This document shows positions 1 to 39,745 of a stretch of DNA of 39,745 bases, in pieces (positions within the stretch are counted from its first letter, which is position 1; each line of letters starts with the position of its first letter). Location: contig NZ_VSMC01000027.1 in NCBI RefSeq assembly GCF_008728965.1, positions 1-39,745 on the forward strand. The letters are read 5' to 3'. Source of the stretch: Heminiphilus faecis. GTDB lineage: Bacteria; Bacteroidota; Bacteroidia; Bacteroidales; Muribaculaceae. The notes below the pieces were generated by a model. It was not told the origin of the DNA and did no database searches. It saw only the letters and a list, made by a program, of their open reading frames with translations. Position numbers and translations under genes: made by a program.

Positions 1-290
1 ACGGAAGTGAATTCATGAATCATCAATGGCTGGCACGACGAATCGGAGCCTCGGTCTATTTTGCCGACCCGTTCTGCTCAGGACAAAAAGGCGCGGTTGA
101 AAACGCAAACAAGCTGTTGAGGCAATATTTCCCAAAAGGCACCGACTTCCGTGATGTCGAACAGGCAGAACTTGACAGAATACAAGCCAAAATCAACAGA
201 AGACCGCGAGAAAAATTAGGTTTCTCAGCGCCTCGTATTGAGTTCTTCAAACTATTGACTTAATTTTGCACTTGCTTGTTGACTCTACAG
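1..290 (+). mobile_element. Right end of an IS30-like insertion sequence
   Basis: The transposase stop codon at 261-263 is followed at once by TTTTGCACTTGC and related sequence up to about 290. This resembles the right terminal repeat that follows the transposase in Bacteroidota IS30 elements. The left end is outside the window, so the inverted repeat cannot be matched and the exact boundary is inferred. Confidence 0.5.
3..263 (+). CDS. IS30-family transposase, C-terminal fragment
   Basis: The reading frame enters from outside the window: the codons before the first ATG (position 15) read G-S-E-F, giving the GSEF-x-NH context typical of the second catalytic Asp region of IS30 DDE transposases. 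The rest carries the family's end: DPFCSGQKGAVENANKLLRQ, which includes the catalytic Glu region (GAVENAN), then a FPKGTDF segment and the closing PREKLGF box. These enzymes cut and join the ends of the insertion sequence. Only about 86 residues are visible, so it is not possible to say whether the rest of the gene is intact. It is read toward the glycoside hydrolase gene at 381. Confidence 0.9.
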   Translation, partial: GSEFMNHQWLARRIGASVYFADPFCSGQKGAVENANKLLRQYFPKGTDFRDVEQAELDRIQAKINRRPREKLGFSAPRIEFFKLLT

Positions 291-313
291 TTTTTTATAA
301 GTAGGGTTAAAAT

Positions 314-344
314 TTCGTATTTATTGCAGGAAATTTTAACTTTG
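314..344 (+). promoter_or_regulatory. Bacteroidota-type promoter for the GH43-GH8 gene
   Basis: TAACTTTG at 337-344 fits the -7 consensus TAnnTTTG. TTCG at 314-317, 19 bases upstream, is a plausible weak -33 element. The start codon at 381 lies about 36 bases downstream. The promoter lies outside the presumed IS30 end, so the gene need not depend on the element. Confidence 0.6.
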
Positions 345-380
345 TATTTTATTAATATAACCTCATAACCATACCCTGAA

Positions 381-2900
381 ATGTCATTACGCAATGCAAT
401 CCTGTTGCTGTCCTTAACGATGGCGTCATTCTCAGTTCCGGCACAGAATCCGGTAATCCGCGATCAGTTCTCGGCCGACCCTACGGCACGTGTTTTCAAT
501 GACCGTATGTACCTTTACCCGTCGCATGACATACCCGGTGCTACCGAGAAACTCAAAGAGTGGTTCTGTATGGCCGATTACCATGTTTTTTCTTCCGACA
601 ATCTATGTGACTGGACCGACCATGGTGTTATTGTCAGTCAGGAGCGTGTACCGTGGGTAGATGCCGGTTCTTATACGATGTGGGCGCCCGAATGTGTGCG
701 TAAGGGCGACAGATATTATTTTTATTTTCCCGCTGCACCTAAGGGAGGAGAGCGTGGTTTTAAAGTAGGTGTGGCCGTATCGGGCAGTCCGGAAGGACCG
801 TTCATGCCCATGCCTAAGCCTATAGACGGCATTGATGGCATTGACCCTTGCGTACTTGTCGATGACGACGGAGCAAGCTACATATACTGGGCCGGTATGG
901 GGTTGCGCGGTGCACGTCTTGCCGATGACATGATGGCACTGGCTTCCGAGCCTGTACTTTTCGAAGGACTGCCCGAAGGTTTTAAGGAGGGGCCATTCGT
1001 ATTCAAGCGCGACGGCAAGTATTATTTCACATTTCCATGGGTACAGGACAAAACCGAGACATTGGCTTACGCTATGGGCGATTCTCCTCTTGGCCCGTTT
1101 GAGTTTAAAGGCTTGATTATGGACCAGTGGCCCGACGGCTGTTGGACCAATCACCACTCCATAGTGGAGTGGCGCGGCCAGTGGTACCTTTTCTATCATC
1201 ACAACGACTATTCGCCCGATTTTGACAAAAATCGCTCGGTACGTATTGACACTTTGGCTTTCAATGACGACGGCACAATACGTAAGGTGACTCCGACACT
1301 GCGAGGCGTAGGAGTGAGCGATGCACGCCGTCGCATACATATAGACCGTTACAGCGACATATCGCCTAAGCATGCCGCTATCGACTTCCTTGACCGTTCC
1401 GACCGCTTTAAAGGATGGAAGACAGTGTTGTCGCGCCGTGGCGCTTGGGTGCGATATGACCGTGTGGATTTTGGCGACCGTCCGGTGACTCATGTCACTG
1501 CACGTGTTAAGTCGCCTTCGGGCGGAACTCTTGAGGTATATGCCGGCGGCATGGACTCCGATAGCCTTATTGCCCGTATGACGTTGCCACGCAGTGGCCG
1601 GTGGACCGATGTTACAATGCCGGTTACCGCCTCTCCGCAGGGAGTTGGTGACCTGTTTGTCCGCCTTGCCGGCGGTAAAGGCGTTGAGGTTGACTGGATC
1701 GGTTTTGATGCGTTGCCGTGGGAAGCGGGAGCTTTTGAGAGCGGCACGTACCGCAATCTGTTTTCCGAGGCGGGTTACAGCGAGGCAGAGATATCACAAC
1801 GCCTCGAAGAGATTTATAACTCGTTGTTTCACGGTCCGGATAAGATATATTTTGAAGTAGGCGACAGTATGGCCTACATAAGCGACATCAAGAACCGTGA
1901 TGTGCGTACCGAGGGCATGTCTTATGGCATGATGGTGGCCGTTCAGCTTGATAAAAAAGATGTATTTGACCGTTTGTGGCGCTGGAGCCGACGTTATATG
2001 CAGCATCAGAGCGGTGAACGCGAGGGTTATTTTGCGTGGAGTTGCAGCATTGACGGTAAGCCAAACTCATATGGAGCGGCTTCCGATGGAGAATTGTATT
2101 TTATAACATCGCTGATATTCGCGTCCAATCGCTGGGGAAATGACACCGGCATAAATTATCTGGCCGAAGCACAGCGTATAGTCGACCAGTCAATGCTGAA
2201 AGTGGGTAAGACACATGCGGCTCCGTTAATAAATCTGGAACACAGACTCATAACTTTCACTCCTGATAATTATGGCGGTACATTTACCGATCCGTCCTAT
2301 CATGTACCTGCGTTTTATGAAGTGTGGGCCCGGTATCTTGACGACGGTCGCAGCGGTTTCTGGTCGGATTGTGCCAAGCGCAGTCGCGAGTACTTGCATG
2401 CGTGTGTGCATCCCGTCACCGGATTGACGCCTGATTATAGCAATTATGACGGCTCTCTTACGGGGCGCAAGGGTATAGTGGGCGATGCATTTCGTTTTGA
2501 TTCTTGGCGGGTGCCTATGAATATTGCCCTTGATTATTCATGGTCATGTGCCGACGGCGAGTGGCAACGCGATTATGCCAATCGGTTGCAGAACTTTCTA
2601 TACAGCCGTGGTATAGATGACTTTAAGGATCAATATAATGTTGACGGCAGCGATGTGGAGCGCGTGCTTGACGCAGGAGGCTATCGCACTCTGCGTCATT
2701 CTCTTGGATTGGTCGCAACATCGGCGGCGGCATCGCTTGTGTCAACCGACATGATCGGCCGTGAGTTTGTAACCCGATTCTGGGATGCGCGTCACGAGCC
2801 TTACGAAGACGGCTACTTCGACGCCTATTACGATGGACTTCTGCGCCTCTTCGCATTCATGCACCTGAGCGGCAATTACCGCGTCATCACCCCACGATAA
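381..2900 (+). CDS. Secreted GH43-CBM6-like-GH8 multidomain xylan/oligoxylan hydrolase
   Basis: An 839-residue exported enzyme. Residues 1-22 are a signal peptide ending near VPAQ. Residues 25-310 form a GH43 five-bladed propeller with candidate catalytic residues D33 (SADPT), D155 (IDPC) and E203 (KEGPF). Residues 325-440 look like a CBM6-type beta-sandwich. Residues 450-839 are a GH8 (alpha/alpha)6 domain closely resembling reducing-end xylose-releasing exo-oligoxylanases, with VRTEGMSYGMM (acid E511), ASDGE (D569) and FDSWRVP (base D707). The expected role is removal of side-chain or terminal xylose/arabinose by GH43 while GH8 trims xylo-oligosaccharides from the reducing end, in the periplasm or at the surface. 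No SusC/SusD pair lies beside it, so it stands alone next to an IS30 end. Substrate is inferred from family. Confidence 0.9.
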   Translation: MSLRNAILLLSLTMASFSVPAQNPVIRDQFSADPTARVFNDRMYLYPSHDIPGATEKLKEWFCMADYHVFSSDNLCDWTDHGVIVSQERVPWVDAGSYTMWAPECVRKGDRYYFYFPAAPKGGERGFKVGVAVSGSPEGPFMPMPKPIDGIDGIDPCVLVDDDGASYIYWAGMGLRGARLADDMMALASEPVLFEGLPEGFKEGPFVFKRDGKYYFTFPWVQDKTETLAYAMGDSPLGPFEFKGLIMDQWPDGCWTNHHSIVEWRGQWYLFYHHNDYSPDFDKNRSVRIDTLAFNDDGTIRKVTPTLRGVGVSDARRRIHIDRYSDISPKHAAIDFLDRSDRFKGWKTVLSRRGAWVRYDRVDFGDRPVTHVTARVKSPSGGTLEVYAGGMDSDSLIARMTLPRSGRWTDVTMPVTASPQGVGDLFVRLAGGKGVEVDWIGFDALPWEAGAFESGTYRNLFSEAGYSEAEISQRLEEIYNSLFHGPDKIYFEVGDSMAYISDIKNRDVRTEGMSYGMMVAVQLDKKDVFDRLWRWSRRYMQHQSGEREGYFAWSCSIDGKPNSYGAASDGELYFITSLIFASNRWGNDTGINYLAEAQRIVDQSMLKVGKTHAAPLINLEHRLITFTPDNYGGTFTDPSYHVPAFYEVWARYLDDGRSGFWSDCAKRSREYLHACVHPVTGLTPDYSNYDGSLTGRKGIVGDAFRFDSWRVPMNIALDYSWSCADGEWQRDYANRLQNFLYSRGIDDFKDQYNVDGSDVERVLDAGGYRTLRHSLGLVATSAAASLVSTDMIGREFVTRFWDARHEPYEDGYFDAYYDGLLRLFAFMHLSGNYRVITPR

Positions 2901-2960
2901 AATGACATTATCATAAGGTGAGCGTCATCACCTAAAGTGCCGCACTAAAAAAGTTACGAC

Positions 2961-3000
2961 AAAATGGCCTGCAACGTCTTGATTTGTAGGTCATTTTTGT
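2961..3000 (+). terminator. Rho-independent terminator after the GH43-GH8 gene
   Basis: Arms 2961-2974 and 2984-2997 pair over 14 positions in RNA, two of them G-U wobbles, around a 9-base loop. The hairpin runs into a T-rich tail (ATTTTTGTTG). It begins 60 bases after the stop codon of the hydrolase. Confidence 0.75.
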
Positions 3001-3053
3001 TGTATGTGAAATGTTAACGCCCGATTGTACATAAAAACGGCGTTCTGCCATAT

Positions 3054-3061
3054 TATCTTTG
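3054..3061 (+). promoter_or_regulatory. -7 promoter element for the DUF6291-like gene
   Basis: TATCTTTG matches TAnnTTTG and lies 33 bases before the ATG at 3095. No good -33 TTTG was found at the usual spacing. The element overlaps the upstream TTG at 3059, which supports starting the protein at 3095. Confidence 0.55.
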
Positions 3062-3094
3062 CGGGAAACAACCATTAAACCGATTTCACATATT

Positions 3095-3589
3095 ATGAAA
3101 CGTACACCGAAATTTGACAAGGCATGGAGCGAGTCCATAGCCATGCTCCCCGCAGAACTGCAGCAACCTCTCGTCAACGCCATCAAGGAGTATCAGACCA
3201 CAGGCACCGAGTCAACAGACCTGCATCCGATAGCACAATGCGTGTTCAATTTGCTCAAACCTGTCATTGACCGTCGCGCCAAAGCCGCATCTTATCAGCG
3301 CCGTCGCCGTGAGGCCAAGGCTGAAATGCAGTGTGCACCCGTCACCATCGAGGCCGGTTGCCTTGTCAAGCAGGACCGCAAGTATATGCGTCTCCTTGCC
3401 AAGCGCTACAATCTCATCCACTGTGATATCAAGGCCGAGATAGATCACTTATCCTCGTTGTTGACAGCCAACGGTGTCGACCGCATTCCGCTTTTTATTT
3501 ATAAAGAATATCTTGAACGACACCTCGACGGCTACTCCGTCTCCTATGAGCCGTCGCCGCAACACCATCTACATCCTTCTGGAAGTTAG
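3095..3589 (+). CDS. Small DUF6291-like protein of unknown function
   Basis: A 164-residue soluble, basic protein. The N-terminal half has the pattern of DUF6291-type proteins, which often occur in mobile or phage-derived genes: an aromatic/hydrophobic start, SWxEAI-like helix (KAWSESIAMLPAELQQPL), an AIKEY helix, then a P-x-A-x-x-V-F-N-L-L-K-P-V-I-D segment and a charged tail (RRAKAASYQRRRREAK). The C-terminal half has no recognised motif. The ATG at 3095 is preferred over the TTG at 3059, which lies inside the -7 promoter box. The last codons (HPSGS) run into a GC-rich repeat at 3585-3617, so the original C-terminus may have been altered by repeat insertion. Function unknown. Confidence 0.6.
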   Translation: MKRTPKFDKAWSESIAMLPAELQQPLVNAIKEYQTTGTESTDLHPIAQCVFNLLKPVIDRRAKAASYQRRRREAKAEMQCAPVTIEAGCLVKQDRKYMRLLAKRYNLIHCDIKAEIDHLSSLLTANGVDRIPLFIYKEYLERHLDGYSVSYEPSPQHHLHPSGS

Positions 3590-3617
3590 GGGCTCCGGTA
3601 CCACGGCGCCCATACCT
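3585..3617 (+). repeat. Diverged half-copy of a GC-rich dispersed repeat
   Basis: This stretch contains CGGTACCACGGCGCCCAT and closely resembles the arms of the palindrome at 27961-28070 (GGTAGGG-CGCC-GTACCACGGCG). It spans the end of the DUF6291-like gene and the short gap to the convergent TonB gene. Only one arm is seen. Confidence 0.55.
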
Positions 3618-3635
3618 ATAACACGCTGCTTCGGG

Positions 3636-4721
3636 CTATTCTTCTTGGCGCGGTAGCTTGAATATAATGGGCAAGAGGTATCTGTACTCCACGGTTTTTC
3701 CATGTATTGGTTTGAAATTGGGTAGTGTCTTGGTGACGCGGATGGCTTCTGCATCGAGCGCCGGATGCTTGCTGCGGACTACATCGATATTGTCGATGCT
3801 GCCGTCTGCTTTAACGACGAATTGCACTACCACACGCCCTTCAATGCTGTCTTGGAGAGCCTCTTCGGGATATTGCATATGCGATTTTACCCATTCCATA
3901 AGCTTGGCATCTCCGCCCGGGAAAATCGGCATTTGTTCCATGGCACCGAATACTGCATTCTTATTCGGCGGCACACTGTCACGGATCACTGCGTTTTCAG
4001 GCATCTTAAATGTTACCGTCACCTCCTTTCCCGGTTCGATGTTCGGTATGTCATCAAATGTACATGGTTTGAAAGCGGGCAGAGACTCGACAACCCTTAT
4101 GGCCTCTTTATCAAGAGCAGGATGTAAGCCTTTTACAATCGAGGCATTGCTGACGCTGCCGTTTTCGTTTACCGTAAATGATACTTTTACCACTCCTTCG
4201 ATACTGTCGGGCAGAGCTTCTTCAGGGTATTGCAGATGTGAATGGAGCCATTCGTTCAATTTATCGTCTCCACCCGGGAATGATGCAGGCACGTACACCA
4301 TGCCTACAATGGCGAGGTCTTCAACCTTTACCGGTTCTATGTTTTTTCCTTTTTCGGTCACGGCCTGAGTGTCGGCTTCGCATTGGCTACGGTCTGCTAT
4401 AGTGCTTGTGGAGTCTTCTACCATTTCGGGAGGTTCTCCCTGCAGTCGTGTTTCGGAGGAGGCCGACGTCTTGTCTGTGCCGCATCCGCTCAAGGCTATT
4501 ATGCCCGCTGACAGTCCGGCCAGCACCACGACTTTGCCCGACAGCCGACGGGCCTGTAGTTGCTGCTCAAGATAGAACACTTCCGCTTCGCATTTAGGGC
4601 ATGTGCCGAAGCAATCGCCCTTGTAGCGGCATTCCGAGGTTATAAACTCGATGTCGTTGGCTTCGGCTATCTGCCGGCGGATATCCTTTAGTATCCGGCA
4701 TGTACGTTTACCTTTTTCCAT
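3636..4721 (-). CDS. TonB-family protein with two TonB_C domains and a Cys-rich N-terminus
   Basis: A 361-residue protein. Residues 1-60 are soluble and carry C8, C31, C37, C41 and C44; the last three form CFGTCPKC (C-x3-C-x2-C). Residues 62-80 are hydrophobic and end in ALSGC, which resembles a lipobox. Two TonB C-terminal-like domains follow (about 130-235 and 260-358), each with FPGGD-x-K-L-x-E-W, QYPEEAL-DSIEG and a repeated AI-RV pattern. TonB_C domains normally contact outer-membrane receptors or periplasmic partners. No proline-rich spacer of classical TonB is present and no ExbB/ExbD is adjacent, so energy transduction is uncertain. The gene starts 2 bases after the radical SAM gene stops, which indicates one operon. 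An internal lipobox after a 60-residue cytosolic segment is unusual. Confidence 0.8.
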   Translation of the reverse strand: MEKGKRTCRILKDIRRQIAEANDIEFITSECRYKGDCFGTCPKCEAEVFYLEQQLQARRLSGKVVVLAGLSAGIIALSGCGTDKTSASSETRLQGEPPEMVEDSTSTIADRSQCEADTQAVTEKGKNIEPVKVEDLAIVGMVYVPASFPGGDDKLNEWLHSHLQYPEEALPDSIEGVVKVSFTVNENGSVSNASIVKGLHPALDKEAIRVVESLPAFKPCTFDDIPNIEPGKEVTVTFKMPENAVIRDSVPPNKNAVFGAMEQMPIFPGGDAKLMEWVKSHMQYPEEALQDSIEGRVVVQFVVKADGSIDNIDVVRSKHPALDAEAIRVTKTLPNFKPIHGKTVEYRYLLPIIFKLPRQEE

Positions 4722-4723
4722 AG

Positions 4724-5347
4724 TCAGTGTCGGCGTATTATGTAGTTAAACAGATCGAATCGGGTGAATCCGAGCGCTTCAAGTTCCTTGCGGCTCGCTG
4801 TCCGGTCAGCGTCGTTATTGTGGTCGGGTATTAGGGGCAGACGTATCAGGCAGTCATTCTGCCGTCCATGGCCTGCTATCAGCCGGAGGTTGTCGATGAC
4901 AAGTGTGTTTTCGCGTCCGGTGTAGTGGCGGTATATGTCAGGGTTCATGTCCTTGATATCGACTATCAGCTCGTCTGCTACAGCCAGCAATGCATCGATG
5001 TTGGCTGCCGGTACGTTGAGCGAGGTCTCGATTGTAATCCTCCATTCGGAGCCGCATAATTCTCGGAACTCTTTTATGAAGCCGGGACGCATGGCCGGTT
5101 CTCCGCCGCCGAAGGTGACACCGCCGTTTGTCGCGAGGAAATACAGTTCGTCGATGACCACTGTGTCATACAGCTCCTCCGTGGTGTACTCCCTGAACAT
5201 ATCTCCTCCGTCGAGCGAATGGGGATTGAGGCAATGGCGGCAACGCAGAGGGCAGCCGTGAAAAGCCACGAGTGTAGTCACTCCATCGCCGTCGGTTGAC
5301 AGTCGGTGACGCGATATACCTATAATTTTTGCTTTTTCAGTAGGCAT
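4724..5347 (-). CDS. Radical SAM protein, glycyl-radical activase-like
   Basis: A 207-residue protein with the radical SAM cluster motif CPLRCRHC (C-x3-C-x2-C) near residue 32, followed by FGGGEP (GGE motif that contacts the SAM methionine amine), ITIETSLNVP and ELIVDIKDMNPDIY, all typical of the pyruvate formate-lyase activase branch. It would bind a [4Fe-4S] cluster and cleave SAM to a 5'-deoxyadenosyl radical. It is shorter than standard PflA and no glycyl-radical enzyme is nearby, so its substrate is unknown. It is the first gene of a two-gene operon with the Cys-rich TonB protein, which contains the same C-x3-C-x2-C spacing, and has a well-formed promoter at 5381-5412. Confidence 0.85.
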   Translation of the reverse strand: MPTEKAKIIGISRHRLSTDGDGVTTLVAFHGCPLRCRHCLNPHSLDGGDMFREYTTEELYDTVVIDELYFLATNGGVTFGGGEPAMRPGFIKEFRELCGSEWRITIETSLNVPAANIDALLAVADELIVDIKDMNPDIYRHYTGRENTLVIDNLRLIAGHGRQNDCLIRLPLIPDHNNDADRTASRKELEALGFTRFDLFNYIIRRH

Positions 5348-5380
5348 GATAGGAGAGATTATCGGTTATGTTATCGAAAA

Positions 5381-5412
5381 CAAATATAGCATGAAAATAT
5401 GAGAATCCCAAA
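5381..5412 (-). promoter_or_regulatory. Promoter of the radical SAM/TonB operon
   Basis: On the minus strand TATATTTG (5381-5388) is a full -7 match, with TTTG (5409-5412) as -33 at a 20-base spacing. The ATG lies 34 bases downstream. It is divergent from the promoter of the hemerythrin-LuxR gene. Confidence 0.75.
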
Positions 5413-5429
5413 ATCCGATTATCCGTGCT

Positions 5430-5475
5430 ACCTATTTTTAGGTATGGCGGTATTGGTGTTTTTAGAGTAATTTTG
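5430..5475 (+). promoter_or_regulatory. Promoter with operator-like element for the hemerythrin-LuxR gene
   Basis: The -7 element TAATTTTG lies at 5468-5475. The -33 position is occupied not by TTTG but by TTTTTAGGTATGGCGG (5435-5450), 17 bases before the -7. A nearly identical element (TTTTTGGGTATTGCGG) sits at exactly the same distance from the -7 of the xus-like operon. The left part is a perfect inverted repeat, ACCTA-TTTT-TAGGT (5430-5443). Substitution of the -33 by a shared motif suggests an activator-dependent promoter; the binding protein is inferred. Confidence 0.65.
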
Positions 5476-5505
5476 CAGCGCAGTTCACAAAAAAGCGGCG
5501 ACATT

Positions 5506-6441
5506 ATGATAAAGTCATCTATAAGATATCAGGCAACCGATAAAGTCAGAGATTTGGTTGAGGACAATACTCAATTGTTGTTGGTCCTCAATCGTTTTCA
5601 TATCCCTTTTGGATTCGGAGAGAGAACTGTATGTGAGATGTGTGAGGAAAAAGAGATTGATTGTTCTACCTTTCTCGCTATTGCGAATCTTATTAGTGGC
5701 AGACGTTTCTCTATAAATGAAATTGAACTACCGACCTTGTTGTCTTATTTAAGAGAGGCTCACTCCTATATATTGGATTTCCGTTTGCCGGATATACGCG
5801 ATACTCTTGTAAGTGCCGTCCATCAGCAAAGACTTGATGAAGTGGCAGTCCGCATAATCAGATTTTTTGATGAATATGCCGACGAGGTGCATCGCCATAT
5901 GGATTATGAGGATCGTATAGTGTTTCCTTATATTGAAGAACTGCTGAAAGGAAATGTTGCAAAGAATTTCAAAATATCTGATTTTGCCTCAAAGCATGAG
6001 TCGGTTGTGTCTAAACTCAATGAGTTGAAAGATATATTTCTGCAACACTATGCAATGCCAAATACAAGAATGCTGAATCGTGCGTTGTTTAATATCTCAG
6101 CTTGTGGCGAGGATTTGGTGTCGCACTGTGAGATCGAGAATCTGATACTTGTTCCGGCAGTGGAAGCGCTTGAAAAAGATGTCTACACGACAAATATGAG
6201 TCAACAGAACATCGCATCCGGTAATCGGGAATTAAGCCAAAGAGAGAAAGATATAATACGTTTGGTAGCCCATGGCCTTGCCAATAAAGAGATTGCCGAC
6301 AGGCTTTCTCTGTCTTTTCATACGATAACGACATATCGTAAAAACATAAGTGCCAAGCTGAACATCCACTCCACTGCGGCACTCACAATATTTGCCATAC
6401 TTCACGGTATTGTCAATCCGAAGGATATAGAGCTAAAGTAA
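5506..6441 (+). CDS. Hemerythrin-domain LuxR-type transcriptional regulator
   Basis: A 311-residue cytoplasmic regulator, with the start set at the ATG 31 bases after the -7 box. Residues 10-65 resemble the N-terminal segment of RIC/YtfE-ScdA proteins but lack its Cys-Cys pair; a CEMC is present at 43-46. Residues 75-225 form a hemerythrin-like four-helix bundle with a full set of candidate di-iron ligands: H86, H129 or H131, E135, H164, H207 and E211. Residues 243-300 are a LuxR/GerE helix-turn-helix (LSQREKDIIRLVAHGLANKE). Hemerythrin-like centres bind O2, NO or peroxide, so the protein probably links redox or iron state to transcription. It precedes the XusABC-like operon and shares a promoter element with it, so it is the likely activator of both; that is inference. 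Confidence 0.85.
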   Translation: MIKSSIRYQATDKVRDLVEDNTQLLLVLNRFHIPFGFGERTVCEMCEEKEIDCSTFLAIANLISGRRFSINEIELPTLLSYLREAHSYILDFRLPDIRDTLVSAVHQQRLDEVAVRIIRFFDEYADEVHRHMDYEDRIVFPYIEELLKGNVAKNFKISDFASKHESVVSKLNELKDIFLQHYAMPNTRMLNRALFNISACGEDLVSHCEIENLILVPAVEALEKDVYTTNMSQQNIASGNRELSQREKDIIRLVAHGLANKEIADRLSLSFHTITTYRKNISAKLNIHSTAALTIFAILHGIVNPKDIELK

Positions 6442-6449
6442 CCGACATA

Positions 6450-6478
6450 CCGATATACTCCTATAAGTAGTATATCGG
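6450..6478. repeat. Perfect inverted repeat between regulator and receptor genes
   Basis: CCGATATACT (6450-6459) and AGTATATCGG (6469-6478) are exact reverse complements around a 9-base loop. The repeat begins 9 bases after the regulator stop and ends 20 bases before the shared promoter element. No T-run follows, so it may be an operator or a weak terminator. Confidence 0.65.
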
Positions 6479-6498
6479 AGGCAGGCGGATAAGTCCGA

Positions 6499-6539
6499 TT
6501 TTTGGGTATTGCGGGCTAATTCAGAGTGAGGTAATTTTG
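6499..6539 (+). promoter_or_regulatory. Promoter with shared operator-like element for the xus-like operon
   Basis: TAATTTTG (6532-6539) is the -7 element, and TTTTTGGGTATTGCGG (6499-6514) lies 17 bases upstream. It differs at two positions from the element at 5435-5450 upstream of the regulator, with equal spacing. Both -7 elements also continue identically as TAATTTTGCAGC. Confidence 0.7.
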
Positions 6540-6569
6540 CAGCCGATTTCATTCTAAAAAAAGAAAATA

Positions 6570-8948
6570 ATGACTTATAAACGACTGCTGTTGCATACTC
6601 TGTTTGTATTGACTTCAATAAGCCTTTCCGCTTCTCAGGCAAAGTCTGCGGGTACGGTCTACGGAAAGGTAACCTCTTCTGATGGGGAAATAATCGATTG
6701 TGCTACCGTGTATCTGAAAGGCACGGAATATTCATGTTCGACTGATGAGCGCGGAATATACCGTATTAAAGTTCCGGCAGGTAATTATATTATTGTGTTT
6801 TCTTCTGTCGGATTCGAAAAAACTGAACAAAAGGTAAATATTCCGGCTGACTGCAGAATAAAACTGAACGTTAAATTGAAGTCGGCGACACAGCTGACTG
6901 AAGTGGTCGTAGTGGGCAGTTCGGTCAGTAGAGTGAAAAATTCGGCATACAACGCTGTGGCGGTGAATACACAGGATTTAATCAATACAACCAAAACCCT
7001 CGGCGATGCCCTTGATAAAGTTCCGGGAATAAAAATACGAGAGAGTGGCGGCGTCGGTTCGGATATGGCAATCACAATGGATGGCTTCAGCGGAAAACAT
7101 ATAAAAGTTTTTATTGACGGTGTTCCGCAGGAGGGCGTGGGCGATTCTTTCGGTATAAACAATATTCCCGTAAATTTTGCAGAACGTATAGAGGTTTATC
7201 GCGGAGTTGTTCCTGTTGGTTTTGGGGCTGATGCGATTGGTGGAATAATCAATATTGTTACGCCTAAGCGCAGAAGAAAATGGTTTGTGGATGCCTCTTA
7301 TTCCTACGGTTCATTTAATACTCATAAATCATATATAAATGTCGGTCAGACATTGAGCAGCGGCTTCAAATATGAGATAAACGCGTTTCAGAATTATTCT
7401 GATAATGATTATTGGATAGATTCTCCCGTGGAGGATTTCGCGACCGGAGCTATAAACCGCAAAAAGATGGAGCATGTGCGCAGATTCAACGATACGTACC
7501 ACAACGAGGCTGTGGTAGTCAAACTCGGATTTGTGAACAAGCCTTGGGCCGACCGTCTGCTGGTGGGATTTACGTATTCCCGCATGTATAAGGAGATACA
7601 GACCGGAGTCCGGCAAGAGATTGTCTATGGCCAAAAGCACCGTCACGGCCATAACCTGATGCCCTCGGTCGAGTATTATAAGCATAACCTGTTTGTCAGG
7701 GGGCTGGATGTTTCATTCAATGCCAATTACAACAGAAATGTGACAGTGAATGTCGATACCGCGTCGGTAAAGTATAACTGGAGAGGTGAAACCGTGCGGC
7801 TCAATTCTCCCGGAGAACAGTCATATCAGAACTCCAAGGCGCATAACAATAACTGGTCGGCCGCATTTACTTCCAACTACAGGATTGGAGAAAACCATAT
7901 GTTTACCCTGAATGATGTGTTCAATTCTTTCAGCAGGTCAAATGAAAGCCTGCTGACGAAGCCCGCGACAAAGGATGCTGTACCTAAGGTGACACACAAG
8001 AATGTAATAGGGCTGTCTTACCGCTACATGCCGAATTCAAAACTGAACTTCACCGTTTTTGGCAAGCAGTATCTCCAATATGTGTCAGGCCCGATGGCCA
8101 CATCATCGGCGCAGGATAATTATGAACGGACTTCACGGTCGGTCAATTACTGGGGCTACGGCGCGGCATGTACATTCTTCATGCCCTTCGGGATACAGCT
8201 CAAAGCGTCTTGCGAAAAGGCGTTGCGTATGCCCACAATAGAAGAAATGTTCGGTGACGAAGATCTGGAGAACGGTGACATGGCTCTAAAGCCGGAATCA
8301 GGCCATAACGTAAATATGAATCTCAGCTATAACGCCACATTCGGAAGTAATGTAATTTATGTCGAAGCAGGATTGATATACCGTGATACCCGCGATTATA
8401 TACAGCGAAACATCATGTCGTTGAGCGGAGGTAAATTCGCGGCATCGTATGTAAACTACGGAAAAGTTAAGACCGACGGGTTCAGCGTGTCGGCACGTTA
8501 CGCTTTCTCGAAATGGCTTAGCGTAGGGGGCAACTTTACGCAGATGAATATCCGCGACAATATGCGTGCTGCTATGAACGGCTCGACCGCCAATGTGTCA
8601 TACGGGGAGCGCATGCCAAACCGACCATATATGTTTGCTGACTCGGACGTGAATTTCTACTGGATTGGGTTCGGCCGCAAGGACAACACCCTGACAGTGA
8701 CTTACGACAACCGCTATACACATAGTTTCTGCTATTACTCTTCAAATCTGGGAAGTAACAGCGATGATTATATGGTGCCGGATCAGCTTGCCCATAACAT
8801 CACAATAAGCTATGGCATCAAGCAGGGACGATACAATATCTCTTTTGAGTGCCGTAACCTTACCGATGCAAGGCTCTACGACAATTTCAGTCTTCAAAAA
8901 GCGGGGCGTGCTTTCTACGGCAAGGTACGCGTATATTTCGGAAACTAA
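6570..8948 (+). CDS. xusA: TonB-dependent outer-membrane receptor, XusA-like
   Basis: A 792-residue receptor. Residues 1-27 form a signal peptide; 28-105 a carboxypeptidase-regulatory-like beta-sandwich ([20 protein letters not shown]); 110-225 the plug ([49 protein letters not shown]); the rest a 22-strand barrel ending in an aromatic-rich GKVRVYFGN. Size and plug are of the siderophore/metal type, not SusC. With the following DUF4374-type lipoprotein and PepSY protein it reproduces the order of XusABC, the xenosiderophore uptake system described in Bacteroides thetaiotaomicron. It would import a ferric chelate using TonB energy. The symbol is given by operon analogy; the ligand is unknown. 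Confidence 0.85.
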
Positions 8949-8968
8949 TAACAATAAATCATAATAAA

Positions 8969-10372
8969 ATGAATAATCATCTTTTTATGCGTGCCATGTG
9001 TACGCTTGCATTGCCGGCAGTGATATTGTCGGGATGTTCCGATAACGAAGAACTCAGTGATGAAACCAAACCCGAGGAGACAAACGGCAAATTTGTCATT
9101 GCAGCCACAGTGACAGATTCTAAAGGTACGACCAATATATTGTTGACGGCGGAGTCGCTCGATGAAGGGCATATCTCTGTAGGCAATAATACCGGACTGC
9201 TCAACGACGGAGCGAGCCAATGGGTGTTTCATCCCGGCAATTATCTTTATGCACTTACCTATAATCAGGGCAATGCCGGCACGACAAGAAGCTATCTTCT
9301 TAATAGCGACGGGGATGTAGCGCCGCGCGAGATGGAGTACAAGATTAGTCGTTTTACCTCTTATGGCATATACAAGGATTTGATTATAACCACCTCGACG
9401 GGCAGTGCTCCCGCCTCGCAGGCTGACGGCAACGGGTATCTGCCAAAAACTCTCCTCGTCTCTTACCTTGATGTTGATGCTGAAACATCAAGGCAGAACG
9501 ACACATCAACCGGAGCATATTCCGTGGAAAATTACTTCGACAACGGTGAATATGTGACTCTCGCAGGTCTTGAAAAGAGTGGCGACCGGATTTTCTCGGG
9601 AGCCATCCCCATGGGGCTGAGCCAGTACGGAGCGGCTGTCGAAAACGGTAAATGGATTCGTCCCGGTTATGAGGATCTTGTCAAGACGGCCGATGGAGGT
9701 TCCAACAGCAGCAGCTATAAAAAAGGCGAGCTTCAGTGGACACAGTATCCCGACGAGTGCCGGGTGGCGATATTCAATGACGAGACCCTTACAGACCCTA
9801 CGTTTGCCAAGACCGACAGAATAAGCTATCCATGCGGACGTTTCAAGTCGCAGTATTATCAGACCATATGGGCAGCCGATAACGGCGACATCTACGTATT
9901 CTCACCCTCTTATGCCAAAACCATGACCGATTCACGCCAGAAAACCGTTTTGCCCGCGGGCGTTTGCCGGATTCCTGCCGGTTCATCGCAGTTTGATTCA
10001 TATTATTGTAATATTGAGGAGCAGTCGGAGGGGCGTTCTTTCATGCGCTGTTGGCCGGCAGGCGGCAGCCGCTTCCTGATGTTGATGTATGACCGTCCGT
10101 TTACCGAGAAAAATTTTGTAGCCACAGACTTTGCCATATTTGATGCTGAGGCAAAAAAGCTTACCTTTGTGAGCGGACTCCCTTCAACCGTCTCCTCAAT
10201 CGGCAAAACCGTCTTTGCAAAAGACGGCTATGTGTACGTATCAGTCAATGTCACCGATGGCGATCCTGCCATATATAAAATAGCAACAACCACTGCGCAG
10301 GCATCCCGGGGATTGACGGTGGATAAGGCCACCGACATCACCGGATTCGGTTATATGGAAGTGAAAAAATGA
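8969..10372 (+). CDS. xusB: DUF4374-type lipoprotein, XusB-like siderophore-binding partner
   Basis: A 467-residue lipoprotein with a clear lipobox (VILSGC, Cys23) followed by an acidic stretch (SDNEELSDE) that fits a surface-export signal. The body has the pattern of DUF4374 proteins, predicted beta-propellers with repeated strand-rich segments and motifs such as [15 protein letters not shown] and [12 protein letters not shown]. In the Xus system the corresponding lipoprotein captures ferric siderophore at the cell surface and hands it to the receptor. It follows the receptor by 20 bases and precedes the PepSY gene by 8 bases, so all three are one transcript. Assignment rests on fold-family resemblance and gene order. 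Confidence 0.75.
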
Positions 10373-10380
10373 CATGACGC

Positions 10381-11523
10381 ATGAAATTGTTTCGTAAAAT
10401 TCATCTTTGGCTCTCGGTACCGTTCGGTATAATAATAACTCTGATCTGCTTTTCCGGTGCCATGCTCGTATTCGAGCCTGAAATAACCCGAAGCCTGAAA
10501 AGCGAAGCGTATTATGTGGCATCGCCGGAGGGTGAGCTTATGGACATGAATGTACTTATGGAAACCGTTAAGGCTACTTTGCCCGACTCGGTTTCCATAA
10601 CCGGTGTCACTGTATTTGATGATAAGGACCGTACATATCAGGTCAATCTTTCCAAGCCGCGCAAGGCATCGGTTTTCATCGACCCGTATTCCGGCCGGAT
10701 AACCGGCAAATACGAGCGTTTGGGCTTTTTTACTGTCATGTTTCGGCTTCATCGATGGCTTTTGGACAGTGCCAATCCCCACGGTGACGGTCTGAAAGCA
10801 GGCAAGATGCTTGTAGGCATATCCACATTGGCGTTTGTCGTGGCACTGATTACGGGGGTCATCATATGGTGGCCTCGTGCGAGAAAAAATTTAACCCGCA
10901 GTCTCTCCATTTCATTCAAAAATGGGTGGCGAGGCCTTTGGACAGGATTTCATGTGGCCGGAGGAATATACGCTTTGGTAATTCTCCTTGTCATGTCGCT
11001 TACCGGACTGACTTGGTCATTCAGTTGGTATCGTACGGCTTTCTATGCCGTTTGCGGAGTGGAGCACGCCCCCCGGAAGTTAGGCAACACGGGAAAAGGC
11101 AATAAAGATAATTCGGAAGGCGGTACGCATGACATAACACGCCGCGGAGAAGGCGACGGGAGTTCGGAGTTCAGCCGTTGGCAATGGGTTTATGATGAGT
11201 TGAAGACCCAAAATCACGATGCGGCAAAAATAACGGTCGGGCACGGTACGGCCACCGTTACACTCGGCACGCTTGGCAATAGTCAGGCATCAGACTGTTA
11301 CAGATTCAATCATTGTTCGGGAGAGATTGCTCCTGTCATCGAATATGCCGATTCTGCTCCGGCAGACAGATTGCGCGGTTGGATTTATTCAATACATACC
11401 GGTAGTCTTGGCGGCATAGTCACCCGGATTCTGTGGTTTCTAGGCGCATTGCTTGGCGCAAGCCTTCCGCTTACCGGGTATTATATCTGGATTAGGCGAT
11501 TGCGACAGTCTCACGTCAAGTAG
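10381..11523 (+). CDS. xusC: PepSY-associated inner-membrane protein, XusC-like reductase
   Basis: A 380-residue membrane protein with four evident transmembrane helices: residues 10-32, 138-162, 188-215 and 340-370. A periplasmic PepSY-like domain lies between helices 1 and 2, and a second region with a low-complexity charged loop (about 233-265) between 3 and 4. Conserved family features include FRKIHLWLS, LHRWLL, GFHVAGGIYALV and YSIHTGSLGG; the His residues in or near the helices are those that bind haem in PepSY/PiuB-type reductases. Likely role: reduction of imported ferric iron in the inner membrane to release it from the siderophore. Last gene of the operon; no strong terminator follows. 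Confidence 0.8.
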   Translation: MKLFRKIHLWLSVPFGIIITLICFSGAMLVFEPEITRSLKSEAYYVASPEGELMDMNVLMETVKATLPDSVSITGVTVFDDKDRTYQVNLSKPRKASVFIDPYSGRITGKYERLGFFTVMFRLHRWLLDSANPHGDGLKAGKMLVGISTLAFVVALITGVIIWWPRARKNLTRSLSISFKNGWRGLWTGFHVAGGIYALVILLVMSLTGLTWSFSWYRTAFYAVCGVEHAPRKLGNTGKGNKDNSEGGTHDITRRGEGDGSSEFSRWQWVYDELKTQNHDAAKITVGHGTATVTLGTLGNSQASDCYRFNHCSGEIAPVIEYADSAPADRLRGWIYSIHTGSLGGIVTRILWFLGALLGASLPLTGYYIWIRRLRQSHVK

Positions 11524-11582
11524 ATGTAAAAATAGATTGTATCCGCCTTTTCAGATGAAAATATAGTGAAGGATCCGCCGGG

Positions 11583-11613
11583 TTGTTTCGGCCCGTTAAT
11601 TGTTGTATCTTTG
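11583..11613 (+). promoter_or_regulatory. Promoter of the serine ammonia-lyase gene
   Basis: TATCTTTG at 11606-11613 is a full -7 match; TTGT at 11583-11586 is a plausible -33 with a 19-base spacer. The ATG is 25 bases downstream. Confidence 0.65.
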
Positions 11614-11638
11614 TAATGTGTATCAATCGTACTGAACC

Positions 11639-12844
11639 ATGAAGTCAATAAAGGAGCTTTACAAGATAGGCCACGGGCCGTCGAGCAGCCATACGATGGG
11701 GCCGCGTAAGGCGGCCGAGATATTTCTTGGCCGAAATCAGGAGGCGGCTGCGTTTGAGGTTACTCTTTTCGGAAGTCTTGCCGCCACAGGCCGCGGTCAT
11801 ATGACCGATGTGGCTATTCTTGATATTCTTGAACGCAAGGCCCCTGTCACTATCAGGTGGGAGCCGCGTATTTTCCTTCCGTTTCATCCTAATGGCATGA
11901 CATTTCGTGCTTTTACGGCACATGGAGTGTTGATGGAGGAGTGGACGGTATACAGTGTCGGCGGTGGTACTCTCGCCGAGGAGGGCAAGCCGTCGACCGA
12001 CACCCCCGATCTGTATGAGATGAATAAACTCAGCGATATCCTTGAGTGGTGTGAGCGTACTGGCAAGAGCTACTGGGAGTATGTGTTGCAGTGTGAGGGT
12101 TCCGACATATGGGACTACTTGAGCGAGGTCTGGGACACCATGCGCGCAGCCGTAGAACTCGGACTTGATGAAGAAGGAGTGTTGCCCGGGCCGCTTAATC
12201 TCCGGCGCAAGGCATCGACATATTATATAAAGGCAAAAGGGTATAAAGACAACCTGCGTTCACGCGGGCTGGTATTTGCCTATGCGCTTGCCGTTAGCGA
12301 GGTCAACGCATCGGGAGGCCGTATTGTCACGGCACCCACATGTGGCTCGTGCGGTGTGGTGCCGGCGGTGCTTTATCACCTTCAGGAGAGCCGTGAGTTC
12401 AGCCGCATGAAGATACTGCGTGCTTTGGCTACCGCAGGACTCATAGGCAATATAGTGAAGTACAATGCCTCCATATCAGGCGCCGAGGCCGGCTGTCAGG
12501 CAGAGGTGGGAGTGGCGTGCTCTATGGCCTCGGCCGCGGCGAGTCAACTGTTCGGAGGTAGCCCCGCACAGATAGAGTATGCCGCTGAAATGGGCCTTGA
12601 ACATCATCTGGGCATGACCTGCGACCCTGTATGCGGCCTTGTTCAGATACCGTGTATCGAGCGCAATGCCTATGCCGCCGCACGTGCGTTGGATGCCAAC
12701 ATATATTCGGCTTTTACCGACGGTACTCACCGTGTGTCGTTTGACAAGGTGGTCACCGTGATGAAAGAGACCGGTCACGACCTGCCGTCACTATATAAAG
12801 AGACCGGCGAAGGCGGTCTCGCCAAGGACTATAGCCCTATGTGA
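11639..12844 (+). CDS. sdaA: L-serine ammonia-lyase, iron-sulfur dependent, single chain
   Basis: A 401-residue enzyme that converts L-serine to pyruvate and ammonia in the cytosol. The N-terminal domain carries the GPSSSHTMGPRKAA signature; the C-terminal catalytic domain (from about residue 200) carries APTCGSCGVVPAV, GAEAGCQAEVG and TCDPVCGLVQIPC, whose Cys residues include the ligands of the oxygen-labile [4Fe-4S] cluster. Both halves are on one chain, as in the E. coli-type enzyme rather than the split Bacillus type. It is monocistronic with its own promoter, and its stop codon directly abuts the stop codon of the convergent MATE gene with no base between. Confidence 0.93.
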   Translation: MKSIKELYKIGHGPSSSHTMGPRKAAEIFLGRNQEAAAFEVTLFGSLAATGRGHMTDVAILDILERKAPVTIRWEPRIFLPFHPNGMTFRAFTAHGVLMEEWTVYSVGGGTLAEEGKPSTDTPDLYEMNKLSDILEWCERTGKSYWEYVLQCEGSDIWDYLSEVWDTMRAAVELGLDEEGVLPGPLNLRRKASTYYIKAKGYKDNLRSRGLVFAYALAVSEVNASGGRIVTAPTCGSCGVVPAVLYHLQESREFSRMKILRALATAGLIGNIVKYNASISGAEAGCQAEVGVACSMASAAASQLFGGSPAQIEYAAEMGLEHHLGMTCDPVCGLVQIPCIERNAYAAARALDANIYSAFTDGTHRVSFDKVVTVMKETGHDLPSLYKETGEGGLAKDYSPM

Positions 12845-14221
12845 TTATTGATATGATGCAGGACGCGGCGGAACGTGCCGGCGCAATTTGTGCAACTGGT
12901 AGAATACCATGATGAGAGTGACCACGGTAGCTGCCAAGTCCGATGACGGGAACGAGGCCCATACGCCGTTAAGACCGAAGTGCTTGGGCAGTGTGAGCAG
13001 AAGCGGTATAAGGAATATGACCTGACGTATAAGACTTAGGAATATTGATTTACCTGCCATGCCGATTGACTGGAATAGTGTGGTGGAGATTATCTGAAAC
13101 CCTACTGCCCAGAACATGACGGTGGATATGTGGAGTCCGTTGGCGGTGGCGGCTATAAGTTCGCTGTCAACGGTAAACGCCCGAGCGATGAGGTCGGGGA
13201 AGAATATGCTGAAAAATGCACCTATGCTGGTTACGCATGTGCCTATGACTGCGGCCATCCAGAATGCCTTGCGCAGTCTTGTCATGTGACCCGCTCCGTA
13301 ATTGTAGCCGAGTATGGGCTGTACGCCCTGACAGAGTCCGACAACTATCATGCACAGCAGTGATGTGTAGGTCGAGAATATGCCTACGGCGCCCACTGCT
13401 ATGTCGCCGCCGTAGTTGTAGAGCGTGCGGTTGATGATGACGTTTATGGCCGATGACGTGACGTTGACTATACTCGGTGCGGCTCCGATACTTATTATAC
13501 CCCATACGATATGCCACTTTATGCCGTAGATGCCGCGCGTGAATCTTACGGTCGACGTGCGGCGGCAGAAATGGGCTATGACAAAAGCGGCTCCTACTGC
13601 CATGGATATGTCGGTGGCTATGGCTGCCCCCTTGATGCCCATGTCGAGCGCAAATATGAATATGGGCGCGAGTATGACATTGCATCCGGCCCCGATAAAC
13701 ATCGTTATCATTGCCTGACGGGGATAGCCTGACGCACGCATTATATTGTTGAGGCTGTACATTATGTTCATGATGAGCATGCCGGGCAGTATATAGGCCA
13801 TGAAGTCATGGGCATAGGGCAGTGTGGCCGACGAGGCTCCGAAAGCCATGAGTATGTCATCGAGAAATACGGCGAATATCGTAAGGTATACAATGGCATT
13901 GGATATTATGAGCACAAGCGAGTTGCCCAGTACAAGTTCAGCCCCTCTCATGTCGCGCTGTCCGAGCATTATCGACACTCTTGCCGCGGCACCGGCGCCG
14001 ATAAGCACACCTATGGCCGCGCTTACGTTCATCACCGGAAATGTTATGGCAAGTCCCGCGATGGCTTCGGCTCCGACACCGCGTCCTATGAATATGCGGT
14101 CGATGACATTGTACAGCGACATGACTACCATGCCCACTATGGCCGGCAGACTGTATTCCCACAGTAGCCGTCCTATGGGCCGTGTGGCAAGTTCGGTTAT
14201 GTCACTTTTGGTTTTTTCCAT
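12845..14221 (-). CDS. MATE-family multidrug/toxin efflux transporter
   Basis: A 458-residue integral membrane protein with about 12 hydrophobic helices arranged as two repeated six-helix bundles, the MATE architecture. The first helix region contains PAIVGMVVMSLYNVIDRIFIGR, followed by AIAGLAITFPVMN, and the second half contains GLCQGVQPILGYNYGAG, both typical of the NorM/MepA-like branch. It would export cationic compounds using a Na+ or H+ gradient. The start codon lies inside the phosphatase gene, a 20-base overlap, indicating translational coupling. It is the last gene of the long minus-strand block and meets sdaA end to end. Substrate unknown. Confidence 0.88.
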   Translation of the reverse strand: MEKTKSDITELATRPIGRLLWEYSLPAIVGMVVMSLYNVIDRIFIGRGVGAEAIAGLAITFPVMNVSAAIGVLIGAGAAARVSIMLGQRDMRGAELVLGNSLVLIISNAIVYLTIFAVFLDDILMAFGASSATLPYAHDFMAYILPGMLIMNIMYSLNNIMRASGYPRQAMITMFIGAGCNVILAPIFIFALDMGIKGAAIATDISMAVGAAFVIAHFCRRTSTVRFTRGIYGIKWHIVWGIISIGAAPSIVNVTSSAINVIINRTLYNYGGDIAVGAVGIFSTYTSLLCMIVVGLCQGVQPILGYNYGAGHMTRLRKAFWMAAVIGTCVTSIGAFFSIFFPDLIARAFTVDSELIAATANGLHISTVMFWAVGFQIISTTLFQSIGMAGKSIFLSLIRQVIFLIPLLLTLPKHFGLNGVWASFPSSDLAATVVTLIMVFYQLHKLRRHVPPRPASYQ

Positions 14222-14747
14222 CGGTCATCACATCATATAGATTGGCACATCCGTTTTCGAGCAGATCAAGTACGAGTTCGAAACCTTCGGCTCCTTCATA
14301 ATATGGATCGGGAATATGGTCATATCGGGTCGACATGGTGACGAACTCCGTCATAGGCACAATCTTTGCTTCGGCTTCAACCGACGGAGCCATGTCGCGC
14401 ATATTGCGCTCGTTTGATTTATCCATAGCTATTATGAGGTCGAAGTCATCGAAGTCGCTCTCTCTTACTCGGCGCGAACGGTGAGTGAGGTTGTAGCCGC
14501 GGCGCTGTGCATGAATGCGCATACGTCTGTCAGGCATGTCACCCGCGTGACCGCCGTATGTACCCGCCGAGTCTATATGCCAATCGGCTGAAGCTCCGTG
14601 AGTGTCGACTATGTGCTGCAAGACACCCTGTGCGGCCGGTGAACGGCATATGTTGCCGAGACACACAAACAGCACCTTCTTCGGCTTTTTGCCATTAAGG
14701 AGCTTTACTATATTGCTGATTTCCGGGGTTATGTCACGTTTTTGCAT
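14202..14747 (-). CDS. Low-molecular-weight protein-tyrosine phosphatase
   Basis: A 181-residue cytosolic phosphatase. The P-loop CLGNICRS (C29 nucleophile, R35) follows strand KKVLFV, and the general-acid motif DPYYEG is present near residue 148, so both catalytic elements are intact. About 22 extra N-terminal residues precede the usual start of the family. It removes phosphate from tyrosine residues, often of bacterial tyrosine kinases controlling polysaccharide export, but no kinase is nearby. A -7 element lies 27 bases upstream (14774-14781), so it can be transcribed apart from the carbonic anhydrase gene. Its end overlaps the MATE start by 20 bases. Confidence 0.9.
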   Translation of the reverse strand: MQKRDITPEISNIVKLLNGKKPKKVLFVCLGNICRSPAAQGVLQHIVDTHGASADWHIDSAGTYGGHAGDMPDRRMRIHAQRRGYNLTHRSRRVRESDFDDFDLIIAMDKSNERNMRDMAPSVEAEAKIVPMTEFVTMSTRYDHIPDPYYEGAEGFELVLDLLENGCANLYDVMTDGKNQK

Positions 14748-14773
14748 TCTATACTACGGTTTTTAACAGAATG

Positions 14774-14781
14774 CAAAGGTA
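14774..14781 (-). promoter_or_regulatory. -7 promoter element before the phosphatase gene
   Basis: TACCTTTG on the minus strand matches TAnnTTTG in the 49-base gap after the carbonic anhydrase gene. No clear -33 was seen. Confidence 0.45.
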
Positions 14782-14796
14782 GCGATTTTATTCCAA

Positions 14797-15348
14797 TCAG
14801 TGGCTTTCGGCGACTGCAGAAAGTTGTCCGGTCACGGAGTCCATCATGTAACCGCTTACACGTACGTCGGCAGCCATAAGCGGATGTCGGCCTATAAGAT
14901 CGACTGTTTCGCGGACGGCATCTTCTGAGTTTTCGAAACCGTGGAGCCAGCTGTCAAGGTCTATGCCGCAGTGACGCATGAGTGTTATGTGTTCGTCGCT
15001 TATACCGCGCTCGCGCATGAGGTGCAGCATATGTTCCGAGTTCATGCCTTGCACGCCGCATCCGGTATGGCCAATGACCATGATTTCGTTGACTCCAAGT
15101 TCATATACGGCCACCAAGAGCGATCGCATGGTGGAGTCGAAAGGATTGGTTATCGTGCCGCCGGCGTTCTTGATGATTTTGACGTCGCCGTTTTTTATGC
15201 CGAGGGCGGCCGGCAACAGCTCGATAAGCCGGGTATCCATGCAGGTGACTATGGCAATGCGCTTGTCGGGATACTTCGATGTGATGAACTTCTTGTAGCC
15301 TTCAGTGGCCACAAACTCTTTGTTGTAGTTGAGTATTTCTTCAATCAT
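14797..15348 (-). CDS. Beta-class carbonic anhydrase
   Basis: A 183-residue zinc enzyme that interconverts CO2 and bicarbonate. The ligands and catalytic dyad are visible: TCMDTR (C36, D38, R40) and GHTGCG (H94, C97), with NAGG between them. It belongs to the shorter beta-CA type that lacks a long N-terminal extension. The start ATG overlaps the stop of the upstream DUF4062-STAND gene in an ATGA arrangement, so it is probably translated by ribosomes finishing that gene. In many bacteria this enzyme supplies bicarbonate for carboxylations; whether it serves the STAND protein here is unknown. Confidence 0.92.
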   Translation of the reverse strand: MIEEILNYNKEFVATEGYKKFITSKYPDKRIAIVTCMDTRLIELLPAALGIKNGDVKIIKNAGGTITNPFDSTMRSLLVAVYELGVNEIMVIGHTGCGVQGMNSEHMLHLMRERGISDEHITLMRHCGIDLDSWLHGFENSEDAVRETVDLIGRHPLMAADVRVSGYMMDSVTGQLSAVAESH

Positions 15349-18209
15349 GGCGTTATGTCATTTGTCAGTATATTAAATTTTATTTGCTGTCGGCTGCTGT
15401 GGTAATCAGTTATTGCATCAAATAATTCCCGGCCATAGCGGTCGGGCTGTCCGTGCACCAGTTCTGTGATTTCGTCGAGCTTTTTGTCCAACAGCTCGTG
15501 AGAGTCTTTGTTGAGCGACATTCTCTTGGATATGCAAAGTGCGTTTACAAGCCACGGGTTGCATAGCCTGTCGGCTTTGTGAGCTGAGAGGGTGGAGTCG
15601 CGTACATGCAGGTCGGCATTTCCGCCGGGATTGCCCACGGTCATAAAACCAAGCCCGTATATAACCATGGCTTCAGCGAAAGCCGGCGTGCTTTTTCCCG
15701 ATATGTTCATTGCGAATGCCACGGAAGAGTCAAGCCATCCGCGCATGCCAAAGTCATATTGCCCTATAATCATGTTTGCAAAACCGATAAGCCGGGCCAC
15801 TTTGGACAGATTGGCGTCATGCCATCCTCGGTTATGTAGTTTGTCAAATAGAAGCTGGAGTGCCGGCAAAATATCATTACGGATGTATTCGTTCAATTCA
15901 TTGCCGGTAAGATTGAAATATGCACTGAAAAGACGCTGCTCGATATCAAGCAGCCTTATTTCATATCCGAGCCGACTATCTTCGCCTACTTCGGGTAAAA
16001 TGTTTTTTAACGTGTCGAGCTCATCAAGCATATCCTCGATGAACAGCCGGCGGAACAGTTCACGGGATATAGCCACTCCTGCCGTGGCCTGCTGCTCCAC
16101 GGTGTCGAAGACTATCGATGCTTTCACTCCTTTTGCCTTGTGAAATTCTCTACGGGCTATGTGACAGTCAATTATCTGCAGAGCGGTTTCGGCCGGTGTC
16201 ATGTCGGCGGTGTAGGTTTTCAGCCTTTCATAGCAGTAGTTGTAGTCATCCATCCGGTCAAGAGTGCGGGCCGTCTCCGACAGTTTTGTGTAGTATTGCT
16301 CCATCTCGGCATCGGTGTGTGGTCGCGAGGTCTTGAAGCCGGTCCATGTAGTCGGGCCGTCGGACATCTTCGCGTCACGGCACGGGTAACGTCTCCAACC
16401 TGATGTCAGATCAGACCGGGACATGGTGTTGACAAAATCCACATCAAGATAAAACGATATGTGTCCCTGTTTTATCTCCTTAATATCGGACTCTTTTTCA
16501 TTGGCTCCTATGTGATTGTCATAAAGATTGAGAAGCATTACGGTAAGTCGCGATAATGATACGTCATTGTCTTTCAGCCACGTGAGTATGCGCATGATAA
16601 TCATGTCGCGGAAATTGGTGTAGTACAGGTCGCGTAGTATTGTTCTTGTCTCATGCAGATTTTCAATGACATAGAGTTTACCTCGTCGTCGGCACAACTC
16701 CAAGATGCGTTCACGTATCATGGCCCATCGCAGTGGTTTCATGTTTGTTAGCGAGAGTATCTCATCCTCGCTCAATCCGGCTTCGCCTACAACGGCAAGT
16801 GCATTTAGCACCCACATCGGTTCCCAGCTTTGTGATCGGTCACTTAGCTCTTCTCTGACATCCGCTGCCAATTTCCAGAATAAGTTGCATTTACCCGAAG
16901 TTTCGACTTCGTTTTCCAGTTTGTCAAACGAGCCGAAACGAACCAGATGATCAAGAAGCAGTTTCAGCTTGTCGAGTTTTGAAGGGTCGTGAGGCAACAA
17001 TTCTCTCAACGACGGGCTAAGTTTCTTGCCGTGCATGGCGAGATAGCGGTCAATCAATGCGTCTATAGAGTTATCAGACAGCTCGGGACATGTGATACAT
17101 TCCGCCGATAACTTCATGATGGTCTCTCCGTATCTCGTAGAAATGAGAACTTTATTTGTAGCCGAAAGTAGGTTGATGTAATCGATAAAGGCCGTGTGTT
17201 CTACTTGGTTCCCGAAGTCGGCATTGTCGACGGTCACTAAAATCCGGTCGGGCGATTTGGTTGAGGATAATTGTCGGTCTACAAAGCGGCGACATTCGTT
17301 TATGACGTCATCGGCATTGCATGTGGCCATGTCAAAGTACACTGCGGGCCGCCCTCCCGCACGTAGTTTGGATACGTAGCTGCACAGCAGCATTGATTTG
17401 CCGCATACGTTGAAGGTCGTATTGCCGTTGGTTGTAGTGTTACGTGCATATATTGCCGCGACGGCCGGCCTGTTGTTGTCCCTAAGCCAATTATTAAGAG
17501 TCGTGTAGACTTCCGGGTCGAAGTCCACCATTTTTGCCAGATTGTCGGCAAGAATGTATTCGTTGCGTCGTAGCTCGTTGTGGTACGGGTCGCTGTATGT
17601 TTCTGGAAACAGGCTGTCGATGCGGGCTACAAGGTCATCATAGATCATGGCACCCAACTCTTCGACGTCGCGATACCTTTTTACCGGGAAGTGAGTCTGC
17701 GAGTCAAGTTTCTGTCGGAGAGCCGTCACTCGGTCATCGCATACACCATTGTCCTTGACGTAGAACCAAGCGTTTACTTTCTCGTCCCGGCGCTCAAGAG
17801 CTCCGTATAGAAACTCCATTTCGGTTATGCTTGTGCCTTTTTTGACCGCATCGTCTATCCACGACGCACGGTCGGCAATCTCATTGTAGTCATTGCCGAA
17901 ATCCTCTACCGCGGGAGCCCAGCCGTAGCGGTTGCCTGTTATGCCTATGAAAAACGGACTGGAACGGTCTATTTCGTCGAAACAGGCCTTGACCACGCCG
18001 TGGGCCTCACTCTCCTCCTTTGTTATGCCCCAGCGCAGGTCTACGGCATGGAATGACAGAGTCCGCCGGCGGGCATATGCTTTCACGGCGGGAAATATCT
18101 GACGGGCGAGGTAGTCGCGCTCCTCGTTCATGTCGTTAAACGTGGACGATACAAACACTCTGATGTCACTGAGCGCTTTGACCTCGTCCAGTTTGCTGAA
18201 TGCCGCCAT
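15345..18209 (-). CDS. DUF4062-STAND NTPase with helical-repeat C-terminus
   Basis: A 954-residue protein. Residues 14-105 are a DUF4062 domain (IRVFVSSTFNDMNEERDYL, FHAVDLRWGIT, FFIGITGNRYGW), which has a TIR-like fold and in eukaryotes occurs in NPHP3/TEP1-like proteins. Residues about 245-480 look like a STAND NTPase: Walker A-like TFNVCGKS (265-272, first Gly replaced by Thr), Walker B-like ILVTVDNAD (323-331) and ISTR (356-359), then a winged-helix-like segment. Residues from about 600 are helical, possibly TPR-like. Bacterial STAND proteins often act as oligomerising sensors in signalling or phage defence. It lies 9 bases after lpxB and overlaps the carbonic anhydrase start by 4 bases, so it is embedded in a housekeeping operon. 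The trigger and effector are unknown. Confidence 0.8.
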   Translation of the reverse strand: MAAFSKLDEVKALSDIRVFVSSTFNDMNEERDYLARQIFPAVKAYARRRTLSFHAVDLRWGITKEESEAHGVVKACFDEIDRSSPFFIGITGNRYGWAPAVEDFGNDYNEIADRASWIDDAVKKGTSITEMEFLYGALERRDEKVNAWFYVKDNGVCDDRVTALRQKLDSQTHFPVKRYRDVEELGAMIYDDLVARIDSLFPETYSDPYHNELRRNEYILADNLAKMVDFDPEVYTTLNNWLRDNNRPAVAAIYARNTTTNGNTTFNVCGKSMLLCSYVSKLRAGGRPAVYFDMATCNADDVINECRRFVDRQLSSTKSPDRILVTVDNADFGNQVEHTAFIDYINLLSATNKVLISTRYGETIMKLSAECITCPELSDNSIDALIDRYLAMHGKKLSPSLRELLPHDPSKLDKLKLLLDHLVRFGSFDKLENEVETSGKCNLFWKLAADVREELSDRSQSWEPMWVLNALAVVGEAGLSEDEILSLTNMKPLRWAMIRERILELCRRRGKLYVIENLHETRTILRDLYYTNFRDMIIMRILTWLKDNDVSLSRLTVMLLNLYDNHIGANEKESDIKEIKQGHISFYLDVDFVNTMSRSDLTSGWRRYPCRDAKMSDGPTTWTGFKTSRPHTDAEMEQYYTKLSETARTLDRMDDYNYCYERLKTYTADMTPAETALQIIDCHIARREFHKAKGVKASIVFDTVEQQATAGVAISRELFRRLFIEDMLDELDTLKNILPEVGEDSRLGYEIRLLDIEQRLFSAYFNLTGNELNEYIRNDILPALQLLFDKLHNRGWHDANLSKVARLIGFANMIIGQYDFGMRGWLDSSVAFAMNISGKSTPAFAEAMVIYGLGFMTVGNPGGNADLHVRDSTLSAHKADRLCNPWLVNALCISKRMSLNKDSHELLDKKLDEITELVHGQPDRYGRELFDAITDYHSSRQQIKFNILTNDITP

Positions 18210-18218
18210 CGGTGTATG

Positions 18219-19352
18219 TTATTTGTCGATAAGGTCGCTGTACAGCAGGCGTGCCGTAGTGGGAGCGGCGAGTGTGTCGCCGAGTATGTCGCGCATGAGG
18301 CGGTAGCCTTCGAGCTGATTGTCGTGGCCGGGACGCCCGTGCAGGATGTCGCCGAGTTCACGGGCCACGGCATCGGGTGTACACAGATGTACGAGCATTT
18401 CCGGTACTATGGCTTTGTCGGCTATGAGGTTGGGTAGCGATACAAACGGTACTTTCAGTATTTTCTCCATGATCTTGTAGGAGAGTTTGACGCCGTTGGC
18501 GCGGTAGCATACCACCTGCGGAGTGTCGAGGAGCGCACACTCCAGTGTGGCTGTGCCCGACGTGACGAGGGCGGCTTCGGCAAAGTGCATCAGCTCAAAT
18601 GTGGCATCGCGCACTATGGGTGTTCCGGGGGTTATGTAGTATCCATAATACTTCAGGTCTATGCCCGGAGCAGCGGCGATGACCGGCTGATAGTCGGGGA
18701 AACGGGCGGCGGCTGTCTCCATAATCATCAGATTGTTCTTGATTTCGCTGCGGCGGCTGCCGGGCACGATGGCTATGATCGGTCTGTCGGGCAGATTATG
18801 GCGCTTCAGAAACTCTTCGCGCGATACAATCGATTTAAGCTTCAGCTCCACCTCTTCCTTGGATGGATTGCCTACGTAGTCAACAGCGTAGTCGTGGCGG
18901 TCGCGGTAAAACGCCACTTCAAACGGGAATATACAGAATACTTTTCTGACATAGCGCTTTATGGCTTTCACACGATGCTCTTTCCACGCCCATACTTTAG
19001 GTGATATGTAGTAGTATACGGGTATGCCGAGCGATACGGCGTATTGGGCCAGTTTGAGATTGAAACTCGGGTAGTCGACAAGTACGAGCGCATCGGGGCG
19101 CGATGCCTTCAATGCGGCTTTGGCTCGCTTGAGATTGGACAGTACTTCCGGCAGATGACGCAACACTTCGCTAAAACCCATGAAAGCCATGTCGCGGTAG
19201 TGAATGACGGGTTCACATCGTGCTTCACGTGCCATGAGGTCGCCTCCGAGAAAGGCGAATTCGGCTTTGTCATCAACTATGTCAATCTCTCGTATGAGCT
19301 GCGATGCGTGCAGGTCGCCCGATGGCTCTCCTGCCGATATAAAGTACTTCAT
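18219..19352 (-). CDS. lpxB: Lipid-A-disaccharide synthase
   Basis: A 377-residue GT19 glycosyltransferase that joins UDP-2,3-diacylglucosamine to lipid X to form the lipid A disaccharide at the inner membrane. Signatures: YFISAGEPSGDLHASQLI at the N-terminus, GGDLM, LVDYPSFNLKLA, YYYISPKVWAWKEHR, FPFEV, YVGNPS, PGSRRSEI and TSGTATLECAL. Length is normal. Its ATG overlaps the ssb stop by one base (TAATG), so the genes are coupled. Its presence confirms a Gram-negative outer membrane with LPS. Confidence 0.95.
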   Translation of the reverse strand: MKYFISAGEPSGDLHASQLIREIDIVDDKAEFAFLGGDLMAREARCEPVIHYRDMAFMGFSEVLRHLPEVLSNLKRAKAALKASRPDALVLVDYPSFNLKLAQYAVSLGIPVYYYISPKVWAWKEHRVKAIKRYVRKVFCIFPFEVAFYRDRHDYAVDYVGNPSKEEVELKLKSIVSREEFLKRHNLPDRPIIAIVPGSRRSEIKNNLMIMETAAARFPDYQPVIAAAPGIDLKYYGYYITPGTPIVRDATFELMHFAEAALVTSGTATLECALLDTPQVVCYRANGVKLSYKIMEKILKVPFVSLPNLIADKAIVPEMLVHLCTPDAVARELGDILHGRPGHDNQLEGYRLMRDILGDTLAAPTTARLLYSDLIDK

Positions 19353-19693
19353 TATTGTGCGGGGCGTGAAAGTATATCAAAATTATCGACGTATATCTCG
19401 GTGACGGTGCGTTTTATCGTATTGCGGTCCTCCCAAGTGCGTGTGCGCAACCGTCCTTCGATATATAGTTTGGTGCCTTTGCGGATGTATTTTTCGGCAG
19501 TTTCCGCCGCCCTGTCCCACATGACTATGCGGTGCCATTCGGTGCGCTCCGGAATTAGCGTGCCAGCCGCATTGGTATAGGCGCGTTCGGTTGTGGCAAG
19601 CGAGAACGAGGCTACCGGACGCGATCCCTCGTTGTATCTGATCTCCGGGTCCTGACCCACGTTTCCTATCAAAATCACTTTGTTTACCGACAT
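19352..19693 (-). CDS. ssb: Single-stranded DNA-binding protein, short form without acidic tail
   Basis: A 113-residue OB-fold protein with the family's features: VNKVILIGNVGQDPEIRY, ASFSLATTERAY, TEWHRIVMW, AEKYIRKGTKLYIEGRLRTR and a closing TVTEIYVDNFDIL. It ends right after the OB fold (SRPAQ) and lacks the disordered linker and acidic DDDIPF-type tip that recruits replication and repair partners in standard SSB. It therefore may be a second, specialised SSB that coats single-stranded DNA without recruiting those partners, or a helper to a full-length SSB elsewhere. It lies 31 bases after proC and overlaps lpxB by one base. Confidence 0.9.
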   Translation of the reverse strand: MSVNKVILIGNVGQDPEIRYNEGSRPVASFSLATTERAYTNAAGTLIPERTEWHRIVMWDRAAETAEKYIRKGTKLYIEGRLRTRTWEDRNTIKRTVTEIYVDNFDILSRPAQ

Positions 19694-19724
19694 ATTCTTC
19701 AGTTTAACGGTTTGACTCGGTCGA

Positions 19725-20516
19725 TTATCGGCATGAGGCTTTGAGCCCCTCGACCACAGATGTCGTAAAGCCGTGGGCCTCCATGGTGTTAAGACCCTTT
19801 ATGGTGATGCCGCCGGGGGTGGTTACTTTGTCTATTTCCGTCTCCGGGTTGTTGCCGGTAGCTTCCAGCAATGCTACCGCACCCTTAAGTGTGGCAAGTA
19901 TGTATTCGCGTGCTTTGTCAGGATATAGACCGAGTTCTACGGCTCCTTCTGTGGCCGCCCTTACATAGCGCATGGCATAGGCTATGCCGCACGAGCACAA
20001 CGCGGTCGCTGCGCCCATAAGACGCTCTTCTATGACTGCAGTAGCGCCGAGCCGGTCAAATATGCCGACAACTTTGTCAACGCACTCTGCTCCGGCGTCG
20101 TTATGGCACACGAATGTCATGCTTTCACCTACCGACATGGCGGTGTTGGGTATGACGCGAAACAGAGAACGGTCGGTAGAGTAGCGACGCAACATATCGG
20201 ACATGTCGTCAAGTGATATGCCTGCTGCCAATGATACTATACTTTGGCTGCGGAAGGCTATGTAAGGAGCTATCTCGTCAAGTACGGAGGGAAGCACCCA
20301 CGGTTTTACCGCAAGTATTATGACCTCTGCATCTTTTATAGCCGCTTTGTTGTCTGTGAATGTAGATATGCCCGGACATTCTTCGGCCAAGGCATCGACA
20401 GTATTCTGACGAGGGCTCGACAGTGCTATGTCGGCAGGTGTGATGCCGGTCGAGGCGGCAAGTCCGCGCACTATCGCCCCGCCCATGTTGCCGCCTCCTA
20501 TTATTGCTATCTTCAT
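19725..20516 (-). CDS. proC: Pyrroline-5-carboxylate reductase
   Basis: A 263-residue cytosolic enzyme that makes L-proline from pyrroline-5-carboxylate with NAD(P)H. The N-terminal Rossmann fold starts KIAIIGGGNMGGAI; the family signature is in the C-terminal helical domain (TTPGGITIKGLNTMEAHG), and RVIPNTAMSVGESM is diagnostic. It follows argD by 6 bases, tying proline synthesis to the arginine operon, as both share glutamate-derived intermediates. Confidence 0.95.
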   Translation of the reverse strand: MKIAIIGGGNMGGAIVRGLAASTGITPADIALSSPRQNTVDALAEECPGISTFTDNKAAIKDAEVIILAVKPWVLPSVLDEIAPYIAFRSQSIVSLAAGISLDDMSDMLRRYSTDRSLFRVIPNTAMSVGESMTFVCHNDAGAECVDKVVGIFDRLGATAVIEERLMGAATALCSCGIAYAMRYVRAATEGAVELGLYPDKAREYILATLKGAVALLEATGNNPETEIDKVTTPGGITIKGLNTMEAHGFTTSVVEGLKASCR

Positions 20517-20522
20517 CTTACA

Positions 20523-21656
20523 TCAGACCTTTTCGGTCAACAAACGGGTAAAACGGGTTATGAATTCCTCTGCTTCTGCTATCGTCAGACAGAGCGGTGG
20601 CAGCAGTCTTATGATATTGGTGCCTGCTGCGCCTGTAAACACATGCTCTTCTTCGATGAGGCGACGGCGCAGTTCTTTGGCAGGGTATTCCATTTCGATG
20701 CCTATCATGAGTCCGCGTCCGCGTACTTCCTTTATGCCGGGGAGTCCTTGAAGCTGTGACAGCAGGTAAGAGCCTACGAGAGCGGCATTGTCGACAAGAC
20801 CTTCGTTTTCAAATACGTCAAGTACGGCTATCGCCGTTGCGCAGGCAAGGTGATTGCCGCCGAAAGTCGTACCGAGCTGTCCGTAGCTTGGGGTGAATTC
20901 GGGGCTTATGAGCACTCCGCCCATAGGGAAGCCGTTGGCTATGCCTTTGGCTACCGTGATGATGTCGGGGCGTATGCCGGAGTACTGATGTGCGAAGAAA
21001 CGTCCGGTACGTCCGTATCCCGACTGTATTTCGTCAAGAATAAGCACTGCTCCGTAGCGGTCGCACTCCTCACGCAGCAGACGCAGGAAGTCATCCGATG
21101 GTATGCGTATGCCGCCGACGCCCTGAATGCCTTCTATTATTACCGCACATACGTCGCCTTTGGATAGTTCGTGGGCTACGGCCTCGATGTCGCCGAGCGA
21201 AAGGAACGTGACGTGGCCGTTATCGTTTATAGGCGACACTATCTTGGGGTTGTCGGTCACTTCGACAGCAGCCGATGTACGACCGTGAAACGACTTTCCG
21301 AAAGCTATGACGCGTGACTTGCCCGTATGGAACGATGCCAGTTTGAGCGCATTCTCATTGGCTTCGGCGCCCGAGTTTACGAGAAACAGCTGATAATCGT
21401 CATATCCCGATACTTTGCCGAGCTTTTCGGCAAGACGCTTCTGTAGCGGATTTATCACCGAGTTGGAGTAAAACATCAGCCGCGATGCCTGCTCGTCGAT
21501 GGCTTTAACCACTACCGGATGTGAATGCCCGACAGAGATTACGGCATGACCTCCGTACAGGTCAAGATACTCGGTGGCGTTGTTGTCGTATACGTGGCAG
21601 CCCTTGCCCGATACAATCTCTATGTCAAAAAGCGGATATACGTCAAATAATTTCAT
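20523..21656 (-). CDS. argD: N-acylornithine aminotransferase
   Basis: A 377-residue class-III PLP aminotransferase. Visible are the GGHAVISVGHSHP segment, LVNSGAEANENALKLA, FHGRT, the LILDEIQSGYGRTG motif with the cofactor-binding Asp, the PLP lysine in TVAKGIANGFPMGG and the phosphate-binding GTTFGGNHLACA. It transfers the amino group of glutamate to the N-acyl glutamate semialdehyde. In Bacteroides fragilis the arginine pathway is known to use N-succinyl intermediates, so the substrate here may be N-succinyl rather than N-acetyl; the sequence alone does not decide. Confidence 0.92.
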   Translation of the reverse strand: MKLFDVYPLFDIEIVSGKGCHVYDNNATEYLDLYGGHAVISVGHSHPVVVKAIDEQASRLMFYSNSVINPLQKRLAEKLGKVSGYDDYQLFLVNSGAEANENALKLASFHTGKSRVIAFGKSFHGRTSAAVEVTDNPKIVSPINDNGHVTFLSLGDIEAVAHELSKGDVCAVIIEGIQGVGGIRIPSDDFLRLLREECDRYGAVLILDEIQSGYGRTGRFFAHQYSGIRPDIITVAKGIANGFPMGGVLISPEFTPSYGQLGTTFGGNHLACATAIAVLDVFENEGLVDNAALVGSYLLSQLQGLPGIKEVRGRGLMIGIEMEYPAKELRRRLIEEEHVFTGAAGTNIIRLLPPLCLTIAEAEEFITRFTRLLTEKV

Positions 21657-21677
21657 GTCAAAACAATGTTTAAACGT

Positions 21678-22649
21678 TTAAAAAGCCGACGGCTTCAACT
21701 GTAAGCCTACGCGCTCGTGCAGCCCGAAAAGCAGGTTCATGTTGTGTACAGCCTGTCCCGACGCGCCTTTGACAAGATTGTCTATAACCGAGGTTATGAG
21801 CAGTTTGCCGTCCACCTTTTCAAGATGCAGTATGCACTTGTTGGTGTTGACAACATCTTTCAGGTCGGGAGCCTTGTCGGTGACAAATGTGAAGTTATGG
21901 TCAGAATAATAGTCTTCATACAGGGCTTTGATCTGGTCTATGTCAACCGGGCAGTCAAGGTATATTATGGCCATGATGCCGCGGGCAAAACATCCGCGCA
22001 CGGGTATGAAGTTTATATCGGCCTTGAAGCTCGATTGCAGGCTTGACAGAGACTGTCGTATCTCGGCCAGATGCTGGTGCTTGAACGGTTTGTAAATCGA
22101 CACGTTGTTGTTGCGCCATGAGAAGTGGCTTGTGGCCGACGGTTTTACTCCTGCGCCCGTAGAACCGGTTATGGCTGTGACATGTATGTCGCTGTTGAGC
22201 AGGAGGTTTTTGGCAAGAGGCAGCAGTGCGAGCTGTATGGCGGTGGCGAAGCATCCGGGATTGGCTACTCGGGTGGCGCCGCGCACTATGCGCTTGCGGT
22301 TGAGCTCGGGCAGTCCGTAGACAAAGTCGTGGGTGCCGTCCTCGATGCGGTAGTCGGTCGACAGGTCGATTATTTTGAGGTTTTCCGGTACGTCGTGGCT
22401 GTCCATGAACTTGCGGGTGTCGCCGTGTGGCGTGCAACAGAACAGCAGGTCTATATCGTCAAGAGCCGGAGTGTCGGTGAACGTCATGTCAATTTCGCCG
22501 ATAAGCCCTTGGTGAACGCTGCTTACCGGATTGCCGGCATTGCTGGAGCTGTGTATCCACTTTATCTCTGCATCGGGGTGATTGACGAGCAGTCGCAACA
22601 GTTCGCCGGCGGTATATCCCGCTCCTCCTATAATACCGATTTTTATCAT
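21678..22649 (-). CDS. argC: N-acyl-gamma-glutamyl-phosphate reductase
   Basis: A 323-residue NADPH-dependent reductase of the arginine pathway. The Rossmann start IGIIGGAGYTAGELLRLL and the catalytic-Cys signature VANPGCFATAIQLALLPL are intact, as are FIPVRGCFARGI and SGQAVHNMNLL near the C-terminus. It reduces N-acyl-glutamyl-5-phosphate to the semialdehyde. The start overlaps the argG stop by 4 bases (ATGA). Confidence 0.94.
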   Translation of the reverse strand: MIKIGIIGGAGYTAGELLRLLVNHPDAEIKWIHSSSNAGNPVSSVHQGLIGEIDMTFTDTPALDDIDLLFCCTPHGDTRKFMDSHDVPENLKIIDLSTDYRIEDGTHDFVYGLPELNRKRIVRGATRVANPGCFATAIQLALLPLAKNLLLNSDIHVTAITGSTGAGVKPSATSHFSWRNNNVSIYKPFKHQHLAEIRQSLSSLQSSFKADINFIPVRGCFARGIMAIIYLDCPVDIDQIKALYEDYYSDHNFTFVTDKAPDLKDVVNTNKCILHLEKVDGKLLITSVIDNLVKGASGQAVHNMNLLFGLHERVGLQLKPSAF

Positions 22650-23863
22650 GCCTCTTCTGATTTGTTGTTACGCTCTTGCACGGAATAGTATATCTTCATC
22701 TGGTTGCCGAGTATCTTGGTGAAGCCTTTGACGTCATCGGCAGTCCATCCCTTGCTTATCTCGCCGTATTCGCCGAATGAGGTCTTCATCAGGTCGAAGT
22801 CGCTCTCCACGCCTACGGTGATGAAACGATAGGGTTTCAGATCTATCAGCACGCGTCCGGTGACGTTGCGCTGCGATGATTCGAGGAACTTCTCTATATC
22901 GCGCATTACGGGCTCAAGATACTGTGCTTCATGCAGGAACATGCCGTACCAAGTGCCGAGCTGGTCTTTCCAGTATTGCTGCCACTTTGTGAGAGTGTGC
23001 TTCTCAAGCATCTTGTGAGCGGCGAGTATGACCATAGGTGCGCCGGCCTCGAAGCCTACGCGACCTTTTATGCCGATAATAGTATCGCCGATGTGCATGT
23101 CGCGTCCTACGGCATAGGGAGCCACAAGTTCTTCGATCTTCTGTATGGCTTTCACCTTGTCGGAGAATGGCTCGCCGTTTATTGCTGCTATCTCGCCTTC
23201 TTTGAAGTCTATAGTAAGACGGCTGTCGGCTGTGGCAGTCATCTGGGTCGGATATGCTTCTTCGGGCAGGGTCTCGTTGCTGTGGAGGGTTTCTTTACCT
23301 CCGACCGAAGTACCCCAGAGGCCTTTGTTGATCGAGTATTCGAGTTTCTTGAAGTCGGCCACGTAGCCGTGCTTCTTAAGATACTCTATCTCATACTCGC
23401 GGGTTAGGTTCATATCGCGGGTGGGAGTGATGATTTCGATTTCAGGAGCGAGTATCTGGAATGTAAGGTCGAAGCGTACCTGATCGTTGCCTGCGCTTGT
23501 GCTGCCGTGGGCCACGTATTTGGCTCCTATGGACTTAGCGTAGTTTATGATGGCTATGGCCTGAAATATACGTTCCGAGCTTACCGAGATGGGGTAGGTG
23601 CCGTTGCGGAGCACGTTGCCGAAAATCATATATTTGATGCTCTTGTCATAATACTCCTGCGTTATATCGAGTGTGGCGTGCCCCTTGGCTCCGAGGTCGA
23701 GCGCGCGTTTTTCGATAGCTTTCAGCTCGGCTGGTGAGAACCCGCCTGTGTTGGCGATAGCCGTGTACACTTCATAGCCACAGTCTTCAGAGAGATATTT
23801 TACTGCAAATGATGTATCGAGACCTCCACTGAAGGCGAGGACTACCTTTTTCTTATCTTCCAT
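22646..23863 (-). CDS. argG: Argininosuccinate synthase
   Basis: A 405-residue enzyme that condenses citrulline and aspartate with ATP in the penultimate step of arginine synthesis. The PP-loop KVVLAFSGGLDTSFAVKYL opens the protein; AHGSTSAGNDQVRFDL and EYEIEYLKKHG follow. The ATG at 23863 is chosen over a TTG three codons upstream. It lies about 45 bases after the GNAT gene and overlaps argC by 4 bases. Confidence 0.94.
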   Translation of the reverse strand: MEDKKKVVLAFSGGLDTSFAVKYLSEDCGYEVYTAIANTGGFSPAELKAIEKRALDLGAKGHATLDITQEYYDKSIKYMIFGNVLRNGTYPISVSSERIFQAIAIINYAKSIGAKYVAHGSTSAGNDQVRFDLTFQILAPEIEIITPTRDMNLTREYEIEYLKKHGYVADFKKLEYSINKGLWGTSVGGKETLHSNETLPEEAYPTQMTATADSRLTIDFKEGEIAAINGEPFSDKVKAIQKIEELVAPYAVGRDMHIGDTIIGIKGRVGFEAGAPMVILAAHKMLEKHTLTKWQQYWKDQLGTWYGMFLHEAQYLEPVMRDIEKFLESSQRNVTGRVLIDLKPYRFITVGVESDFDLMKTSFGEYGEISKGWTADDVKGFTKILGNQMKIYYSVQERNNKSEEA

Positions 23864-23908
23864 ATCAGTCAATTAATTTATGAGGTGAGAATAAGTTGAG
23901 TTATATGA

Positions 23909-24472
23909 TTAGTTTTCGTGTTGATGATACTCTTCCGAGGGGTCATAGAGCAATCCTGTGCAAAGACACTTGTGACCGCCGTTGCGCTGCAGGATGTCAA
24001 AGTTAACGCAGCTCTCGCATCCGCGCCAGAAGGCGGGGTCGGTAGTGAGCTGGTCAAATGTCACAGGGCGGTATCCGAGGTCATGGTTCATCTTCATGAC
24101 TGCGGCTCCGGTAGTAAGCGAGAATATCTTTGCTTGCGGAAACATTTCTCGCGACAGCCTGAATATGCGCTGTTTTATACGGGAGGCGAGGCCTATGCCG
24201 CGAAACTTGTCAGCAACGATAAGTCCCGAGTTTGCCACAAACTCTTTGTTACTCCAGCTTTCGATATAGCTGAACCCGGCAAATTCGCCATCACACAGAG
24301 CCACGACGGCTTTGTGTTCGAGCATTTTCTGTTTGACATACTCCGGAGAGCGTTTGGCAATGCCGGTGCCGCGTACCTTGGCGGCGCGGTTGATCGTGTC
24401 AAGTATTTCGTCAACATACTTGACATGCTCGTCGGAAGCGACGACAACTTCAATTTTTGAAGGATCTACCAT
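23909..24472 (-). CDS. GNAT-family N-acyltransferase of the arginine operon
   Basis: A 187-residue acyltransferase. The GNAT core is visible: GFSYIESWSN (strand 4 area), SGLIVADKFRGIGLASRIKQ with the acyl-CoA pyrophosphate loop RGIGLA, and a later FSLTTGAAVMKMNHDLGYRP. The C-terminal tail has four clustered Cys (CESCVNF and HKCLCTG) that could bind a metal. It sits between argR and argG, where the first committed step, N-acylation of glutamate, is expected. It is a good candidate for the N-acetyl- or N-succinyl-glutamate synthase; no classical argA or argJ was seen. Substrate is inference. Confidence 0.8.
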   Translation of the reverse strand: MVDPSKIEVVVASDEHVKYVDEILDTINRAAKVRGTGIAKRSPEYVKQKMLEHKAVVALCDGEFAGFSYIESWSNKEFVANSGLIVADKFRGIGLASRIKQRIFRLSREMFPQAKIFSLTTGAAVMKMNHDLGYRPVTFDQLTTDPAFWRGCESCVNFDILQRNGGHKCLCTGLLYDPSEEYHQHEN

Positions 24473-24505
24473 TTCTTAAATTATGTATAATGCTTAATGA
24501 TTTGT

Positions 24506-25042
24506 TTATCTTATCGTCGGTATTGTATCGCTGCAATACTCTCTGCGCGCGTTGTATAATACTCTTTCGGGAAGAAAGTCGTGAAAATAATCGAGTATCT
24601 CGGCTCGGCTTGCATGCTCGGGCACTACGAGTATGACAGTGTCGGCTCCGGCTATTGTGCCGAGTATATAAGGCGTGTCAAGTCGGTCGAGGTCATAGGC
24701 AAGTCCGCTGGCATAACCTTCAAGAGTTCTGAACACCATTAGTGTGCCTGAAAACGCCACCGACTGTACAGCCTCGTGAGTGCCTGACTGGGCCGTGGAG
24801 GGTATGGACTCGTACACTTCATCCTCGGGTATGTCGCCCGGATTGGGCACTATGTAGCGATAACCTCCGTAGTCGGCCGGTACTTTGGTGGTGCGCAGTC
24901 TCTTGAGGTCACGTGACAGGGTGGCCTGTGTCACCAGAAAACCGCGCGCGGCAAGCAGCCTCGAAAGTTCATCCTGACTTCCGATGCAGTTATTGGTGAG
25001 TATCTCCAGTATTGCCAGTAATCGAGTCTGACGTTTGCTCAT
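24506..25042 (-). CDS. argR: Arginine repressor
   Basis: A 178-residue regulator with the ArgR winged-helix N-terminus (KRQTRLLAILEILTNN, SQDELSRLLAARGFLVTQATLSRDLKRL) and a C-terminal hexamerisation/arginine-binding domain (TLEGYASGLAYDLDRL, ILGTIAGADTVILVVPE, with the GTIAGxDT arginine-contact motif). It represses the downstream arginine genes when arginine is abundant and is first in the operon, so it is probably autoregulated through the palindrome at 25110-25123. Confidence 0.94.
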   Translation of the reverse strand: MSKRQTRLLAILEILTNNCIGSQDELSRLLAARGFLVTQATLSRDLKRLRTTKVPADYGGYRYIVPNPGDIPEDEVYESIPSTAQSGTHEAVQSVAFSGTLMVFRTLEGYASGLAYDLDRLDTPYILGTIAGADTVILVVPEHASRAEILDYFHDFLPERVLYNARREYCSDTIPTIR

Positions 25043-25070
25043 ATTCTGTGCTGAATTATTTTTGAGGTGG

Positions 25071-25078
25071 CAAATTTA
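25071..25078 (-). promoter_or_regulatory. -7 promoter element of the argR operon
   Basis: TAAATTTG on the minus strand is a full match to TAnnTTTG, 28 bases before the argR ATG. No clear TTTG -33 is present at the usual spacing. Confidence 0.65.
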
Positions 25079-25109
25079 CTAACAAAAAATAATAAAACCG
25101 AGAGATTTG

Positions 25110-25123
25110 TGAATTTTTATGCA
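25110..25123. promoter_or_regulatory. ARG-box-like operator
   Basis: TGAATTTTTATGCA matches the ArgR half-site palindrome TGAAT-N4-ATTCA with one mismatch (read on the minus strand TGCATAAAAATTCA). It lies upstream of the argR promoter, which fits arginine-dependent autoregulation. Confidence 0.55.
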
Positions 25124-25159
25124 TATTTCTTGCAAAATGCGGTCTGCCTGTCGGGTTAA

Positions 25160-27058
25160 TCACACATCCAAGTAAAATTTGTGACGTTGCTCTTCTGTCA
25201 ACTCAAATTCGCCTAACGCCCGCCGGGCATCGTCTATAAGCTCCCTGAGAGTTTTTTTGAGAGGGAAGTATATGCGCCCGACGGTATGTGATTTTGATGA
25301 GAAATAAATGTATTCATCCTTTGTAACCAAGGTATCGATATTCTGGTATTTGTTCATTGCCTGTTTATCAGCGGATGTATCTGACAATAAGTCATGAATC
25401 TCAAGCCCTTGTGTGGTCGCGACAATTAAATAACAATCGTTATGCATGAATGTGATTGCTTTAATTGGCCATTCTGAATCGATTCTTGTTATCACTTGGT
25501 CTAAAGTCGAATCGTATATGACTGTGGATTTAGAACTTAATGCTATGGCTATGCGACATCCGTTACGGGAATAAGCTACACATACCACTCTTTCCGGTTT
25601 AAAGTTGCGGGTGTATAATATTCGCTCGGATACGGCGTCAATGACATGAAATGTCCCTGAATTGCCTCCTACTGCAATATTGTTGTCTATCGGACTGAAA
25701 TCAAAGCATTTGATGCCTCCTTTTATCCCGTTTATCGTCCTTAACCTTTTCCCGTTTACGGGATTAAACAATTCTATCTTTTTATCATCGGATATTGCCA
25801 ATAGTCTGTCATCAAATGAATACCGGATAGTCAAATCGGGTATTGTCGCGGGCTTGGAGAGTCCGCCGATATTCATGTCCTCATCATAAAATGAATAACG
25901 TATATTATTGTCTTTGACAGTGTGGCAATTAAATGTTTTGGTTATTTCACCCGTGGCGGAGTCCCAAGTGGTGACATGGCGGTTTCCGTTGGTGTCGCGG
26001 TCAATCAATACTCCTGTCAATATGCCTGATATGTTGCTGAATGCAATAGCTGCTATACGGCTATTGCTTGTCGGGAGTACAAGCTTCTTATCGGTATCAT
26101 AGTTATAAGTTGCCGGATGCCCGTGTTGTGTGATTGCGGCTATTATGCTTTCAAAAGGATGCATGGATATATCTGTGCCGTGTATGTCGAAAGTCTCCGA
26201 TTGGAAATCCGCCATATTGCTCTTTATTTCCTGAATATGGACTGAATTATCGTGCGAAGCTGTAACTACGATGCTGTCGTCTTTCCCAAACTCGACATCG
26301 TTAATGGCGTCGGTATGGACTTCAAATATCTTTTCTGTCCTTCCTGTCGCGGCATTTACGATTCTCATGACTCCATAACTCTCGCCTAAGGCTATCAGTG
26401 TGCCGTCTTTACTGAATGAGCCGCAACGTATACATACTTCCGATATATCTTCGGCCCATATTATCTCATTTGTCTCAAGATTGAATAATCTTACCGTTCC
26501 ACTGTTTGATGTAATGAGAATATGCTTGCCGTCAGGGCTAAAACGCGATGAAGTAAGCGCTTCATCCTTAAAATTCAGTAGATTGATTAACGACATTGAA
26601 CTGCTGTCCCATATTTTTACATGCCCGTCACCGGAGGAAGATACGATGAAACGGTCATCGCAGCTGATGTCGACAGATTTTATGCTTCTGATTTTATGGG
26701 CGTCTACTTTCGACAGAAGCTCTGAAGTAGTAAAATCGTATTTGTATATAAGGCCGTTGGCCGAGGCTACGATTAAGATACTCATATCATGACTTAAGAC
26801 GGCATCGTATATAGGACCGGGCTGGTTCTTGAAACGCTTTAATTCCACGCCGTTGGCGTCAAATACTATGACATGGCCTTTATAAGTTGATACAACAATC
26901 ATTGACGCATCAGATGAAAGGCGTATTGAATTTATCCTGCTCATCTTTTCAACAGAGTGCAGCACTTTTCCGTCGGACAGCCCCCACCATTTGATACAGC
27001 GGTTGTCACCTCCTATAATAATACGGTCATTTGCTGAATCGATGGCGATAGCGCGCAT
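25160..27058 (-). CDS. WD40-repeat protein, in frame with the upstream TIR gene
   Basis: A 632-residue protein made almost entirely of WD40-like repeats, enough for two seven-bladed propellers, followed by a short charged tail (FELTEEQRHKFYLD). Repeats are recognisable by phrases such as SSSGDGHVKIWDSSS, SNSGTVRLFNLET and SFSKDGTLIALGESYG. There is no signal peptide or transmembrane segment. It begins in mid-pattern: the first ATG lies five codons after a TGA in the same frame as the TIR gene, and homologous bacterial proteins commonly carry TIR, a helical linker and WD40 on one chain. The WD40 part would be the sensor or scaffold. It is more A+T-rich than the arg and ilv operons around it. 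Translation may reinitiate or read through. Confidence 0.8.
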   Translation of the reverse strand: MRAIAIDSANDRIIIGGDNRCIKWWGLSDGKVLHSVEKMSRINSIRLSSDASMIVVSTYKGHVIVFDANGVELKRFKNQPGPIYDAVLSHDMSILIVASANGLIYKYDFTTSELLSKVDAHKIRSIKSVDISCDDRFIVSSSGDGHVKIWDSSSMSLINLLNFKDEALTSSRFSPDGKHILITSNSGTVRLFNLETNEIIWAEDISEVCIRCGSFSKDGTLIALGESYGVMRIVNAATGRTEKIFEVHTDAINDVEFGKDDSIVVTASHDNSVHIQEIKSNMADFQSETFDIHGTDISMHPFESIIAAITQHGHPATYNYDTDKKLVLPTSNSRIAAIAFSNISGILTGVLIDRDTNGNRHVTTWDSATGEITKTFNCHTVKDNNIRYSFYDEDMNIGGLSKPATIPDLTIRYSFDDRLLAISDDKKIELFNPVNGKRLRTINGIKGGIKCFDFSPIDNNIAVGGNSGTFHVIDAVSERILYTRNFKPERVVCVAYSRNGCRIAIALSSKSTVIYDSTLDQVITRIDSEWPIKAITFMHNDCYLIVATTQGLEIHDLLSDTSADKQAMNKYQNIDTLVTKDEYIYFSSKSHTVGRIYFPLKKTLRELIDDARRALGEFELTEEQRHKFYLDV

Positions 27059-27070
27059 AGGACCATTCTC

Positions 27071-27838
27071 TCAGAACGTGTTGCTCATTGTCGACATGGC
27101 TTTTCTCAAAGCATTGTCAGCCTCTTTAACCAGTGGGCGGTCAGGATTGTCAATGTCAGAGGGCAAGGCTTTCAATGCCAGCAGACGTGCGACTGAAAGA
27201 TTTCCCGCTGATAATTCTGCCGTCGATTTTTCAGACAGAAACATGCTTTGGAGTCGAAGTAGTTTATTCCGCTCATCTATCAGGCGTTGTCGTTCTACTT
27301 CCTTGTCTCTTTCATATCGTTGCCACAACGTGTCAAATTTTAAGCTGAGCATAAAGGCTATGGCTTTTATTGATGCCACCTCACGGCCCATCTCTGACAC
27401 ATTTATACCCAAAATCTCATCCGATGTATTTCTCAACTCTCTCAACGCAGGGGCAAAACATTCTTCTTCAGGGTTTTGTGCATAAGGTGTGCCTGATATT
27501 ATCAATGGTATGACACTGGTCCTTCCGTTCAGGCTAAGAAAACGTCTGATTTCTTTATCAACCCATTTGGATTTTGCTGACGATGGAGAACATAATACGA
27601 TAAGGAAGTGGGATGACATGAGTGCCTTGTCGATTTCGTCACTTAGGATTCCACCTGACAGTTCGGTCTTGTCAAGAAATATTTTACGCCGGCAATCATT
27701 AAGCTCCGGCTGGGCTTCCAGTACATTTATGGGTATTCGGTAATGTTCAAGCTGATGTTGAAGCCATTCGGCGAAGTTTTCATCATCTCGTTGATAACTT
27801 ATAAATGCAAGATATTCCTTGATATTTCCGGGTACCAT
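27071..27838 (-). CDS. TIR-domain protein, N-terminal part of a TIR-WD40 system
   Basis: A 255-residue protein. Residues 8-135 form a TIR domain: EYLAFISYQRDDENFAEWL, IFLDKTELSGGILSDEI, FLIVLCSPSSAKSKWVDKEI and TSVIPLII. E96 in WVDKE aligns with the catalytic Glu of NADase TIR domains. Residues 145-250 are a helical linker ending in SVARLLALKALP and ALRKA, a segment that in related proteins leads straight into WD40 repeats. Here a TGA stop follows SNTF. The ATG at 27838 is chosen because the upstream TTG lies inside the -7 box. A role in defence or signalling through NAD breakdown is plausible but inferred. Confidence 0.85.
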   Translation of the reverse strand: MVPGNIKEYLAFISYQRDDENFAEWLQHQLEHYRIPINVLEAQPELNDCRRKIFLDKTELSGGILSDEIDKALMSSHFLIVLCSPSSAKSKWVDKEIRRFLSLNGRTSVIPLIISGTPYAQNPEEECFAPALRELRNTSDEILGINVSEMGREVASIKAIAFMLSLKFDTLWQRYERDKEVERQRLIDERNKLLRLQSMFLSEKSTAELSAGNLSVARLLALKALPSDIDNPDRPLVKEADNALRKAMSTMSNTF

Positions 27839-27862
27839 ATGCGATAATTTTTGGCTGATATG

Positions 27863-27870
27863 CAAATGTA
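27863..27870 (-). promoter_or_regulatory. -7 promoter element of the TIR-WD40 pair
   Basis: TACATTTG on the minus strand matches TAnnTTTG, 24 bases before the ATG at 27838. No convincing -33. Confidence 0.55.
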
Positions 27871-27960
27871 ATTATTTTCCGGTGAATCTGTAATATGCTT
27901 TTGCTATAATCGGCTTTAAAGGGGGCAATGTAAAAACGCGGTTGTTAAACGGCCAATGTT

Positions 27961-28070
27961 GGTAGGGACGCCAGTACCACGGCGTCCGGCTGCGGCCCGC
28001 ATGGTCTTATACAATTGCTCTGCGGTAGACCGTCCGGATTCGCGGGCGCCGTACTACCGGCGCCCCTACC
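27961..28070. repeat. GC-rich imperfect palindrome, MITE/REP-like
   Basis: The left arm 27961-27988 (starting GGTAGGGACGCCAGTACCAC) and the right arm 28043-28070 (ending CGGCGCCCCTACC) are imperfect reverse complements separated by 54 bases, part of which can also pair (GGTCT with AGACC). A related half-copy lies at 3585-3617. No ORF is present. In this 356-base intergenic stretch (27839-28194) the other features are the TIR promoter and the ilvC terminator. Non-autonomous mobile repeat is the likeliest reading. Confidence 0.65.
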
Positions 28071-28118
28071 AATCCGTTATATTTTAGCACTTCAACCGGC
28101 TTTTGCTACTGACCCCTT

Positions 28119-28172
28119 TAAAACAAAAAAAGAGAGGCTGCGCCATATACGTTAATTATGGCGCAGCCTCTC
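28119..28172 (-). terminator. Rho-independent terminator of the ilv operon
   Basis: A perfect 16-bp inverted repeat (28132-28147 and 28157-28172; GAGAGGCTGCGCCATA and its complement) with a 9-base loop is followed on the minus strand by TTTTTTTGTTTTAA. It lies 23 bases after the ilvC stop. Confidence 0.92.
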
Positions 28173-28194
28173 CTGTCTGTAATGGATGTGGTTA

Positions 28195-29238
28195 TCAGTT
28201 GTTTTCGGGACGGAGTTTGCGTACGGTGACGGCAGTCTGCCACATTTCGCTCTCGCGGAGGGCTTTGAGTTCCTCTTCGAGCTTTTCGCGATAATCGGGC
28301 TTGGAGTTGCTGTCAATCGATATCTGGGCTTCGTTGCCGGTCTTTACGCTCTCGTAAAGTTTTTCTACCACAGGCTTGACAGCATCGTGGAACGGGCCCA
28401 TCCAGTCAAGGGCGCCGCGCTGTGCGGTGGTCGAGCAGTTGGCATACATCCAGTCCATGCCGTTTTTGGCAAAAAGCGGCATAAGCGACTGTGTAAGTTC
28501 CTCTACCGTTTCGTTGAAGGCTTCGGAAGGAGTGTGACCGTTTTCGCGGAGCACTTCATACTGGGCAAGGAGAAGACCCTGTATGGCGCCCATCAGCGAG
28601 CCGCGCTCTCCTGTAAGGTCGGATGTGGCTTCACGCTTGAATGTGGTTTCGAACAGATATCCCGAACCGATGCCGATGCCGAGTGCTATTGTGCGATCGA
28701 ATGCACGGCCGGTGTAGTCCTGCTCTACGGCGTAGGATGAGTTTAGACCGCGGCCTTCGAGGAACATGGTGCGCAGTGAGGTACCCGAACCCTTGGGCGC
28801 AACAAGAATAAGGTCGATGTCTTTGGGGGGAACAACACCTGTGCGGTCGCTCCAAGTGATGGCGAAGCCGTGAGAAAAGTAGAGAGCCTTACCGGGTGTA
28901 AGATACTCCTTGATAGTGGGCCATACCGACATGACGGCTGCGTCAGAAAGAAGACACATGATGATTGTGCCGCGCTTGCACGCCTCTTCGATGCCGAAGA
29001 GAGTCTCGCCCGGTACCCATCCGTCGGCCACGGCCTTTTCATAGGTCTTGCCGGGACGCTGGCCCACGATGACATTGAAGCCGTTGTCGCGCAGGTTCAT
29101 GCTCTGGCCCGGACCCTGAACACCGTAGCCGATCACTGCTATTGTCTCGTCTTTGAGTATCTCTCTCGCCTTTTCCAAAGGAAACTCTTCGCGGATGATG
29201 ACATTCTCCTCAACTCCGCCAAAATTCAATTTTGCCAT
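28195..29238 (-). CDS. ilvC: Ketol-acid reductoisomerase
   Basis: A 347-residue NADPH/Mg-dependent enzyme of valine, leucine and isoleucine synthesis, converting acetolactate or acetohydroxybutyrate to the dihydroxy acids. Seen: the nucleotide-binding IAVIGYGVQGPGQSMNLRD, the LILVAPKGSG segment, and in the knotted C-terminal domain DLTGERGSLMGAIQG and the acidic metal ligands around EAFNETVEELTQ. The GYGVQGPGQ variant replaces the usual GYGSQGHAQ, as is common in Bacteroidales. It is the last gene of the operon, followed by a strong terminator. Confidence 0.94.
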   Translation of the reverse strand: MAKLNFGGVEENVIIREEFPLEKAREILKDETIAVIGYGVQGPGQSMNLRDNGFNVIVGQRPGKTYEKAVADGWVPGETLFGIEEACKRGTIIMCLLSDAAVMSVWPTIKEYLTPGKALYFSHGFAITWSDRTGVVPPKDIDLILVAPKGSGTSLRTMFLEGRGLNSSYAVEQDYTGRAFDRTIALGIGIGSGYLFETTFKREATSDLTGERGSLMGAIQGLLLAQYEVLRENGHTPSEAFNETVEELTQSLMPLFAKNGMDWMYANCSTTAQRGALDWMGPFHDAVKPVVEKLYESVKTGNEAQISIDSNSKPDYREKLEEELKALRESEMWQTAVTVRKLRPENN

Positions 29239-29257
29239 AAGAATTAAATGTTAGATG

Positions 29258-30019
29258 TTATAGTTGTTTATATTCATAATCGGTAAATGCCATGCGTGCG
29301 CGGCTCACCGCTTCGCCGTCGATCGTTATCTCGGCGCTGTAGTTGTCGTCGCCGTCATCGCGGATCAGCAGCATGGCCTCCTGCGCGCACTTCGCTTCGT
29401 GCATGAACGCTATGTCGAACCGGCTCACGCGGTGGCTGTCATAGAAGTCCATGTCCCAGCGGTTTTGGATCAGCTCGATATACCGAAGTGTGTTGACATG
29501 CCGGTTGAAATCGCAGTCGCAGTATCTGAACCGGTAGCGGCTTTCGTAGTCGGCTGTGTCGCCCACGGGCGAGAAACGCCTTGTCTTTTCCATGGGACAC
29601 GGGCGGTCGCACACGGTGTCGCGCAGCGCGTCGAGCATGGACAGGTCGCCTCCCTGACGCTCTTTGATGTCGATAGCCATCCATATGGACCGGGCGTGGC
29701 CCAGCACTTCGTCGTCGAGGCCCGTAATCTCGAAGTTGCGCTCCGAGAAGTGGCGGTTGAAGCCTTCGATCCATGTGCGCAGTGTGTACTCTTCGCTAAC
29801 CGAGGGCCATCGTCGCATTTCGATTGACAGGCGCGAGAGCACCCATGCTTTGCCGTCGGCGAGCAGCCGGGCGTAACCTATTCCGAGGTCGTTGGCGTGA
29901 TAGGTCGCGGTCTCGATTACGCGTCCGGCAAGCAGTGTCAGCGGCATGATGGCCTGCGGGCTGCACTCCGGAGCGGTGAGAGTATAGTGTTTTATGTACT
30001 CCTTTATAGGGCCGGACAT
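29258..30019 (-). CDS. Acyl-ACP thioesterase (FatA/FatB-like)
   Basis: A 253-residue double-hotdog thioesterase that releases fatty acids from acyl carrier protein. The N-terminal hotdog shows GIGYARLLADGKAWVLSRLSIEMRRWP and TWIEGFNRHFSERNFEI; the second shows RYCDCDFNRHVNTLRYIELI with the catalytic D-x-N-x-H-x-N-like motif (DFNRHVN), followed by FDIAFMHEAKC. It overlaps the end of ilvN by 16 bases and precedes ilvC by 19 bases, so it is fully inside the branched-chain amino acid operon. Branched-chain keto acids made here also prime branched fatty acids, which may explain the pairing. Confidence 0.88.
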   Translation of the reverse strand: MSGPIKEYIKHYTLTAPECSPQAIMPLTLLAGRVIETATYHANDLGIGYARLLADGKAWVLSRLSIEMRRWPSVSEEYTLRTWIEGFNRHFSERNFEITGLDDEVLGHARSIWMAIDIKERQGGDLSMLDALRDTVCDRPCPMEKTRRFSPVGDTADYESRYRFRYCDCDFNRHVNTLRYIELIQNRWDMDFYDSHRVSRFDIAFMHEAKCAQEAMLLIRDDGDDNYSAEITIDGEAVSRARMAFTDYEYKQL

Positions 30020-30558
30020 TGGTGCGATTTGCGACGCTCCTGCTCGTCAAGATACATGTTGAGATATTCGTGAGTGTCCTTGGTGACGGCTACGCGTCCC
30101 GACCGCACAAACTGTCGTATGTCGTATTTGCGCAACTCTTCGAAAAGGGCTTCTGTCTCGTCGGAGTGGCCGGTTTTTTCAAGTACTACATACTCACGGG
30201 TTATTTCGAGTATACGTGCATTATGACGTCTTATTATAAGCTCCACGTTCTTATCGTCGAGCAGTTGCGGTGTAGGCACTTTGTATAACGCCACTTCCTG
30301 ATATACTATCTCGTCGTCGGTGTACAGAAATGACTTGAGCACGTCTATGCGCTTCTCGATCTGCTTGACCACTCGCTCCATCATTGGGCGGTTGCTGAAG
30401 CAGGTTATGGTGAACTTGTGTATGCCTTTGATCGATGAGGGACTCACCGACAGGCTCTCTATATTGAGACAGCGGCGGGTGAAAATGATGGATATCTGAT
30501 TGAGCAGACCCACTTGGTTTTCGGAAAATACCGTCACTGTAAATAATTGCTCGTCCAT
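30004..30558 (-). CDS. ilvN: Acetolactate synthase small (regulatory) subunit
   Basis: A 184-residue ACT-domain protein (LFTVTVFSENQVGLLNQISIIFTRRCLNIESLSVSPS) with a second regulatory half. It activates the catalytic subunit and confers feedback inhibition by valine or other branched-chain amino acids. It lies 31 bases after ilvB and its 3' end overlaps the thioesterase gene. Confidence 0.9.
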   Translation of the reverse strand: MDEQLFTVTVFSENQVGLLNQISIIFTRRCLNIESLSVSPSSIKGIHKFTITCFSNRPMMERVVKQIEKRIDVLKSFLYTDDEIVYQEVALYKVPTPQLLDDKNVELIIRRHNARILEITREYVVLEKTGHSDETEALFEELRKYDIRQFVRSGRVAVTKDTHEYLNMYLDEQERRKSHQCPAL

Positions 30559-30589
30559 ATTCAGTTGTGTTGTCAGCTTGTTTTTGCGG

Positions 30590-32308
30590 TTAGTCGATAG
30601 GATAAGTCTCGGTGGCGTTTAGCATGATGTTGTTGACATCTGCACCTGCCGGAGTCATCGGGAATACCATATCGGTTTCGTCGATATTGACATTTATAAG
30701 ATATGCTCCGTCATGATCCAGCATGCGCCGTATGGCTCCGTCAAGCTGCTCGCGGGTCTCGACATTCTCGGCTCCGATACCATAGGCTTCGGCTATCATG
30801 ACGAAATCGGGGTTTATAAGCGGAGTCTGAGAGAAGCGGTCGTTAAAGAACAGCGACTGCCACTGACGCACGTTGCCGAGGAAGTTGTTGTTAAGCAGTA
30901 TTATCTTTATGTCGGTGTTGTACTCAAGTATTGTGCCGAGCTCCTGTATTGTCATCTGCAGGCCTCCGTCGCCGGTAAAGAAACATACCGTGCGGTCGGG
31001 AGCTCCCATTTTGGCCCCTATCGAAGCGGGCAGTCCGAAACCCATTGTGCCGAGACCTCCGGAGGTTATGATGGACCGGGGTTCGGAGTATCGCGAGTAA
31101 CGGGCGGCAAACATCTGGTTCTGACCGACATCGGTAACTACAACGGCTTTGTGGCCTGTGGCTTCCGACACTTTGTTTACCACTTCGCCCATGGTCATCG
31201 GTCCTGACTCTGGATATACTTCGCGTTTTATCACTTTCTCATATTCGACCTGTGCCGGTATGTCAAATTCGGCAAGCCACTCGGTGTGCTTGCGTGGTTC
31301 TATCATAGGCAGCAGCATGCGCAGCACCTCTCCTGCGTCGCCGTGTACGGTGGCGGCCGTGGCTATGTTTTTGTCAAATTCCGACTCGTCGATGTCGATG
31401 TGTATGATTTTGGCCTCCGGCGCGTAAGTCTTTACATTGCCGGTGACACGGTCGTCAAATCGCATGCCTATGGCAATCAACAAGTCGGCTTTGTTCGTGT
31501 TTACGTTCGGGCCTATGTTGCCGTGCATGCCGAGCATGCCTTTGTAGAGAGGATGTTCCGACGGCATGGTTGACAGGCCGAGCAATGTCGCTGCCACCGG
31601 TATGTCGCCCTTTTCGGCCATGGCGGCAAGATCGGCCTCGGCCTGCGATATCATCACTCCGTGTCCTGACAGTATCATTGGGCGTTCGGCAGCGTTAATC
31701 ATATCGGCCACGCGCCGCAGGTCATCGTCGTTTATTTCAGGCCGAGGAGTATAGGAACGTATGAAGTCACATTTCTTATAATCGTCAAACTCCACCATGC
31801 CTGTCTGCGCGTCCTTGGTGAAGTCGAGCACCACCGGACCGGGACGTCCTGTGGATGCGATGTAGAACGCACGTGCCACGGCCCAAGCTATATCCTGCGG
31901 ACGTCTTATCTGATAGCTCCATTTTGATAACGGCTGGGTTATGCCTACGACGTCGGTTTCCTGAAACGCGTCAAAGCCGAGAAACGGAGTGGCTACCTGT
32001 CCTGTTATGACTACCATCGGGGTACTGTCCATAAGAGCGTCGCCTATGCCAGTTATTACATTGGTGGCGGCGGGTCCGGAAGTTACTATCACCACTCCCG
32101 GGCGGCCGGTGACGCGCGCGTATCCTTGTGCGGCATGTGTGGCTCCCTGTTCGTGACGTACCAACACGTGTTTCAGGCTGTCCTGATAGTCGTACAGCTT
32201 GTCGTATACCGGTATTATGGATCCTCCCGGATAACCGAATACGAGGTCGACTCCCTCGCATATGAGGGAGCGGATCAAAGCGTCGGCACCTGATATCATT
32301 TCTTTCAT
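30590..32308 (-). CDS. ilvB: Acetolactate synthase large (catalytic) subunit
   Basis: A 572-residue ThDP/FAD enzyme that condenses two pyruvates, or pyruvate and 2-ketobutyrate. The N-terminal domain has YPGGSIIPVYDKLY and the catalytic Glu in VRHEQGATHAAQGYAR; the ThDP-binding motif GDGGLQMTIQELGTILEYNT and LLNNNFLGNVRQWQ are in the C-terminal domain. The usual GPGATN is GPAATN here. It is placed between ilvD (33 bases upstream) and ilvN. Confidence 0.94.
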   Translation of the reverse strand: MKEMISGADALIRSLICEGVDLVFGYPGGSIIPVYDKLYDYQDSLKHVLVRHEQGATHAAQGYARVTGRPGVVIVTSGPAATNVITGIGDALMDSTPMVVITGQVATPFLGFDAFQETDVVGITQPLSKWSYQIRRPQDIAWAVARAFYIASTGRPGPVVLDFTKDAQTGMVEFDDYKKCDFIRSYTPRPEINDDDLRRVADMINAAERPMILSGHGVMISQAEADLAAMAEKGDIPVAATLLGLSTMPSEHPLYKGMLGMHGNIGPNVNTNKADLLIAIGMRFDDRVTGNVKTYAPEAKIIHIDIDESEFDKNIATAATVHGDAGEVLRMLLPMIEPRKHTEWLAEFDIPAQVEYEKVIKREVYPESGPMTMGEVVNKVSEATGHKAVVVTDVGQNQMFAARYSRYSEPRSIITSGGLGTMGFGLPASIGAKMGAPDRTVCFFTGDGGLQMTIQELGTILEYNTDIKIILLNNNFLGNVRQWQSLFFNDRFSQTPLINPDFVMIAEAYGIGAENVETREQLDGAIRRMLDHDGAYLINVNIDETDMVFPMTPAGADVNNIMLNATETYPID

Positions 32309-32341
32309 ATAATATAATGATGTCTCTGTTGTGATTCGTTA

Positions 32342-34168
32342 TTACAATTCTCTTACTCCTCCCTTGTCGGCCGACGTTACCATAGCCGCGTAAGCCTTCA
32401 ATGCTTTCGAGACTTCTCTGTCGCGTCCTGCCGGAGTGAAGGCGTCTTTGCCTCGTGCCTCCTCGGCAAGCCTTCGAGATGCAAGCTCTTCATCGGATAG
32501 AAGCACATTTATGGTGCGTGAGGGTATGTTTATGTCTATTATGTCGCCGTCGCGGACAAGTCCTATGGCTCCGCCCGCGGCCGCTTCAGGTGATATGTGT
32601 CCGATGGACAGCCCCGAAGTACCGCCGGAGAAGCGTCCGTCGGTTATGAGCGCACACTCTTTACCGAGATGTTTTGATTTTATGTAGCTTGTAGGGTAGA
32701 GCATCTCCTGCATGCCGGGACCTCCCTTGGGACCTTCATGTGTTATGACCACTACGTCGCCGCTTACTACTTTGTCGCGCAGTATGCCGTCAACGGCTTC
32801 TTCCTGTGAGCGGAATACCTTTGCCGGGCCGCGGAAGTGAAATATGCTTTCATCTACGCCGGCTGTTTTTACAACGCATCCGTCGACCGCGATATTGCCG
32901 CGCAACACCGCAAGTCCGCCGTCTTTGACATAGGCGTGTTCGAAGTCTCTTATACAGCCTCTGGTACGGTCGGTATCGAGCTCTTTGTATGTGGCCGATT
33001 GAGAACCGAGTTTAAGATTGCGGCCTCCTCCGGGAGCGCTGAGCCACAGCTGCGACGCCTCGTCAGTGAAGTTGCGGCCTTCGATGGCATAGGTCTCTAT
33101 GGCTTCTCCGAGAGTCATTCCGTCGACTCGTTTTACCGATGTGTCCACGAGTCCTTTGTCGGCAAGCTGCTTCATTATTGACAATATGCCTCCTGCACGG
33201 TTTACATCCTGTATGTGGTATGACGAGTTGGGCGCTACCTTGCAGAGCACGGGGGTAACTCTTGACAGTGCGTCAATGTCGGCCATGGTGAAGTTTACGC
33301 CTGCCTCATTTGCCACAGCAAGCAGGTGCAGTACTGTGTTGGTCGATCCTCCCATGGCTATGTCGAGGGCCATGGCGTTCATCATGGCTTCTCTTGTAGC
33401 TATGCTTTTAGGCAATACGCTTTCGTCACCGTCATTATAGTAGGCGTAGGTGTTTTTCACTATGCGTTTTGCCGCGTCGCTAAATAGTTTTTCTCTGTTT
33501 GCATGAGTGGCGAGTATGGTGCCGTTGCCCGGCAGGGCGAGTCCTATGGCTTCGTTGAGCGAGTTCATTGAATTGGCCGTGAACATACCCGAACACGAGC
33601 CGCAGGTAGGGCATCCTTTGCGTTCAAGCAGTGTTACGGTGTCATCGCTTACCGATGTATCGGCCGCGTCAATCATTATGTCGATCAAATCCAATGCGCG
33701 TCCGTCAAGTTCGCCGGCTTCCATGGGACCTCCTGAAACGAATATTGCAGGTATGTTGAGCCTCATTGCAGCCAGAAGCATCCCCGGAGTGACTTTGTCG
33801 CAGTTTGATATGCATACCATTGCGTCGGCTTTGTGGGCGTTGACCATATACTCGACAGAGTCGGCTATGAGGTCACGTGACGGCAGGGAATAAAGCATGC
33901 CGTCATGGCCCATGGCTATGCCGTCGTCAATAGCTATTGTGTTGAACTCGGCTGCGAAGCATCCGAGACGTTCTATCTCTTCCTTTACTTTCTGTCCTAT
34001 CTCGTGGAGGTGGGTATGCCCCGGTACAAATTGGGTGAATGAATTTACGATGGCTATGATAGGCTTGCCTATCTGCTCGTCTTTCATTCCGTTGGCTCGC
34101 CATAATGCGCGGGCACCTGCCATGCGGCGTCCTTGTGTCGATGCTGCGCTTCTAAGTTGTCTGCCCAT
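32342..34168 (-). CDS. ilvD: Dihydroxy-acid dehydratase
   Basis: A 608-residue iron-sulfur enzyme that makes the 2-keto acid precursors of valine and isoleucine. Family signatures are [19 protein letters not shown] and [17 protein letters not shown], which hold the cluster Cys residues, with [20 protein letters not shown] near the C-terminus. It is the first structural gene of the operon, preceded by a 97-base gap to the stop of the leader peptide; the gap contains the attenuator terminator. Confidence 0.95.
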
Positions 34169-34197
34169 AATTGTGATTAATAGTTATGTCACTTTTA

Positions 34198-34241
34198 TTA
34201 ATTAAAATGCCTCTCTGTCCGCTTGTGCGGTGGAGAGGCAT
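34198..34241 (-). terminator. Attenuator terminator in the ilv leader
   Basis: ATGCCTCTC (minus strand) pairs exactly with GAGAGGCAT across 34207-34241; an inner stem CCGC/GCGG extends the hairpin. It is followed by TTTTAATT on the minus strand, 23 bases after the leader peptide stop and before ilvD. It is placed to stop transcription unless an alternative pairing forms. Confidence 0.88.
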
Positions 34242-34288
34242 CAATTTATGCTGTTATTTGCCGGTCACATACAACCGATTGCCCCTCC
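34232..34288 (-). promoter_or_regulatory. Antiterminator pairing region of the ilv attenuator
   Basis: On the minus strand GGAGGGGCA (34280-34288), inside the last codons of the leader ORF, can pair with TGCCTCTCC (34232-34240) over nine positions with one G-U. The second segment is the 5' arm of the terminator, so the two structures exclude each other. A ribosome stalled at the Ile/Val/Leu run leaves the antiterminator free; one that reaches the stop codon would cover it. Confidence 0.75.
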
Positions 34289-34360
34289 TGTGCATTTTAG
34301 GATGGTAATGACGACCGATAGTAGGACGACAATCGATAATATGCAACCTGTAGTTGTCAT
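34265..34360 (-). CDS. ilv leader peptide
   Basis: A 31-codon ORF starting at 34360 and ending in TGA at 34265-34267. Its translation opens MTTTGC and then contains the run ILSIVVLLSVVITIL: of 15 residues, 12 are Ile, Leu or Val. Such a run directly upstream of a terminator and of ilvD is the mark of a ribosome-mediated attenuation leader (compare ilvL of enteric bacteria). The ATG lies 30 bases after the -7 promoter element. The peptide itself probably has no function beyond pacing the ribosome. Confidence 0.88.
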   Translation of the reverse strand: MTTTGCILSIVVLLSVVITILKCTGGAIGCM

Positions 34361-34389
34361 CGTGTTTTGTTAAATGCAAGTTAGCGATG

Positions 34390-34421
34390 CAAATTTATGA
34401 CACTTTGCAATAAAAAACAAA
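34390..34421 (-). promoter_or_regulatory. Promoter of the ilv operon
   Basis: TAAATTTG (34390-34397) as -7 and TTTG (34418-34421) as -33, with a 20-base spacer, both exact matches on the minus strand. The leader ATG follows 30 bases downstream. Confidence 0.85.
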
Positions 34422-34465
34422 TAATAGCGAAAGAAATTAATCCAAAAATCTGTTGCAAGGTTACA

Positions 34466-34494
34466 TTTGCTCATTTTGGGCGGAAATGAGCAAA
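34466..34494. terminator. Inverted repeat after the Pro/Asn/Arg-rich gene, possible terminator
   Basis: TTTGCTCATTT (34466-34476) and AAATGAGCAAA (34484-34494) form an 11-bp stem with a 7-base loop, 14 bases after the stop of the minus-strand gene at 34509. The tail is not T-rich beyond the stem, so terminator function is moderate at best. It separates this gene from the ilv promoter. Confidence 0.5.
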
Positions 34495-34508
34495 AAACTA
34501 TGCTTTGA

Positions 34509-35420
34509 TTACAGGCCGAAAGTCAGTGAGGTAAAGTAACGTACCTGCCCTCCGAGCGAGTATTGCGGATTGTACTGCAGTGTTATGTAGCCGCGGTTGG
34601 GTGCAAACCAAGTGGCTGATAGCGATGCTCCGCTGTTTGAGTAGTTGACAGGAGAGCCATAAGTGCCTGTAAAGGAATTGTACAAGGAGTTGTAGCGCAT
34701 CATGTCGGGATAGGAGGTCGAGTACAGAAACTCTGAGCGTGCCAGCCCGCCGTTGCCGTAATACAATGTGGCGTCGGGCCAATAGTAATTGAACTGGTTG
34801 ATGTCGCGCAGGTATACTACGTTGTTGCCATAGCCGTCGACCGTATATCCGTGGTTGATAAGATAGTCGAGCGACAGGTTAAGAGCTGTTCCGAAAGTGA
34901 TGCCGAGAATGGCGGCAAATGACGGAGCATGCGGACGAGGACGCCATGACGGAGGAGGTACCGGTCGGCTCCACCTGCTCGGACGCGGACGGTGAGGACG
35001 CATAGGCGGATGCATCATCGGCGGCCGGGCATGACCCGGAGGCAGGTGGCCTATGCCCGGTCTTGGCGGACGTGGTTGTTGGGGGCGTCCGTAGTGCCAG
35101 TTGTTGTTGGGTCTGTTTTGTGTAGGACGGTTGTGCGGACGGTCCTGAGGCCTGTTGTGGCTGCCGTTGTTGCCGGGACGTTGAGGGCGGTTCTGCGGTT
35201 TGTTCTCAGGTCTGTTGTGGCTGCCGTTGTTGCCGGGACGTTGAGGGCGGTTCTGCGGTTTGTTCTGCGGACGATTGCCGGGGCGATTCTCGGGCCGGTT
35301 GGTTTGTTGTGACGAATGATTGCCTCGATTGCCGGTCGTGCGGTTTTGAGCGTCAACCGGAGGAACAATCAGTGCAAGGCTTACAAATGCGATAGCCAAG
35401 AGGTGTAATATCCGTTTCAT
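34509..35420 (-). CDS. Secreted low-complexity Pro/Asn/Arg-rich protein, function unknown
   Basis: A 303-residue protein; the ATG at 35420 (MKRILHLL) is chosen over a TTG three codons upstream. Residues 1-24 are a signal peptide ending near VDAQ. Residues 25-165 are extremely rich in Asn, Arg, Pro, Gly and His, with units like NRPQNKPQNRPQRPGNNGSH repeated, then a PRPP/HPPMRPHRPRP stretch. Residues 170-303 are a compact, Tyr-rich, probably beta-structured domain (DYLINHGYTVDGYGNNVVYL, TLYYGNGG, GYITLQYNPQY). The basic, disordered half could bind the outer membrane, LPS or polysaccharide. No family was recognised. Confidence 0.7.
   Translation of the reverse strand: MKRILHLLAIAFVSLALIVPPVDAQNRTTGNRGNHSSQQTNRPENRPGNRPQNKPQNRPQRPGNNGSHNRPENKPQNRPQRPGNNGSHNRPQDRPHNRPTQNRPNNNWHYGRPQQPRPPRPGIGHLPPGHARPPMMHPPMRPHRPRPSRWSRPVPPPSWRPRPHAPSFAAILGITFGTALNLSLDYLINHGYTVDGYGNNVVYLRDINQFNYYWPDATLYYGNGGLARSEFLYSTSYPDMMRYNSLYNSFTGTYGSPVNYSNSGASLSATWFAPNRGYITLQYNPQYSLGGQVRYFTSLTFGL
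35152..35266. repeat. Tandem 60-bp repeat within the low-complexity gene
   Basis: Positions 35152-35206 and 35212-35266 are identical over 55 bases, a 60-base (20-codon) period. The identity at DNA level indicates a recent duplication, so length may vary between strains. Confidence 0.85.
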
Positions 35421-35641
35421 AAAAATCAACTTTTATAAGTTTAGATGCCGGCGCCGTAAGAAAGTTTAATATCGTACGGCGACATATCTGAATTGTATAA
35501 CAACTTTATATCTGTAATTGTGCAATATATGTGAATAATGATATATAAGTGAGGATATCCGTAATATTATACGCTTTTTCCGGCAACTTAATCATGCAAA
35601 ATCGAGAGTAGCAATGGTTTTTAGTCTTTGGATAGTTTTTT

Positions 35642-38600
35642 TCATTGTCTAACTTTGAATACGTAGGTGCCAGACGACAGAGTGGCCGTCAGTATGCTGT
35701 CGGTTACAGAAACTGAACTTATGCCGTCGACAGGGCTGTTTAATGGATTGCCGCTTTCGGTAACGTCATCAATCGACCGGGCAGGGATTGATAGGCTCGC
35801 CGATGTATTGGCCGGAACTATAAAGCGGTATGTCACTTCATTGTCATTTATTTCCCATCCGCTGTATATTGATCCGTACATCGAGTCATAGTGTCCGTGG
35901 GCGTATGTCATCATACCTGTAGGGTCGATATGGGGTTTCAGAAAGAAATGGCTGAACGCCGGAGCATTCTCATCGCGCATAATGCCAAGCGAACGGCTGC
36001 ACATCCATTCGCCGACAGCCCCGAATGAATAGTGATTGAACGAGTTCATGCCGTTGTTGCCTCCGAACCCGTCGGTATGCGTATAAGAGTTCAGACGTTC
36101 CCATATTGTTGTCGCGCCTTGCTTTACCGAATAAAGCCATGACGGATAGTGGACGGAATGGAGCAGACGGTAGGCGGTATCGTTGAAGCCGTTGTCAGTC
36201 AGCACATCGGATATCCATGCTGTGCCGATGAATCCCGTAAGGAGCGAATAAGGACGCCATGCCGAGCCGAAGCGTGCCGTATCGGAGCGCTCTATGCTGG
36301 CTATGAGATTGCGTATTACGGGTTCTTTTTGCTCTGGATGTGGTATGTCAAAAGCAAGGGGCAGAAGATAGGATGTCTGTGTGTCAATTATCTTTCCTTC
36401 CATATCAGGAATGAATTTTGAGAATATGGTTTTGCCGGTTTTTCTGTCTAAATACGTGTTGTTGAAAAAACGCCGTCGCTCTTCTGCAAGGTCACGGTAT
36501 TTCGCGGCATCGTCGTTCATTCCGGCTACAGCGGCCATCTTGGCCATAAGATCCAGATCGTGAATATAATATGCCTCCCAGAGGAGCGACTTGTCATTGG
36601 CGCTATCCTCCGGCCCGAGCCAGTCGGCGAGGTCGCCCCATTGTCGGTTTTGTACTATAAGGCCTGTTTTGTTGTCCATGGTGTTGTTGGCGATATATTC
36701 GATATAACTCTTCATCGCCGGATAATGGTTTGTCACTAATGCAGTGTCGGCATAATGGCAATACACTTCCCAAGGAACAGTGATGCCGGCGCTTCCCCAT
36801 AGTATGCCGCCGAAGCCGCCTCCTACGGGAGCTATATGCGGGAACATGCCGTCGGACGTCTGTACGTCGCGCATGGCCGTCAGATAATTGTCAAGAAATT
36901 TGTCAGCTCCGGTCATATACACGGCTGTTGGGGAGAATACGGATATATCACCGGCCCAGCCCATGCGCTCGTTGCGTTGCGGGCAGTCGGTGGGTATTGA
37001 CATAAAGTTGGCTCGTGATGACCATATGATATTGTGCCATAGACGGTTTATGTCTGGAGGTGAGGTTTCGTAACGGGCTGATACTGTATGTATTGAGCTA
37101 AGTACTCTGCCTTTGACGCGGTCAAGTGGGAGAGCATGGTCAATACCGCTTATCTCTATATAACGGTAACCGTGATAGGTACCGCGCGGAGAGAAACTTT
37201 CCCTGCCTCCACGGGCTATGTATATGTCGCGGTTCATTGCCGCCCTTATATTTTCTACCATAAGATGACGTTGTCGTCCTTTGTGTTCCGGAAGATCCGG
37301 ATATGTCATTTCGGCAAAACGCATTGTGACCGTCGTGCCCCGAGGCAATCCGTCAAAATCGATTTCAGGCACCCCTGCAAAATTCTGCCCCATATCATAT
37401 ATCCATACGCCCGGTGATACTTCTTCGGCCGTTATAGCCTGAAGTCGGTCGACTTCTATGATTTCGGTCCCGCCATGAGCCGATAGTTTCAATAGTGAAA
37501 AATCATCGACTCGAGGCATTTCATGACTTCCGCATTTTGCTACGGTATGTTTAGTGTCGATTTCTACGGCACCATGCCATGTGTGGTCGTCATATAGTGC
37601 TGTGCTCCATCCGTCAAAATTCTCCTCCCTGACCGCATCGTATATCTCGCCTTGGAAAAAGCTCGAATATCTGAGCGGCCCGTCATTAGATACGCGCCAT
37701 GTTTCAGGCTTTGATACGACAGTCTGTTCCGTGCCGTCAGCGTATGTTATTTTTATTTTTCCCAAAAACGACTGCCTGTCGCCAAACACATTCCAATTCT
37801 CGCCCATGAATGTCGCGCCTCCGCTCCACCAGCCTTCGGCCAACTGTACCCCTATGGCATTTGGCCCTTTGTAAAGCAGTTCTGTTATGTCGTAGATTTG
37901 ATATCGGTGAGTTTTGTTGTATTGTGTGGATCCGGGACTGAAATATGATGAGTTTATACGACTGCCGTTTATGTATAGGTCATATATGCCGCGTGCGGTA
38001 GCATAGACCCGCGCTTTGGCTATTGGCTTGTCGGCAATCTGAAATGTGTGTCGCAGCATAGGCATACCACGTTCGGGCAATTGCCGGAATGTCATGCTGC
38101 CGTCCTTGCCTCCTGAAACAGTGACCGGAGGAAGTGAAACAATCGAGTTGGACGGACTTCGAAAATGTGATAAAGTGAAGTCGTAGAACAGGGCCTTGCC
38201 ATTGGCGGGTAGACAATATCCTATGTCACCGACTACAGGATAAGCTATAAAATCGCCGCCACCTCCGTGAGGATTGATCACAAAGGACTCCAAAGTGTCG
38301 GCATCGACCGATATAGTGGTTATGCCTAAGTTGGAAGCCACCTTGATTTCATGTGGCTGCATGCGGTTTTCTTGTGTCACGGCAGAAAGTGTAAGACTTT
38401 TTAGCGGCACACTCTCACGGTCATCAGGATGATAACCTACTCTGTATATGTTAAGGCGTGCGTGTCTGCCCGAGTCAATTGGGGTGGAGTCCAATTCAAG
38501 CCTTATGTAGGCCGAGTCGCGTCCGGCGCAAAGTCCATATTCGTTAAATTCAGGCTTCATAAGCCGAGTGTCATTTGCTCCATATATAAATGAAGCTTTC

Positions 38601-39118
38601 TTCGTGTTTTCCAAAAGTTGCACGGAATAGCTCAGTCGGAACACCGGCAGATAGTGGGCATGTAAAACCAGATTGTCATTATTGTCGCCTATCCATCGGG
38701 CATCGTCCCAGTTGTCATATGACAATTGGCTGTCAACAGCAAGTCCTGTTTCAAAAAAAGATGTAGCCGATGCTTTGTTGCCGCATTCGTCAACGGTCTC
38801 TACTCTCCATGAATAGCGTGTAGCCGACTTCAATCTCGCTCCTCTGTATACAATTCCGACCGATTTTGTTGAATTTATGTCGCCCGTATCCCATGTTGTC
38901 ATGCCGTTTTCATCAGTCACAATTATGCGGTAAGACCGTTGCGTCTGTCCGCGTCGCAACGTATCATGCTTCATTTTCCATCCGAATCTCGGATGCGGTT
39001 CATCCACTCCCATAGGCTTGATTTGATATTCGACAGTAAGATCTGTTGGACAAGCCGATGAAAATATGGCTGAGAACAATGCTATGGTATAAAATAACGA
39101 TATGATAATACGGTTCAT
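35642..39118 (-). CDS. GH78 alpha-L-rhamnosidase, secreted
   Basis: A 1158-residue exported enzyme; the ATG at 39118 begins a signal peptide (MNRIIISLFYTIALFSAIF) ending near SSAC, which could also be a lipobox. The N-terminal domain has LTVEYQIKPMGVDEPHPRFGW, typical of bacterial rhamnosidases, followed by beta-sandwich domains. The (alpha/alpha)6 catalytic domain has DCPQRNERMGWAGD (D711, general acid E717) and the catalytic base in ATTIWERLNS (E1007). It removes terminal L-rhamnose from plant pectic side chains, flavonoid glycosides or bacterial glycans. A divergent AraC-like gene lies upstream and could regulate it, but that gene is broken. No SusCD genes are visible. Confidence 0.93.
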   Translation of the reverse strand: MNRIIISLFYTIALFSAIFSSACPTDLTVEYQIKPMGVDEPHPRFGWKMKHDTLRRGQTQRSYRIIVTDENGMTTWDTGDINSTKSVGIVYRGARLKSATRYSWRVETVDECGNKASATSFFETGLAVDSQLSYDNWDDARWIGDNNDNLVLHAHYLPVFRLSYSVQLLENTKKASFIYGANDTRLMKPEFNEYGLCAGRDSAYIRLELDSTPIDSGRHARLNIYRVGYHPDDRESVPLKSLTLSAVTQENRMQPHEIKVASNLGITTISVDADTLESFVINPHGGGGDFIAYPVVGDIGYCLPANGKALFYDFTLSHFRSPSNSIVSLPPVTVSGGKDGSMTFRQLPERGMPMLRHTFQIADKPIAKARVYATARGIYDLYINGSRINSSYFSPGSTQYNKTHRYQIYDITELLYKGPNAIGVQLAEGWWSGGATFMGENWNVFGDRQSFLGKIKITYADGTEQTVVSKPETWRVSNDGPLRYSSFFQGEIYDAVREENFDGWSTALYDDHTWHGAVEIDTKHTVAKCGSHEMPRVDDFSLLKLSAHGGTEIIEVDRLQAITAEEVSPGVWIYDMGQNFAGVPEIDFDGLPRGTTVTMRFAEMTYPDLPEHKGRQRHLMVENIRAAMNRDIYIARGGRESFSPRGTYHGYRYIEISGIDHALPLDRVKGRVLSSIHTVSARYETSPPDINRLWHNIIWSSRANFMSIPTDCPQRNERMGWAGDISVFSPTAVYMTGADKFLDNYLTAMRDVQTSDGMFPHIAPVGGGFGGILWGSAGITVPWEVYCHYADTALVTNHYPAMKSYIEYIANNTMDNKTGLIVQNRQWGDLADWLGPEDSANDKSLLWEAYYIHDLDLMAKMAAVAGMNDDAAKYRDLAEERRRFFNNTYLDRKTGKTIFSKFIPDMEGKIIDTQTSYLLPLAFDIPHPEQKEPVIRNLIASIERSDTARFGSAWRPYSLLTGFIGTAWISDVLTDNGFNDTAYRLLHSVHYPSWLYSVKQGATTIWERLNSYTHTDGFGGNNGMNSFNHYSFGAVGEWMCSRSLGIMRDENAPAFSHFFLKPHIDPTGMMTYAHGHYDSMYGSIYSGWEINDNEVTYRFIVPANTSASLSIPARSIDDVTESGNPLNSPVDGISSVSVTDSILTATLSSGTYVFKVRQ

Positions 39119-39142
39119 TATGATTTCATGACTATAAATAAA

Positions 39143-39150
39143 CAAAATGA
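39143..39150 (-). promoter_or_regulatory. Possible -7 element of the GH78 gene
   Basis: TCATTTTG on the minus strand matches TAnnTTTG except at the second base and lies 24 bases before the ATG. Weak support. Confidence 0.3.
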
Positions 39151-39296
39151 TAACAGTTGTAAAGTTACCAAGATTTACATTTCTTATCAAGTCTATAGTT
39201 GAATTTTATCATGCGCTGGAGCTGTTTGATATAAAATAATTTAGTGGCCCTTAATACTTTGCGGGAAGCTTTCTTTTGCGAAATTTATGTCATACA

Positions 39297-39328
39297 TTCG
39301 TTCAGAGCAAATAAAATCGCTATATTTG
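39297..39328 (+). promoter_or_regulatory. Promoter of the AraC-like gene
   Basis: TATATTTG (39321-39328) is a full -7 match; TTCG (39297-39300) with a 20-base spacer is a plausible -33, the same variant as at 314-317. The ATG is at 39377. Confidence 0.6.
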
Positions 39329-39376
39329 TAAAACCACAATGTTTTTATGTGTGAATACTGCTGAACAGGTAGATTG

Positions 39377-39682
39377 ATGGGTGATGCGGAGATACTTTTC
39401 ATAAGGCCTTGTGAGCCGTTGCGGTCCTATGTGCGATACTATTATATATTGAATAGCGTCAGAGGATTCAATGTACTTACATTTCCTATCGGATGTACGC
39501 AACTAATATTTCATAAGGGCACTCCATTGTTTATTCCGGAGTTGAACAGCAGTCAAAGCATGTTCACTATCAGCGGTCAGGTAAACTTTTCCGCGCATGT
39601 AAGTTCATGTGGATATGCGGCAGGTTGGACATTTGGGGTGATGGATTGTATATCAAAAGTGCTAAGTGGACATTTTGGGTGA
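39377..39682 (+). pseudogene. AraC-like regulator, N-terminal fragment (DUF6597-type)
   Basis: The 101-residue frame begins with FIRPCEPLRSYVRYYYIL and LTFPIGCTQLIFHKG, the pattern of the DUF6597 N-terminal domain found on AraC-type regulators of Bacteroidota, and continues to ISGQVNFSAHVSSCG. It then changes to a sequence (AAGWTFGVMDCISK) unlike the domain and stops at 39680-39682. The AraC helix-turn-helix half is absent in all three frames to the window end. Two tandem 17-bp motifs begin at the point where similarity is lost, so an insertion is the likely cause. An intact gene would be about 270 residues. Confidence 0.65.
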
Positions 39683-39683
39683 T
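39626..39683 (+). mobile_element. Putative insertion-sequence end with tandem 17-bp motifs
   Basis: TGGACATTTGGGGTGAT (39626-39642) and TGGACATTTTGGGTGAT (39667-39683) differ at one base and are 41 bases apart start to start. Multiple short direct repeats near an end are typical of IS21-like elements, whose transposase binds them. The rest of the element would lie to the right of the window. No transposase is visible, so this is an inference. Confidence 0.4.
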
Positions 39684-39745
39684 AACCGAGCAGTAGTCAA
39701 TCTGTGTTGGGCGTTCTAATAGTGCCTTTTGAGATATTCATCTAT

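Follow-up and report, generated by a model that had tools for sequence, protein, structure and literature searches.

The branched-chain amino acid genes of Heminiphilus faecis raise the question of how transcription into the first of them, ilvD, is controlled, and whether a complete ribosome-mediated attenuator with a small leader peptide stands in front of it, as the original prediction for this DNA proposed. We addressed this by a base-by-base reading of the region, by folding and shuffling controls, and by comparison with ilvD loci of relatives. The outcome is that the ilvD leader is very likely a classic ribosome-mediated transcription attenuator, and that similar elements stand before many ilvD genes of the Bacteroidota.

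Organization of the ilvD locus

The window, meaning the whole stretch of 39,745 nucleotides that was analysed (contig NZ_VSMC01000027.1), carries ilvD on the minus strand at 32342..34168, where it encodes dihydroxy-acid dehydratase (NCBIfam NF009103, 1037.5 bits) and is the first gene of a presumed operon. The part of the operon that follows it (28195..32308) is presumed to comprise, on the same strand, ilvB (30590-32308), ilvN (30004-30558), an acyl-ACP thioesterase gene (29258-30019) lying between ilvN and ilvC, and ilvC itself (28195-29238). The thioesterase gene perhaps ties branched-chain amino acids to branched fatty acids. Downstream of the ilv genes and on their strand, a TIR-domain protein (27071-27865) adjoins a WD40-repeat protein (25160-27058).

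Reading the minus strand base by base from 34421 to 34168 gives, in the 5' to 3' direction, a promoter, a leader open reading frame, an antiterminator arm, a terminator hairpin and ilvD, and the coordinates given by the original prediction proved exact. The promoter that it placed upstream of the leader is a primary promoter of the sigma-ABfr type: the sequence TTTG-N20-TAAATTTG at 34421-34390 (minus strand) matches the Bacteroides consensus exactly, as given in a passage of PMC7366714. Sites of this TTTG type with spacers of 18-21 occur six times in the window against 0.38 expected from shuffles. A simple promoter and terminator scan of the minus strand did not call this promoter, whose type is outside the scan.

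A leader peptide rich in isoleucine, leucine and valine

The leader ORF spans 34360-34265 on the minus strand, with 31 codons and a TGA stop, and its translation is MTTTGCILSIVVLLSVVITILKCTGGAIGCM. The predicted core of 12 Ile, Leu or Val residues in 15 is present at codons 7-21, which read ILSIVVLLSVVITIL, and the regulatory codons are ATT GTC GTC CTA CTA TCG GTC GTC ATT ACC ATC CTA. The region holds a short predicted leader ORF whose codon run specifies the end products of the pathway, and an Ile/Leu/Val-rich ORF is conserved in relatives. An ORF with at least eight such residues in ten arose in 5 of 2000 dinucleotide shuffles of the 339-nt gap. There is no Shine-Dalgarno-like core before the leader ATG in the window, and such a core is present in 6 of 62 ilvD leaders. 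These 62 derive from 68 triads, after removal of the doubtful loci L030, L126, L128, L148, L166 and L169 from the swap, codon and geometry counts.

A short ORF that arose by chance, followed by a hairpin that is just the ordinary terminator belonging to the upstream gene, would be in keeping with the orientation of that gene, an ORF at 34509-35429 that runs in the same direction as the ilvD leader. The consensus promoter, however, sits between the two ORFs, the shuffles just given and the control counts and conservation described below speak against an accident, and the conserved leaders of relatives already contradict it, so that this explanation is scarcely credible.

Among the 62 leaders, isoleucine, leucine and valine make up 47% of residues in frame as against 23% and 12% out of frame, a contrast that is inflated and partly circular because the leaders were selected on their content of these residues; both of the other frames contain many stops. 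A better sign of dual constraint on coding and RNA is to be found at the end of the core. In the window's near relatives GTC GTC ATT ACC is preserved as codons, whereas the GGAGGGG motif directly after it is preserved as RNA while its reading frame varies, the window reading it as GGA GGG, L003 as GAG GGG and L004 as AGG AGG GGC.

Competing RNA structures

Three pairings can be drawn in the leader RNA. The first two are mutually exclusive, as the original prediction had it. Segment 2, GGAGGGGCA, at 34280..34288 on the minus strand (codons 25-27 of the leader), is complementary to segment 3, TGCCTCTCC, at 34232..34240, through nine pairs including one G-U, with an antiterminator duplex in the window of -19.0. 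Pairing and folding both identify segment 3 as a shared arm, the 3' arm of the antiterminator and the 5' arm of a terminator hairpin formed by segments 3 and 4 (34206..34242, minus strand), and when the RNA is folded without the 3' arm of the terminator the antiterminator forms instead. The stretch 34198-34250 folds at -22.6 kcal/mol with a z of -7.07, and a T-tailed hairpin of equal strength was found in none of 60 dinucleotide shuffles of the 339-nt gap.

The third pairing is an element absent from the original prediction. A protector stem (1:2) joins segment 1, a 5' arm within the leader ORF (34330..34348, minus strand), to a 3' arm that spans the leader stop codon (34263..34281) and adjoins the antiterminator arm with an overlap of two bases; it is seen both in the minimum free energy fold and in the duplex energy. 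In the window this duplex reaches -32.2 kcal/mol, and none of 200 shuffles is as good. The best fold of the whole leader RNA consists of the protector stem and the terminator, with a z of -4.35, again with none of 200 shuffles as stable. When all 68 triads were used, the protector stem beat shuffles at p ≤0.05 in 24 loci (about 3 expected), and it is very strong in the window.

Such overall stability would also suit a ligand-binding riboswitch or a T-box accompanied by an incidental ORF. The T-box and riboswitch covariance models of Rfam had no match in the window. At the gathering score Rfam release 15 gave no family in the window and none in 16 loci, hits up to E 10 lying far below threshold and relaxed thresholds giving nothing usable; this release includes the leader families of amino acid operons. 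The parts that are conserved, moreover, are the arms and the in-frame Val/Ile/Leu codons, and the leader codons fit the pathway at three operons (see below), which makes a riboswitch or T-box highly improbable.

Co-variation of the arms

The covariation that the original prediction expected of both stems is clear for the terminator and weak for the antiterminator. On alignment A1, which holds 22 of the 29 family triads and in which the row of the window supplied the structure, 7 of the 10 pairs of the terminator main stem are changed on both sides and none of 500 shuffles reaches the covariation score. For the antiterminator, two-sided changes occur at 3 of 9 pairs, and 32 of 500 shuffles score at least as high.

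A swap test, run before the column covariation of the antiterminator, compares each arm with its own partner and with those of other loci, and used the 55 loci left of the 62 once repeats of the shared arm had been removed. In 46 of the 55 non-redundant loci the antiterminator arm pairs better with its own partner than it does, on average, with the swapped ones. Among the family loci themselves the own partner is better in 21 of 24, and outside the family in 22 of 31, which is not significant (p 0.066). The terminator arm prefers its own partner in 52 of 55, a result that is expected and partly circular because the hairpins were selected for their own folding. The locus has an antiterminator with an arm common to the terminator, although the column covariation of the former is weak.

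Strength of the terminator

A terminator hairpin lies between the leader and the first structural gene. The hairpin of the original prediction is borne out, at 34242-34206, and the T-rich run in which it was said to end proved to be a weak U-tract (GGCATTTTAATTAAT); the simple scan of the minus strand did not call this hairpin as a terminator. The median of the longest T run is 3 in 23 loci of g1, g6 and g11, the window's clade, as against 5 in 33 other loci. This weakness is the main doubt about the locus, and it leaves room for a low efficiency of termination or for an output other than termination.

One such output is that the leader acts on ilvD through translation, or through RNA processing or decay, with the hairpin remodelled by the ribosome and the polymerase not stopped. 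That the U-tract is weak in the window's clade, and that the simple terminator scan gave no match, is what this reading would lead one to expect. It fits less well with the position of the hairpin, which ends 37 nt upstream of the ilvD start and leaves that start uncovered, and with the clear T runs that follow many homologous hairpins elsewhere and the hairpins before hisG and leuA. We regard it as unlikely, and favor transcription attenuation.

Geometry and a model for attenuation

In the window, 12 nt separate the final isoleucine codon of the run (codon 20, at 34303-34301) from segment 2, and 9 nt separate the final leucine codon (codon 21) from it. The median gap between the last Val or Ile codon and segment 2 is 9 nt in the 29 family loci and 11 nt in the 33 others. 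A gap of 9-11 nt is about a ribosome's reach. The regulatory codons are therefore placed such that a ribosome stalled on them would free segment 2, and one that advances would cover it.

From this anatomy and geometry, together with the conservation and the co-variation of the arms, we infer translation of the leader, stalling, termination and a response to amino acids, as follows. Transcription would begin a short way downstream of the sigma-ABfr promoter, with a ribosome translating the leader ORF behind the RNA polymerase. With charged valine, isoleucine and leucine tRNAs at hand, the ribosome would advance towards the stop codon and cover segment 2 (34288-34280), segment 3 would then pair with segment 4, and the terminator would halt the polymerase ahead of ilvD. 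If valyl-, isoleucyl- or leucyl-tRNA were scarce, the ribosome would stall on the Val/Ile/Leu run and leave segment 2 free to pair with segment 3, so that no terminator would form and ilvD-ilvB-ilvN-thioesterase-ilvC would be transcribed. If the leader is not translated at all, the 1:2 protector stem would favor termination.

Distribution among relatives

The original prediction called for conservation of the ORF and of the stems in relatives, and both were found, in 12 of 13 loci of the window's own genus and in many other Bacteroidota, with the competing arm near the leader stop in these as well. The search of the window's family covered 297 genomes, 149 of them with ilvD, and upstream DNA was taken for 90 loci including the window (30 + 60); three lacked an orientation (L036, L050 and L079) and one had a short upstream region (L022), leaving 86 usable loci. 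By a looser common rule, a leader and a terminator precede ilvD in 32 of these 86. Two of the 32 look spurious, L066 with an antiterminator energy of -5.1 and L078 with one of -2.0. The 12 of 13 loci in the window's genus include the window itself; genus g6 has the arrangement in 10 of 11, and g5, g11, g18, g21, g23 and g28 together have it in 8 of 8.

Roughly two thirds of the family loci examined fail the rule. Six genera in which four or more loci were read (g3, g4, g7, g9, g14 and g15) yielded no convincing leader with a terminator, nor did eight genera represented by one or two loci (g8, g12, g13, g20, g24, g25, g26 and g30). The loci L027-L078, from g3, g4, g7, g9, g14, g15 and others, have ilvD without a convincing leader and terminator.

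A second, named set comprised 80 ilvD loci, of which six had too little upstream sequence and 74 remained; the divisions into Bacteroidota and other phyla, and into Prevotella-like and other genomes, were made by record titles. Under one rule a leader and a terminator stand before 34 of the 60 Bacteroidota-labelled loci, a count that includes the doubtful L126 and L169, and before none of the 14 loci from other phyla. The ilvD loci of Bacteroides graminisolvens (L095) and Phocaeicola faecalis (L102) carry the element. Of 15 Prevotella-like loci, 3 pass and 12 fail. Locus L128 has a leader rich in valine, MKNLVNIVISLVVVVVVCG, with its stop codon 285 nt upstream of ilvD, and a clear terminator was not found there.

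Among 223 starts of other genes at these loci, taken as controls, only one passes the leader and terminator rule, and since the gene concerned is 67% identical to leuA of the window's genome, this start is probably a true attenuator.

Leaders upstream of hisG and leuA

The genome that contains the window has sister leaders at two further operons. Upstream of hisG (L173, contig C14, hisG at 413) is a leader with a run of histidines, MMTSRLNQHHHHHFLQH, together with an antiterminator and a terminator, and upstream of leuA (L172, contig C67, leuA at 81653) is a Leu-rich leader, MNTTLLSLSLTSGLTLSK, followed by a terminator with seven T. Two aspartokinase genes of the same genome (L174 and L175) have no attenuator that could be seen upstream, and a search with a trpE model gave a weak partial match below the cut-off.

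Across the window's order, hisG and leuA were each read in 31 loci, namely the own genome and the best 30 of the 57 and of the 100 matching genomes, respectively. A His-rich leader precedes hisG in 25 of the 31 loci so chosen (best 30 of 57 plus the own genome), and in all 25 of them a T-tailed hairpin follows, with an antiterminator duplex of -9 kcal/mol or below in 19; of the 223 control gene starts, 3 satisfy the His rule. The Leu rule is met by 11 of the 31 leuA loci (best 30 of 100 plus the own genome), nine of them with a terminator. Since this rule is lax, 15 of the 223 control starts passing it too, the putative leuA leaders outside the window's genome are weak evidence, and two of them (L224 and L229) look false.

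That the codon run tracks the pathway, chiefly through hisG, is the strongest argument for the mechanism. The original prediction missed these similar switches at hisG and leuA, and likewise the apparent absence of the switch in many genera of the family.

Discussion

The enterobacterial ilvGMEDA, ilvBN and leu operons are controlled by attenuators with the leaders ilvL, ivbL and leuL. The ilvD leader resembles them in being rich in the end products, in having 1:2, 2:3 and 3:4 segments, and in placing a terminator before the first biosynthetic gene. It differs in that ilvD comes first and an acyl-ACP thioesterase gene lies inside the operon, and in having a Bacteroidota promoter, no Shine-Dalgarno-like core at the leader ATG and no Rfam match. 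The proposal that the logic of the enteric ilv, leu and trp attenuators operates here with a different gene order is supported by the anatomy, the conservation and the competition between arms.

A further comparison is with the attenuator of ilvBNC in Corynebacterium glutamicum, which, as described in PMC11857589, also serves a branched-chain operon and likewise works with terminator, antiterminator and anti-antiterminator hairpins; that system is actinobacterial and has been tested by mutation. Closer to the window, leader-peptide attenuation has been proposed before amino acid operons of Flavobacterium psychrophilum, which belongs to the same phylum and a different class, on the basis of 'strong clues' (PMC9723704); the passage concerned names neither operons nor leader sequences, and 'ilv' does not occur in the main text. 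Small ORFs in long 5' UTRs of Bacteroides thetaiotaomicron, probably of the same order as the window, have been described as reminiscent of attenuation leader peptides, with BT_4401 as an example, in a section of PMC7366714 whose main text has no mention of ilvD.

The kind of mechanism is old, and the ilvD switch is a real, widespread and new case of it, with priority subject to two attenuator surveys, of 2004 and 2010. The abstract of the 2004 survey, by Vitreschak and colleagues, reportedly mentions Bacteroidetes/Chlorobi. The relevant lines of Naville and Gautheret 2010 (PMC2965389) cite that survey for Proteobacteria, and the 2010 survey, by Lopatovskaya and colleagues, is cited in a passage of PMC4833913. 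Among the literature matches listed there was no paper on Bacteroidales ilvD, hisG or leuA leaders.

The wide distribution of the ilvD switch is its main interest. The presence of the same arrangement in so many relatives suggests that gut Bacteroidales very probably use a stalling-ribosome switch for branched-chain synthesis, and it is likely that across the Bacteroidales ribosome-mediated attenuation governs the synthesis of histidine, leucine and the branched-chain amino acids, at leader ORFs most of which have no Shine-Dalgarno-like core. If so, transcription and translation would be tightly coupled in a phylum whose initiation signals are unusual, and the switch would have been lost repeatedly, both among Prevotella-like genomes and in many of the genera that make up the window's family. 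Lineages that carry the switch can also be set against those that lack it. For a major group of gut bacteria, the locus provides a concrete and testable switch in the synthesis of branched-chain amino acids, and the leader genes indicated for three operons would make transcription-translation coupling in Bacteroidota testable by simple leader mutations.
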